Assembly: GCA_019155205.2 (NCBI GenBank)
Contig: JAHNZQ020000001.1
Coordinates: forward strand, 66,860 to 130,859
DNA length: 64,000 bases
Reading direction: 5' to 3'
From: Gracilaria vermiculophylla
Taxonomy: Eukaryota > Rhodophyta > Florideophyceae > Gracilariales > Gracilariaceae
This document shows positions 1 to 64,000 of this stretch, piece by piece. Numbering within the stretch: position 1 is the first letter of the stretch; every line of letters starts with the position of its first letter. A program made the position numbers and the translations under genes. The notes under the pieces were generated by a model, which made no database searches, was not told the DNA's origin, and was given only the letters and a program-made list of their open reading frames with translations.

Positions 1-489
1 TTTTGGGCTACTATTCTATTCATCGGAGGATTTGGATTTTTACTAGCAGGCATTTCAACTTACTATCGAACTAATTTATTACCTTTTGGTACCATTGATA
101 ATTTAGTTTTTATTCCTCAAGGAATAGTGATGATATTTTATGGAACATTAAGTTTAGCGATTAGCGTCTATATAATTTTTACAATTTTTCTTGATATTGG
201 AAGTGGTTATAATGAATATGATAAAGCTCAAAATATTATAAAAGTAATTAGAAAAGGTTTCCCAGGAAAAAATCGAGAAATATTATTAACCTATTCCTTA
301 TCAAATGTAAAGGCCATTGGGATAAAGATCACCGAAGGTTTAAACCCAAAACGAAGTATTTACTTATGTTTAAAAGATGAAAGAAATATACCATTAACGC
401 CAGTTCAAGAGCCTACTAGTATTTCAAATCTCGAAGAAGATGCAGCTAGTTTGGCAAAATTTTTAAATTTAAAATTGGAAAACTTATAA
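1..489 (+). CDS. ycf4: Ycf4, photosystem I assembly protein (5' end cut by window)
   Basis: Ycf4 is a thylakoid membrane factor that helps assemble photosystem I. The frame is open from base 1 and 162 residues are visible; the family is about 180 residues long, so roughly 20 N-terminal residues lie outside the window. Two hydrophobic segments are seen: the first around visible residues 3-17 (GGFGFLLAGIS), the second around 43-62 (MIFYGTLSLAISVYIIFTIF). The family motif LPFGTIDNLVFIPQG lies between them, followed by a soluble C-terminal domain. The ATG at 127 is internal and not the start. It is followed by trnG and the psbEFLJ operon on the same strand. Confidence 0.95.
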   Translation, partial: FWATILFIGGFGFLLAGISTYYRTNLLPFGTIDNLVFIPQGIVMIFYGTLSLAISVYIIFTIFLDIGSGYNEYDKAQNIIKVIRKGFPGKNREILLTYSLSNVKAIGIKITEGLNPKRSIYLCLKDERNIPLTPVQEPTSISNLEEDAASLAKFLNLKLENL

Positions 490-533
490 AATTTTATTGA
501 TTTTAAACTCACATAACTCTATACTAGAGTTAT

Positions 534-604
534 GCGGGCATAGTTTAGTGGTAAAACTTTAGTCTTCCAAACTAATAATGGGGGTTCGATTCCCCCTGCC
601 CGCT
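534..604 (+). tRNA. trnG(ucc): tRNA-Gly (UCC)
   Basis: Cloverleaf with a 7-bp acceptor (GCGGGCA with TGCCCGC), anticodon loop CTTCCAA giving anticodon UCC, and T-arm GGGGGTTCGATTCCCCC. CCA is not encoded. It lies between ycf4 and psbE. Confidence 0.96.
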
Positions 605-680
605 TATTTTACTACTTTTTCTCCAGAGGGTTCAAAGTCGGACTGAGCAACAATTTTTTTTTATAGGAGAATAAATAAAT

Positions 681-935
681 ATGTCTGGTGGTTCTACAGG
701 TGAACGTCCATTTTCGGATATTATTACGAGTGTACGATATTGGATTATTCATAGTATTACAATTCCTTCACTTTTTGTATCAGGATGGCTATTTGTAAGT
801 ACTGGTTTAGCATACGATGTATTTGGCACACCACGTCCAAATGAGTATTTTACGCAAGATCGTCAACAAATTCCATTGGTGAATGATAGATTTAGTGCAA
901 AGCAAGAATTAGAAGACTTAACGAAAGGTTTATAA
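681..935 (+). CDS. psbE: Cytochrome b559 alpha subunit (PsbE)
   Basis: PsbE is the alpha chain of cytochrome b559 in the photosystem II core of the thylakoid membrane; with PsbF it ligates one heme. It has 84 residues, the usual length. The heme-ligand histidine sits in [12 protein letters not shown] at the head of the single membrane helix (about residues 20-40). The start follows a GGAG-type ribosome site (AGGAG near 665). It heads the psbE-psbF-psbL-psbJ cluster, all on the plus strand. Confidence 0.98.
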
Positions 936-1076
936 AAATCGTACTTAGTTAGTTTTATTCACTTCATATTTTTAAGAAAACTTGAACAACGATAACAGTA
1001 ACTGAAATGTTGACTTATTGTTGAAGTATCAAATTAAGTTTTCTAACAACTATGATCATTATTTGAATCAATTTAA

Positions 1077-1217
<141 letters not shown>

Positions 1218-1251
1218 ACTAAAATATAAATATATAAACTATACGAGGTAA

Positions 1252-1374
<123 letters not shown>

Positions 1375-1400
1375 TATTTAATACTAATAGGAGAGTTTTT

Positions 1401-1520
1401 ATGGCAAATACTGGTAGAATTCCATTATGGCTTGTAGGTTTAGTTGGTGGATTAGCAGTAATTACTATGCTAGGTGTATTTATCTATGGTTCATATTCAG
1501 GTTTAGGTTCATCACTATAG
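1401..1520 (+). CDS. psbJ: Photosystem II protein J (PsbJ)
   Basis: A 39-residue single-helix photosystem II subunit. It starts [17 protein letters not shown], followed by the family's glycine-rich helix and the end [10 protein letters not shown] clear TAGGAGAG ribosome site precedes the ATG. It is the last gene of the operon; a strong hairpin follows 7 bp after the stop. Confidence 0.97.
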
Positions 1521-1527
1521 AAAAATA

Positions 1528-1578
1528 AAAAATCATAGTTTATAACTCTAAATTACAGAGTTATAAACTATGATTTTT
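1528..1578. terminator. Bidirectional hairpin between psbJ and the Ycf90-like gene
   Basis: A perfect 22-bp inverted repeat (1528-1549 with 1557-1578) with a 7-nt loop and A/T runs at both ends. It sits between two convergent genes and its right arm reaches the stop codon of the minus-strand gene, so it can end transcription from both sides. Confidence 0.85.
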
Positions 1579-2720
1579 TATCTTCGAAGTATTTTTTTTA
1601 TCCTTTTCAAAAATTTTTTAATAAATCTTTTTATAGTTCTTCTAGTTATTTTCTTTTTATAGTAATAATTTCGATTATTGATAGATGAACCATAACCAAA
1701 CCAACCAAACCAAAGCGTAGGAAAAAATCGATCTATGTTTTTTTCATCCGGATATTGCCAGGCTGTCTGACCTCCACTATAAATGCTATTTCGTGGTCTA
1801 GGACCTATATGAAGTTCTGTATTTTCAACAAAAAATGGGAAATAAAAATACTGGCCCCAAATGGCATGAAATAATCCAAAGATTATAAATACAATATGAG
1901 CAAATAAAGTCAAAGATATCAAAAAGTTTAAAGCATTTATTTCAGACATTAACTTTAAAGGATTATTAAAAATAGCCGCCTTAGGAATCAGAATATAGGT
2001 TTGGAAATAAACCATTCGAGAAACGAAGGCAACAAGAGGTTGCTCCACAAAGCCTAAAACGATTAAAAAAGTCCAATGCCACCTTACTAAATAAGGACAA
2101 TATTTTTTTCCAATTCGAGTTATGAAAACATATGCCACTATCCCAGACATTTGAGTCCAAAATTTTGTACAAATAGAGAAAATTTTCGGAATAATTTCAT
2201 TATAAATCTGATAGTAAAGAGGCCATATTTTTGATCTATATGTGTCGTTTAAATTTGAAACAATCATAGAAATAGGATCTATATAATAGATTACTTCTTT
2301 ATTAGATGTAGAAAAATCCATATCTTTTTGGGTGGCTACGCTACCGATGCTTTCATACACTTTAAGACTACCTTCCCTTAAAGTAAATAGACTAGTTTTA
2401 GATTGCATTTCTATAGCGTTTTCTCCTAAGCTAGATAAAAAAGGAACTCTTAATAGTACGTTTCGGTATAGTAAAATAATATTAATTAGATGCTTGTACC
2501 ATAGATATCCAGCAAAAAGACCAATACACGTTATGTAAAAAGAAGTTTTTAAGTTATAACGCATTGCAAGAATTAAGAATCGAACGAAAATAATGAAAAA
2601 TAAAGCATTCTCAATATCAGATAAAGTCAAGCCTGTTTGAATTCTTGTCACTAAAATTTCACCAATGGATTGGAAAGTTTGAATTGAAGCATTCATTGAT
2701 AATTTGAAATTTAAAATCAA
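1578..2720 (-). CDS. ycf90: Large basic membrane protein, probably the diatom Ycf90 family
   Basis: A 380-residue protein of unknown function. Several hydrophobic segments are visible (about residues 37-53, 60-76, 215-232, 262-290). A C-terminal soluble part carries NSIYSGGQTAWQYP and ends in a strongly basic tail of some 30 residues (KKKITRRTIKRFIKKF). No catalytic motif is recognised. Diatom plastids carry a conserved hypothetical gene of this size and type (Ycf90); the name is from memory of the family, not from an alignment. A second methionine (MNASIQ, residue 9) could be the true start. It runs convergent to psbJ and is flanked by trnE. Confidence 0.55.
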   Translation of the reverse strand: MILNFKLSMNASIQTFQSIGEILVTRIQTGLTLSDIENALFFIIFVRFLILAMRYNLKTSFYITCIGLFAGYLWYKHLINIILLYRNVLLRVPFLSSLGENAIEMQSKTSLFTLREGSLKVYESIGSVATQKDMDFSTSNKEVIYYIDPISMIVSNLNDTYRSKIWPLYYQIYNEIIPKIFSICTKFWTQMSGIVAYVFITRIGKKYCPYLVRWHWTFLIVLGFVEQPLVAFVSRMVYFQTYILIPKAAIFNNPLKLMSEINALNFLISLTLFAHIVFIIFGLFHAIWGQYFYFPFFVENTELHIGPRPRNSIYSGGQTAWQYPDEKNIDRFFPTLWFGWFGYGSSINNRNYYYKKKITRRTIKRFIKKFLKRIKKILRR

Positions 2721-2884
2721 TATAAAGTTTTGTATCCATAGGGTATACGACCCCCAAAAAGTTTAAAAAAATAGCATAAATTTCATGTAGGGCTATATCT
2801 ATATCCACGAACCGATCATACATTAAATTAAAATAAAAATCAAGCTTTTAGCAAAAATAATTTTGAGTTATAGTAAAATGAAAC

Positions 2885-2957
2885 TACCCCCAAGGGAATT
2901 CGAATCCCTGTCTGCTCCGTGAAAGGGAGCTGTCCTAGGCCTCTAGACGATGGGGGC
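2885..2957 (-). tRNA. trnE(uuc): tRNA-Glu (UUC)
   Basis: On the minus strand, acceptor GCCCCCA pairs with TGGGGGT, anticodon stem GCTCC/GGAGC with loop CTTTCAC (UUC), T-arm AGGGATTCGAATTCCCT. Discriminator A. In plastids this tRNA also feeds tetrapyrrole synthesis as glutamyl donor (general knowledge). Confidence 0.96.
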
Positions 2958-2973
2958 ATTGAAATAAAAAGAG

Positions 2974-3006
2974 TTTTACAGCTTGTTTCACTGACGAAGT
3001 AAGGCA
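2974..3006 (-). repeat. Copy of the dispersed GTTACTTC...GTGAAAC repeat
   Basis: Read on the minus strand this spacer contains TTACTTCGTCAGTGAAACAA followed by GCTG, a near match to the element found inside ycf45 (54116-54153). It lies between trnE and trnG. Confidence 0.6.
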
Positions 3007-3029
3007 ATAAATCTTTTTAAAATAATAGA

Positions 3030-3101
3030 AGCGGGCAACGCGATTCGAACGCGCGACATCAACCTTGGCAAGGTTGCGCTCTACCACTGAGCTATGCCCG
3101 C
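3030..3101 (-). tRNA. trnG(gcc): tRNA-Gly (GCC)
   Basis: Minus-strand cloverleaf: acceptor GCGGGCA/TGCCCGC, anticodon stem CAACC/GGTTG, loop TTGCCAA (GCC), T-arm with GTTCGAATC. This is the second glycine isoacceptor in the window. Confidence 0.96.
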
Positions 3102-3176
3102 CATTAAATAAAAAGTTTACTTACAAACACACAATACACCAATAACTCTTCAGTGTCAAGAGTTTTGAATTTAAAA

Positions 3177-3214
3177 AATTTAGAAATTATAGATCTCACT
3201 ATAATTTCTAAATT
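3177..3214. terminator. Hairpin after psbZ
   Basis: A perfect 15-bp inverted repeat (3177-3191 with 3200-3214), loop of 8, directly downstream of the psbZ stop on the minus strand. Confidence 0.75.
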
Positions 3215-3215
3215 T

Positions 3216-3401
3216 TTAAATTGAAGCAGCAATACCATCAGCTGCAGCAATTGTAATAACAAGAATTACCCAAACTTGAAAGCCTTGATTAAATTTTTCT
3301 TTTGAATTTTCCCATTCACCGGGTGTCGCTAATGCTACTGGGACTGTCACAATTAAGCCTAAAGAAAGGAATACCAATAAAGCAGTTAAAGCAGTTATCA
3401 T
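3216..3401 (-). CDS. psbZ: Photosystem II protein Z (PsbZ/Ycf9)
   Basis: A 61-residue protein with two membrane helices: [19 protein letters not shown] (about residues 5-24) and [16 protein letters not shown] (about 43-58), separated by the loop [10 protein letters not shown]. That matches PsbZ in length and layout. PsbZ sits at the edge of the photosystem II core and stabilises antenna supercomplexes. It follows psb30 on the minus strand and ends at a hairpin. Confidence 0.93.
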
Positions 3402-3462
3402 ATATTGTAAGATTTTAAATTTTTATATGGATGATTTAATTCAGAAAACACGAAAATTATAA

Positions 3463-3567
3463 TTATAAATTACCTTTTTTTAAAGCTAATAAAACAATTA
3501 CTGCTGGCCCTGCTAACATAATAACACCTGTTGCGATCAGTTGACCTAAAACTTGCCAATTAATCAT
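3463..3567 (-). CDS. psb30: Photosystem II protein Psb30 (Ycf12)
   Basis: A 34-residue single-helix photosystem II subunit: [17 protein letters not shown], then a helix with [17 protein letters not shown]. The GPxVIxLLxxxKGNL ending is the family signature. Only 61 bp separate it from psbZ downstream, so the two may be cotranscribed. An AAGGA ribosome site lies upstream (complement near 3575). Confidence 0.9.
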
Positions 3568-5554
3568 TTTTTAAATCCTTATATTTGTAATAAAATTTTA
3601 AGTAATAGAATAACTAATAATGTTAATTTTAATTTTACTTTAAAATTGATAAAGTAAAAAATATTTAGTTTTATTTTTATTAGCTTAACGCATTTATTAA
3701 AAATATTTTTCCCCTGGCTTCATAGCTTCAGCTAAATCCAATGTACAACCATTAGAGTTACAAACCTTTATTTTGAACTTGAAACGACTGAGCTTGGCAA
3801 AGTATTTAAGCTCGAGTTGCTTCGTTACCAAGTTCAGGAATTGAAAAAAAGAAATTAAAAGTATAACTTCAAAAAATTTTTGTTACTAAAATTGCTAAAA
3901 TTGGATGTATTTATAGAAGTAACTCTTGAAATAAGATACAAAGAGTTTTATGTACCACATTCTCGAAGAAACGAAACGATAAAGTCAAGTTCTAAAATAA
4001 ATTTTCTTAAATTTTAGAGGAACAACTATTATTCTTTCATAGCTATTCATACATATTATCTTCCAGATTAGTCATATTCCAATTCTTGAATTATTTCAGA
4101 TATTTTTGCTTGGACTTCCAAAACTATATACCAATTTTTTTCTGATCAGGAATTAGGAATTTCCTTCTGCACTAGAATTAAATTCTTCTAAAAAGTATTC
4201 TGCTTTTTCTAAATAATATCGCAGTTCTTCTAGATTTCTTAATGATTTTTTTCTTCCATACCTAGTAACTCTAATAGTATCTTACTACAAACACGTAAAT
4301 GTGACAATCTTCCTATTCGAAAGCCTTACTCATAAAATTCTTATCTTACTCTAATTCTATTCCTATTGTTTCTCTGATAATCGTCATAACCACCTTCATC
4401 TACATCAGGAAAATTAGCATCATCTAAGGGTTCTAAATCTTTTAAAAACACACTCTTTTCTTTTTCTGACATTTTTTACTTCATCGATAGGTTTTATTCT
4501 TTTATTCAGGGCGGTTTTCATTCGATAATCAAACTGCAGCTGAGACTGGTAGCGTTTTTGGTGAATTTTTATCCGTTCCTAAATCTTTGTTCTTCGCTTT
4601 TTCGTACTCTAAGTATTTTTTTGCGTACACCGCAACCAAATCGTCTCGCAACTCCTCTAAAACAATATCGATTTGATCTAAATACTCCTTCCGTACCTTC
4701 CTTCAAAATCTTTTGATTGATCTATCTGCTGGGAAATCATTTTCAATACTGTCAGTAAATTCTTTTAAGGCTTCTGATTCTTCAAATAATCTAGTTGCTT
4801 CTCTGAAATTTTAGTACAATTATTTACTTAACACAAAGTTTAGTAATAAAAAGTTGGAGCATAAGCCCGAAATAAAACTTGCTTCAACTGATTTTTCGTT
4901 AGAAATAGAAATTCGGAATTTTGACCGATGATAAAAATGTCGCCCATCCCAAGAACGTTTCGTGTAGTTAGGTCTACAACTACACTAAGTATTTGTAGAA
5001 TTGCGGACAAATCGGACTCGTCCGGACCAGAATTCCTATACGTATATGGGAAATGGCATTTTTTTTTCATATTTTTTGATTTTAAAATGAATAGGTTCGA
5101 TTTTCCACATTATAATGCTCTTCCGATATGATTTTTAATCAGCATGGAGGAGCTACGCTTATTAAAACTTTACTTACTAACATAGTATTATTCCTTCAAT
5201 AAAAAATTGTTAAAAAATACAGAAATGAATAAAAAACTCACATTTTTTAAAAAAAGTTCTTGAATAGTACTGGTTTCATAATAAAAAACCGAGTATAATC
5301 CACAAAAAATTCTCGAAAACACATTTAGTACTTGCATTATCTCACTCCTTGCTGCATCAATCGGGAATCGAACTCAAAAATACAAATATACGAAACTAAT
5401 TTTTCTACTGCTTCAGTAGCCTAGATAAATGGCATACGTCTGCAATAATTATACATTTAAATATACACCCAAAACAAAAATTTTAAATTAAGGAATCTCT
5501 AGTTCATCTTTATCCTCTACCAAAATCTAGTATTTTCCTGGTATTTTTTAGTAA
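3568..5554. other. Gene-poor decayed region, no intact gene
   Basis: About 2 kb between psb30 and the first repeated-family fragment. On the minus strand several broken reading frames can be followed (about 4100-4290, 4341-4472 and 4530-4770). The last is charged and probably coiled coil (ELRDDLVAVYAKKYLEYEKA), ends at a stop near 4534 and is broken by frameshift near 4700. I see no promoter, RNA gene or known family. It looks like the remains of accessory ORFs. Confidence 0.5.
4341..4472 (-). CDS. Small acidic ORF, hypothetical, possibly a remnant
   Basis: A 43-residue frame starting MSEKEKSVFLKDLEPLDD and ending in an Asn/Arg-rich tail (NNRNRIRVR). It is acidic in the middle (DANFPDVDEGGYDDY). 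The acidic character resembles the small ORF at 28105-28248, but I cannot show homology. It may be only a fragment of a longer decayed gene. Confidence 0.25.
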   Translation of the reverse strand: MSEKEKSVFLKDLEPLDDANFPDVDEGGYDDYQRNNRNRIRVR

Positions 5555-5682
5555 TTATTCGAAATTAAGAGTTACCCAATTGAAATGAACGGGATAAAAA
5601 TCAGATTTAGGAATCGAGAATAATTTTTCCCTTTCACATTGTTGAAAATTACCTAAAGGGCGAATATGAATATTAGGATCAA

Positions 5683-5982
5683 TTGAATTCTTTGTCTTTA
5701 ATAATTCTTTGGAAATTGTACTCATATTTTCTAGTAGATCAAAACTATTATCTCTTTTTTTATGCACAAGAATCCATTCAGATAGATTTTCTTTATCCAT
5801 TCTATCCATTCCTCGAAGTAATCGACGAATTAAATTATAAACAACGAAGAATACGATCTCTCCGCGGTTTTTTTCTTTATGCTTTAGAAATTATTGAAAG
5901 TGGCTTATCAGCTGGCTCCGCTACAAAAGATTACGAAATTTTATCTACAAACCCTTGCTTATCAGCATCAAAACATAATTGA
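5683..5982 (+). pseudogene. Fragment of the repeated plasmid-like family (copy a)
   Basis: This frame contains VDQNYYLFFYAQESIQIDF, then KQRRIRSLRGFFLYA, then KDYEIL, the same block as in the copies at 30177-30795 and 31196-31426 (minus). The similarity extends to DNA level and starts upstream of the ATG. Compared with the 30-kb copy it has a 21-nt in-frame insertion giving LSAGSAT after IIESG. It breaks off at a stop soon after KDYEIL, before the FFWK block. Function unknown; truncated. Confidence 0.6.
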
Positions 5983-6262
5983 TCTTGATAGCCTGGCTGG
6001 AATTCAACGAGTAACTGTTTTTAAACAACCAAGGTCTAAATATTTATTAGCAAGAGTAGTTATGATTGATGATTTGTTTACGGGAAATCTTAATAAACAT
6101 GAAAGGTTCGTAACAGTTGAATTCATTAAAACGTTCAGTTCCAAAGATATTGAATTTGTTCGTCAAACCATCGGGCATAGCAGCTTGAATGCAACTTCAG
6201 GTTACGTCAGTGAAATGGGGGAAGAAGAGCGTCAGGATCGCATTTCTAGGATTCAAGAGTAG
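5894..6262 (+). pseudogene. tyrC: C-terminal remnant of a tyrosine recombinase
   Basis: The last 50 residues carry the end of a phage-integrase-type recombinase: DIEFVRQTIGHSSLNATSGY, with the conserved H of the GH(S/A) box and the nucleophile-type tyrosine. A charged tail (EEERQDRISRIQ) follows. The arginine box (HxxR) that must precede it is absent; the first 70 residues (about 5894-6110) are unrelated and partly overlap the repeated-family fragment. A separate HxxR-type piece lies at 51480-51575. The gene here is broken and chimeric, so catalytic activity is not expected. Confidence 0.6.
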
Positions 6263-6272
6263 TTGAGAGGTG

Positions 6273-6317
6273 AAAAAAGAAGACCAATATTTAAGTCAAA
6301 TATCGGTCCTCTTTTTT
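6273..6317. terminator. Hairpin between two convergent frames
   Basis: Inverted repeat AAAAAAGAAGACC-ATATTT with AAATAT-GGTCCTCTTTTTT around a short loop, ending in T's on the plus strand and A's reversed. It lies after the recombinase remnant and before the stop of the minus-strand ORF at 6343. Confidence 0.75.
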
Positions 6318-6342
6318 AAATTTGAATTAGGACATTAAGTCA

Positions 6343-6750
6343 CTAATATCCGTAGCATTTGTATAATGTCACCACTAGTAACATTTCCCATATGTAATGC
6401 GTTAATGCGTATTTTTCCAATCGATTGAAACCTCTGGCACCGAATAAACCAATCCATCCAGCTACAGGTATGCCAGCAAATGATGTTACTAGAGCTGTAC
6501 CTGATGACGCAGCCCCTATTGCCCCGCATAAACAGCTTGGACCAAAGAAAACTTTGGCAACTGGATTTGGAGAATAATAAAAATTAATACCTGCACGACC
6601 TGCAGTACAAACACTATCTGCACATATTGCAGCATTTCCAATAATCGGAACGTTTTTAGTCACACCTGAAGTTATTTCTGTTACCGATTCTGCAAAACCA
6701 TCAACAGCTGAAGGCGCTAAATTAATCATAAGTTTAATATACGATATCAA
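6343..6750 (-). CDS. Unknown hydrophobic protein, 135 residues
   Basis: I do not recognise the family. The protein is rich in Gly, Ala and Ser and has two hydrophobic stretches: about residues 67-95 (VFFGPSCLCGAIGAAS, then ALVTSFAGI) and 97-106. It carries five or six cysteines (AICADSVCTAG; PSCLCGA). A membrane or exported protein is likely. It is divergent from the ORF at 6846 with a 95-bp gap that can hold both start regions, and it ends at a hairpin. Located in an accessory island, it is probably of plasmid origin. Confidence 0.5.
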   Translation of the reverse strand: MISYIKLMINLAPSAVDGFAESVTEITSGVTKNVPIIGNAAICADSVCTAGRAGINFYYSPNPVAKVFFGPSCLCGAIGAASSGTALVTSFAGIPVAGWIGLFGARGFNRLEKYALTHYIWEMLLVVTLYKCYGY

Positions 6751-6845
6751 CTTTCAAGTATTAATGTCAACAATCTTAACCTTAATCTGTTTTGTTTGAA
6801 AAAAGAAGATATTATTAATATTTATTTAATTACAACTCAACAAAA

Positions 6846-7184
6846 ATGAGATTTACTAAAAAAGATGGAATTTATAGAATTATACTGCTAAGTGGTGCAC
6901 AAGATAACATTTTAAGTGTATCTTTCGATGAGGCTAATTTTAATAAAATCGAAAGATTACAATGGCCAGTTGAAAAAGGTTATAAAATACAAACCTCAAA
7001 AGAAGAAGTTTTAGAGCAAGTACTTGCCGGGTTGGAATCTGTTAATAAATCTCTGAATACCAGCTATAAACTATCTAAAATTTATTTTCTACCTTCGGAT
7101 AGAGCATCAAATTCAGTTTACAAGCTATTGATTTCTAAGTTGATTCGACACTATCATGATGGAAAAGAAATAACTTTTGGTTGA
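6846..7184 (+). CDS. Unknown small soluble protein, 112 residues
   Basis: Not recognised with confidence. The frame is intact, with no signal or membrane segment, and looks like a compact alpha/beta protein: a strand-rich start (YRIILLSG, ILSVSFDE), a helix (KEEVLEQVLAGLESVNKSL), then KIYFLPSDRASNSVYKLLIS and a final helix-turn (RHYHDGKEI). Size, composition and location in an island with toxin-immunity-like genes make an immunity-type protein conceivable, but no toxin partner is visible beside it. It is transcribed away from the ORF at 6343. Confidence 0.45.
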   Translation: MRFTKKDGIYRIILLSGAQDNILSVSFDEANFNKIERLQWPVEKGYKIQTSKEEVLEQVLAGLESVNKSLNTSYKLSKIYFLPSDRASNSVYKLLISKLIRHYHDGKEITFG

Positions 7185-7280
7185 CTTTCAAAGTAGTGTT
7201 AAATGATTAAATAACTCTAAAAAATATTAAGCCATTTAACCATTTAATAGAACAACTAAAAAAAATGATTTTTTATTTTT

Positions 7281-7320
7281 TTAAACTTTGAGTTGCTGAT
7301 AAAGTGTCGTTCTTTGTGTT
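7281..7320 (-). pseudogene. Tail fragment of the repeated family (copy h)
   Basis: Thirteen codons on the minus strand (TQRTTLYQQLKV and stop) match the C-terminal end of the repeated family at 30177-30215. Nothing else of the gene is present. The rest of the 285-bp spacer before rps2 holds no feature I can support. Confidence 0.5.
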
Positions 7321-7469
7321 ATTTTATAAATGCTATTTTTTCGGATGTTATTTTTATTCATTATTTTTTCTCTACCCTATCATTAATATATATTTTTTTT
7401 CAGGTTCAAAAAACTCTTTGATCGACATGATTCTACAATACATCTCTATTATTTTTAATAGAGTGATTT

Positions 7470-8162
7470 TTATACATTTGAATACGATCTTCCTTTTATA
7501 ATACTTTCTGTCAATGATTGTAAAATTAATTTAATGGATCTTACAGCATCATCATTTCCCGGTATTGGTACATCAATTAAGTCAGGATCACAATTTGTAT
7601 CTAAAATGGAAACAATTGGGATCCCTAACTTTTTACATTCTTTTATAGCGGTGATTTCACGTTTTTGATCTATTATAATAGCAACATCTGGTAAATTCTC
7701 CATTGTTTTTAGACCATCTAGATGATAACGTAATTTTTTCAATTCTTTTCGACGCAAAGCGGCTTCTTTTTTTGGTAGTAAATCAAATACATTATCGGCT
7801 TCTTGTTTTTCCAAATCTTTTAAGTATTTAATTCTTTCTTTTAGGGTAGACCAATTAGTAAGCATGCCACCTAACCATCTATAGTTCACATAATATGAAT
7901 TACAACGTTTTGCTTCTTGAGCTATTAAAGTACTAGCTTGTCGTTTTGTACCAATAAATAAAAACGATTTTTCTTGCCGAGCAGCCGATTCAAGGAACTG
8001 GTTAGCTTGTTTTAATAATTTTGCTGATTGAACTAAATCTAAAATATGAATATTGTTTACTTCACTGTAAATATAGGGAAACATTTTTGGGTTCCATCGG
8101 TAAGATTTATGACCAAAATGAACTCCAGCTTCTAATAATTGCGATAAATTTATACTAGACAT
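7470..8162 (-). CDS. rps2: Small ribosomal subunit protein uS2
   Basis: uS2 is a 30S platform protein. The frame stays open to 8249, but I place the start at 8162 because the family begins at [18 protein letters not shown]; this gives 230 residues, a normal plastid length. Conserved blocks: [45 protein letters not shown] and the end [11 protein letters not shown]. It lies downstream of rpoC2 on the minus strand, 76 bp away, at the end of the rpoB-rpoC1-rpoC2 series. Confidence 0.96.
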
Positions 8163-8238
8163 AAAATTTTTAAAAAACTTATTGTATTGAATAATTAGGG
8201 ATTTGCCAAGCAAAACCCACGAGGATACCACGAGCTTA

Positions 8239-11200
8239 TCAAAAAACAAAAAGCTTGTCTATATTTTTTAAGTTTTTCAAAGGTTTTTTAAAAGAATTTT
8301 TATAATTTTGCGATCCAGTACCAGCTGGAATTAAATGTCCAATTATAATATTTTCTTTTAATCCACGTAACCAATCAATTTTGCCTTCAATTGCTGCTTT
8401 TGTAAGAACTCTAGTTGTTTCTTGAAAACTAGCTGCTGAAATAAAACTTGGATTATTCAAAGCTGCTTTTGTAATTCCAAGTAATACAGGAACATAATAT
8501 GCAAATTGTTTTTCTTGTAATTTGACAATTTTATTAATATATTGAATGTGATACAAATCAATAACTTCTCTTCTTAAAAGCGGTGTCTTACCTTCATTTG
8601 TAATCATAACTTTCGTAGTCATTTGTTTAATAACTACTTCCAAATGTTTATCGTTGATTGTAACGCCTTGTGAAGTATAAACTGATTGTACAGAAGATAA
8701 AATAAACGATTGTACTTTTTTTAAACTTTTATAACTTCCTTCATAATTTTGAATTAATCTGTTAGACTGAACTGTGAATGATTTGTCACAAAAAAAATAT
8801 TTTATTAATCCATAATAATTAAAATAAACTTTTAGTAATTTATGAGGGTTAATTCTTTCGCTTTCTTTTATAGTTATTCCCAACTTTTTAAATTCAAAAT
8901 TATTGTCTAAGTTAGATTTTTGAACTAATAATCCTTTTTTTTGGCTAGTGGGTAATCGTTTTATTAAAGAATTTTTTTTTCTAGCTTCTAAGATCTCTTC
9001 AATTCTAGGTAAGCCTTGAACAATATCCCCTGTAATTTCCTTTTCAAGTTTTAATAAGCCTAGAGTTTCACCACTTTCAATAAATTCAGTATTTTTACAA
9101 AAGACACTATTTGCATCCTGTGTAAAGTAATCTTCAGTTAAAGAATATAAACCGATAGATTTGTTAGATTTACTAAATGAATGATCTAAAAATTTAGCTA
9201 AAATTAATTGCTTTTGAAAATCTTTTTTTTTATTATATTCGTTTGTAATAAATTCGGAACTTTGAAATAATAATGTTATAGAACGTGCTTTTATAGTAGG
9301 AAGTAATTTAGGTTTAATAATTTCTTTTGTCGTTAGATTTTTTAAAGAATTATTGATTGAAAATTTTTTCACCATGTGAGGAAATAAGGAACTATAAAAT
9401 TTTCCATTTCGTTTCATAAATAATTTTGAAAATTCTGCTTTTAACTTTATCTTTTGATCCATAAAATTTTGCCGATGAAAATCTTTTTGAATCGAAATTT
9501 TAAAAGCGTCATAATAATTTAATTGGATATTCTGATTTGTAATAAAATAAGGAAACAGTCGAGCTGGTGAGATTATTTTATATTGAAACTGATTTTTTTT
9601 ACTTAGATCTTGAGACGTACAATTTGGAAAAAAATAGGGAATCCCTTTTTGTATAGTGTATAAGTTTTTATTTTCAATGATAATTTTTCCAGTCTCAGTT
9701 ACACTTTTTAAATCGATAATAAAATCATTTAATTTTTTATGAGTAAATTTTTCTTTTTGAACTGTAAAACAATCCTTATTTGAAATTAAAAGAATTTGTT
9801 TTGTAATTTTATTTTTAATTTTCACTTTAACAATTTCTAAAGAATTAGAAGCTTTATCTTCAAAATAACCCAAAAGACTATAACAATCTAAAAATTGATT
9901 TTGTTGAATAAGAGAACAAAATTTAATATTTTTATACCGTAAATTTGGTAAAATATAATTTTTTAAATCAAGAGATTCATTAATATTGAAAGCAATTCCT
10001 TTTTTATTTGGAATTAATTCAATATTTGTATCTGTTCCCTTTCGGTTGGCTCGGCTACCAAAAAATGTTTTTGGAGAAAAAGTCAGTACTTTATAAATTA
10101 AATTAATATTTTTAGAGCTTTTAATGAATTGATTAGGTTTATAAAGAAATATATTTCGAGTATTTACAGAAGAATTTGACAAAGAATTCAAATTTGATAC
10201 AATTTCATAATCCTCCAAATTAGCTTTGGGTATTTCATAAATATCTACTGGCCTTAATAATAACTGTTCTTTATTTTTTTTTATCATAATTTCACAAAGA
10301 GACAACTTTTCAATTGGAATAGTTGAAAAAAGAAGTTCACCGGGATAATAGAATTTCTCTGAAGCATTTTTAAAATTTTTTCCTTCATATACTAAACCAG
10401 ATTTTATTGAAATAGTTTTGACAAGATTTTGTTTTTGTGTCAAGTTTACAATTCCAGAATTTTTAGAAAATCTTCCCTGACTTAATTCAAAATTTTGAGC
10501 TATAAAATCACCCTGCTTAGCAAATAAAGTATTAAATTCAGAATTAACTTTGTGAGTTTCTTCACTAAGCCAAAGAATGGTTTGATAAATAATAGATGAA
10601 CCATTTGTTTCATTAGTGAAAATTAAATCTTCAGGTTGGATTAAATAAGAAATCGGTTTCGAAATTTGGTCTAAATTTTTAAAATTCCAATAGTCGTAAT
10701 ATAAAATTCCTCCAGACACAGCTTGAAATATATTTGAAATTTTAGTTCCAATTTTGTGACTTTTTGTTAATTGAAGATAATATTTTGAATTTGATCTATT
10801 AATTTTTATAAGAAATTTATAATTTTTCCAACTTAATAGATAATTTTTATTTTTTTTAGATAATTTTAATTTTTTTAGAATATAGTTTGGTAAAGAATAT
10901 TTGATAGTTTGAATTTGAACTAGCTTTTCCCAAAAACTTTGAGTTTTTTTCAAAAATTGAACATATCCCTTTGAGTGGTTGATTAATTTTGTTCGGAAAA
11001 TAAAACTATTATTATTTATTTTATAGTCAGTAAAAAAATTAATAAAAGAATTTTTTGGACTATCATAGAATTGACCTGATAAAATCCATACCAATTTATT
11101 ATTCGTCAAGCCATTCATTTTTTGTTTTAATCTAGGAATCAAAATTTCCCCACAACTATCACTTAAAATAGGTTTAATTTCAGTTTTTATTTGCTTATTT

Positions 11201-12489
11201 AAATTAATTAATTCTCCAATAACAGTATCTCGTAAAATATATTGATTATTTTTTGGAAATAAAATTGTATTTCTTACAATTTCAATTTGAATTATTCTCT
11301 TAGTAGTATTTTCAGGTATCAGAATAACAGATCCTGAATTTTTTGTAACTAGAACTTCCTCTCCTCGATTTGTTCTTACTAAAACAGTTTTTAATTGTTT
11401 TAAAAATCTGATAATTCCGTTCATAGGACTTAAAATTTGTTTTCTAGCTTCGGATGTAAAAATTCCACCGGTATGAAAGGTTCTCATTGTTAATTGAGTA
11501 CCCGGTTCACCAATCGATTGACCTGCTAAAATACCAATCGCTTCACCAATATCAACTAAATTTTCATTTGATAAATCCCACCCATAGCATTTTTGGCAAA
11601 TAGATCTGTATAAATTACATGTGAAAGGTGATCGGATATAAAAATTTTTAATTGATTGGTCTTTTAATTTTTGAATATACTTTGAATGAATTGACGTGTT
11701 TGACGATATAATTAGTTTGTTTGTTACTGAATCAAAAATAGATTTACTTACTGTTCGACCTAGTAAAATATCATAATTTAGATTAGAATATTTGGATTCT
11801 TTTTTAGCGAAATCTATTAAAAAAGAATTATTTGTAAGACAATCTTTTTCTCGAATTAATATATCTTGTCCCACATCAATAAGTCTTCGTGTTAAATAAC
11901 CTGAATTTGCCGTTTTCAATGCTGTATCGACAATACCCTTTCGAGCCCCATAACCTGACATTAAATAATCCGTTATGCTTAAACCTTCTCGAAAATTCTT
12001 TTTAATTGGTAGATTCATAATTTCACCATTAGGGTCCGACATTAACCCACGCATACCAACTAATTGACGAACTTGAGACAAATTTCCACGTGCTCCTGAA
12101 AATGCCATAATATATACAGAATTTAATGGATCATAGTTTTTAAAAAAATAAATTACTTGATTTTTTAGAAATTCACTTGTTAAACTCCACGTATCGATTA
12201 TTTTTTGAAACCTTTCTACTTCAGTAATTTTTCCTTTCAAGTAAATTTTTTCAGAATTTAAAATCTCTTGATTTGCTTTCTTTAATAGTAAATTTTTAAT
12301 AAAAGGAACTTTTAAATCTTCAATGCTAATGGAAATTCCGGCTTGGCTTGCATATTTAAATCCTAAATATTTTAATTCATCAGCTAGGTCGCAGGCTTGC
12401 ATAGAATCATATGTTGTAAAACTCCAAGCTAATAACTGTCGTAATTGTTTTTTACTAATCAAATCATTTTGATAAATGTGATTTTTCAT
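8239..12489 (-). CDS. rpoC2: RNA polymerase beta'' subunit (RpoC2)
   Basis: This is the C-terminal half of bacterial beta', split off as in cyanobacteria and plastids; it belongs to the plastid-encoded polymerase. It has 1416 residues. The conserved N-terminal region includes [17 protein letters not shown] (about 135-150), [16 protein letters not shown] (about 180-195), a CxxCYGWDL cluster and [13 protein letters not shown] (about 330-345). The end has the conserved [17 protein letters not shown] and [13 protein letters not shown] blocks. The long middle part is poorly conserved, as usual. A short stretch [10 protein letters not shown] near residue 813 corresponds to a GGCTCxGCTAC-type DNA motif also seen at 5905-5925. 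The start is 15 bp after the rpoC1 stop. Confidence 0.97.
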
Positions 12490-12504
12490 ATAATTTTATC
12501 TTTT

Positions 12505-14628
12505 TTATACAAAATTTAAAGTTTTTTGAACTATATAATTGAAAAGAGCTCGTCCTGTTGTTGTCAAAACATAATTAACAATAACTTCACCTTCTAAGTT
12601 TTTTCGGATCTGTTGATTGGAATAATATTCAATAACTGTTTTATCTTTTAAGTTTACTCTTTTAATTAAATCTGAAGAATTTACATTCTGGATCTGAAAC
12701 GTGTCTTCGCTAACGTCTTTAGGAATTCGAACCCAAATTTCAGTATGAATTTCAATTTTATTTTGATTATAAGCAAGAATAACATCATTTAAATCTACAA
12801 AATAATGACGTGAGCCTAATAAACCATTAATATTTTTTAGTGTTAAATAATAACATCCTAATACCATATCTTGGCTTGGCATGATAATAGGTTCACTGTT
12901 TGCAGGTGACAAGAAATTATATGGAGCTAACATTAGCATGTAACACTCAGCTTGTGCTTTAATAGATAAAGGTATGTGAACAGCCATTTGATCCCCATCG
13001 AAATCAGCATTAAATGCAGAACAAACTAAAGGATGAAGTTTAATAGCTCGACCTTGGACTAAAATAGGTTCAAATGCTTGAATACCAAGTCTATGTAAAG
13101 TTGGAGCACGGTTTAAAAAAATTGGATGATTTTTTAAAATTTTTTCTAAAACTGGATAAAGTATGGATTCATTTTGTTGCATTAAATTTTTAGCAATTTT
13201 CATATTGCTTGCTAAACCTTGGTTAATTAATTCTCGAATAATAAAAGGTTGAAAAAGTTCAGTTACCATTTCGTATGGTAATCCACATTGGTTTAATTTC
13301 AAGCTTGGACCTACAACAATAACAGATCTACCTGAATAGTCTACTCTTTTTCCTAATAAATTTTGACGAAATCGACCATGTTTCCCTTTTATAATATCCG
13401 ATAAAGATTTTAAAGGTCGATTATTTGTACTCAGGGCAACTTTTCCTCTTTTTCCATTATCAATCAGGGTATCTACTGCTTCTTGTAATAATCTTTTTTC
13501 ATTTCGAATGATTAATTGAGGGGCATCAATTTCCAAAAGTCGTAAAAGTCGATTATTTCTTGTGATAATTCTTCTATATAATTCATTTAAGTCAGAAGTT
13601 GCAAATCTTCCTCCTTCTAGTTGAATCATTGGTCTTAAAGCGGGAGGAATAACTGGTAATATAGTTAAAATGATCCATGCTGGATTTGAACCAGTTCCAA
13701 TTAGATTTTCTAATATTCGAATTCTTTTAATAGCTTGTTCTCGAAGTTTATAAATTCTTTTTTGTTCCCATTTTCGAAACCATCCTGATTCATTATAAAA
13801 TGGACTTTCTTTGTTTAAAATTTTTGTACAAACTAAAATAAAACATCTTGTTTTCACAACCTCCAATTTTAGATTTAGTTTTTCTAATTCTTTTTTTATT
13901 AATGGTGCACCAATCAAAAAATTCGGAGTTGCCTGTAACAAATATTTAGGAGTCTGGTATCTCCGATTTTTTGGTTTTGGATAAGGTTTCACTGGATATC
14001 CACTAAAGCCAAGTTCTCGACTTTTTCTATATTGTTGTAAGTCCCAGTGCAAGCCGTAAAATGAAATTTCATCTTCTGCAATAAAATAAGCTAAAGAAGC
14101 TAGTTTTATACGTTTAATTCTTTCATCCCATAGCTCAACATTGACTGACTTCATTAATTTTAGTCTCTGACAGTTTCTCTTTTTGCATTTTTCAGAATCT
14201 TTCGTATACGTAGTAGTTAAGTTTTTCTCAGATCCTTCGACTTCTAATAATAATGACATAAAATTTGGTCGACTATGAATGTACCATACGTGGGTGACAG
14301 GATATATTAAATTGATATATCCCATTCTATGTCGTCTAACCCGAGATTCTGTTAATTCAACCCCACATCTTTCACAAATGAGCCCTTCATATCTAACTCG
14401 TTTATATTTACCACATGAACATTCTAAGCTTTTATTCGGTCCAAAGATACGTTCACAAAATAAGCCATCCATCTCGGGCTTAAATGTTCGATAATTTATA
14501 GTTTCTGATTTTCTAACTTCCCCGACAAATTGACCATTTGGTAATTTCCTATTTGCCCATTGTAAAATTCGAAAAGGTGAAGCTAATTTTATTTTTATAT
14601 AATCAAATTCTTTTATAAATTTTACCAT
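12505..14628 (-). CDS. rpoC1: RNA polymerase beta' subunit, N-terminal half (RpoC1)
   Basis: Catalytic subunit part of the plastid-encoded RNA polymerase, 707 residues. It carries the zinc ribbon (CSCGKY and LICERCGVEL, about residues 70-92) and the Mg-binding active site NADFDGDQMAVH near residue 542. Further conserved blocks are GKRVDYSGRSVIVVGP and LHRLGIQAFEP. It lies between rpoB (5-bp gap) and rpoC2 (15-bp gap), an operon layout conserved from bacteria. Confidence 0.98.
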   Translation of the reverse strand: MVKFIKEFDYIKIKLASPFRILQWANRKLPNGQFVGEVRKSETINYRTFKPEMDGLFCERIFGPNKSLECSCGKYKRVRYEGLICERCGVELTESRVRRHRMGYINLIYPVTHVWYIHSRPNFMSLLLEVEGSEKNLTTTYTKDSEKCKKRNCQRLKLMKSVNVELWDERIKRIKLASLAYFIAEDEISFYGLHWDLQQYRKSRELGFSGYPVKPYPKPKNRRYQTPKYLLQATPNFLIGAPLIKKELEKLNLKLEVVKTRCFILVCTKILNKESPFYNESGWFRKWEQKRIYKLREQAIKRIRILENLIGTGSNPAWIILTILPVIPPALRPMIQLEGGRFATSDLNELYRRIITRNNRLLRLLEIDAPQLIIRNEKRLLQEAVDTLIDNGKRGKVALSTNNRPLKSLSDIIKGKHGRFRQNLLGKRVDYSGRSVIVVGPSLKLNQCGLPYEMVTELFQPFIIRELINQGLASNMKIAKNLMQQNESILYPVLEKILKNHPIFLNRAPTLHRLGIQAFEPILVQGRAIKLHPLVCSAFNADFDGDQMAVHIPLSIKAQAECYMLMLAPYNFLSPANSEPIIMPSQDMVLGCYYLTLKNINGLLGSRHYFVDLNDVILAYNQNKIEIHTEIWVRIPKDVSEDTFQIQNVNSSDLIKRVNLKDKTVIEYYSNQQIRKNLEGEVIVNYVLTTTGRALFNYIVQKTLNFV

Positions 14629-14633
14629 TATGT

Positions 14634-17600
14634 TTAAAATGCTATATTGTTTATATTAGAGTTCGGGGAAAATGTTTTTGATAGAGCATTATAATTTTCG
14701 ATAAGGTTAACTTCCATTTCATAATTTCTAGATGAATTAAATGGTTCAATTTTATAAGTGCTCATATCTAAACCAATAGAACGTAATTCGTGTAATAATA
14801 CTTTAAACGATTCTGGTATCCCAAATTTTGGAATTTGTTGCCCTTTCACAATTGCTGTTAATGTCTCATTTCGCCCATCCATATCATCTGATTTTATAGT
14901 TAGCAACTCTTTTAAAGTAAAAGCGGCACCAAACCCTTCTAATGCCCAAACTTCCATTTCTCCAAATCTTTGCCCACCTTGATGAGCTTTTCCTCTTAAT
15001 GGTTGTTGAGTGACAAGTGAATAAGGTCCAGTTGCTCGTGTATGCATTTTATCATCTACTAGATGAATTAGTTTTAACATATAGGCATTACCTACTGTTA
15101 CTGGATTCTCGAATTCCAGTCCTGTTCGTCCATCGACTAAAATCGTTTTACCTGGAGAATATGGATTAAAAATCCAACTTTCATTTTTTACTTTTGAAGC
15201 TTGTCGTAATTTTTTATTGATTAGAATTCTTGACATTTCTAACCCATACATCTCATCAAACGGGAGAATTTTAAATCTAACATTTAACTTATCACCCGCA
15301 AATCCTAATAGACATTCATATAGTTGACCAACATTCATACGTGAAGGAACACCTAAAGGATTTAAGATAATATCAATTGGAGTTCCATCAGAAAGAAATG
15401 GCATATCTTGTCGAGGTAGAATTCTTGATATAATTCCTTTGTTTCCATGTCGACCTGCAATTTTATCACCCACCTGAAGTTTTCTGATCTGTGCAACAAA
15501 GATATATATTTTTTCCAATTTATATGCATGACGAGTAAATGTTACAGTTTCAATAACTCTACCATAGCTATTTTTTACCATTCGGTAAGAATTATCTTTT
15601 ACTCCTTTTGCTTTTGAACCAAAAATTGCACGCAGTAATTTAGATTCTGGTAATTGTTCGGATGTATTATTTAAAATAACTTTTCCAACTAATATATCAC
15701 CTGGTTTTACAAATGTTCCAACTGTTACAATTCCATCCTCATTTAAATATTGAATTTCTTCTTGACTTAAATTTGGTATATTTTTCGTCGTTTGTTCTGA
15801 AGTTTCTAAATTTTGGTCAATTGCAACTTTATACCGTTCAATATGAATTGAAGTAAAAATATCATCATAAATTAATCGTTCACTAATTAGAATAGCATCT
15901 TCAAAATTGTAGCCTTGCCAAGGCATATAACTTACTAAAACATTCTGTCCTAAAGATAACTCACTACTTATTATCGCTGGGCCATCCGTTAAAATTTGTC
16001 CAGATTTAACTCTTTCACCCTTCCATACAATCGGTCTTTGATTAATACACGTTTGCTGATTTGACCTTAGATATTTTTGTAAATTATAAGTAAAATTATT
16101 TCCATTTTTACTTGTAATTTTAATTTTATTTGCCGTTACTGAATTGACAATTCCTTCTTGGTATGCAACTAAAGCCATCCCTGAATCGATTGCAATTTGA
16201 TTTTCTAAACCCGTCCCAACAATCGGTTTTTGATTTAAAACTAGAGGTACCGATTGACGCTGCATGTTTGAACCCATCAATGCACGATTAGCATCGTCAT
16301 GTTCAAAGAATGGAATCAAGGAAGCAGCGATAGAAACAATTTGTATTGGAGAAAGAGCAATAAAGTCAACTTCAGATGGTGTCACATTTATAAAATCCTG
16401 TTTATATCTTACTGGAATTAAATTTTTAACTAAATAATTATTTTTATTTGTTGCAATATCGGCAGGAGCAATTTTATAAAAGTCTTCAATATCTGCTGTT
16501 AAATAAATTGGGTTCCCAGTTTTGATAACTTTCCCATTTTGAACTCTCCAAAATGGAGTTTCTAAAAATCCAGCTTTATTGACTCTAGCACAACTTGTTA
16601 AAGATGCAATTAAACCAACATTTTGACCTTCTGGAGTCTCAATCGGACAAATTCGTCCATAATGACTAGGGTGAATATCGCGAACAGTAAAACTAATTCG
16701 ATCTCGGTCAAAGCCACCAGGTCCTAAACCACTAATTCGACGTCGGTGTGTTATTGATGATAAAGGGTTTGTTTGGTCTAAATATTGGGACAATTGACTA
16801 GAACCGAAAAATTCTTTCACGGTTGCATTCACAATATTAAAATTTAATAACTGCAGTTGCCCAGCATCTAATTTATTACTTTGATTTTTTAATTTTCGAA
16901 CTAATCTTTGAAATCCAATTCTAAATAAATTTTGTAATAATTCGCCAACAGAACGTACTCTACGATTTTTTAAATGGTCAATATCATCAGGAATTCTTTT
17001 TGAAATTGTTAAACTAATTAATTTATCTAAAATTGCAAAGATATCCTCATATGTTATCGTCTGAAGTCTATTATTTATATGTATACTTAAACGTTTATTT
17101 ACTTTTAATCGACCAACTTTACCTAAACGATAATAATTTTGATCAAAAATCCTAGAAAACTCTGAAATATTTTTATTTCTAAAAAAAGATGTATTTAAAT
17201 TAAATCGTGATAAGGGTTGATGAAAATATTTTGAATTTATTAACGTAGGCCTAGTAAAATAGAAAAAATCAGAATAATATAAATTTTGAAAAATTTCTAA
17301 ATCTGTCAAACCCATTTCTTTTAACAATAAAAGAATTGGCTTTTGATTAATTTTATCTAATTGAATAATAATTTCATCTTCTTGATTTTTTAATGGATAC
17401 CGATAAGAATTCATTTTTGTATTTTTTTGAAATTCAAATCGAATCCATGATCCGTATTCAGGTATTAAAATTGCTTTATATAAATCTTTTTCATCATACT
17501 GTTTATTGTAATTTGTTTTTATTTTATAGTCTTTTTTATAGAGTAATAATTGGGTTTTAGTCTTTAGATATTTATGACTATAGAAAGAACTATCATAATG

Positions 17601-18917
17601 TTTTGAATATTTTAATCGATCTTTGAGACTTTTTGAAAAGTAGACTGTTGGTCGAAGAGTTTTACTTTTTAAAAACTCGTTTAAATCTTGAAATTTTTGA
17701 AAAGTTTTTCCTAATCCTTTTTTTAAAAATAAAAAATTAGTTTTATATAATAAGAAATTAGAAAATATTTCTAAAAGGAGAATAAATGGGTAATTTATTT
17801 TAAGTTGAAGGAAATTTTGAAACTTATAAATCAATTTATCATATGAAAGTATTAGTTGTACTATTTGCGTTAAAGATAAATTGGGAGCTTTCCCGCTTGT
17901 TCTACTGGTGAAATAACCCGAATAGTCCGTAATCTTATTTGTAACTTCCGAAAAGTTTTGTGAAGTTTTTTTTCTTAACAATTTACTATTTTTAGTGAAA
18001 GAATTTTCTATATGAATAAATTGAGTGGATTCTAATTTTAAAAATTCATATTTCAAAATTAATTTTAATAAAAAGTTAAAATACTGGAGTAGTAAATCCA
18101 TTCGATAAAGTTGAAAAGACATAGGGATTGCATTTTCACTCGCGTCGATCTCAAAATTAGTTTTTAATTTTAACCATTTTAAAAAAATTTGAATTAACTT
18201 AATTTTTGATTGAGATGGAGTCTGCTTCGAAATAATCTGATATAATTTAAATGATTGAAAAAAAGCTAAAAACGAGCTCTTTTCCATTTTTCTGAGATAA
18301 CTGATCGAATAATGAGAAATGTTATTTTTTTCCCACTCTGCTACTATTTTTTCTTTTCCTTCCTTTGGATCATAAATAAATGTTGGAATAGGAAAACAAA
18401 GATCAAACTGAGAAAAAAAAGATTGACCTGACGGAGTAAAAGATCTTAATTTTTGAATATCTGTTGAAAATTTTCGATTAAATTTATTTTTTCGCTTTTG
18501 ATTTTTATTTTTTTCAAAATAAATTCCAGGGCTTCGAATAATTTGACTAACGATAACACGTTCACAACCATTAATTATAAAGGTTGCATCGATAGTCATT
18601 AAAGGTAAACTAATAATAGGGAATTGGTTTTGGTATTCAATATTATTAATTAGCTTATTTCTAACTTCAATTGGAATAACTAGTTGAACTTTATAATTCC
18701 CATTATATTTTCTAGCAATCAAGAAACTATAAGGAGATTGTATTAAATTATATTCTTCCCCAAAGATAATATATTCGGTAGTTTCACCAAAATTTGTAAT
18801 TCTAGAAAAGCTAGCTAACTCTTCTTGGAGTCCTTGTGTAATAAACCAACAAAAACTTACTCTTTGCATAGCTAAAAAGTCTGGCAAAGAGTTAATATAA
18901 TTAATATTGTTTTTCAT
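14634..18917 (-). CDS. rpoB: RNA polymerase beta subunit (RpoB)
   Basis: Beta subunit of the plastid-encoded polymerase, 1427 residues, longer than I expect for a plastid RpoB. Conserved blocks: [10 protein letters not shown] (about 120), [16 protein letters not shown] with [15 protein letters not shown] (about 720-760), [12 protein letters not shown] (about 1152) and [19 protein letters not shown] near the end. The region 300-620 is expanded and variable. Within it, residues about 319-343 ([20 protein letters not shown]) are encoded by a DNA repeat also found in frame in ycf45. First gene of rpoB-rpoC1-rpoC2-rps2. Confidence 0.97.
17885..17962 (-). repeat. Dispersed repeat inside rpoB
   Basis: On the minus strand this segment reads as a roughly 70-nt match, I estimate 80-85 percent identical, to 54086-54160 in ycf45. 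Both contain AGATTACGGACTATTCGGGT followed by a TA(C/T)TTCACCAG(T) block. It is read in frame in both genes. Confidence 0.75.
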
Positions 18918-18991
18918 AATTTAAAAATCTAAAATTCTACTAGATTCAAATTTAATAATGAATCGATGAATAACTTTTTATTTCATTGCAA

Positions 18992-19026
18992 AATTACTGT
19001 TAATAGGTTAGGTGTTAACAGTAATT
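18992..19026. terminator. Hairpin after rps20
   Basis: A perfect 12-bp inverted repeat AATTACTGTTAA / TTAACAGTAATT with an 11-nt loop, between the rps20 stop (minus strand) and the rpoB start. Confidence 0.7.
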
Positions 19027-19048
19027 AAATTTTTTTGACTAAAACTAT

Positions 19049-19333
19049 CTATAGGACTGACTTTAAAGATAAAGCTAACTGAGACTTTTTTCTAGCAGCA
19101 GTATTTTTATGAAAAATGTTTTTTTTTGTTCCTTTGTCAATTAAGCTATATACTAAATTCAAGTTTTGGTTTAATTTTTTTTCATTGTCAGGATTTTTTG
19201 AGAATTTATATATTTTTAGATCTTTTAAAAAATTTTTTATTAACGTTCGAACAGAACTTTTATAGAATCGATTTTGAAACCGGTTTCGTTTATTAATCTT
19301 AATACGTTTTTTTGCAGATTTATTATTTGCCAT
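19049..19333 (-). CDS. rps20: Small ribosomal subunit protein bS20
   Basis: A 94-residue, strongly basic protein of the 30S subunit that binds 16S rRNA. It starts MANNKSAKKRIKINKRNR, as in the family, and ends with the typical FHKNTAARKKSQLALSLK helix. It lies upstream of rpoB on the same strand but with its own hairpin after it, so it is probably a separate unit. Confidence 0.95.
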   Translation of the reverse strand: MANNKSAKKRIKINKRNRFQNRFYKSSVRTLIKNFLKDLKIYKFSKNPDNEKKLNQNLNLVYSLIDKGTKKNIFHKNTAARKKSQLALSLKSVL

Positions 19334-19517
19334 AGGGTTTTTTTAGAGTAAAAATACTCGAATAATTTTTTAATAGTTTTAAAGTGTAACTCACTATAAT
19401 CTATTTCATAAAAAATTAAAAGTTTTTTAAATAAAAATTTTTGAAAAAAATTAATACTTGATAAGATAAAGATTTTTAGGCAGTATAGTAAATAAAAATT
19501 ATCACTATACTATTCTT

Positions 19518-19712
19518 ATGGCAAAAAACAAAGGTACTCGGATTTTAATAACATTAGAATGTCAAGAATGTCGATCAAATGTAGCAAAAAATTCACCTGG
19601 TGTTTCAAGATATTCTACAACAAAAAATCGTCGAAATAATCCAGAAAGATTAGAATTAAAAAAATATTGCCCTCATTGTAATCAACCAACTCTACATAAA
19701 GAAATTAAATAA
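19518..19712 (+). CDS. rpl33: Large ribosomal subunit protein bL33
   Basis: A 64-residue 50S protein. Start [18 protein letters not shown]; two CxxC pairs (CQEC and CPHC) form the zinc-ribbon type of bL33; [19 protein letters not shown] is the family core. It is 3 bp ahead of rps18, with which it is usually paired. Confidence 0.96.
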
Positions 19713-19715
19713 ATT

Positions 19716-19934
19716 ATGCCAACAAAAAAAGAAAATTTATCACCTATTAGTTTAAATCAAAAGATTGATTATAAGGATATAGAATTCTTAAGACTATTTA
19801 TAACTGACCAAGGAAAAATACTTCCTAGAAGAGCAACAGGTGTTAGTTGTCAGCAACAAAGAAAATTAGCAAAAGCAATAAAACGGGTAAGAATACTCTC
19901 ATTATTTTCATTTGTAGCATCAAACTCTATATAA
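19716..19934 (+). CDS. rps18: Small ribosomal subunit protein bS18
   Basis: A 72-residue 30S protein. Signature blocks: [19 protein letters not shown], then [20 protein letters not shown] with the end [11 protein letters not shown]. It directly follows rpl33 (3-bp gap), as in many red-lineage plastids. Confidence 0.96.
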
Positions 19935-20001
19935 AAAATATTTTTTCAGTATATAATTATCTAAAATTTTAAATCTATTTATTTAACATAAGGAGTTATC
20001 T

Positions 20002-20508
20002 GTGGGAAATTTTATTGATAAAACATTTACTGTAATTGCTGATATTCTTTTAAAAATTTTACCAGCGAGTAAAAAAGAAAAAGAAGCCTTTTCATATTAT
20101 CGTGCTGGCATGAGCGCTCAATCAAAAGGTTTATATGCTCAAGCTTTAGTTAACTATTATGAATCTCTTCAAGTAGAAGAAGATCCGTATGATAGAAGTT
20201 ATACACTTTATAATGTTGGATTAATTTATGGAAATACAGGTAAATATTCTGCAGCTTTAGAATTTTATCATCAAGCTCTTTCTTTAAATTCAAACCTTCC
20301 TCAGGCTTTAAATAATATTGCAGTCATTTATCATTCACAGGCTATGAAAGTACAAACATATGATGGCGATGAAGCTGCCGAAATAGCGAAAGAGTTGTTT
20401 GATAAAGCAGCGGAATATTGGATTCAAGCGTTAAAATTAGCCCCAGATAATTATCCCGGGGCTCGGAATTGGCTAAAAGTAACAGGACGATTAAACGATA
20501 ATACTTAA
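20002..20508 (+). CDS. ycf3: Ycf3, photosystem I assembly TPR protein (GTG start)
   Basis: Ycf3 is a peripheral thylakoid chaperone that assembles photosystem I. It has 168 residues. Family start region [19 protein letters not shown], then three TPR-like repeats (about residues 30-65, 67-100, 115-150; for example [20 protein letters not shown]). The start codon is GTG, placed by AAGGAG at 19990 and by the lack of an in-frame ATG before the conserved block. The N-terminus is a few residues shorter than the family's usual MPRSQ-type start. It lies between rps18 and atpB. Confidence 0.93.
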
Positions 20509-20532
20509 AGAAAGAGCACTTCTTCTGTCCTA

Positions 20533-20560
20533 TTCAATTCTTAGTATTTTATTGTATAAT
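20533..20560 (+). promoter_or_regulatory. Candidate promoter for atpB-atpE
   Basis: TTCAAT at 20533 and TATAAT at 20555 with a 16-bp spacer, about 100 bp before atpB. The -35 box is weak; only the -10 is convincing. Confidence 0.35.
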
Positions 20561-20656
20561 ATTACTGAGATAAGAGAAATGACCACAACACTAGAATAAA
20601 CATAAAAGTTGAGAAAGTATATTTATTCGAATATATTCATAATATGTTAAAATTAA

Positions 20657-21343
<687 letters not shown>

Positions 21344-21889
21344 TAAGGTTTAAAAATTCGAAATATATTGGTCAAATATATTTCATTAAATTGAAAGTAA
21401 GGGGACTTATTGAAGTCCTAACTATAATATGTTGAGGTTCAATCCCTCCGGGTTACCGTCAACCCGCCTTTTAACCTTGATAAGGGATCCCAGGTATGGA
21501 AGAACTAAAGTTTAGCAAAGGTTAAAAGTAGTTATACAGTGCAATATACACGTAACGGTACACTCCTTAAGCCTCTTGTTCCGAACGTAAACTTCTTAGA
21601 AAAGAAGAGGAAAACTAGAAAGTTCTAGGTCTTGTACATGGTAGTTTCGTTTGGCTGACATGGACGGAAAGTTTTTTTTAACACAAGAAAGGGGTATTGG
21701 GTGGACCTAAATATAACAAGAATAACATTTTATGGAACATTGGTAGGCTCTTTTAAGCTCCTTAGGGTAGGTGATACGCCGTATGCTTATCAGAGTGGAG
21801 GAAACATTCAGAAGCCAACGCTTCTTTGCAATGGTGAAGGGGATATGCAGAAAGAATGTTAGCAAGAAACAAAATTCTTTAGGAAATAA

Positions 21890-23443
21890 ATGAGTAAATT
21901 CTTTTCTGAATTAACGTGGAACAAAATTGATTGGGGGAACTCATCCAATATAGTTCGAAGATCCCAACGAAGAATTTTCAAGGCAAGTAAATCAGGTGAC
22001 GTAAAAAATGTAAGACAATTGCAACAAAGATTGATCAGAAGTTCACATGCAAAATTAATTGCTGTACGACAAGTAACTACTTTCACTAAAAGCAAAAATA
22101 CTCCAGGTGTAGACGGTTTTGTTCCTACAACTCTAAGTATGAAATTGACACTTGCAAAGACTTTACATTTAAATGGAAATGCCTATCTCGTGAAAAGAGT
22201 ATGGATTACAAAACCTGGGAAAACGAAAAAAAGACCGTTAGGTATTTCCACAATTCAAGATAGAGCCAAACAAGCCCTGGCAAAGTTAGCTCTAGAACCT
22301 GAATGGGAAGCAAGATTTGAGCCTAATTCTTATGGATTTCGGCCAGGTCGAAGCAGCCATGATGCTATCAAAGCTATATTTTTAAATTTACGTCACAAAA
22401 CGGATAAACTTGTCTATGCCGCAGACATACGTAAATGCTTTGATAAAATAGATCCTGATACATTACTAGCTAAATTAGAAACTTTCTCTTTAATGGAAAG
22501 ACAAATAATGGCTTGGTTACAAACAGGTCTAATGAATGAATACGCTAATACACCAAGACATAATACAACGGGTACTCCTCAAGATGGGATTATTTCACCA
22601 TTATTAGCAAATATTGCATTACACGGACTTGAAGAACATCTTAAAAATTACGTGTCTTCACGTCAATTTCCCAAACCACATCCGAACGCTGCACGAGGAA
22701 CCAAAACTAAAAGAGCGGCACTTGGTTTTATAAGGTATGCTAATGATTTTATAATAATTCATCCAAACGCTGAGATAATGGAAAAAGTCATTCTTGAAAC
22801 AAAAGATTGGTTAGCTAACGTAGGTTTAGAAATTTCTCCGGAAAAGACAAAATTAAAGAAAGCAAGCGAATCTTTTAGGTTTTTAGGGTTTCAAATAACC
22901 TTAGTATCAAAACAAGAACAGTATCGGGTGAAAATAACTCCTTCCAAGGAGAATGTCAAACGGCTTACAGACAAGACACGTAAGATCATACAAAACAATA
23001 AATCAGCAAGCTCATATGAGTTAATCTATTTATTACGGCCAATCTTGATAGGATGGGGAAACTACTTTCAATATTGCGAATGTAAACAAACTTTTAAGAA
23101 AGTAGATAACGTTATATACAATCAAATCAGAGCGTGGGTATTCCGCCGGGCAACTCGACAAGGAAGAGAAACTGTTAAACAGAAATACTTCCCCGAGAAT
23201 AGGGTTTATAAATTTCAAAACCGTTCTTATAAAGCTAATTGGATCCTTAATGGTACAAGAACTTTAAAAGGAGGAAAACCCAGAACAACCCATCTTCCAA
23301 AAATGGCATGGATCGCCAGCCAAAACTATATCAAGGTAAAAGGAACAGCTTCAGTCTATGATGGAGATCATCTCTATTGGGCTGGGCGAAGTCTTAGTTA
23401 CAGTAACTTATTTACACCTAAACTGTCCAAAATGGAACTGTAG
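21890..23443 (+). CDS. Group II intron reverse transcriptase/maturase (altered active site)
   Basis: A 517-residue intron-encoded protein. Reverse transcriptase fingers and palm are clear: NTPGVDGFVPTT (about 72), RPLGISTIQDRAKQALAKLALEP (cut here to its core), SYGFRPGRSSHDAI, DIRKCFDKID (about 182), GTPQDGIISPLLANIALHG. The catalytic box at residues 283-286 reads YAND, not YADD, so the first of the paired aspartates is Asn. Domain X follows (about 370-470). The frame stops at 23443 just where a C-terminal Cys/HNH domain would begin; that domain continues in the +1 frame. Splicing help (maturase) may persist, while reverse transcription is doubtful. Confidence 0.92.
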   Translation: MSKFFSELTWNKIDWGNSSNIVRRSQRRIFKASKSGDVKNVRQLQQRLIRSSHAKLIAVRQVTTFTKSKNTPGVDGFVPTTLSMKLTLAKTLHLNGNAYLVKRVWITKPGKTKKRPLGISTIQDRAKQALAKLALEPEWEARFEPNSYGFRPGRSSHDAIKAIFLNLRHKTDKLVYAADIRKCFDKIDPDTLLAKLETFSLMERQIMAWLQTGLMNEYANTPRHNTTGTPQDGIISPLLANIALHGLEEHLKNYVSSRQFPKPHPNAARGTKTKRAALGFIRYANDFIIIHPNAEIMEKVILETKDWLANVGLEISPEKTKLKKASESFRFLGFQITLVSKQEQYRVKITPSKENVKRLTDKTRKIIQNNKSASSYELIYLLRPILIGWGNYFQYCECKQTFKKVDNVIYNQIRAWVFRRATRQGRETVKQKYFPENRVYKFQNRSYKANWILNGTRTLKGGKPRTTHLPKMAWIASQNYIKVKGTASVYDGDHLYWAGRSLSYSNLFTPKLSKMEL

Positions 23444-23576
23444 GGCCTGTAAGAAAAAGTTTCATTTGGAAGATTCCATAGAAGTGGACCATATTATACT
23501 ACGGTCTCAAGGAGGCGTCGAGAACTATAAAAACTTGCAATTATTACACCGACAATGTCATGTTAACAAAACTTAA
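23410..23576 (+). pseudogene. HNH endonuclease domain of the intron protein, out of frame
   Basis: In the frame one base off from the maturase, residues CPKWNCRACKKKF followed by EVDHIILRSQGG and NLQLLHRQCHVNK form the zinc-binding and H-N-H nuclease signature found at the C-terminus of many group II intron proteins. There is no ribosome site or likely start of its own, so a frameshift around 23410-23445 has separated it. It could be made only by frameshifting. Confidence 0.8.
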
Positions 23577-23678
23577 AAAGATCTCAGATCTAGCTTGGAA
23601 AATCTTGCAGGAGCCGGATGAAGGGAAACTTTCACGTCCGGATTTGAAGACGAGGCTATCTATAAATGGGTACCTTAG

Positions 23679-24440
<762 letters not shown>

Positions 24441-24489
24441 TTTAGCTATATTAAAAATAATTTCCAAAACATAACACTAAATTAAGATT

Positions 24490-24527
24490 GGTAAGATATA
24501 AAATAACGAAGTTTTTTATATCTTACC
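24490..24527 (+). terminator. Hairpin after atpB
   Basis: A 13-bp inverted repeat GGTAAGATATAAA / TTTATATCTTACC with a 12-nt loop, then T's, between atpB and atpE. It may act as an RNA processing or stability element, since atpE is expected to be cotranscribed. Confidence 0.65.
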
Positions 24528-24601
24528 TTTTAAGTGGTTATTGCTACTAATCTTAGAATCTAAATCAAACAATAAAAAATTAAAATTAAGGAATCTATTC
24601 T

Positions 24602-25003
24602 ATGGTTATGAACATCCGCGTTCTTACTCCTGACAGAATAATTTGTTCAACAACGGCTGATGAAATTGTTTTACCAGGTTTAACTGGTCAAGTAGGAGTA
24701 TTAGATAATCATGCAGCATTAATTACGGCTTTAGATACTGGATTACTTCGTATTAAATCAAATGAAAAGTGGACACCCATTATTTTATGTGGTGGGTTAG
24801 CAGAAATTGATCAAAACCAAGTAACAGTTTTAGTAAACGATGTAGAAGAACTAAATAAAATTGAATTAAGTGAAGCAACAAAAGACTTAGAGAAAGCAAC
24901 TTTAGCTGTTGAAAATGCAGAAACAAGTAAATCACGTTTAGATGCTTCTGTTGAGTTAAAAAAAGCAACGGCACGATTAGAGGCTATGAATTACTTATCA
25001 TAA
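24602..25003 (+). CDS. atpE: ATP synthase CF1 epsilon subunit
   Basis: Epsilon subunit of chloroplast ATP synthase, 133 residues, regulating the enzyme from the central stalk. It starts MVMNIRVLTPDRI (a second ATG two codons later is the alternative), with the conserved DEIVLPGLTGQVGVLDNHA core and a C-terminal helical pair (LEKATLAVENAE...). It follows atpB, the usual pairing. Confidence 0.96.
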   Translation: MVMNIRVLTPDRIICSTTADEIVLPGLTGQVGVLDNHAALITALDTGLLRIKSNEKWTPIILCGGLAEIDQNQVTVLVNDVEELNKIELSEATKDLEKATLAVENAETSKSRLDASVELKKATARLEAMNYLS

Positions 25004-25079
25004 ATGAATTAACGAAGTAAAACTAAAGTCTTATAGAAAAAATTAATCTTATAAGATAAAAAAATTATATATTTATTCA

Positions 25080-25820
25080 ATGATTACTAATTCTAACTTT
25101 AATTTTAGAAAAAATACAAACATAATTTTAGAATTGCCATTCTCTGAACATATCGAAGAATTAAGACAAAGGATGTTTCTTTTAGGGTGGATAATTTTAA
25201 CATTAACATGTTTAGCATTTATTGAAGTTAAAAGTCTAGTTAAAATTTTAGAATTTCCTATTGCGAATGTCAAGTTTTTTCAAGTCGCACCCGGTGAATA
25301 TTTTATTTCAACTATTAAAATATCATTTTATACCGGGATTTTATTTGGAAGTCCTTTTGTTATAGGTCAATTAATATTATTTTTATTACCAGGGTTAACA
25401 AAAAAAGAAACAAAAATTGTATTACCTTTATTGTTGGGATCATTACTTTTATTTGGACTAGGATTAGCTTTTTCATATTACACTTTAATACCCGCTGCAT
25501 TAAATTTTTTTTTAAATTATAGCGAAGAAGTACTTGAACCTTTCTGGTCTTTTGATCAATATTTTGAGTTTATTTTGGTATTATTCTATAGTACAGGATT
25601 AGCCTTTCAGATTCCAATTATTCAAATATTAATTGGGTTATTGAACATTATATCTGCTAAACAAATGTTAAGTGCGTGGAGATATATCATACTTATGTCT
25701 ACTATTTTTGGAGCTATACTAACTCCTTCAACAGATCCACTAACACAGCTATTATTATCTTTAGCAATATTGTTATTGTATTTTATAGGGTTAAGTTTCT
25801 TGTTTTTATTAAAAAATTAA
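25080..25820 (+). CDS. tatC: Sec-independent translocase subunit TatC
   Basis: TatC is the signal-peptide receptor of the twin-arginine export system in the thylakoid membrane. It has 246 residues and six hydrophobic helices. The family N-terminus HIEELRQRMFLLGW (about residues 20-33) is followed by the first helix; later come GLTKKETKIVLP and the Asp-containing FGAILTPSTDPLTQ near residue 215. It stands between atpE and petA; PetA itself is exported across the thylakoid. Confidence 0.95.
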   Translation: MITNSNFNFRKNTNIILELPFSEHIEELRQRMFLLGWIILTLTCLAFIEVKSLVKILEFPIANVKFFQVAPGEYFISTIKISFYTGILFGSPFVIGQLILFLLPGLTKKETKIVLPLLLGSLLLFGLGLAFSYYTLIPAALNFFLNYSEEVLEPFWSFDQYFEFILVLFYSTGLAFQIPIIQILIGLLNIISAKQMLSAWRYIILMSTIFGAILTPSTDPLTQLLLSLAILLLYFIGLSFLFLLKN

Positions 25821-25861
25821 TTTATATACTGAAATATCTAGACTTCAAAAATATTTAAACT

Positions 25862-26806
25862 ATGACCATTCACAAATTTTTTAAAAGTCTTTTTTGTACT
25901 TTAACACTTGGAATACTTTCATTTGGGTTTTGTATTCAAGATTCATCAGCCTATCCTGTTTTTGCACAACAAAATTATTCAAATCCACGTGCAGCGAATG
26001 GAAAATTAGCTTGTGCTAATTGTCATTTAAATCAAAAAGCAATCGAAATTGAAGCTCCACAAGCTGTTTTACCAAATTCAGTTTTTGAAGTCGAAATTAA
26101 AGTTCCTTACGATACAAACCTGAAACAAATAGGTGCCAATGGAAAAGAAGCTGATTTAAATGTTGGAGGAATTTTAATACTTCCAAAAGGATTTAAATTA
26201 GCAGCAAAAAACCAAATTTCAACAGAAGTGAAAGCAAAAAATAAAGGTGTATTTATTTCACCCTATAGTCCAGAGTTTGATAATATGTTAGTTGTTGGAC
26301 CAATTGTAGGAAAAACACACCAAGAACTAATTTTCCCTGTTGTGGCACCAAATCCAGAAAAAAATTCGGAAATTAAATATTTAACTTATCCTTTTTATGC
26401 AGGTGGTAATCGTGGACGTGGTCAAGTTTACCCAACCGGTGAAAAGAGTAACGTAAATGTATTTGGAGCAATTCAAGCTGGGCAAATTACGGCAATTGAA
26501 ACGTCAGAAAAAGGAGAGTCAATTATCTCCATTACAAACTTATCTGGAACAAAAACATCACAAACGCTTCCAGCAGGGTTAAAACTTATTGTTAAGCAAG
26601 GGGACACTCTTAAAACTGATCAAGCCTTAAATATAGATCCGAATGTAGGCGGGTTTGGACAAGAAGAATCCGAAATTGTTTTACAAAATCCAATTCGAAT
26701 AATCGGTTATCTTGCTTTCTGCTTTAGCGTAGTTGTCAGTCAAATTATATTAGTTTTAAAGAAAAAACAATTTGAGAAAGTTCAAGCTGCAGAGTTAAAC
26801 TTTTAA
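25862..26806 (+). CDS. petA: Cytochrome f (PetA)
   Basis: Heme protein of the cytochrome b6f complex, 314 residues. A hydrophobic signal peptide (about residues 10-30) ends before [13 protein letters not shown], where the mature Tyr gives the axial heme ligand. CANCH at about residues 51-55 binds the c-type heme. One C-terminal membrane helix ([20 protein letters not shown]) precedes the stromal tail [15 protein letters not shown]. It is 41 bp after tatC. Confidence 0.98.
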
Positions 26807-27021
26807 TTTTTAGTTGAAAAAATTGTATTATTTTTATTCTGTATATTCACTATACAAGCGTATGCGAAGCTTCAACAATAAACATATTGTCAAGTATAAA
26901 TAATATGTAACAACTTTTTCGCAAACAGTGAAACGCCTTTGATTTCAATTTAAAACTTTTTTTAACTAGTATTAATATTATAAAAATTAAAAAAAATTTG
27001 TTTATTTGTAACAAATTTACG

Positions 27022-27030
27022 TGGTATAAT
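27022..27030 (+). promoter_or_regulatory. Extended -10 promoter element for petF
   Basis: TGGTATAAT, an extended -10 (TGn-TATAAT), 57 bp before the petF start, in an otherwise featureless 280-bp spacer after petA. No strong -35 is seen. Confidence 0.4.
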
Positions 27031-27086
27031 ATAGATTAGTAAAGTAAAATCTTATTACTTTATAATTATTAAAACTAAGGAGTTAT

Positions 27087-27386
27087 ATGGTTACTTACAA
27101 AGTGACGCTAGTAAGCGAAGAACATAGTATCAATTCTACAATTGACTGTAGTGATGATGTATTTGTATTAGATGCAGCTGAAGAACAAGGGATTGAATTA
27201 CCTTATTCGTGCCGTGCTGGTGCATGCTCTACTTGTGCAGGAAAAGTAGACAGTGGAAGTGTTGATCAATCAGAACAGACTTTTTTAGATGATGATCAAG
27301 TTGAAGCAGGTTTTGTTTTAACTTGTATTGCATATCCTAAGTCAGATTGTACAATTCTTGTTCACCAAGAAGATGAACTATACTAG
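27087..27386 (+). CDS. petF: Plant-type [2Fe-2S] ferredoxin (PetF)
   Basis: A 99-residue ferredoxin that takes electrons from photosystem I in the stroma. The four cluster cysteines are seen in [11 protein letters not shown] and VLTCIAYP, in the plant-type spacing. The acidic surface typical of ferredoxins is present ([19 protein letters not shown]). The start is set by AAGGAG 5 bp before the ATG. Confidence 0.98.
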
Positions 27387-27406
27387 ACTCATTAGATCAA
27401 ATTGAA

Positions 27407-27461
27407 ATTCAAAAATGAACTACTCATTATTTTTTTATTTATGAGTAGTTCATTTTTGAAT
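27407..27461. terminator. Strong hairpin after petF
   Basis: A perfect 21-bp inverted repeat (27407-27427 with 27441-27461), loop of 13 rich in T, starting 20 bp after the petF stop. Confidence 0.85.
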
Positions 27462-28104
27462 TTGCTATCTTAAACCTAATATGGAAAAAAAATAGAATAC
27501 TTCTCAAATCGTAAGTAATTTAGCTACACAAAGTGAATTCCGATTTTGCGATTTTCAAAAAAAAAGGTTTTTGTCCTGTCTTACGTCACAAGTTTATGAA
27601 TTCATAAAATTTATAGAAATATTAAACTAAAAATGAATAAAAGATTTGTTTCAGACTTAAATGAGTAAAAATTTATTCTTATCATATAATGTATTTTAAA
27701 GTATCTATTATTGGACTTTTTAATACACTATCGTATGAATCATAATGCTAATAAATTATTCCTGATCTCTTATCTGACCTTGAATGTGTCTTGATACTTG
27801 GTACTGTCTTGTTTGATTGTAAAACTTGTATCAAATATGATTGTTCGTTCAAAGATTATGTGATAAATTATCATAAATTGTTTTTTGGATTGTTTTATTG
27901 GAATAAATATTTGTAGTATTTTATGCGTAACTCTTTTGCTAAAACATGTATAATATTATACTGAAAAGTTCCTTCTCTTGATTTTTTAAAGTCAAAAAAG
28001 GACACTTGAAGTATCGAATTGTATCAGCAACTACTTGAAGCAGTTGAATCTTTTGAAAAATCAAAAGCACTTGATGCTTCTAGCAAAAGGATCGACGGGA
28101 TTAT
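27462..28104. other. Gene-free start of the second accessory island
   Basis: About 640 bp without a supported gene. Short frames such as QQLLEAVESFEKSKALDASS (near 28023-28085) suggest a decayed coding sequence just ahead of the small ORF at 28105. Confidence 0.4.
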
Positions 28105-28248
28105 ATGCAACAAATTGATTTGGTGGTAGATGAATCAAATGTGATAAAAATAAAAAATAATAAAAATTCGTTTCCTGAAAGAGATCCAGATGATTTACCG
28201 CTTGACGATTCTGAGAACGATCCGCTTCTAGAAAAAAAAGAAATCTAA
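28105..28248 (+). CDS. Small acidic ORF upstream of the toxin-like operon
   Basis: A 47-residue frame, acidic (RDPDDLPLDDSENDPLLEKK), ending 14 bp before the next ORF. No family recognised. It has no clear ribosome site of its own and may be the remnant of a longer frame that was broken upstream. Confidence 0.3.
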   Translation: MQQIDLVVDESNVIKIKNNKNSFPERDPDDLPLDDSENDPLLEKKEI

Positions 28249-28262
28249 TAGGAGGTATTGAG

Positions 28263-28595
28263 ATGAGCCTAGACGTATCGTATTCATATTGCAGTAAGCT
28301 GACAGAAGAGGAAAAACTTAAGATTGATAAAAAAGTTGAAGCAAATCTAAAATTTTTATTGGATCGAAAAATTATAAAAATTAGGTTTAAAAAAAAAAAG
28401 GTTTTTCTTACTTTAAAAAATAAAGTGAATTCTAGAAAAAAGAAAATTGTCTTATCTATAGCTTTATTTTTGACTGCTCTAACAATTCAACCCAAAACGT
28501 CAGAGTCGATGGGGTTTTGGGTTGAATTGTTGATAGGAATGAAGAGATTCATAGACTTTGTCCTGGAGCTCAAGTTCAAAATCAAAAGCCTATAG
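28263..28595 (+). CDS. Small basic protein with one hydrophobic segment, ahead of the toxin-like gene
   Basis: 110 residues, not recognised. A strong ribosome site (GGAGG at 28251, 7 bp before the ATG) supports real expression. The first 60 residues are Lys-rich, followed by a hydrophobic segment (IVLSIALFLTALTI) and an amphipathic end. Its TAG stop overlaps the GTG start of the next gene by one base, so the two are probably translationally coupled. An 18-bp inverted repeat lies inside its coding sequence (28481-28531). Confidence 0.5.
   Translation: MSLDVSYSYCSKLTEEEKLKIDKKVEANLKFLLDRKIIKIRFKKKKVFLTLKNKVNSRKKKIVLSIALFLTALTIQPKTSESMGFWVELLIGMKRFIDFVLELKFKIKSL
28481..28531. repeat. 18-bp inverted repeat within the operon
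   Basis: AACAATTCAACCCAAAAC (28481-28498) pairs perfectly with 28514-28531 around a 15-nt loop. It sits inside the ORF at 28263 and 64 bp before the toxin-like gene. No T run follows, so it is a stem-loop or recombination-type site rather than a standard terminator. Confidence 0.75.
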
Positions 28596-29635
28596 TGGCT
28601 CCAACAATTTCTCCACGCGTAGACAAAATACGTTTTAGAAGAGTTCCGGAATTACCGCTATATATTTACGCGATGGATCAAAATTTTGTTGTTAGGCCTG
28701 AAATTAGTAAAATTATAAAAGAACTAAGAGCAGGTGATTTGGGTACTGGAATCGTAGGAAGTACAGTTTTTTTAGTAGTGATATATGGTATTTGGCTAAT
28801 GGCATCCAATTCTAATGCTTTTATTCAGCAACCAAATGCAGATTGGGGATTAGCTAGACGAAATCCGTTTCAACCGCAAACGGCCGACCACAGATATCCT
28901 CCATCTTATGACTTATTCTTTCCACGAAGAACACCTGGTTGTCCGAGACCAGGATCAACTTTAGAAATTACTCGGCCGTCTTCAATGCCACATCAAGAAT
29001 TTGTTGGGTTAACGAAGGAAGAAAGACGCGCGCTTCCTCATAGTAATGATATGACAGTTATCCATGAGGGACGTCCAGAGTTAATGGTTGGCTTCTGGCA
29101 ATCAAAATTTAAAGTCGGTGATCATGGTGCGGTTCATGATTTACCTTATACTGTAAAAGCTAATGGTGGAACAAAAACTGAAAAAAGCAATGATAACGCA
29201 TTAAAAATGATGCGATCTATCGTTGATATGCCCAATCGCGACAATGTCCAATGGTTTGAAGACGGGACATATCAAAGTGGAACAGATCGCGAATTTAAGG
29301 CCATTCATATTTATGATTTAGATAAAAAGGTAATCGCGGTGTTTAAAAAATCAACAGGCAAATTTGTCACGACTTGTCAGCTTGACCGTGATGAACATAA
29401 TGAATTATTAAACACTGGAAATTTCGGTGGTGGAAAAGGATGGTTTAGTGGACAAGTTAAGAATTTACCTCCGCAACAAACAGCTGTAAATACGTTCGAA
29501 AGCGACGTTACGGGAATAACTCCTGTCAGTCCAATGGATGAAAATTCATCTCCAGGCTTTACTCCAACGAGTAGTTTTGAAAATGATGTAATGGGTATAA
29601 CTCCTATAGATAACTCACAATTGGATAACCCCTAA
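28595..29635 (+). CDS. Membrane-anchored protein with a colicin-D-like (BECR-fold) nuclease domain
   Basis: 346 residues from a GTG that overlaps the previous stop. Order seen: basic N-terminus; one membrane helix (STVFLVVIYGIWLMA, about residues 50-68); a Pro/Arg-rich linker (about 80-130); then, about 160-285, a domain whose pattern resembles the C-terminal tRNase domain of colicin D and related polymorphic toxins (KFKVGDHG, EDGTYQSG, AIHIYDLDKKVIAVF, TGKFVTTCQL). A low-complexity tail follows, with two similar FE(S/N)DV(T/M)GITP motifs. The next gene downstream resembles the colicin-D immunity family, which supports the reading. If active it would cleave RNA; activity is not established. 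It could instead be an unrelated plasmid protein. Confidence 0.5.
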   Translation: MAPTISPRVDKIRFRRVPELPLYIYAMDQNFVVRPEISKIIKELRAGDLGTGIVGSTVFLVVIYGIWLMASNSNAFIQQPNADWGLARRNPFQPQTADHRYPPSYDLFFPRRTPGCPRPGSTLEITRPSSMPHQEFVGLTKEERRALPHSNDMTVIHEGRPELMVGFWQSKFKVGDHGAVHDLPYTVKANGGTKTEKSNDNALKMMRSIVDMPNRDNVQWFEDGTYQSGTDREFKAIHIYDLDKKVIAVFKKSTGKFVTTCQLDRDEHNELLNTGNFGGGKGWFSGQVKNLPPQQTAVNTFESDVTGITPVSPMDENSSPGFTPTSSFENDVMGITPIDNSQLDNP

Positions 29636-29672
29636 AACGGGTTATTCTTATTTAGAATATTAGAAATTAAAA

Positions 29673-30131
29673 ATGACTTACAATCAAAAACGATACATAG
29701 AACTCTTGAAACATTCAGAAGATTTAAAGAATCTAGGAAAATCATTTTATCAAGAAAGTAAAGATGAGTACTTAGAATTATCAGAATATGAAGCAGCTAT
29801 TGCATCATACCTATATTGGAAAAATAGAACTCTATTTGTTCTACTTATGGAAAAATTCATCAATAAAATCATTAGTGGTGAAGAATTTAGCACCAGCTTT
29901 CTTGAACTCCGTCAAAGACTGATATATGAATGTGATGGTTTTCTAAAGGAGTTAGGTTCAGAAAAATTAAAAGATTTTCAGCTAGATCCGAGATCATACG
30001 GGTTTGGTAGTTTGATAAGCTTTTTAAGGGCTGAATGTGATAATTTTAATGAAGATTACCAAAACGAAGAATTCTATGATTCTATCAAAGACTGTTTTTT
30101 GAAACTACAAAAAGCTTTAAATAAAGAGTGA
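29673..30131 (+). CDS. Colicin-D-immunity-like protein
   Basis: 152 residues, soluble, acidic, mostly helical. The central pattern YWKNRTLFVLLMEKFINK, then ISGEEFSTSFLELR, followed by a helix around SLISFLRAECDNF and a final helix after FYDSIKDC, follows the layout of the colicin-D immunity family, which inhibits its toxin by masking the active site. It lies 37 bp after the toxin-like gene on the same strand, as toxin-immunity pairs do. Paralogs in this window are at 34444-34797 and 61472-61936, with a dead copy at 50958-51260. The extra N-terminal 50 residues are not explained. Confidence 0.55.
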   Translation: MTYNQKRYIELLKHSEDLKNLGKSFYQESKDEYLELSEYEAAIASYLYWKNRTLFVLLMEKFINKIISGEEFSTSFLELRQRLIYECDGFLKELGSEKLKDFQLDPRSYGFGSLISFLRAECDNFNEDYQNEEFYDSIKDCFLKLQKALNKE

Positions 30132-30176
30132 AAAGTTATCTCACTCTTCACCCAAACTTAATTATTAACTTTCTAT

Positions 30177-30795
30177 TTATACTTTGAGTTGTTGATAAAG
30201 TTTAGTTCTTCGTACAGTTTCATATTTGATTTGATATCCTTTAAGTTGAAATAAGCTGTTCGCTTCGCTCACTCGTTTCTAACTGAATTACTTTTTGTTG
30301 AAGTCTTGCGACTTGGTGCGCTAGCGAAGTAACCCGAAGTGGTAGAGAATGAAGTTGTTGGCGTAGGGCGTCGTAAGACTTTTGAAGAGTTTGAATCTTT
30401 GCATCCAAAGCAAGACTCGAACTTGGGTAAGTAGAGTTGGTAGCTTCAGTGTATCCAAATAAAAATTCTTGTAAAGCTGATTTTTTATTTTGTCGAATGA
30501 TGTTGTGTACTTTTTTCCAAAAGAAAGGTTGAAGATTTGTTTCTAAAATTTCGTAATCTTTTCCACTTTCGATAATTTCTGATGCGTAAAGAAAGAAACC
30601 GCGTAGGGATCTTATTTTGCGTTGTTTAGAATCTAATTCTTGAATCAAATCAATAGATTGATAAATAAAATCTAGCTGAATGGGTTCTTGTGCATAAAAG
30701 AAGAGATAGTAGTTTTGATCTACTAGAAAATATGAAAAAGAGATTTTTTGGTTTTTAAACTCATTAAAAAGAATTGTATCCTCAGGAATTTGTTA
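30177..30795 (-). pseudogene. Repeated plasmid-like family, longest copy (b), frameshifted
   Basis: On the minus strand an open frame begins near 30795 without ATG: FSYFLVDQNYYLFFYAQE, KQRKIRSLRGFFLYASEI, KDYEILETNLQPFFWKK, ALQEFLFGYTEA. A coiled-coil region follows (KIQTLQKSYDALRQQL; VARLQQKVIQLE). Around 30250 the frame shifts and the last 26 codons (SLFQLKGYQIKYETVRRTKL) end at 30177. This copy links the N- and C-terminal blocks seen separately elsewhere. A dispersed-repeat motif (GGGTTACTTCGCTAGCG) lies in the coiled-coil part. Function unknown. Confidence 0.6.
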
Positions 30796-31095
30796 ATCAA
30801 ATAAATATTCCCTTTTCCCTTTCATGAGATCGTAATGGGTCTCAAAAGAGACATGCCGATAACAAGTTAGAAATCAGTACTCTATCAAGTTACTTCGTTA
30901 GGCAGTTAAATCAATTACCAATTCAGAAACAATAGGAGTTGCATCTTAAAAATGTAAAAACTAAAATAGTAGATAAATTAACTCTTCTTATAAACAAAAT
31001 ATTTTTTAAAGTTAAAAAAATTAATAGCAATTTTGTTTTTGGTTTTTCTTGAGTAACATAATGTTTCTATCAATTAATTTATAAGAAGGAGATTT

Positions 31096-31167
31096 ATGGT
31101 TAAAACAAAATTAGCGAAAATAATCTTGACCTGTTTGGTTTATGGTTTTGCAAGTGGGTTGACTTAA
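31096..31167 (+). CDS. Leader-like micro-ORF, 23 residues
   Basis: A GAAGGAG ribosome site (31085-31091) 4-5 bp before the ATG, then a hydrophobic, signal-peptide-like sequence (KIILTCLVYGFASGL) ending in a stop. A second site GGAGGTGAGAAAATG follows at 31173-31187 but opens only six codons. It looks like the head of an operon cut off by the repeated-family copy that follows on the other strand. Confidence 0.3.
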   Translation: MVKTKLAKIILTCLVYGFASGLT

Positions 31168-31195
31168 AGAATTTGGAGGTGAGAAAATGAATGTG

Positions 31196-31426
31196 GAAAA
31201 ATCCTCGTAAGGAGCGTATTTTGCGTTGTTTGGAATCTAATTCTTTAATTATCTCAATGGATTGATAAAGAAAATGGATATCGATAGATTTTTGAGAATA
31301 AACGAAGAGATAATAATTTTGATCAACCTGAAAATAAGAAAAGAAAATATTTTGTTCTTTGAACAAATTAAAAATATTTGTGTCGTCAGCAATTTGTTGT
31401 GTTTGAAAAAAGAAAATGTTTTGCAT
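31196..31426 (-). pseudogene. N-terminal part of the repeated family (copy c)
   Basis: Starts MQNIFFFQTQQIADDTNIF and contains YFQVDQNYYLFVYSQKSI and KELDSKQRKIRSLRGFF, aligning with copies a and b. After RSLRGFF the similarity stops at about 31196; the frame runs on to 31100 in unrelated sequence. This copy shows the likely natural start of the family. Confidence 0.55.
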
Positions 31427-31834
31427 ATTATTTTGTGTTTGTGTTTTTATAAGCGTAATTAATTATATATAATTAATGTTAATTTGTAAAGTTTCAATTA
31501 GTATTTTTGAATGTAGTTTCTTCTATTATACTCTAAATTACGCTAACTTAAACAATATTTTTTCGTAATTTATCTTGTAAAAATATTTGTGGAAGTTTGT
31601 AAGCGAGTGTGTAGGTGTTTAAAAGTAGTATTGGAAAGGTTTTAATGGTAGAATTAATACATACGCTAAATTAATAGTATAATTTGGCGTATGTTGTATA
31701 AACTTAATCTAAGAATTGAATTGCTTATTTCCTGATAAAAAGAAGCTATAGGAGTAAGTTTAAGGTTGGTAAGAAGTCCGTCTAGCACTTTCTTTCTCCA
31801 AAGAAAATACTTCTTCGAAAGCTATTTTTTTTTT
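31427..31834. other. Spacer with a direct repeat, no gene
   Basis: About 400 bp, AT-rich. The only structure I see is the direct repeat at 31534-31581. A run of T's (31827-31838) precedes the stop of the minus-strand gene. Confidence 0.4.
31534..31581. repeat. 48-nt direct repeat, left copy
   Basis: TAAATTACGCTAACTTAAAC then AATATTTTTTCGTAATT and TATCTTGTAA; it matches 32967-33014 with about two differences. Internally AAATTACG pairs with CGTAATTT. The two copies bracket the ORF at 31835-32923. Confidence 0.75.
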
Positions 31835-32923
31835 TTATTCTTTTATTCTTGAATTCCGGCTCTTTGCGACGGTGTCAGTGATGCTAGAAGCATCCCATGT
31901 GTCACTTTCATCAATATCGGCAGGATCACCGAAGAGATCTAAGAAATTAACCGTTTTACCTTTGCTAGCCTTCGAAATAGTAGTTTCAGGTTGTCCAAGA
32001 TCTAATATATCACTGAAATCCACACGATCTAATCCAGTTGTATCTTGCATATTTACCACTTCATCATATACTAATTCAGGTGGAGCCTGATTCACTGCAG
32101 TGGGTATTTGAGTAGGCTTTATTTGACAATTTGGGTTAAGGTAGGCTTGTTCAGGCAGCCAACATTCTTGTTTTGCTGGTACGATACTAGGTGCCTTTAC
32201 TCTATTGCGATAGTTAACAGTTACCACATCAGGTAAATCTGGAATCCTTGGCTTTATTTGACTAATTGGAAGTGTTTCATCAATAAAACTAGTTGGTAAT
32301 TTCTCCAGGTCCGTAAATGCGAGTTTTAGACCTCCTGTCGCCAGGAGAACAGCAACAACTATTGCGATAGGACCCCCAGCTACATAAAGTGGACCAACTG
32401 CACCCAGTAATACGGTTACAAATATCTTTCGAGTAGTTTGATACACATTTGTTAGACCAAAGTCGCCTATCGTAAAAGGTAATGCTAAAAAATCTTTGCC
32501 ATATGTTTTAGCTAGATGACAAACTGCAGTTGCAGTTATATAAATTATTTTTCCTCGACGCTTGTTAGCATACAAGTCGTGTATTATTTTTCTTATTCGA
32601 TCATTATCTAAATAGCGTAAGCCTTCTTCAACACCACAGTCTATGTAATCAACATCAATATAGGCGCCATTTCTATACTTCAAAATATTAAACATAGCTA
32701 CTCCAGATGCTCCTGATAAACTAACAGCTAACACTCTACGTAGGCTTTGGAGTTTTTTATAGCGTTCTATATGTTCTTTCAATTTTTGTAATTCTTCAAT
32801 TTTTTTTTTGTGAGAACGCATTTTACGGATAATAAAATAATCGATGAGTAATACACTCGGAACAAGAATCCAATATTCATTAATAAAAAATATACGGTTA
32901 GAAGAATATTTCCAAAATAGCAT
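31835..32923 (-). CDS. Unknown multi-span membrane protein, 362 residues
   Basis: Not recognised. Seen in order: an N-terminal hydrophobic segment (WILVPSVLLIDYFII); a charged coiled coil (KKKIEELQKLKEHIERYKK); a helix (VLAVSLSGASGVAMF); a soluble stretch; a helix around IIYITATAVCHLA; a Gly/Ala-rich double span (IFVTVLLGAVGPLYVAGG and IAIVVAVLLATGG); then about 150 soluble Pro- and Asp-rich residues (NFLDLFGDPADIDESDTWD). The frame is long and intact despite lying in decayed DNA, so it is probably under selection or recently acquired. It is flanked by 48-nt direct repeats and is next to the serine recombinase gene. Confidence 0.6.
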   Translation of the reverse strand: MLFWKYSSNRIFFINEYWILVPSVLLIDYFIIRKMRSHKKKIEELQKLKEHIERYKKLQSLRRVLAVSLSGASGVAMFNILKYRNGAYIDVDYIDCGVEEGLRYLDNDRIRKIIHDLYANKRRGKIIYITATAVCHLAKTYGKDFLALPFTIGDFGLTNVYQTTRKIFVTVLLGAVGPLYVAGGPIAIVVAVLLATGGLKLAFTDLEKLPTSFIDETLPISQIKPRIPDLPDVVTVNYRNRVKAPSIVPAKQECWLPEQAYLNPNCQIKPTQIPTAVNQAPPELVYDEVVNMQDTTGLDRVDFSDILDLGQPETTISKASKGKTVNFLDLFGDPADIDESDTWDASSITDTVAKSRNSRIKE

Positions 32924-32966
32924 AATTGTAATTATAAATGTTAATGTTTTGTTATAGTATTATATA

Positions 32967-33014
32967 TAAATTACGCTAACTTAAAAAATATTTTTTCGTA
33001 ATTAATCTTGTAAA
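32967..33014. repeat. 48-nt direct repeat, right copy
   Basis: TAAATTACGCTAACTTAAAA then AATATTTTTTCGTAATT and AATCTTGTAA; near-identical to 31534-31581. It lies 353 bp before the serine recombinase start and could be its recombination site. The remaining spacer to 33302 shows nothing else. Confidence 0.75.
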
Positions 33015-33302
33015 GGATGTTGATTGAAGTTTGACTAAAGAGTTTAGGTAGGTTTAGTGAAGGATTGGATGCTTATCAAGTAACTAGGCTTAGCTAACGC
33101 TATGTTAGAGTAAGTAATCGTGTATTGTTTAATATGTAAGTAGAATTCCGAAGAGTAGCGAAGTGAGGACTTGTTCCGAACAGTGAAAAGAGTTTTAGGG
33201 ATATTATTAATTAAGCTTGTTTAAGAGTAATTGTATTAGTATGTAATTTTGGGGTTTACTCTAAACGTAAGGTAATGTTTTGTGATTTAAATATGATTTT
33301 TC

Positions 33303-33331
33303 TTGATTTTAAATTCAAAGTATGCTATAAT
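33303..33331 (+). promoter_or_regulatory. Bacterial-type promoter of the recombinase gene
   Basis: TTGATT (33303-33308), 17-bp spacer, TATAAT (33326-33331) with an extended TGC just ahead of the -10. It is 36 bp before the start codon, with an AAGGGAAG ribosome site between. TGCTATAAT recurs ahead of trnY. Confidence 0.65.
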
Positions 33332-33366
33332 GTATATAAAACACATTTGAAAAGGGAAGTATAAAA

Positions 33367-34035
33367 ATGTTTGATGAAGTTCCTAAAAATTGTCGCTATG
33401 GGTATGCGCGTGTATCTTCGAAATCACAAGAAGAAAATTCTTCTTTAGAATCACAAAAAAAAGAGTTCCTTGACCGAGGTGTTCCGGAAAAAAATATTCG
33501 TATTGAAATAGGATCAGCTGCTGAGACTATTTCTGAGCGACCTGTTTTTTATAATTTAATCGACGAGGAATTAAAAGAAAATGATTTACTACTTGTGACT
33601 AAAATCGATCGTTGCAGTCGAAACACACTTGAGTTTTTAAAGTTACAGGAAAAATTTTTCAAAAAGAAAATTACATTTCTATCTTTAGACTTGCCGTATT
33701 CTAATGATATGGCAGTGAATAAGTTGATTGCAACGAATTTAGCGGCAATTGCTACTTTTGAAAATGAGCGTCGAAGAGAACGGCAACGTGAAGGGATAAA
33801 AGCTGCTAGAGCATCAGGTAAATATCTAGGTCGAAAAACTGTTATCAATAAAAAATTGATTGATGAAGTGAAGTACTTGAAAGAAAGTAAAAATTTATCG
33901 ATTACTCAAATAGCAAAATTAACTGGTCGCGGCCGTACAACAATTTATAAGGTTTTGAAAAAGGAATTAAATTATGTTCCATATAATCGATTAGTGAAAG
34001 CACCTAAAAGGGAGGGAGTCGATGAATCAAAATAG
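33367..34035 (+). CDS. serC: Serine recombinase (resolvase/invertase family, SerC)
   Basis: A 222-residue site-specific recombinase that breaks DNA through a phosphoserine link. The catalytic serine lies in YGYARVSSKSQ (about residues 12-20), with conserved VTKIDRCSRN (about 78-88) and the linker helix ENERRRERQREGIKAARASG. A C-terminal helix-turn-helix follows (SITQIAKLTGRGRTTIYKVL, about 178-197). Length and domains match the small recombinases of diatom plastid plasmids (from memory). The frame is intact and has its own promoter. It overlaps the next ORF by 14 bp. Confidence 0.93.
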   Translation: MFDEVPKNCRYGYARVSSKSQEENSSLESQKKEFLDRGVPEKNIRIEIGSAAETISERPVFYNLIDEELKENDLLLVTKIDRCSRNTLEFLKLQEKFFKKKITFLSLDLPYSNDMAVNKLIATNLAAIATFENERRRERQREGIKAARASGKYLGRKTVINKKLIDEVKYLKESKNLSITQIAKLTGRGRTTIYKVLKKELNYVPYNRLVKAPKREGVDESK

Positions 34036-34273
34036 ATTAAGTTTGAAATCCGGAAACTTAACAATTCATTATATTTGTTTTAATGTCGAAGGTTTTATTG
34101 AATTCAAAGAAATTAAAAAGTTAGCCTTTTATTTATTCCAATCATTTGGTTTTAATTCAACTTTTATAATATACGATCAGACTCAAGGTTGGGAAGAAAA
34201 AAAAATTTTTTATGCGGATAAAAATCAATATAAAGTCTCTTTTCATCAGTTTGCGTATACTCTAAAAGGATAA
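34022..34273 (+). CDS. Unknown 83-residue ORF coupled to serC
   Basis: Not recognised. It starts inside the end of serC, with GGGAGGGAG 3-8 bp before the ATG, so it is translationally coupled. Small soluble alpha/beta-like protein (LTIHYICFNVEGFIEFKE; FNSTFIIYDQTQGW). Coupling suggests an accessory to recombination or a passenger kept with the recombinase. Confidence 0.5.
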   Translation: MNQNRLSLKSGNLTIHYICFNVEGFIEFKEIKKLAFYLFQSFGFNSTFIIYDQTQGWEEKKIFYADKNQYKVSFHQFAYTLKG

Positions 34274-34443
34274 GAGTGCTGGGAGAAATAAATAGAATAT
34301 TTCCATTCGAATTAATTAATGGATCAGAGAATCAAATATGCTCTGATAGGTCCCTAATAGCTGATTTAAGACCACTAAATAGGTTGAGCGGGTTAATATG
34401 GTGAAGATGGAGGAAGATTAAAAAGATTCCTCCCATTCTTTAC

Positions 34444-34797
34444 TTAAGGATAACGATCTTTTATTTCTAACAAAGTTTTTTTCACGCAATTTCTTAATTC
34501 TTCTTCGGATATTTCATAATCCTCTCTTAACAATGGGTCAGCTTCAAATAATTCGCAGTCAAGGAATAAGTCTGAGATTAAAGATGAAAACCCATCTATT
34601 TCTGTTAATTTGAAATTTTCTGTTATGTAAACTAATTCTTCTGAATTATAAGTTTTGTCACGATCTGATTTCCACATTTGAAAAAATTGGTCAGAAAATT
34701 CTGTTCCACTAATCTTTTTATCAACAAATTTTTTCATTAAATCTAGATACATTTTATAATTTTCCCAATACTTAAAATTTCTTATCAATTTTTTCAT
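34444..34797 (-). CDS. Colicin-D-immunity-like protein (intact frame)
   Basis: 117 residues, acidic and helical. Pattern: YWENYKMYLDLMKKFVDKK, then ISGTEFSDQFFQMW, a helix around GFSSLISDLFLDCELFE, then YEISEEELRNCVKKTLLEI. This fits the colicin-D immunity family and aligns with the ORF at 29673. Its ATG directly abuts the stop codon (34798-34800) of a reading frame that looks like the end of a colicin-D-type nuclease, the exact order expected of such a pair. An imperfect GGAGGAA-type hairpin follows at about 34405-34439. Confidence 0.6.
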   Translation of the reverse strand: MKKLIRNFKYWENYKMYLDLMKKFVDKKISGTEFSDQFFQMWKSDRDKTYNSEELVYITENFKLTEIDGFSSLISDLFLDCELFEADPLLREDYEISEEELRNCVKKTLLEIKDRYP

Positions 34798-35078
34798 TTA
34801 TAAGGCTCCTCGATTTAGCATATTATCCAATTGATCATCTTTTAATAACCAACCACTAATAAATTTATTATTATCTCTATTAAAGAATACATTCAATCCC
34901 GTTTCAGGATTAAAGTAATGAGTAACTTCAATCCAGCCCCATCTACATAGGAACCACCTCGAATATTCGTTATTTTAGTGATTAATTCCTCTTGACTTAG
35001 AGAATTATTTTTGCATTCAACTGAAAGACGATACAATTCATTCATTTCCTTTTGGGTAAAATCGATTTCAGCTGGCAT
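34798..35078 (-). pseudogene. Broken colicin-D-type nuclease C-terminus
   Basis: Two frames on the minus strand each hold a part. The frame 34893-35078 has a helical stretch (FTQKEMNELYRL; SLSQEELITKI) and then NIRGGSYVDG. The frame ending at 34798 has a segment with HYFNPETGLNV and NKFISGW, the strand pattern of the colicin-D catalytic core, and ends NRGAL just before the immunity gene. The break lies at about 34938-34950. The N-terminal part of the catalytic domain is not identifiable, so the gene is dead. Confidence 0.55.
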
Positions 35079-35098
35079 CTGTTGTATAGCCTGAGTAA

Positions 35099-35386
35099 TT
35101 AGCTTTTTTTTTTTGATAAATTAGCATTTGAATCAATAGATCTCATAATTGGTGAAGTAGGCGGTAAAATCGGCAAACCGATTGCTTGCGTTGGAGCTAG
35201 TCCATTACCGAGAGAATTAATTAATTGCCCATAAACGAATATCCGCTTAGCTTTTGTAACGATTTTTTTCCGAATTTTAATCGTATAACAACAAATTTTT
35301 TCTGATAAAAATTCCTCTGATTGAATTGATTTACCGCAATAAGGGTATTTAAAAACTTCCACGGATACTTTATGCTTTTGTGTCAT
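35099..35386 (-). pseudogene. Reading-frame remnant upstream of the broken nuclease
   Basis: 95 residues, not recognised. It contains YPYCGKS and a Gly/Pro-rich stretch (GNGLAPTQAIGLPILPPTSP) of the linker type seen ahead of toxin domains. It may be an earlier part of the gene at 34798-35078. It overlaps the tail of the repeated-family copy at 35370. Confidence 0.3.
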
Positions 35387-35612
35387 AATTTTTTAAGTTT
35401 TGATATAATTTATTGCGTCTAATAGTTTCGTACTTGACGGAGTATCCTTTGAGTTGGAATAAGCTATGTTGTTGTGTGCTTTCATAATATTTTTTTAAGG
35501 ATATTTTGGCTTGAAGTTGAAATCCTGTTTGAATAATTTCGATTATCTCCTGCTCAGGAATCCTTCCCGGGCTTTGCCAATTGCAAAGCAATACGTCGCG
35601 CTGCTTCGGCAC
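35370..35612 (-). pseudogene. C-terminal part of the repeated family (copy d)
   Basis: Contains PEQEIIEIIQTGFQLQAK, SLKKYYESTQQHSLFQLKG and VKYETIRRNKLYQNLK, matching copies b and e. Upstream DNA to about 35700 is also similar to 60810-60900 but out of frame. No N-terminal half is present. Confidence 0.55.
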
Positions 35613-35768
35613 GTCGTCACCGAGGTTGTCTTCGGAAGTGATGAAATTTGGCTGATTTTGAGGTTTAGGCTTATCAGAGGGTGATTCTACTTAACCTGTT
35701 AAGTACGCTTAAATCGAGCATAAAGGCCCTCTAAAATGACATTTTATCTAGTTGTTTGAGAGTTTTGA

Positions 35769-36083
35769 TTATTGATAAAGTTTGTTTTTTCGAATAGCCT
35801 CGTATTTGAGACAGTAACCGTGAATTTTAAATAAACTATTTGGTTCTGTGCTTTCATAATACTTCTTCAATGAGATTGTTCCTTGAGCTTGAAGTTGAAA
35901 TCCTCTTTGAATAATTTCGATTCGCTCCTGTTCGGTAATTTTACTTAAAGTGATGAAATGTGGTCGATTTTGAGCTTTATTTTGATTTAATATAGATTTC
36001 TGAGTCTGAGAAGGTGTCTTAAAATAAATTTTAGAGGTGTCTGAAGGAATTTTTAAAATGGGTTCTTCAACCTTTGAATGGGT
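35769..36083 (-). pseudogene. C-terminal part of the repeated family (copy e)
   Basis: An open frame of about 100 codons without ATG: PSQTQKSILNQNKAQNRPHF, ITEQERIEIIQRGFQLQAQ, SLKKYYESTEPNSLFKI and YEAIRKNKLYQ before the stop. It is a tandem neighbour of copy d, 150 bp away, in the same orientation. Confidence 0.5.
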
Positions 36084-36673
36084 TTAGCAAAGACGTTGAA
36101 TGGTGTCAAAACTAATTTAGTTCCTATTACAAATGCTACAACACATTTTCTTTTCCCTTCTCCTTTTTAATTTTAACAGAAAGACTTTTTTCTTGTTGAA
36201 TTAAAAGCTTTAGCTTTTTCTGATCATTTAGGAACCCAATCCACATATCTAATTTCGAATTAAGTTTATTTGGATATCATTCTCTTTTTCAAAAAACCCA
36301 TTTTGAAAAGGAAACTAATCGTTTTTTCAGAGCATTTTTGACAATCAGGAATTGTCAGAATGCAAAAATTAATAATTACTGCTACTAAAATCGATAAGTA
36401 CTAACACATCAAAAGCCTTCTTTCTATTTTATTTGAAATTATAGTATAAAATTAAAATAACTAAAACAAAAATTAGAAAAATATAAACGTATGCAAAAAA
36501 TGCAGACAATATCGCATCTGGTTTATCATTATCATCTATTTTAAGGTGCCGATGTTATATTATCGAGGCAAAGCAATAGCACCGAGCCAGACCATTAACT
36601 GAGCAAGCATAGCTTTCTCAAAATCAGATTCATTCTTTTATCAATCTTTAGAAAGTATAAAGATTGACAAAGA
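36084..36673. other. Gene-free spacer at the end of the island
   Basis: About 590 bp with no supported gene. I see a short direct repeat (AAAGATTAAGAG twice near 36668-36693) that overlaps the stop of the next gene, and no RNA gene. Confidence 0.4.
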
Positions 36674-37687
36674 TTAAGAGTAAAGATTAAGAGCAGAATT
36701 AAAATGATCTATCAAACCTGAAAGGTGCGAAGCAATATCTGGCAAAAACTCCGGATTCAAAAACATTAAGCTATTTAAGCTATTTGGAAAATATTCGTGA
36801 AGAGTTTCCCGAAGAAGACTATTTGGGAAAAAATTTATATCACTATCTTTATATTCTCTTAGAAAATATTTTAAAATATCTGGTCTCTCTTTATACCAAA
36901 ATTCTCGAACTTCATTTGGAATAGGCTCCTTGGTCCATAAATATGGTAAATAATGAAAAACAAGAACATTTTTCTCTTGATTATTTATTAATAGCTTTTG
37001 TTCTTCTCCTTCACTTGGTAGAAAAGGCATAGTAAATACCAAATGATTTAAACTATCCGCTATAATACCAAGGATTCCTAAAAATACAGTTCCAGTTAAA
37101 TTAATACCTAATACTGCAGGTAGAATCCCTTGCAATACGTCTTCTGTCCAATCTACAGCAGCTGCTATATAACACCATGGAAAATTGTATGGATTAATCG
37201 AAATAAACCAAGATAAAGTAATTCTAAGAATTACGATTTGAGTATAAACCATAAAACCTACGAACACAACTTCACGAATAGTTTCTAAGACTGTTATATC
37301 CAAACAAATGTTTAAGTGTATTTGTAAAAATCCTGAGAACCAATCAGGTAAAAAGTAACTGTTTCTATAATTTTCAATATAAAAGTTATAAAATCCTTCT
37401 TCTTTACTTTCATAAAAATATCTCGGAATTCTGTCTAACTTTGGAGTAGGACCAAAAATCATTTCAAACAATGTCTCTGGTCTTTGAACTGGTGGCCAAC
37501 TAGTTTGATGAACTGGAAGCTTCGAAAGAAATTGTGAGCGAGAATCCATATTTGTAGAAAACTCCGGAGCAGTAGGCATTCCAGGATTTTCTGGATATCC
37601 AAAGTACCCAGCGATTTTTTGGAAAAAATTACTTACAATTTCATAAAAAGCGTTTCGAACGGGAAAAAATTTTTCGTTTAGACTCAT
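36674..37687 (-). CDS. ycf89: YGGT-type membrane protein, probably diatom Ycf89
   Basis: 337 residues. A soluble Pro-rich N-terminal region (about 1-110) is followed by hydrophobic spans. The middle part (VILRITLSWFISINPYN, then VDWTEDVLQGILPAVLG and a last span, about residues 150-225) has the RxxLSWF...P...D...P layout of the YGGT/Ycf19 membrane family. A soluble C-terminus follows. Diatom plastids keep a conserved gene of this kind near rbcS, called Ycf89; the symbol is from memory of the family. Role unknown; YGGT proteins are linked to membrane organisation. It lies upstream of nothing on its strand but trnP. Confidence 0.65.
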   Translation of the reverse strand: MSLNEKFFPVRNAFYEIVSNFFQKIAGYFGYPENPGMPTAPEFSTNMDSRSQFLSKLPVHQTSWPPVQRPETLFEMIFGPTPKLDRIPRYFYESKEEGFYNFYIENYRNSYFLPDWFSGFLQIHLNICLDITVLETIREVVFVGFMVYTQIVILRITLSWFISINPYNFPWCYIAAAVDWTEDVLQGILPAVLGINLTGTVFLGILGIIADSLNHLVFTMPFLPSEGEEQKLLINNQEKNVLVFHYLPYLWTKEPIPNEVREFWYKERPDILKYFLREYKDSDINFFPNSLLRETLHEYFPNSLNSLMFLNPEFLPDIASHLSGLIDHFNSALNLYS

Positions 37688-37854
37688 GTGTACTTTTTAA
37701 TTAATATCATTTGAATAGAACACTTTAAGAGTATAAAAAATAAATTGAATTCAATCAAGACTTTTTCCAAGACTTTTTAAATTTTCTTCTCGCTTGCTGT
37801 TTTTTCTATCACTTCGTTCATAGAGATTCTATGGTAATTGCGTATGTTTCACTT

Positions 37855-37928
37855 TCGGGATAGTAGGATTTGAACCTACGACACCCTGCTCCCAAAGCAG
37901 GTGCTCTACCAAGCTGAGCTATATCCCG
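37855..37928 (-). tRNA. trnP(ugg): tRNA-Pro (UGG)
   Basis: Minus strand: acceptor CGGGATA/TATCCCG, anticodon loop TTTGGGA (UGG), T-arm GTAGGTTCAAATCCTAC. Discriminator A. Confidence 0.96.
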
Positions 37929-38160
37929 TTACTCTATCAAACTCTACTGATATACCTTACTAAATTTTTGAAAATTTTGCAAGATCTCTAATAAATTATT
38001 GAAATTATTTATTTCATTCTATTAAATTTTAATAGACATTGTAGAACAAAACTTAACAAGACCAATTTCTTTAGACCTCCGAGATAAATTGAAGAGGTCT
38101 TTTTATTAGCCCTAAAATTAAAAGTTACTCATTCATTTTTTGACAATCTAAGATCACTTT

Positions 38161-38196
38161 TTTATCTGAACAAAGTTTAAACTTTGTTCAGATAAA
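38161..38196. repeat. Perfect 36-bp palindrome
   Basis: TTTATCTGAACAAAGTTT (38161-38178) is followed directly by its exact reverse complement. It lies in the 417-bp spacer between trnP and rbcS, which holds no gene. A smaller AGACCTC/GAGGTCT hairpin followed by T's is at about 38073-38103. Confidence 0.8.
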
Positions 38197-38263
38197 ACAA
38201 ATAAGATTGATTTCAATGTTCACAGATACATTGTGTCTACAATAATAATACTATAATCGTTTC

Positions 38264-38308
38264 TAATAAAAAAAGTGTCCAGTTTCTCTGATATAGAGAT
38301 CTGAACAC
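38264..38308 (-). terminator. Terminator of rbcL-rbcS
   Basis: On the minus strand a GTGTTCAG...CTGGACAC stem with an inner TCTCT/AGAGA stem, followed by TTTTTTATT. This is the form of a factor-independent terminator, 37 bp after the rbcS stop. Confidence 0.75.
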
Positions 38309-38345
38309 CTTCAATTCATTTATTTCTTTCTAAAAATAAAAAGAA

Positions 38346-38765
38346 TTAGTAACGACCACCCTCTGGATTAGCTTGAACACTATAGCTTTTAATAGTATAA
38401 GCAATTCTACGAGCTTCGCATTCTTGTCGCTCTAAGTAGAATCCTGGTTCATTCGTAGGACGATTTACAATGAAAGACATTACACAACTTTCAGTACCGT
38501 ATGCAGCATTAAATGCGTTAATACGAATATAACCAGCTGCGCATGATTTACGGGCTTCACGTAATTCAAACATTACAGATCCAGGATCTTTTACATCAAA
38601 TAATGGTAAACCCCATAATTCCCAGTAACTATTACGAGGATGTGGATCATCGGTCCACTCAACGTTCATTGCCCAACCTTTGTTGATACAATAAGCAATT
38701 TGTTTTTCAATTTGTTGATCAGTTAAATCGGGTAAAAACGAGAAACAACCTTGTGTAAGTCTCAC
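38346..38765 (-). CDS. rbcS: Rubisco small subunit
   Basis: 139-residue small subunit of red-type (form ID) Rubisco. It starts MRLTQGCFSFLPDLTDQQI; blocks EWTDDPHPRNSYWELWGLP and YIRINAFNAAYGTESC are typical, and the C-terminal extension that forms a hairpin in red-type enzymes is present. It lies 122 bp after rbcL on the same strand, as an operon, with a terminator behind it. Confidence 0.98.
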   Translation of the reverse strand: MRLTQGCFSFLPDLTDQQIEKQIAYCINKGWAMNVEWTDDPHPRNSYWELWGLPLFDVKDPGSVMFELREARKSCAAGYIRINAFNAAYGTESCVMSFIVNRPTNEPGFYLERQECEARRIAYTIKSYSVQANPEGGRY

Positions 38766-38887
38766 TATTCAAATACTCCTTTAGTTTTTTAAGGTAATTT
38801 ATTTTTTTTGTTCATTATTTTTTTGTTAAAAGTAGCATTATTGCTATTGGTATGTCATCAATACCTCTACTAATAACTACACACTTA

Positions 38888-40405
<1,518 letters not shown>

Positions 40406-40443
40406 CTAATTTCAAAAAATTAGTTCTATCGGTTGAGCTTTTC

Positions 40444-40467
40444 TTGTCAACCTTGACAAAAATTATA
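40444..40467 (-). promoter_or_regulatory. rbcL promoter -10 and adjoining inverted repeat
   Basis: On the minus strand a TATAAT (complement of 40462-40467) lies about 102 bp before rbcL. Right after it is the inverted repeat TTGTCAACCTTGACAA (40444-40459). The repeat could be an operator of a LysR-type regulator such as RbcR, or a leader stem. No good -35 is seen. Confidence 0.35.
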
Positions 40468-40665
40468 CAACGGTTTGCAGAAATAAATAGTTCTATTAAA
40501 TATTATGTATTTCATAACCTTTTTAAATAATGTTTTTATAAAACTAATTTTTATACCAGAAAATATTTTTTTATAATACTAGCTCAAAGGAGCTCAAAAG
40601 TATACAAGTGAAAACCAATTTCAATCTTTAAGACTTATCAATAAAATTTTATTTTCTCCAAGCCT

Positions 40666-42126
40666 ATGGTAAATCAATCCAATAAAAAATTAAACAAAAA
40701 CATAAGTCAGTTAGTAAACCAAACTTATCAATATGGATTTTCAACCAAAATTCAAAAAGATATCATTGAAAAAGGTCTCAATAAAAAAATAATTACGATA
40801 ATTTCAAAGAAAAAAAAAGAAGAAACTTTTTTATTAAAGTTTCGCTTAAAAGCTTATAAAAGATGGAAGCAAATGCTGAAACCTGAGTGGCAATCTGTTA
40901 AGTTTCCAAAAATAGATTATCAAGATATAGTCTATTATTCAGCACCTAAATCGCAAAAAAAATTAAAAAACCTTGACGAAGTTGACCCAGAGTTACTTCA
41001 AACATTTGAAAAACTAGGAATATCATTGACAGAACAAAAAAGATTATCCAATGTTGCTTTAGATGTTGTATTTGATAGTGTTTCAATTGGAACAACTTTT
41101 CAAGAAGACCTTACTAAATTTGGTATAATTTTTTGTTCAATTTCTGAGGCAATTGTGGAACATTCGAGCTTAATAGAAGAATATTTAGGTTCAATTGTTC
41201 CGATTGGTGATAATTATTTTTCGGCATTAAATTCAGCCGTTTTTACGGATGGTTCTTTTTGTTTTATCCCGGAAAATACTAAATGTCCTCTAGATCTTTC
41301 AACTTATTTTCGAATTAATGATCAAAATTCAGGTCAGTTTGAAAGAACACTAATTATAGCAGAAAAAAATAGCCAAGTCAATTATTTAGAAGGTTGTACT
41401 GCACCACAATATGATACAAATCAGCTCCACGCAGCAGTTGTTGAGCTAGTAGCACTAGAAAATGCTAATATTCGATATTCAACAGTACAAAATTGGTATG
41501 CAGGAGATAAATTTGGGAAAGGAGGAGTTTATAACTTTGTTACCAAACGCGGAGTGTGCCTTGGTCCAAATTCTAAGATTTCTTGGACGCAAGTTGAAAC
41601 AGGCTCATCTATTACTTGGAAATATCCAAGCTGTCTACTTTTAGGTGATAATTCAACAGGTGAATTTTATTCAGTTGCTTTAACAAATAATTACCAACAA
41701 GCTGATACCGGGACAAAAATGGTTCATATGGGTGAAAGTACAAAAAGTCGAATAATTTCAAAAGGAATCTCATCTGGAAACTCAAGGAATAGTTATCGAG
41801 GATTGGTCCAAATTACAAATAAAGCTTTTGGATCTAGAAATTATTCTCAATGTGATTCTTTACTAATAGGTGATTTATCAAATGCAAATACTTTTCCGTT
41901 TCTTTCGATTCAAAATTCAACAGCTAAGATTGAACATGAGGCTTCAACTTCAAAAATTGGCGAAGAACAAATTTTTTACTTTTTGCAACGAGGAATTGGT
42001 GTCGAAAAAGCTGTTGAATTTATGATTAGTGGATTTTGTAAAGAAATTTTTACAAAATTACCACTAGAATTTGCAGCTGAGGCAGATAAATTATTAACAT
42101 TAAAATTAGAAGGAAGTGTTGGCTAA
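40666..42126 (+). CDS. sufB: Fe-S cluster assembly protein SufB
   Basis: Scaffold component of the plastid SUF pathway (Ycf24), 486 residues. Conserved blocks: [36 protein letters not shown] and the C-terminal [19 protein letters not shown], which holds the key His/Glu region of SufB. SufB works with SufC and SufD; SufC follows with a one-base overlap (TAATG), so both are translated together. Confidence 0.96.
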
Positions 42127-42884
42127 TGAAAAAAAGTTTGGCGTTATTAGAGATTCAAGATTTACAAGTTTCGATCAATGGAAATGAAATCCTAAAAAAA
42201 CTCAATTTAACCGTTAATAAGGGTGAAATTCATGCAATTATGGGGCCCAATGGTTCTGGGAAAAGTACTTTTTCAAAAGTATTAGCAGGTCATCCTACTT
42301 ATTCAGTACAATCTGGGGATATTTTTTTTAAAGGCTTTAGTATAGTAGCTCTTAATCCAGAAGAAAGGTCTCATTTGGGTATTTTTTTAGCTTTTCAATA
42401 CCCTATCGAAATTCCTGGAGTTAGCAATGAAGATTTTCTCCGACTAGCATATAATTCAAAACAACTTTTTTATGGTAGAACTGAAGTGGATCCAATAGAA
42501 TTTTTAGCTATAGTAACTAAAAAATTAAATTTGGTTCGTATGTCTCCTTTATTTTTAAGTCGAAACGTTAATGAAGGTTTTTCGGGTGGTGAAAAAAAAA
42601 GAAATGAAATTTTACAGATGCTTTTATTAGAACCAGAATTATCAATCTTAGATGAAACTGATTCAGGTTTAGATATTGACGCTTTAAAAACAATTTCAGA
42701 TGGGATTAATAATTTTATGAGTAAAGATAAAGCAATTATATTAATCACTCATTACCAAAGATTATTAGATTATGTGAATCCAAATTATGTCCACGTAATG
42801 CAAAATGGAAAAATTGTAAAAACTGGTTCATTTAAATTAGCAAAAGAATTAGAAAGAAAAGGTTATCAATGGTTGAACGTTTAA
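42126..42884 (+). CDS. sufC: Fe-S assembly ATPase SufC
   Basis: 252-residue ABC-type ATPase (Ycf16) of the SUF system, in the stroma. Walker [11 protein letters not shown] near residue 39, Q-loop [10 protein letters not shown], signature [10 protein letters not shown], Walker [15 protein letters not shown] and the switch His in [10 protein letters not shown]. No membrane segment, as expected. The start overlaps the sufB stop by one base. Confidence 0.97.
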
Positions 42885-43148
42885 ATGATTCAAAAAGTCT
42901 TTGCTTCGCAAATATCACTTTTTAGGCGGGTTCAAACGTGTATAAAAAAAAGACTTTAAAAAATGAACTATTGCAGTATAATGTTAGGGCAAGCTTGAAT
43001 GTAATCGATTTATTCATTCGAGACTCCATAAGACTTAAAATTAAAGTATTTTACTAAACAAATCCTAAAATTATGTCTTACTTCTTATAATCTTCAGCGT
43101 TCCTGTATATTTTTTATATTGGGTAGTCTATTAAATTAGTTAAATTTT

Positions 43149-43877
43149 ATGTACCCAGAAATTTTTTATTCGAATACGTTTACTTTATTAGCAGAGGCAG
43201 AAGTTGGGAAACATTTTTACTGGAACATTGCCGGTTTTCTAGTGCACGGGCAAGTCTTAGTTGTTATTTGGTTAGTCTTTCTAGCTTTATTAGTATTTTC
43301 AATTCTTGGAACTTTAAATGCTGATCGAATTCCACATGGTTGGCAAAACTTTATGGAAACAGCTGTCGACTTTGTAACAGATATTGCTAGAAATCAACTA
43401 GGTGAAAGTTTCTATAAAGAGTGGATTCCATTTATCGGTACATTATTTTTATTTATATTTGGGTGTAATTGGGCTGGTGCTATCATACCCTGGAAATTAA
43501 TTGAATTGCCTGAAGGGGAGTTTGCTGCCCCAACAAATGACATTAATACCACAGTGGCACTAGCTTTATTAACTTCTTTTGCTTATTTTTATGCAGGCTT
43601 AAGTAAGAAAGGGTTAGGATATTTTAAAAGATATATCGAACCGATCCCACTCCTTCTACCAATTAATATTTTAGAAGATTTTACAAAACCACTATCACTG
43701 AGTTTTCGATTGTTTGGAAATGTTTTAGCTGATGAATTAACAATTTCAGTACTTACTTCGTTAGTTCCTTTGGTTATTCCATTACCAATTATGTTACTAG
43801 GAATTTTTGCTGGATCAGTCCAGGCTTTAATTTTTTCAACACTAGCTGCTGCTTATATTGCAGAAGCTTTGGAATAG
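43149..43877 (+). CDS. atpI: ATP synthase CF0 subunit a
   Basis: 242-residue membrane subunit that forms the proton channel with the c ring. Five or so helices; the essential Arg is in [13 protein letters not shown] (about residue 184), followed by [16 protein letters not shown]. It heads atpI-H-G-F-D-A, the ATP synthase operon typical of red-lineage plastids. A TATAAT at about 42976 in the 264-bp spacer may be its -10. Confidence 0.97.
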
Positions 43878-44195
<318 letters not shown>

Positions 44196-44231
44196 GACTC
44201 TTTGGATTACTGCGCTACTAAGCTAAAACTA

Positions 44232-44287
44232 GAATCAATTAAAAGTAGAGATAGTCAAAAATGATAAGTTCTACATTTAATTGATTC
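44232..44287 (+). terminator. Hairpin 1 after atpH
   Basis: GAATCAATTAAA-GTAG pairs with CTAC-TTTAATTGATTC, then TTTT. Probably a stabilising or attenuating stem after the highly expressed c subunit. Confidence 0.65.
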
Positions 44288-44294
44288 TTTTCAT

Positions 44295-44338
44295 GTATTT
44301 CCAATGGAATCCTATCCTTGGGTTACTATTGGAAATAC
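44295..44338 (+). terminator. Hairpin 2 after atpH
   Basis: A perfect 11-bp stem GTATTTCCAAT / ATTGGAAATAC with a 22-nt loop, 8 bp after hairpin 1. Confidence 0.55.
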
Positions 44339-44398
44339 CTTTCAAGAAAATTTTTTAGCAAAAATTTTTAACTCTATAATATATTAGATAGATTTTCT

Positions 44399-44869
44399 AT
44401 GATTAATCTTTCAATCCTAATTTCAAGTTCAGAGATTACTGGACCTGGTGGGTTATTTGATATTAATGCAACTTTACCCTTAGTTGCAATCCAATTTATA
44501 TTGTTAGTAGTCTTACTAAATATAATTTTATATAACCCATTACTATCTATAATTGAAGAACGCAAAGAATACATTCTAACAAATCTTAGTAAAGCTTCAG
44601 AAATTTTATCAGAAGCCACTAAGTTGACCCAACAATATGAGAATGAATTAGACAGTGTCAGAAAAGAAACACAATTAGAAATTACAAATTCACAAAAAAT
44701 TCATAAAGAAATATTAGAAATTGAATTGAACATTTCTCAGAAATATGTGGATAATCTACTAGATTCAATTCAAAAAGATTTAGTTGCAAAAAAAACTTTA
44801 GCATTCAATAGTTTAGATACTATTGTAAAATCTTTATGCACAGATATTGAAACTAGGTTATCAATTTAA
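44399..44869 (+). CDS. atpG: ATP synthase CF0 subunit b'
   Basis: 156-residue peripheral stalk subunit. One membrane helix ([17 protein letters not shown], about residues 32-49) followed by a long charged coiled coil. The [17 protein letters not shown] N-terminus is that of b' rather than b. In this lineage the name atpG means subunit b'. It is followed by atpF. Confidence 0.93.
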
Positions 44870-44971
44870 ATTTTTTGCTACATGTAATTTTCCTTTTTAT
44901 AGCCCTGCTTTCTACGCGATAGCCAAAAGTGAATCACAAACAGCGAACAGTTTATATAAAAACTTAAAACT

Positions 44972-45511
44972 ATGGAAGATTTTAATCAAATTTTTACACT
45001 CCTTGCCGAGGAAGAAGGGATAAGTCTAAATTTAGATATTCTTGAAACAGGTTTACTAAATATTTTAGCTTTACTTGGAATACTAATTTATACCGGAAAA
45101 GACTTTTTAGGATCTTTGCTAGAAGAGCGAAAGACCTCAATTGTAAAAAGTGTTCAAGATGCAGAAGATCGTTTAAATGAGGCTCAAAAACGTTTAAGAG
45201 ATGCTCAAAAACAACTGAATCAGGCAAACCTTGTGATTAGTGACATTAAAAATGAGACTACCACAACAAAAAAAGTCCTATTAGAATCGGACTCAAATGA
45301 AGCAAAAAAAGATCTAAAAATTCGTTTTGAACGAGCATTTTCTAGTTTTCGGTCAAAAGAAAGACAAATATTTATAGAGATTAAACAACAAATTATATCT
45401 CTTGTATTAAAAAGAACTATTAGTCGTTCTCAAGAAACCTTTGGAACAAAAGATCGTGCATCTGCATTAATTAATAATACTATTCAAAAATTACAAGGAG
45501 ACTTATTATGA
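44972..45511 (+). CDS. atpF: ATP synthase CF0 subunit b
   Basis: 179-residue peripheral stalk subunit. N-terminal helix ([15 protein letters not shown], about residues 27-42), then [20 protein letters not shown] and a long coiled coil. No intron, unlike plant atpF. Its stop overlaps the atpD start by four bases (ATGA). Confidence 0.95.
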
Positions 45512-46071
45512 GTGGAAATCCTTTAGCCTCAAAAATTGCGTCTCCTTATGCACGTGCTCTCTTTGATTTTTCTGTTGAAAAAAACATTATGCATCAAATA
45601 ACAGCAGATTTTCAAAACTTAGAAGTTTTTCTTGGTGAAAATGAAGAGCTGACAAACTATTTTAATAATCCTATTGTAAGCAAAAATGCAAAATGTGAAG
45701 TTTTAACAAAAACATTAAAATCACAATTGAATAGTGAAACGTTTAAATTTTTAATGATTTTAGTAAGTCGTAATCGAATTAATTTGTTACAATCAATTAT
45801 TACCAATTACTTAGAATTAGTATATAGAGCCGCTTCAATTAAAATGATTGAAGTTTCAACTGCTTATCCTTTTGCAAATGTACAAAAAAATACGTTGATT
45901 CAAAAATTAAAAGAATTAACAAATGCAAGAGAAATTCGTCTAGTAATTACTGTTGATTCAAGCTTAATAGGTGGTTTCTTAATTAAAACTGAATCAAAAA
46001 TTATTGATTTTACGATTAAAAATCAACTACAAAAACTTGCAAAACATTTAGATACTATTTTAGAGATTTAA
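45508..46071 (+). CDS. atpD: ATP synthase CF1 delta subunit
   Basis: 187-residue subunit linking the stalk to the alpha/beta head. N-terminal helical part ([18 protein letters not shown]) and the C-terminal family signature [19 protein letters not shown]. Four-base overlap with atpF shows translational coupling. It is nuclear in green plants but plastid-encoded in the red lineage. Confidence 0.96.
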
Positions 46072-46078
46072 CTTCTAA

Positions 46079-47635
<1,557 letters not shown>

Positions 47636-47692
47636 TTGTTTAGCAAACTTACGAAGTAAAAAATCTTTCCAGTTTCGTTTTAATTATTAATT

Positions 47693-47717
47693 TTGTTACT
47701 AAAAAGCTTAGTAACAA
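47693..47717 (+). terminator. Hairpin after atpA
   Basis: TTGTTACTAA / TTAGTAACAA, 5-nt loop, then a T-rich run; ends the atpI-A operon. Confidence 0.75.
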
Positions 47718-47856
47718 GATTAATTTTTTTCTTTTGTTTTCTACCCTTAAATTTTCTCTTTGTGTAAAATTATAGCTTATCTCTTCTTAGATCTTGTTGG
47801 TCTTTTATATCTTATATTCTTGAATAATGAGGTAATATTTTACCCTTTATTCCAAT

Positions 47857-49758
47857 TTAATTTTTTGATGGTAAAAGTGTATACTCCTGAATAACTTCCC
47901 GGAATTCTTCTCCATTAATGGTCTCTGACTCTAACAACTGTTCAACAACTACATCTATAATTGGCCGATGCTTCATTATAATTTCATTAGCTGCTTGTTC
48001 GCAATGACGAATAATTTCTCTAACTTCTTTGTCAACTTTATTATTTATAATTTCATTTTTCTCACTTCCGAATAAAAATTGATCATTGCTTTCCGTTTCA
48101 ATAGCTACTGGACCAAGGAGTGACATTCCATAGCGAGTAACCATTTGTCGAGCTAAGCCTGTAGCTCTTTGTAAATCATTGCTAGCACCTGTTGTTATTT
48201 CAGGTTCACCAAAGATAACTTGTTCCGCTGCTCTACCACCTAAAATTGTCATTATACGTTCCATTAATTCAGACTTAGTAATTAACATCTGTTCTTGATC
48301 GGGGGCAAACCATGTTAACCCTTTTGCACTACCTCGTGGAATTAAAGTTACTTTTTCAACATCATCATGGTTCTCAAGTACAGATCCGATCAGAGCATGC
48401 CCAACTTCATGGTAAGCTACTAATCTTTTAGTTTTATTTTCTTCCATGCTAGTCCCAGCAATTCCACCGATAACTCGATCTACTGCTTCATTAACTTCTT
48501 GCTTTGTAATAATAGATTTTTGATATCTTGTTGCTAAGATTGCAGCTTCATTTAGCAAATTAGATAAGTCTGCCCCAGAAAAGCCAGCTGTTCTGTTGGC
48601 TAATTGAACAAGTGATACATTTTTGTCAAATGGTTTATTTTTTGCGTGAACTTTTAGTATACCGATCCGTCCTAAACGATCTGGTAAACCAACAGTAATT
48701 TGGCGGTCAAATCGACCTGGTCGTAATAATGCTGAATCCAAAATATCAACTCGGTTTGTAGCACCTACTACAATAACACCTTTATTTTCTTTAAATCCGT
48801 CCATTTCTGTTAGCAATTGATTTAAAGTTTGCTCACGTTCATCATTTCCACCACCAATTCCGGCTCCACGTTCACGTCCAACTGCATCAATTTCGTCAAT
48901 GAAGACAATACAAGGCGTATTTTCCGAAGCTTTCTTAAATAAATCGCGTATTCTAGAAGCTCCAACACCGATAAACATTTCAACAAATTCTGAACCCGCA
49001 ACACTATAGAATGGGACATTGGCTTCATTAGCAATTGCTTTTGCCAATAAAGTTTTTCCAGTTCCCGGAGGTCCTACTAATAAGACACCTTTTGGAATTT
49101 TTGCTCCAACTAAACTATATCTTTCTGGTTCTTTTAAAAAAGATACAATCTCTTCAAACTCTGCTTTGGCTTCATCAATACCGGCAATGTCGTCAAATGA
49201 TATACCAGTATCTGGATTTTGGTCAAACCTAGCTGTTGATTTACCTAAATTCATTGGAGATGAACCATTTGTTCCGCCAAAATTTTCTGAATTTTGGAAA
49301 AAGAAAATTAAGCTTCCAATAAAAACTAATGGTAGAAGTAAATTACTTGCGAGAGTTAAAAAAATACTTTTTTGAGGAGCTGGATGTGCATCAAAATTAA
49401 TATTGTTGTCTTTTAATTTTTGAATAAGCTGCGAAGCACCTATCGGAATTTCTACGCGAATCGATTGTGGTCGATTTCCTAATTCAGGACTAGAAGCTTG
49501 AACAATCGCATTTCGCCCATTATCGTATAAATCTACTTGATTTACCCAACCCATATCTAGATATTCTAAAAATCTTCCATATGTCATTTTTGAACTACTG
49601 ACATTCGAAGCAGTTGATGATTCTATTGATTGAACTGTATGCATTCCTGGTGTTTGTAAATTTTCTGTAAGATTAAAATCAAAAGTTTTTAAACCAAGAA
49701 AAATACAAGCTCCAAAAAATAATCCGACAAGAATTTTTTGTATTATATTTCGATCCAT
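47857..49758 (-). CDS. ftsH: FtsH membrane metalloprotease
   Basis: 633-residue AAA+ zinc protease (Ycf25) of the thylakoid membrane, which removes damaged photosystem II D1 protein in this group. Two N-terminal membrane segments (about residues 9-25 and 132-150) enclose a lumenal part. Walker A GPPGTGKT near residue 229, Walker [12 protein letters not shown], the arginine finger region RPGRFDRQI, and the protease motif HEVGH near residue 451. Intact and of normal length. Confidence 0.97.
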
Positions 49759-49910
49759 GTGATTTACTAATCCTTTTATATGTAAGTTTATTCTTAACTC
49801 TTATAGTAACATAATTTAAATTTTTAAACCAACTAACCCTTAGCTACCTGAAAAATTTTTTCTACTAATCCTCTATCTTTTTTTCATAAAAATTAGGACT
49901 TTTGTTTATC

Positions 49911-49923
49911 AGTGTGCTATAAT
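49911..49923 (+). promoter_or_regulatory. Extended -10 ahead of trnY
   Basis: TGTGCTATAAT, an extended -10 box 33 bp before the tRNA. The same TGCTATAAT occurs before serC, and TGCTATGAT at 52771 before bas1. Confidence 0.45.
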
Positions 49924-49956
49924 GAGGTGAAAGTAAGATTCAAAAAATTTAAGATA

Positions 49957-50039
49957 GGGTCGATGCCCGAGTGGTTAAAGGGAGCGGATTGTAAATCCGT
50001 TGCGTCTTCGCTACGTTGGTTCGAATCCAACTCGGCCCA
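49957..50039 (+). tRNA. trnY(gua): tRNA-Tyr (GUA)
   Basis: Class II tRNA with a long variable arm: acceptor GGGTCGA/TCGGCCC, anticodon stem CGGAT/ATCCG with loop TGTAA (GUA), variable arm GCGTCTTCGCTAC, T-arm TTGGTTCGAATCCAA. Confidence 0.96.
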
Positions 50040-50064
50040 AAACTGAATTCATTCGTTTTATAAG

Positions 50065-50259
50065 TTATAAGCCAGTCATTGTTTTTAAAATATTTATTAA
50101 AATGCTAAAAAATACAATCATCCCAAATGGAAAAATAAATTGAAATTTTTTCAGTTTTAATAAGTTTTTAAAAGGAGCTAAAATGACTAACAATAAGCCT
50201 ATCAGACTACTGAAAAAAAATCTAGGGTAACGAAATATATTTGTCCAAAAGTCATTCAT
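50065..50259 (-). CDS. ycf33: Ycf33, conserved plastid membrane protein
   Basis: 64 residues with two hydrophobic helices (FFFSSLIGLLLVILAPF and IFPFGMIVFFSILINIL) and the family start NDFWTNIFRYPRFF. Conserved in cyanobacteria and red-lineage plastids; its role is not established, with a suggested link to cyclic electron flow. It lies between trnY and trnM on the other strand. Confidence 0.9.
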   Translation of the reverse strand: MNDFWTNIFRYPRFFFSSLIGLLLVILAPFKNLLKLKKFQFIFPFGMIVFFSILINILKTMTGL

Positions 50260-50351
50260 ATTAAAATAAAATTAGAGTTATTAATTTGTTGTATCATTAT
50301 AGTTCCTTTTTTTAAAATATATGATAAAGTTAGTTTAATGAAATCGTATTA

Positions 50352-50424
50352 GGTTCTGTAGCTCAGTGGTTAGAGCAGGGGATTCATAAGCCCAAGGTCG
50401 TAGGTTCAAATCCAACCAGAGCCA
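50352..50424 (+). tRNA. trnM(cau): tRNA-Met (CAU), elongator type
   Basis: Acceptor GGTTCTG/CAGAGCC, D-arm GCTCAGTGGTTAGAGC, anticodon loop with TTCATAA (CAU), T-arm GTAGGTTCAAATCCAAC. The fully paired first base pair argues against an initiator. A lysidine-modified Ile tRNA also has CAU; the sequence looks like elongator Met. Confidence 0.88.
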
Positions 50425-50484
50425 GATATTTATTTCATAGTTTATCTTTTAGAAGCTTTTTTATTTCGATTTCCTAGCAACTTA

Positions 50485-50571
50485 GGAGAAATGGCTGAGT
50501 GGTCGAAAGCAATAGATTGCTAATCTATCGTACAATTAATTGTACCCAGGGTTCGAATCCCTGTTTCTCCT
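50485..50571 (+). tRNA. trnS(gcu): tRNA-Ser (GCU)
   Basis: Class II tRNA: acceptor GGAGAAA/TTTCTCC, anticodon stem ATAGA/TCTAT with loop TTGCTAA (GCU), long variable arm GTACAATTAATTGTAC, T-arm CAGGGTTCGAATCCCTG. Confidence 0.96.
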
Positions 50572-50655
50572 TAATTTTTAGAATTGATATAAAAAAAGAA
50601 GTAAATAGTGTGATTATCTTTTAAAAAATGGTAGCGAAAGCGAAGTAAACCAGAG

Positions 50656-50729
50656 GGGATTGTAGTTCAATTGGTTAGAGCACCGCCCTGTCACGGCGGA
50701 AGTTGCGAGTTCGAGTCTCGTCAGTCCCG
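50656..50729 (+). tRNA. trnD(guc): tRNA-Asp (GUC)
   Basis: Acceptor GGGATTG/CAGTCCC, anticodon stem CCGCC/GGCGG with loop CTGTCAC (GUC), T-arm GCGAGTTCGAGTCTCGT. It marks the start of the third accessory island. Confidence 0.95.
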
Positions 50730-50863
50730 ATCTACATAAAATTATAGAGAGAGTCATAATACTCAAAGTATAAGCTTAAGAAAAAATTAGAAGTGTTTTT
50801 ATCCAAACTGATTATACTGAAAATGTATGGTATTTACTTCTTATAACGTTAGAACGAAGGCCC

Positions 50864-50897
50864 TACCGGGTTACTTCGCCAGTGAAACAGGCTATTG
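50864..50897 (+). repeat. Copy of the dispersed GTTACTTCxCCAGTGAAACAGGCT repeat
   Basis: CGGGTTACTTCGCCAGTGAA followed by ACAGGCT, one base different from the element inside ycf45 (54116 onward) over this core. Confidence 0.7.
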
Positions 50898-50957
50898 AAT
50901 CGATGTCATTTTTTTTTTTTCTCCACGATTTTTCTATCAATTTACCAGTAGTGAGAT

Positions 50958-51260
50958 GAAATATTTTATAGATGCTATCAAAAGCTACCACCGTGGGCAA
51001 TTCTATAAAATTCAGGATTATTCAAATAGCCTGAGTGATTATCTTTTTTGGGAAGCTGGTGAATTCTATCTAGAACAAATTGACTAATAGAAAGTTTGTG
51101 GATAGCTTTTTTTTTCAGCTCTTAAATGATAGCTTAACAAGAAAATTTTAAAAAAACAGGAAAGATTAGAGCGAAATCCAAAAAGTTATCCATTTTCAAA
51201 AATTATTGATAATTCTTATTTCGAAGCCTTTGATGAAGACCCTCAGATTGAACCAGGGTA
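50958..51260 (+). pseudogene. Dead copy of the immunity-like family
   Basis: Starts MKYFIDAIKSYHRGQFYKI and NSLSDYLFWEAGEFYLEQ, then two stops near 51085. A second piece near 51160-51260 has ERNPKSYPFSKII and EAFDEDPQIEPG. Both align with the intact gene at 61472-61936 (FLDAIKSYYHWQYYRI, NPNSYQFSKII, EGFDDEPELG). Frame breaks and stops make it nonfunctional. Confidence 0.65.
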
Positions 51261-51575
51261 GTACTCAATAACCAAAGCTCCATTACAGCAAATAGTGAAA
51301 AATCTGTTACCAAAAGCTTGGAAAAATTCTATTACTAAACTTAATTTATCTTTATCTTCATTATCGGGCTTTATTTTATCCTCTGAGAACCTATTCCAAT
51401 TGGTAAATACGTTTCTATCTTTCTTGATCAGATAATTTGTTAATATACTGAAATGTGGTATCCAACTTTCTATATCCAAGGGTTTGTTTGACATACTCAA
51501 TACCTTTTTCCATAACTGTGTACTATAACCAATACGAAAGCTGTGGCTTGTAATATTAGGTTGACCAAGGGCCAA
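51243..51575 (-). pseudogene. tyrC: Fragment with the arginine box of a tyrosine recombinase
   Basis: The first 23 residues contain ITSHSFRIGYSTQLWK, the HxxR-type box that precedes the active tyrosine in integrases. The following 87 residues are unrelated to a recombinase end, so the gene is cut right after the box. The missing type of C-terminus is found at 5894-6262. Probably a chimeric, nonfunctional frame. Confidence 0.5.
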
Positions 51576-51610
51576 GTGTTTGGAGTTGTTCTACCTTTAA
51601 GGATAGTAGT

Positions 51611-52481
51611 TCATTTATGCGAACTACTTTTTTTAAATGGGAGAAATAACTTCATAAAAAATAATGAATTTCGAAGATATAAAATCTTTCTCAATAATTT
51701 TGTACTTGAGTAAATTATGAAACTCAGGAATAATTTCTTTTTTGATCTTTGCTTGAATATAATGACGTCGTTTTGCAAATGGATTGCGTTAAAATAAGTA
51801 AAGAAAATTGGGGTTAAATGAAAAGGATAGTCATCTTTCATTAAGGAATTTTAATAATCCAAGGTCCGCGTTTTGTTTCTTGAATAGCATTTACAACAGG
51901 AAAAAATAAAAATTGCCGAACGTTTCGATCAGCAAATTTTTTTCTAAAAAGCGGTAAACTCTGGAATTGATTAAAAAATTATAAGAATTGCTGCCGTTGA
52001 TAAGTATTTGCTTGGCAATTAACCGTTTTTATAAAATCAAGAAGGCGAAATTGTACCGTACTATAAATTGGACCATTAACATTTTTTCCCTGAATATGTC
52101 CTAATAAAGGATGTAAATTGTAATAAACGGTAGAATTGAATCTTTTTAGAAGTAGCTTAGCTTAAAAAATATTCAAAAAGTAACCAAGTGTTTTTGTGGC
52201 TTATTAGAATGAGTTCGTGAAAAAGAATTCAACCAATCGGTAAAGCATGTTTCTAAAAAAATAGATTTCCAAAAATGCTTTAAGAAGCTCTTAGAAAGGT
52301 AATCTTCAAACTCTTGATACGAACCGTTGAATAGCAAAAAGTCGAAATATTGAGCCGGACGTTTTTTAATTTCAAGTTCGAATTTCAGAGCAGAATCTAT
52401 AGAATTAAATCCATATCTAAAATATCTAAAAAAAATTTCTGCAAATTCTAAAATCCGTCCAACTGAATTATGGATATTCAA
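51611..52481 (-). pseudogene. Decayed distant member of the repeated family (copy g)
   Basis: Minus-strand pieces in several frames: 52173-52481 (102 codons, FLLFNGSYQEFEDYLSKSF and LKHFWKSIFLE), about 52020-52145 (YYNLHPLLGHIQGKNVNGP; TVQFRLLDFIKTVN), about 51845-51965 (LPLFRKKFADRNVRQFLFFP), and about 51640-51790 (NPFAKRRHYIQAKIKKEI). The order and the FWK and LF-K-Y patterns resemble copies b and d, but similarity is weak. No intact frame remains. Confidence 0.4.
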
Positions 52482-52811
52482 AGTTAAAGAATCGAGATTT
52501 AAGTTTTGAACTAATAGAAACGGGTCTTGAAATTATACCACAGAACGTATCTTCTGAATTATTTTGAAAGGTTGATTTCTAGGTCACGTATTCTGTATTG
52601 TAGTATCTCGACTTGCTTCGCTCTAGCCTAATAGAGAACATATCACCCTAAAAATCTAGTCTCGGAGACAGTTTAAAAGCCTCTAACAACATGACTTATG
52701 TACTTTTAGATTATCCGAAAATAAAATAGATTAATATAATTGAATATCTAATTTTTTGATTTTTAGAATATGCTATGATAGGATACGATAAAAATTGTCT
52801 ACTTTTATATT
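52482..52811. other. Spacer before bas1
   Basis: 330 bp without a gene. TGCTATGAT (52771-52779) may be an extended -10 for bas1, 33 bp before its start; no good -35 is seen. Confidence 0.4.
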
Positions 52812-53423
52812 ATGTCAAATTTAATTCAAATTGGAATAGGAGCACCAAATTTTATCGCTATAGGAGTTTATAAAAATCGATTAGGTAAAATTCGATTATC
52901 AGATTATCATGGAAAAAAATATGTGATTCTAGTTTTTTATCCGGCAAATTTTACTTCTGTTTCTTCTACAGAACTTATTAACTTAAGTGAAAGAGTGGGT
53001 GAATTTAGAAGATTATCTACTCAACTTATTGGAATTTCAGTTGATAGTCCATTTTCACATTTACATTACTTATTATCAAAACGAAGCCAAGGTGGTGTTG
53101 GACAATTAAATTATCCATTAGTTTCAGATTTAGACAAGATCATTACAAAAAATTATCAACTTTTAACAAAAGATGGTTTTGCTTCTCCAGGGCTCTTTAT
53201 TATTGACAAAGAAGGTATAATTCAATATTATATGGTTAATAATTTGTTATGTGGTAGAAATATTAATGAATTACTAAGAATTTTAAAATCAGTTCAGTAT
53301 TTAAAAGAAAATCCGGGTCAAGCATGTCCTGTTGATTGGGAATCTAAAAATAATATTTTGTATTCACATCCTTTAAAATCAAAAATTTATTTTAAAAGGT
53401 TTTATTCCAATAAAAACAATTAA
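52812..53423 (+). CDS. bas1: Peroxiredoxin-like protein Bas1/Ycf42 lacking the peroxidatic cysteine
   Basis: 203 residues, thioredoxin-fold 2-Cys peroxiredoxin family, which normally reduces peroxides in the plastid. The fold blocks are present (KYVILVFYPANFT, LIGISVDSPFSHLHYL, LNYPLVSDLDKI, GLFIIDKEGIIQYY). The active-site segment reads YPANFTSVSSTEL where the family has a V-C-P-T-E run, so Ser-51 stands at the peroxidatic Cys. The Arg normally just before GLFIID is replaced (SPGLF). The resolving-type Cys is kept in QACPVDW (residue 172). The frame is intact, so the protein is probably made but not a classical peroxidase. First gene of bas1-rpl35-rpl20-ycf45. Confidence 0.9.
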   Translation: MSNLIQIGIGAPNFIAIGVYKNRLGKIRLSDYHGKKYVILVFYPANFTSVSSTELINLSERVGEFRRLSTQLIGISVDSPFSHLHYLLSKRSQGGVGQLNYPLVSDLDKIITKNYQLLTKDGFASPGLFIIDKEGIIQYYMVNNLLCGRNINELLRILKSVQYLKENPGQACPVDWESKNNILYSHPLKSKIYFKRFYSNKNN

Positions 53424-53429
53424 AATTCT

Positions 53430-53630
53430 ATGCCAAAACTAAAAACTCGCAAGTCAACTTTAAAACGATATAAAATTACAGGAAAAAATAATTTTTTACG
53501 ACGCCATGCTTTTAAAGGGCACCTATTAATGAAAAAATCAAACAAACAAAAACGAAAATTATCACAAATTATTTGTGTAAATATTCGTGATACAAAAGCA
53601 ATTAAATTGATGTTACCTTACTATAAATAA
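53430..53630 (+). CDS. rpl35: Large ribosomal subunit protein bL35
   Basis: 66 residues, very basic. MPKLKTRKSTLKRYKITGK start and the RRHAFKGHLLMKKSNKQKR core are those of bL35. It starts 6 bp after bas1 and ends 6 bp before rpl20, its usual partner. Confidence 0.96.
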   Translation: MPKLKTRKSTLKRYKITGKNNFLRRHAFKGHLLMKKSNKQKRKLSQIICVNIRDTKAIKLMLPYYK

Positions 53631-53636
53631 ACTAAA

Positions 53637-53981
53637 ATGGCTAGAGTTAAACGTGGGAATGTCGCTCGGAAGCGCCGTAATAAAATATTAGCACTTGCAC
53701 GTGGCTATAAAGGTTCACACTCAACTTTATTTCGAGTAGCAAATCAACAAGTGATGAAAGCATTAAAATATTCGTATGTTGGACGAAAACAAAAGAAGAG
53801 AATTTTTCGAAAAATTTGGATCAGTCGGATAAATGCAGCAGCAAGATTGAACGGTTTATCCTATAGCCGATTAATCTATAGATTAAAAACATCTAATATT
53901 GATTTAAATAGAAAAATTTTAGCACAAATTGCCATTTGTGATTCATCAACATTTAAATTTTTGATTCAGTCTTCAAATTAG
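53637..53981 (+). CDS. rpl20: Large ribosomal subunit protein bL20
   Basis: 114 residues. [27 protein letters not shown] is cut here to its start; later [20 protein letters not shown] is typical. It binds 23S rRNA early in 50S assembly. Directly after rpl35. Confidence 0.97.
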
Positions 53982-54070
53982 AGTGTTTGGGATTTGCAGA
54001 GTAAATCCCAACATTTAAAAACATTTCAACATACACTTAAGTTTTAAAAAATAAAGATAAGAAATAAATC

Positions 54071-55582
54071 ATGGAAAGTCCCTTTTCAAAAGTTACAAAC
54101 GAGATTACGGACTATTCGGGTTACTTCACCAGTGAAACAGGCTGGAAAGCCACCGAAGCCAATGTTGGGTTTGCAAAGCCTTCAAGCACAAATATTAATT
54201 ATGATTTAGAAAAATTAATTGAAAATTTACCAGTTTTTCTTCACGACTATCTTTACCAACATAAAAATAAAGATCAACTGATTGAAATTGTATTAGATTT
54301 AGGAAGAAGACCGGAAGCCAGGTTTCTAACGGGTACTGAATTTTTGTCTCAAAAACTTATTTCTTGGCAAGATTTAGATTATATGACAAAACAAATTAGC
54401 AAATTTAGTAATGAAAATCGAGCTGGGATAGAACGAACTCTTCATAGAATAAGTTGTATTCGAAATCGTCAATTTTTAATCACGGGTCTAACTTGTAGAG
54501 TTGGTAGAGCTATATTTGGAACTATTGCTATTATTCGTGATTTATTAGAATCTGAAAAGTCGATTTTAATATTAGGAAAACCCGGAGTAGGAAAAACAAC
54601 CATAATTCGTGAGATAGCTAGAGTCTTAGCAGATGAACTTGAAAAACGAGTCGTTATTATTGATACTTCGAATGAAATTGCTGGAGATAGCGATGTTCCT
54701 CACTCAGGGATTGGTCGTGCGCGACGAATGCAACTTGCTAAAACTGACTATCAACATCAAATTATGATTGAAGCTGTCGAGAACCATATGCCACAAGTTA
54801 TAATAATTGATGAAATTGGAACTGAGCCTGAAGTTTTAGCCGCAAGAACCATTGCAGAAAAAGGGGTTCAGCTTGTTGGAACTACGCATGGGAATTGTTT
54901 AGAAAATTTGATTAAAAATCCTTCTTTAGCCGATTTAATGGGTGGTATACAATATGTTACGTTAAGTGATGAAGAAGCTAAACGAAGAGGTACTCAAAAA
55001 AGTATTTTAGAACGCAAAGCATCTTCAGCCTTTGATATTGTAATTGAAATTAATGAACAAAACTTTTGGACAATCCATGAAGATGTTGGGAATTCTGTAG
55101 ATTTACTTTTACGAGGGACTTTTTTAATTAGACAGGCACGAGAAGCTTTTTTTTCAGAAAAAATTGAAATTAGAGGTTCATCCCCATCTTATCAGAATAG
55201 ATTTAATATTTTTTCTAATAGAATAAAAAAACGAGGTTACCCATTTGCCAATCTAGGTTATTTCGCTAGTGAACCCCCAAAAACTAATTGGAGTTCTATA
55301 AATCAGATCGAAACATTGAAACTTTTAAGATTAAATTCAAAAAAATTAATAATTTATTCTTACTCTTTATCAAATAATTTATTAAAAGAGGTTTTGTTAC
55401 GGATGGATTTTAAATTTACTTTAACAAATGAGATTAAAAAAGCTAACTTAATTATTGGTTTTAAAAAACATTTAAAACAAAATTTTAAATTAATTCGTCT
55501 TGCGAAACAGAAAAATATTCCAATTTATTCTTTAAATCAAATAAGTTTTTATCAATTAAATCGACTCAGTAAATTTATTTAA
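54071..55582 (+). CDS. ycf45: Ycf45, AAA-type ATPase with inserted repeats
   Basis: 503-residue conserved plastid ATPase related to bacterial SpoIIIAA-type proteins; its role is unknown. Walker [15 protein letters not shown] at about residue 170, Walker [13 protein letters not shown] at about 245, and [15 protein letters not shown]. The C-terminal part (about 420-503) is basic and possibly nucleic-acid binding. Residues about 6-33 ([18 protein letters not shown], then WKATEANVG) are encoded by the dispersed repeat also found in rpoB. A second short repeat-like piece ([12 protein letters not shown]) is near 391-405. Both look like insertions tolerated in frame. Confidence 0.88.
54086..54160 (+). 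repeat. Dispersed repeat inside ycf45
   Basis: About 70 nt shared with rpoB (complement of 17885-17962): AGATTACGGACTATTCGGGT, then TACTTCACCAGTGAAACAGG. The 3' half alone recurs at 2974-3006 (minus), 50864-50897 and, in part, 55257-55277 and 30310-30330. Confidence 0.8.
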
Positions 55583-55637
55583 ATTCTCTCGAACTCAAGT
55601 AAACTTAGCTAGGTAAGTAAAATTATAACCTGAAAGG

Positions 55638-55681
55638 TTTGAGTATAATTAATAAAAATATTTTTATTAACTATACTCAAA
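55638..55681. terminator. Hairpin between ycf45 and psaB
   Basis: TTTGAGTATA pairs with TATACTCAAA and the inner TTAATAAAAA with TTTTTATTAA, one mismatch; serves two convergent genes. Confidence 0.8.
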
Positions 55682-55723
55682 TGATAGTCTATCCTGGGCT
55701 AGCAACGATAGATTAATGAGTGA

Positions 55724-57925
55724 TTAGCCAAACTTACCTGATGTTGAAGCAATTACAAATGCTGCATAAGTCAAAATATAGCCAACCGAGAAATGAACTA
55801 AGCCAACTAATCTAGCCTGAACAATCGATAGAGCCACTGGTTTATCTCTCCAACGAATTAAATTTGCTAAAGGTGTTCGTTCATGAGCCCAAACTAATGT
55901 TTCAATTAATTCTTGCCAATAACCCCGCCATGAAATTAAGAACATAAAACCGGTAGCCCAAATTAAATGACCGAATAAGAACATCCAAGCCCAAACGGAT
56001 AAATTATTCATACCAAATGGATTATAACCGTTGATTAATGGTGAAGAGTTTAACCATAAATAATCTCGCAACCAACCCATAATATAGTTTGAAGATTCAT
56101 CAAATTGACCTGGATTTCCACCCCAAATTGTCATATGTTTCCAATGCCAGTAGAATGTAACCCATCCAATTGTATTTAACATCCAGAACATAGCTAAATA
56201 AAATGCGTCCCAAGCGGAAATATCACATGTACCACCACGTCCTGGTCCATCACATGGGAAACTATAGCCAAAATCTTTTTTATCTGGCATTAATTTAGAA
56301 CCACGAGCATCCAAAGCTCCTTTTACAAGAATTAAAGTAGTCGTATGTAAACCTAGGGCTATCGCATGATGAACTAAAAAATCGCCAGGACCAATTTTTA
56401 AAAATAAATCGTTCTTACTACTATTAATTGCTTCTAACCAACCTGGTAACCAAATTTGATTACCGGCTATTGTTGCAGGATTTGTTGATGAAGATAATAA
56501 AGTATTAAATTCATATACTACTTTCCCTGAAGCTGCTTGAATATATTCAGCAAATAGAGGTTCGAATAAAATTTGTTTTTCTGGTTGTCCAAATGCAACC
56601 ACCGTATCATTATGAATATATAAGCCTAATGTATGGAAACCTAAAAATAAACAAGCCCAACTTAAATGAGAAATAATAGCTTCTTTATGCTCTAACATTC
56701 TTGCTAAAACATTATTTTTATTTAATTCTGGGTCATAATCACGAACAAAAAAAATAGCACCATGCGCAAAAGCGCCGACCATTAAAAATCCTGCGATATA
56801 TTGATGGTGGGTATATAAAGCAGCTTCAGTTGTAAAATCTTTTGATAAAAAAGCATATGGTGTAATAGCATACATATGCTGTGCAGTTAATGAAGTAGCC
56901 ACACCTAAACAAGCTAGTGCTAAACCTAATTGCATATGTAACGAATTTGTAATTGTCTCAAATAATCCAGTATGACCTTCTCCTAAACGACCACCTGGAG
57001 GTCTATGAGCATCTAAAATTTCTTTCATACTGTGACCAATTCCAAAATTAGTTCTATACATATGACCTGCAACAATAAAAACTACCGCAATAGCTAATTG
57101 ATGATGAGCAATATCACTTAACCATAACGATTGTGTTTGAGGATGGAACCCACCTAGGAATGTTAAAATAGCTGTGCCTGCCCCTTCTGAAGTTCCATAT
57201 ATATGCTCTACACTATCCGGATTTTCGGCATAAGCTGACCAATTTCCACTATAAAATGGTGCTAAACCATCTGGGTGTGGTGGAGTTGTTAAAAAATTAT
57301 CCCAACCAACATGAACTCCACGTGAAGCAGGGATTGCAACATGAACAATGTGTCCAGTCCAAGCTAAAGAACTAACTCCTAATAAGCCAGATAGATGATG
57401 GTTTAATCGAGACTCATTATTTTTAAACCACGATAAACTAGGTCGGAATTTGGGTTGTAAATGTAACCAACCTGCAAATAATAAAGCAGATGATAAGCAT
57501 AGTAAGCCTAAAGATCCTACATATAATTCTTGATTTGTTCGGAATCCAATAGTATACCACCATTGATAAACTCCTGAAAATGCTATGTTAACTGGATATG
57601 TATTACCCTTACTAAATGCTTTAATAGCAGATTCACCAAAATGTGGATCCCAAATAGAATGGGCAATTGGTTTTACTTTTAACGGATTACTAACCCATTT
57701 TTCAAAATTCCCTTGCCAAGCAACGTGAAATAAATTTCCTGCTGTCCACAAGAAAATAACAGCTAAATGACCGAAATGAGAAGCAAAAATTTTTTGATAT
57801 AAATTTTCTTCCGTCATACCATCATGCGCTTCTAAATCATGAGCAGTAGCAATACCATACCAAATTCTTCTCGTTGCTGGATCTTGTGCAAGGGCTTGGC
57901 TAAACTTTGGAAATTTAGTTGCCAT
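55724..57925 (-). CDS. psaB: Photosystem I P700 apoprotein A2
   Basis: 733 residues, eleven membrane helices, core of photosystem I. The Fx cluster motif [20 protein letters not shown] is at about residues 555-575 and provides two of the four cysteines. Start [16 protein letters not shown] and end [12 protein letters not shown] are standard. It lies 244 bp after psaA. Confidence 0.99.
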
Positions 57926-58169
57926 AATTGTTAGATGCCTTTTAATAAAAATTTTAATTAGTAATAAAAATTATTTTTTTTGAATTCTTTCAGAATATTA
58001 TGAAAAATATTAGAAGTAGAATTTGTAAAACATGGATAAAAACAAATAGAAAGAATCTAAAAAAAGTCTCTCTCTCTTTTTTGCTCTTTAGCAACTTAAA
58101 ATTACTTCGTTTCAGGTTCTTTCGATTGAAACAGATTAGAGATTAGAGATTTGGATTAAAGTTTTAACT

Positions 58170-60428
58170 TTAACTAATTGAGACAGCACGTGCTAAGAAG
58201 AATGACCACGTCGTTCCTATTCCACCTAATAAATAATGTGCTAATCCAACAGCACGACCTTGAGTAATACTTAAGGCACGTGGTTGAATCGCAGGTGCAA
58301 AGTTTAATTTATTATGAGCCCATACAATTGATTCGATTAATTCTTGCCAATATCCGCGGCCACTAAATAAGAACATTAGGCTGAATGCCCAAATAAAATG
58401 AGCTCCTAGGAAAATTAATCCATATGCTGATGAGGCAGATCCATACGATTGAATTACTTGTGATGCTTGTGACCATAAAAAATCACGTAACCAGCCATTA
58501 ATTGTGATTGAGCTTTTAGCAAAGTTTCCGCCCGTAATATGTGAAATGGCACCATCTGGAGTGATCGTTCCCCAAACATCCGATTGCATTTTCCAACTAA
58601 AATGAAAAATTACTACCGAAATTGAATTATACATCCAAAATAATCCTAAAAATACATGATCCCAGCTCGAACTTTGACATGTGCCACCACGTCCTGGACC
58701 ATCACATGGGAATCTGAACCCTAAGTTTGATTTATCAGGAATTAGTTTTGAACTTCGTGCATATAGTACACCTTTCAGTAAAATTAAAACAGTTACGTGA
58801 ATTGTAAAAGCATGAATATGATGAACCATAAAATCTGCAGTTCCTAATTGAATTGGCATCATTGCGATTCTTCCACCAACTTCTACAATGTCACCTCCAA
58901 AGGCATAGCTAGTTATTGCTAAAGCATTTGGGGCAGTTTTTTCCGGTGCTAACAAATGAATATTTTGAATCCATTGTGCAAAAATAGGTTGTAATTGAAT
59001 TGCTTTATCTGAAAACATATCTTGTGGACGACCTAAAGCACGCATAGTATCATTATGAATATAGAAGCCAAATGCATGACAACCTAAAAAGATACAAACC
59101 CAATTTAAGTGTGATATAATCGCATCTCGGTGTCGTAACACACGATCTAATAGATTGTTATAGTTATTTGCCGGTGTATAATCACGAACCATAAAGATTG
59201 CTCCATGTGCAGCTCCACCAACTACACAAAAACCTCCAATCCACATGTGATGTGTAAATAAAGATAACTGAGTTGCATAATCAGTCGCGATGTAAGGGTA
59301 TGGAGGCATCGCGTACATATGGTGTGCAACAATTATACTTAATGATCCCATCATTGCTAAATTAATCGCTAATTGAGCATGCCAAGAAGTCGTTAAAATT
59401 TCATATAAACCTTTGTGACCTTCACCTGTAAATGGTCCTTTATGAGCTTCTAAAATTTCCTTCATACTATGTCCAATTCCCCAGTTTGTACGATACATGT
59501 GACCTGCAATAATAAATAAAACAGCTAGAGCTAAATGATGATGAGCTATATCACTTAACCATAATCCACCTGTTACTGGGTTTAAGCCCCCTTTGAAAGT
59601 TAAAAAATCTGAGTATTCACCCCATTTTCCACTAAAAAATGGTGTTAATCCTTTTGCGAAACTTGGATAAAGTTGACTCATTAACTCACGATTGATTAAA
59701 AATTCATGAGGTAAGGGAATCTCTTGAGGTGATACACCTGCGTCTAGTAACTTGTTGATTGGTAGTGCAATATGAATTTGATGACCGGACCAAGATAAGC
59801 AACCTAAACCTAACAAACCAGCTAAATGATGGTTCATCATTGACTCAGCATTTTGAAACCATTCTAATTTAGGTGCTGCTTTGTGATAATGAAACCACCC
59901 GGCAAATAACATAATTGCCGCCATTGCCAGTCCACCGATAGCAGTCCAGTAAAGCTCAACTTCGCTAGTAATACCTTCTGCACGCCACATTTGGAACCAA
60001 CCAGAAGTTGTTTGAACCCCTTGGAAGTTACCCCCAACATCACCGTTTAAAATTTCTTGACCAATAATAGGCCAAACAACCTGAGAACTTTGTTTGATAT
60101 TAACCGGATCTGTTAACCAAGCTGAGTAATTTGAAAAATACGCACCATGAAAATGCATACCACTAATCCATAAAAAAATTACAGATAGTTGTCCAAAATG
60201 AGCACTAAAAATTTTACGAGAAACTTCTTCTAGGGAGCTAGTCTGACTGTCAAAGTCATGTGCGTCCGCATGTAAGTTCCAAATCCAAGTCGTTGTTTTC
60301 GGACCTTTTGCTAAGGTTCTAGAAAAATGACCTGGTTGTGCCCATTTTGCAAAATTGGTTTCGACTGCGTCTTTTTCAACAAAAATTTGTACATTTTTTG
60401 AACGACGATCAGTTGAGCTTATTGCCAT
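58170..60428 (-). CDS. psaA: Photosystem I P700 apoprotein A1
   Basis: 752 residues, partner of PsaB. Fx motif [19 protein letters not shown] at about residues 575-595; start [20 protein letters not shown]; end [10 protein letters not shown]. An AAGGAG ribosome site lies just upstream, preceded at once by the palindrome CTTCGCTAGCGAAG (60444-60457). Confidence 0.99.
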
Positions 60429-60440
60429 TAGTTTTCTCCT

Positions 60441-60460
60441 TTACTTCGCTAGCGAAGCAA
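60441..60460. repeat. Palindrome in the psaA leader
   Basis: TTACTTCGCTAGCGAAGCAA has a perfect 14-bp core palindrome and overlaps the edge of the psaA ribosome site (60436-60441). It belongs to the TTACTTCGCTAGxG motif family seen in the dispersed repeat. Confidence 0.65.
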
Positions 60461-60719
60461 ATCGTCAAACAAATTCCGAAATAAGATTCCGGGATTTGGA
60501 GACAAAAATTTATGAAACTCTCATAAAAGACTAACAAATCTAGAATCTGTAACTTTTTAGCTTAAGATGTTAAGATGGAGCTTTTCACCCACTAAGCTTA
60601 GCTTTGATTAGTTATGAGTTTTCAATATCCTATTATACATTTTTATTTTGATTATTGACAAATTCCAGGTGAATTTAAAATGAATTTTTTATCGGACGAA
60701 AAATTTTAGTGGTCCAAGA

Positions 60720-60968
60720 AAATAATCAAGGGGACAACATAGATTCAAATACTTTCTCAGAGACCTCTAAAATTGATTTTAAGGAACTTTCGGATAGTCA
60801 ACAATAAATCTGCCCTCTGAGCAGTCTAAACCTCAAAATCAGCCTAATTTCACCACTTCCTCCGCTACGACGAGCGCCGTGTGTCGAAGCCCGGGCAAGA
60901 TTACCGAACAGGAGAAGATAGAAATTATCAACAATTTAAACCATAATTATGAAAAAATCTATTTTTAA
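60720..60968 (+). pseudogene. Fragment of the repeated family (copy f)
   Basis: Plus-strand remnant. Near 60750-60810 it reads FSETSKIDFKELSDSQQ and stop. After a frameshift GKITEQEKIEIINNLN runs to a stop at 60966. The DNA matches copies d and e (ITEQERIEII; CCTCAAAATCAGCC). It overlaps the start of the next ORF. The rest of the spacer back to 60461 shows nothing. Confidence 0.45.
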
Positions 60969-61440
60969 TTTAGCATTGACTAGTTTTTGCATAGTAACTT
61001 GGGTACTGCATCCTTGGCCATTTGATACATCTGTCGATGATTTGAGAACTGACACGATTGAAAAAACTAAAACAGTTCGCGGAGGTTTTGATCCATACCA
61101 AAGTAAAGCAAAGAATAAAGCAAAGATTTTTAGAAAACATTTTCTGGATTGGCCTCCACGAGTAGAGTATCAAAATCGTCAATTGGAATTTTTTCAATCT
61201 AATAGAAAAAAGATTCGAGAGGCAGAGAGGCTCAATTTAAACTAGGATTTCAAATCAAAAATATTAACACCCAACGAAAAAGATGCAGTTGATTATTTTA
61301 ATGGGACGGGGTTTTATAAATATTATCAAAATTTGAACACCCATCCTAACCTTTATGACACTAGAGAAACATTTTTAAAGAAGATGCAAAATTCTGAAAT
61401 CCGAAATAACTTCTTAAAAACTTACAACCGAACCATTTAA
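60949..61440 (+). pseudogene. Exported-type accessory protein split by one amber stop
   Basis: The frame gives 98 residues to a TAG at 61243-61245 and then continues in the same frame for 64 more codons to a TAA at 61438. The N-terminus has a hydrophobic leader (SIFNLALTSFCIVTWVL). The rest is charged (KAKNKAKIFRKHFLDWPP; then DYFNGTGFYKYYQNL). Family unknown. A single stop in an otherwise continuous frame suggests a recent lesion, or a short protein with a remnant behind it. It is convergent to the immunity-like gene at 61472. Confidence 0.45.
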
Positions 61441-61471
61441 TTCGATAATCACGAAATTAAGAAGTGTTTCA

Positions 61472-61936
61472 TTATTCTTCTATGAAATACTTCTCTACTC
61501 TCGTTAAGACATCCTTCACTATACGACGTAATTTATCTTCGCTTACGAAGCTTGAATCACCAAGTTCAGGCTCGTCATCAAATCCTTCTAAAACGAAATA
61601 GAAGTCACTAATAATTTTTGAAAATTGATAACTATTTGGGTTTAGTTCTAATGTTTCTTGTTTTTTAAAATCTTTTTTTAAAAGCTTGGATTCTTCTTGG
61701 TCATTTAAGAGTTTAAAATAAAAGTGATCGAGGAATTCCCTTCCCGTCAGTTCGTAAGACACAAATTTTTGCATTTCTTCCAAATAAAACGCACGATATT
61801 TCCAAAAAACACAATCGCTAAGGCTATCCGCGTAATTCTTAATTCTATAATACTGCCAATGATAGTAACTTTTTATCGCATCTAAAAACCCTTTAATGGC
61901 AGTATTGTTAAGGTTCATTTTTTCTTCTTTTTCCAA
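61472..61936 (-). CDS. Immunity-like protein, colicin-D-immunity type paralog
   Basis: 154 residues, soluble, acidic, helical. DCVFWKYRAFYLEEMQKFV, then YELTGREFLDHFYF, NPNSYQFSKIISDFYFVLE, and a final EDKLRRIVKDVLTRVEKYF. It shares the arrangement of the ORFs at 29673 and 34444 and is close to the dead copy at 50958. No toxin-like frame lies directly upstream on its strand. It may be an orphan antidote or belong to the decayed genes at 62-64 kb. Intact frame. Confidence 0.55.
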   Translation of the reverse strand: MEKEEKMNLNNTAIKGFLDAIKSYYHWQYYRIKNYADSLSDCVFWKYRAFYLEEMQKFVSYELTGREFLDHFYFKLLNDQEESKLLKKDFKKQETLELNPNSYQFSKIISDFYFVLEGFDDEPELGDSSFVSEDKLRRIVKDVLTRVEKYFIEE

Positions 61937-62060
61937 TAAATGAGAATAAAAATCCCCAAGGAAGAAAAAAATTCAAGCGATTCAATAGATTGTTTCCGGT
62001 CTTTATTCAAAATTCAAAAAGGCAAATCGCATAATATTTTTAAAAATTAATTTCATAACA

Positions 62061-62225
62061 TTATAAATCTGTATTAAAATCTGTAGGTTTAGCAGACCTT
62101 ACCCAGTTAGCATTAGCAATTATATCTAACCTACCTTCATTATCATATTTTACATAGGTCCAGAAGTCACTACCGTCTACACCGCCATCGTGGTAAAACC
62201 CACAATCACCTGTTGTCATGTCCAT
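62061..62225 (-). CDS. Short ORF or C-terminal fragment, 54 residues
   Basis: The minus-strand frame MDMTTGDCGFYHDGGVDGSD, followed by FWTYVKYDNEGRLDI and NANWV, has a composition like a folded protein (Gly, Trp, Tyr, Asp). Four codons before the ATG (KTFSFV) continue the sense, so it is probably the end of a longer gene lost upstream. Not recognised. Confidence 0.35.
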   Translation of the reverse strand: MDMTTGDCGFYHDGGVDGSDFWTYVKYDNEGRLDIIANANWVRSAKPTDFNTDL

Positions 62226-63014
62226 TACAAACGAAAAAGTTTTTTTAGGTCAAAATATTTTTATTGAAGTTTTTTGATTGTTTTCTTTTTTCCTAAAAAT
62301 TCTAAAAATCCGTTCACTCGGAAAGAAATAACCCGATAGTTCTCATTCGATATCCAATTTACAGAACTTTTTAAAGTTTGAACGTAACTTAATAATTGAA
62401 GCAGCTGATACAAAAATTCTCTCTTAACCAATACGTATAAACGCTATCTCTCACAAATGAAGTTAAAGCTTGTTTATAGAAGTGTATGCATAATAGTTCC
62501 TCCAATTTGAAAAATTGATTTGAAAATAAATAAAATAGTAACATAGGGTGTTAGACAAAATTAACCTTTCTTTTTTAGCTCTATGATTTCTTAAAAACAT
62601 GAAAATATATCACTTGACTCAGAGCCTGCAATACAACTTGGATGACAGGTTACACAGTTTTAACACTCTTATACAAAATAATATTCATCATCAGGAACAA
62701 AAATAAGATTATTCTCAAAGAGGTAGCTCACTCGCCGCATGGCTTTAGAAACCTAAAAAGAAAAACACAAACGTAATATTAAGATAAAAGCTAATGCATA
62801 TACCGATTAAACACCCAATATAATTTGTTTCCATTCTTTCTCCTTACTAATATTTTAATTTTAACAATAACAAACAGAATAGCAAAAAAACGACTTAAAG
62901 AGAATTGAATCTCTAATAATTTTTATTAGATCATACATATTTTTACTAAAAATTGAGAAATTAAGTTGAAAAAAAAAAGTCCCATTTTGAGAAATTAAGG
63001 ACCTTTTCCATTGA
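62226..63014. other. Gene-free stretch in the last island
   Basis: Nearly 800 bp in which I find no supported gene, RNA or strong repeat. A long A-rich and T-rich composition gives only short chance frames. Confidence 0.4.
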
Positions 63015-63269
63015 TCACGATTCCTCTTCAAAGTCCCAAAAAGCACGTTTTTCCTCTGCTAATTTATTGAAAATAGAAATATCAATTTCATCAGCAAATT
63101 GGTAAAGTTTTAGATAGTAACCTTCATTTTTTGCATAAGCTTGGATTGCTTCTGTAACAATTTCTTTCGTTAGTTTTTTGACGATGATCTTTGGAGCCCC
63201 AGGTGTAATAAAGTTTGTTTTTTCTTGCTCCATTGCATCCTTTAAATCTCCCGGAGTACTAACGTCCAT
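63015..63269 (-). CDS. Unknown 84-residue acidic ORF behind the toxin-like remnant
   Basis: Not recognised. It starts MDVSTPGDLKDAMEQE, is mostly helical (TKEIVTEAIQAYAKNEG; IFNKLAEEKRAFWDFEEE) and acidic at its end. It overlaps the preceding frame by 28 bp in another reading frame. This could be translational coupling of a downstream partner (for example an immunity or antitoxin gene), or simply the same gene continued after a frameshift. Confidence 0.35.
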   Translation of the reverse strand: MDVSTPGDLKDAMEQEKTNFITPGAPKIIVKKLTKEIVTEAIQAYAKNEGYYLKLYQFADEIDISIFNKLAEEKRAFWDFEEES

Positions 63270-64000
63270 TGTATACGTATTACCACAATTTTATCAGGTT
63301 CTCCATCTTTCCCAGGTTGCATTAGCATTCGAGTATTTGAAAACTTAAGTTCTTTTAAGCTTTTAAAACCTTTAAAATCTTTTTGATTTCGTGGAAGAAG
63401 CTCTCCTTTATCTATTTTACTTAGTGCTTCCAGCACTTCTTGCTGAGCATTCGGATTTTTCCAAACTTTTCCTAATGCTTTTTTAGCAGTTTTAGTTTCT
63501 AAACCATAAATATATTCGGAACTGTCTGGCAATTCATCAATCCCTCCTTTGTTTTGTTTATGAATCGGACATTGCTCTTCTTCACTCTCGGAACTCGAAC
63601 TTTCTTCCACTGATTCTACTTTTGGGTATTGTGGAAAGCCATCATCCCCGTCATCACTTCCTGAGCCACCATTATTCGGTTTCCCAGGATTGTTAGGTTT
63701 TGCCGAAAGAGCTCGACGACTAGTCTGATGCTGGGGAGGTTTATTGCTATATGCATCTACATCTTTTGCCTCAGATTTTAATGGTAATAAAAAATAGAAA
63801 ACTCACGTTCGAAAAGAGTCCGGATCAATATCGATACCTTTCTTTCTAAGTCTTTTTAAGTCGACCCATTGCCTTGGAAATTTTACCTTCTCGAATAGCT
63901 TTAATTAAACTTCACATCATAACATAAAAACTAGACGGAGTTTGAATTGATAATATGGAAAGGATAAAAACTATACAAAGCACAAAATTACGACGTCCAG
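63242..64000 (-). pseudogene. Degraded polymorphic-toxin-like gene with a RelE/ParE-like end
   Basis: Minus-strand pieces. 63242-63610 (GTG) is open further up to about 63820: a linker rich in Pro, Gly, Asp and a Ser/Glu run, then a basic domain of about 75 residues (KALGKVWKNPNAQQEVLEAL, ELLPRNQKDFKG, SNTRMLMQPGKDG, KIVVIRI). Its helix-helix-strand pattern recalls RelE/ParE-type (BECR) nucleases. Upstream, near 63835-63910, AIREGKISKAMGR and KKGIDIDPDSF lie in other frames, so at least two frameshifts break the gene; it runs out of the window. Function inferred only from pattern. Confidence 0.4.

What the first reader, a model, noticed from the sequence alone, without database searches (positions are those of the whole stretch)
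28263..30131. A possible intact colicin-D-type toxin-immunity operon in a plastid genome
Three coupled plus-strand frames follow a strong ribosome site. They are a small hydrophobic protein, a membrane-anchored protein with a C-terminal domain patterned like the colicin-D/BECR tRNase fold, and an acidic helical protein patterned like colicin-D immunity. The order matches bacterial contact-dependent or bacteriocin systems. In a plastid it could act as an addiction module for an integrated plasmid, or in competition between plastid genomes. The pattern and order are seen; the function is inferred.
Basis: partly seen in the sequence, partly recalled or inferred. Interest (0 to 1): 0.88.

Follow-up and report, generated by a model that had tools for sequence, protein, structure and literature searches.

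The report
Plastid-encoded colicin-D-like toxin and immunity pair
A diatom-type chloroplast genome carries a bacterial-style toxin gene of the colicin D fold next to a likely protective gene; it belongs to a large, apparently unrecognised family in which one anchoring part can bear different killing tips, which suggests that plastid DNAs may carry weapons against one another.

The parts
28250..28255 (+). AGGAGG ribosome-binding site of the operon
   Evidence: sequence
28263..28595 (+). ORF110, N-terminal module of the toxin in its own frame (residues 1-84 conserved)
   Evidence: 63% to P0310 and 62% to P0074 over residues 1-84
28595..29635 (+). ORF346, membrane-anchor part plus colicin-D-fold toxin domain
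   Evidence: 188 relatives; AlphaFold model; Foldseek and VIA-align
28748..28804 (+). hydrophobic segment, ORF346 residues 52-70 (likely membrane anchor)
   Evidence: hydropathy 2.08 over 19 residues; helix 52-71 in the model
29036..29434 (+). toxin domain, ORF346 residues about 148-280, with K173, H177, Q227, T259
   Evidence: colicin D match 148-277; conservation
29495..29632 (+). conserved C-terminal tail with two FES/END-DV..GITPI repeats
   Evidence: repeat D13; conservation
29623..29647 (+). hairpin between toxin and immunity genes (weak statistical support)
29673..30131 (+). ORF152, likely immunity protein (all-alpha)
   Evidence: 187 relatives; 35% to a PF09204 protein; model; ImmD first in VIA-align
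33367..34035 (+). serine recombinase (serC type) of the plasmid-derived region
   Evidence: PF00239 1.6e-26
34444..34797 (-). second immunity gene, 117 aa, without an intact toxin
   Evidence: PF09204 1.7e-10, over cut-off
34804..34932 (-). C-terminal remnant of a colicin D toxin directly upstream of that immunity gene
   Evidence: 58% to residues 78-120 of the C19 colicin D protein; frames
34893..35386 (-). N-terminal and membrane-module remnants of the same decayed toxin
   Evidence: 61-aa and 95-aa frames match P0290 at 46% and 72%
50947..51324 (+). broken immunity gene (frame with stops)
   Evidence: 39% to the 154-aa immunity protein; stops
61472..61936 (-). third immunity-family gene, 154 aa, without an intact toxin beside it
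   Evidence: alignment; tblastn to other immunity proteins; no Pfam hit of its own

Best explanation
The locus encodes a colicin-D-type toxin and its immunity protein, carried in a plasmid-like insert of a diatom plastid genome. The toxin is anchored in a plastid membrane by an N-terminal part that many family members share, and its C-terminal domain has the colicin D fold. By analogy it would cut the anticodon arm of plastid tRNA and stop plastid translation; ORF152, made from the next gene, would bind the domain and block it. It is one of several such loci on this contig, and the same anchoring part also carries an unrelated tip paired with a pentapeptide-repeat-like protein, so this is a polymorphic toxin-immunity system. 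Its likely effect is to favour the DNA that carries it: plastids or plastid DNAs without the matching immunity gene are poisoned. Shown: genes, order, predicted toxin fold, family relationships, conserved active-site-like residues, tip exchange, orphan immunity genes. Inferred: enzymatic activity, tRNA target, membrane location, toxin-immunity binding, biological role.
Confidence: 0.75

Rival explanations
1. A plasmid relic: the fold is real, but the module is a decaying passenger of plasmid inserts and does nothing in this plastid.
For: ORF110 and ORF346 are in different frames; the window holds one decayed toxin and one broken immunity gene, and the C2 390-aa protein lacks a stretch that its relatives keep.
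Against: ORF346 and ORF152 are open and their family shows near-invariant residues in 116-121 aligned rows; 188 and 187 relatives; six open immunity-family frames on C2.
Confidence: 0.2
2. The pair was recruited for a plastid housekeeping or stress role, a regulated RNase with a modulator, instead of conflict.
For: RNase folds are reused in regulation (recalled); the pair occurs in several named diatom genera.
Against: Exchanged tips, several immunity-family genes and association with recombinases are hard to reconcile with housekeeping.
Confidence: 0.08
3. A defence system against phages or plasmids that enter plastids (abortive infection of the organelle).
For: BECR-type RNases are used in defence (recalled).
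Against: No PADLOC match in the 5 proteins tested. Orphan immunity genes and swapped tips fit competition better.
Confidence: 0.05

Closest known systems
Colicin D / ImmD of Escherichia coli (Pfam PF11429 / PF09204; PDB 1v74, 1tfo, 5znm)
   Same: Fold of the toxin domain, toxin gene followed by immunity gene, immunity family related to PF09204; the C19 pair matches both Pfam models.
   Different: Plastid-encoded and apparently membrane-anchored; no recognised receptor or translocation domain; about 16-20% identity in the structural alignments; rearranged catalytic motif; conserved C-terminal tail.
Polymorphic toxins such as CdiA-CT/CdiI (PDB 8ey4, 6d7y)
   Different: The proteins are about 300-450 aa with a short anchor instead of giant secreted proteins, and no delivery machinery was recognised.
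Plasmid-derived serC/ORF regions of diatom plastids (PMC8070900, PMC8268801, PMC9235467; passages seen)
   Same: Same kind of region: serine recombinase and unnamed ORFs. A 152-aa protein of Climaconeis cf. scalaris is 76% identical to ORF152 (P0218), and an orf152 stands beside serC in a gene list of PMC8268801; that these are the same gene is my inference.
   Different: In the passages seen such ORFs have no assigned function; 'toxin' and 'colicin' occur 0 times in all three texts, and 'immunity' 0 times in PMC9235467 (not a search term in the other two).

Membership tests
Colicin D tRNase domain (PF11429) | Colicin D fold of the catalytic domain | tested here: met
Colicin D tRNase domain (PF11429) | Match to the Pfam profile over its cut-off | tested here: not met
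   ORF346: 0 Pfam families. Paralogs on contig C19 do pass: 52.6 bits and 35.5 bits
Colicin D tRNase domain (PF11429) | Catalytic His with Lys partners and the Ser/Trp motif (residues recalled) | tested here: inconclusive
   K173 and H177 near-invariant, but the His is shifted relative to KHAGDFG and FLSGW reads FVTTC; the C19 121-aa protein keeps KHSGDFG and FLSGW
Colicin D tRNase domain (PF11429) | Cleavage of tRNA-Arg in the anticodon loop (recalled) | not testable with these tools
   needs an enzyme assay
Colicin D tRNase domain (PF11429) | Receptor-binding and translocation domains of a colicin | tested here: inconclusive
   structure matches cover model residues 148-277 only; the N-terminal part is low-confidence with one hydrophobic helix
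Colicin immunity proteins (PF09204) | Match to the Pfam profile over its cut-off | tested here: not met
   ORF152 12.2 bits against a cut-off of 22; relatives pass: 117-aa gene 41.8 bits, C19 gene 56.5 bits
Colicin immunity proteins (PF09204) | Common descent with accepted members | tested here: met
   BLASTP 35% identity over 86 residues, E 3e-11 for a single comparison; hhalign probability 96.9, E 1.9e-10
Colicin immunity proteins (PF09204) | ImmD-like helical bundle | tested here: inconclusive
Colicin immunity proteins (PF09204) | Gene directly downstream of the cognate toxin gene | tested here: met
   37 nt gap in the window; same order in the C19 pairs and at C2:53736-55330
Polymorphic toxin systems | Shared N-terminal part with different C-terminal tips | tested here: met
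   390-aa protein: 59% to ORF346 over 76 N-terminal residues, no tip similarity; 85 of its 153 matches among the fetched proteins do not extend past residue 260
Polymorphic toxin systems | Orphan immunity genes and displaced toxin pieces | tested here: met
Polymorphic toxin systems | Secretion or delivery apparatus | tested here: inconclusive
   none recognised among the ORFs scanned; unknown frames remain

The most novel reading that the evidence does not exclude
Pennate diatom plastid genomes and their plasmids wage a toxin-immunity conflict of their own: an organelle-encoded polymorphic toxin system with swappable nuclease tips and stacked orphan immunity genes that decides which plastid DNA survives when plastids or plasmids meet in one cell.
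Probability: 0.5. Interest if true: 0.95.

Novelty: new variant of a known kind. Interest (0 to 1): 0.87.

Why it matters
Toxin-immunity pairs are known from prokaryotes; the literature searches made here listed none from a plastid genome. If active, this would be a post-segregational killing or competition system inside a photosynthetic organelle. It would give a testable cause for the persistence of plasmid inserts in diatom plastids and for biased plastid inheritance, and it would give names to a family of ORFs that the plastid genome papers seen here leave without a function.

Tried and rejected
Rejected: (1) bacterial contamination or nuclear copy: the module sits among open plastid genes on one contig. 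(2) ORF110 as an independent hydrophobic protein. (3) A recent bacterial plasmid source: tblastn of ORF346 in 72,556 plasmid records gave no match; the C19 immunity protein gave one weak match (28.7%, E 9e-3). (4) Phage origin: no PHROG for ORF346 or ORF152.

Literature: the lists shown (not all papers counted were listed) hold no title on toxin-immunity genes of plastids. Passages were searched in ten plastid or organelle genome papers: 'colicin' 0 hits in all ten; 'toxin' 0 hits in the nine where it was a term; 'immunity' 0 hits in the seven where it was a term. No whole paper was read. Subscription papers and preprints are not covered.

Full report
Setting. The window is G000:C2:66860-130859, part of a 497,724-base contig in a 44.8-Mb, 27-contig assembly. 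Its long ORFs are plastid genes, named here from recall: rpoB, rpoC1, rpoC2, rps2, atpB with an intron-borne reverse transcriptase, atpE, tatC, petA, petF, rbcL, rbcS, sufB, sufC, atpA, ftsH, psaA, psaB. YCF90 matches Pfam at 4.5e-61. The relatives that carry an organism name are from Entomoneis, Pleurosigma, Haslea, Navicula, Climaconeis and Nitzschia, which are pennate diatoms (recalled). The module lies between petF (27087-27386) and rbcS (38346-38765), near a serine recombinase (33367-34035, PF00239 1.6e-26). Regions of this kind, with serC and unnamed ORFs, are described as plasmid-derived in diatom plastids (passages of PMC8070900, and PMC8268801).

Observation. The longest stop-to-stop frame (369 codons) exceeds all of 1000 shuffles (maximum 194).

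The yardstick pair. On contig C19 a 121-aa frame matches PF11429 at 5.8e-14 and colicin D in the PDB at about 1e-14, with KHSGDFG and FLSGW kept. The next gene, overlapping by one base, is the PF09204 gene. It lies beside psaA. C19 looks like a second plastid genome: over 446 codons its psaA, open in the stretch read, is 88.7% identical in DNA and 98.2% in protein to that of C2, with 78 of 171 fourfold sites different. I take it as another plastid lineage in the same assembly. In the searches of the whole assembly both Pfam families matched only contigs C2 and C19 (2 places each); of 14 control genomes one rang for each family.

A family with exchangeable tips. C2:155030-156202 encodes 390 aa that share 59% over 76 residues of the N-terminal part of ORF346 but not its tip. 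It is followed, with one base of overlap, by a pentapeptide-repeat-like gene, which is below the cut-off of the Pentapeptide models and above that of LD_SV2. Relatives of the 390-aa protein carry a VEVKNP stretch as in PD-(D/E)XK nucleases (recalled), which the C2 copy lacks; Pfam finds no nuclease in those tested. C2:54227-55330 encodes 367 aa with a related N-terminal part (34% over 132 residues to the 390-aa protein) and a tip with KHAHHGPDFG, followed by an immunity-family gene; neither reaches a Pfam cut-off. Immunity-family genes or remnants on the part of C2 that I read start at 38126, 51953, 52550, 53739, 96532, 101306, 117806 and 128334. Six are open frames of 117-158 aa and two are broken. 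I read 144,800 non-N bases of C2. Beside the 117-aa gene of the window the toxin is in N-terminal, membrane and C-terminal remnants while the immunity gene is open. Immunity outliving toxin is what one expects if toxins are met from elsewhere; that is inference.

The split gene. ORF110 is the N-terminal toxin module. Of 121 aligned proteins 71 have 60 or more residues before the point where ORF346 starts, and three others start near the same place; the rest are shorter fragments or do not align there. The split may be a lesion or a two-gene form with coupled translation. The frames were not joined.

Mechanism. The toxin is probably held in a plastid membrane by its hydrophobic segment. [quoted passage not shown] This plastid encodes an FtsH (47857-49758, named from recall), so release of the tip by FtsH is a testable guess. 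The freed domain would cut tRNA and stop plastid translation; ORF152 would cover it. Plastids or DNAs that lack the matching immunity gene would lose.

Novelty. The parts are of known prokaryotic kinds. The setting, the small anchored architecture and the stacked immunity genes were not found in the papers I could search. I rate it a new variant of a known kind. Activity remains unproven.

Noticed in passing
20657-24440 +: atpB is interrupted by an insert holding a 517-aa reverse-transcriptase-like frame, as expected of a group II intron (named from recall).
   Followed up: no
G000 contigs C2 and C19 (L031, L032): The assembly holds two clearly different plastid-type contigs (psaA 88.7% identical in DNA). 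Both have immunity-family sequence downstream of the tufA-rps10 block.
   Followed up: partly
63015-63610 -: Two overlapping frames (122 and 84 aa) look like remnants of another toxin; the linker EESSSSESEEEQCPIH recurs at C2:6115-6594 before a different tip.
   Followed up: partly
30241-31426 -, 35370-35893 - and L030:5008-6036 -: Pieces of a repeated 342-aa family of unknown function flank many of the toxin-immunity loci on both contigs.
   Followed up: partly
29495-29632 + and L005:1498-1752 -: The C-terminal tail of ORF346 (ending GITPIDNSQLDNP) is conserved in the family and is also found behind another frame on C19; its role is unknown.
   Followed up: partly
31835-32923 - and 36674-37687 -: Unknown 362-aa protein without Pfam match, and a 337-aa protein with a sub-threshold YGGT match, in the same insert-rich region.
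   Followed up: no
L002:362-2013 -: The 390-aa toxin paralog lacks a roughly 33-residue stretch with a nuclease-like VEVKNP motif that relatives have, yet stays in frame beside its pentapeptide-repeat-like partner.
   Followed up: partly
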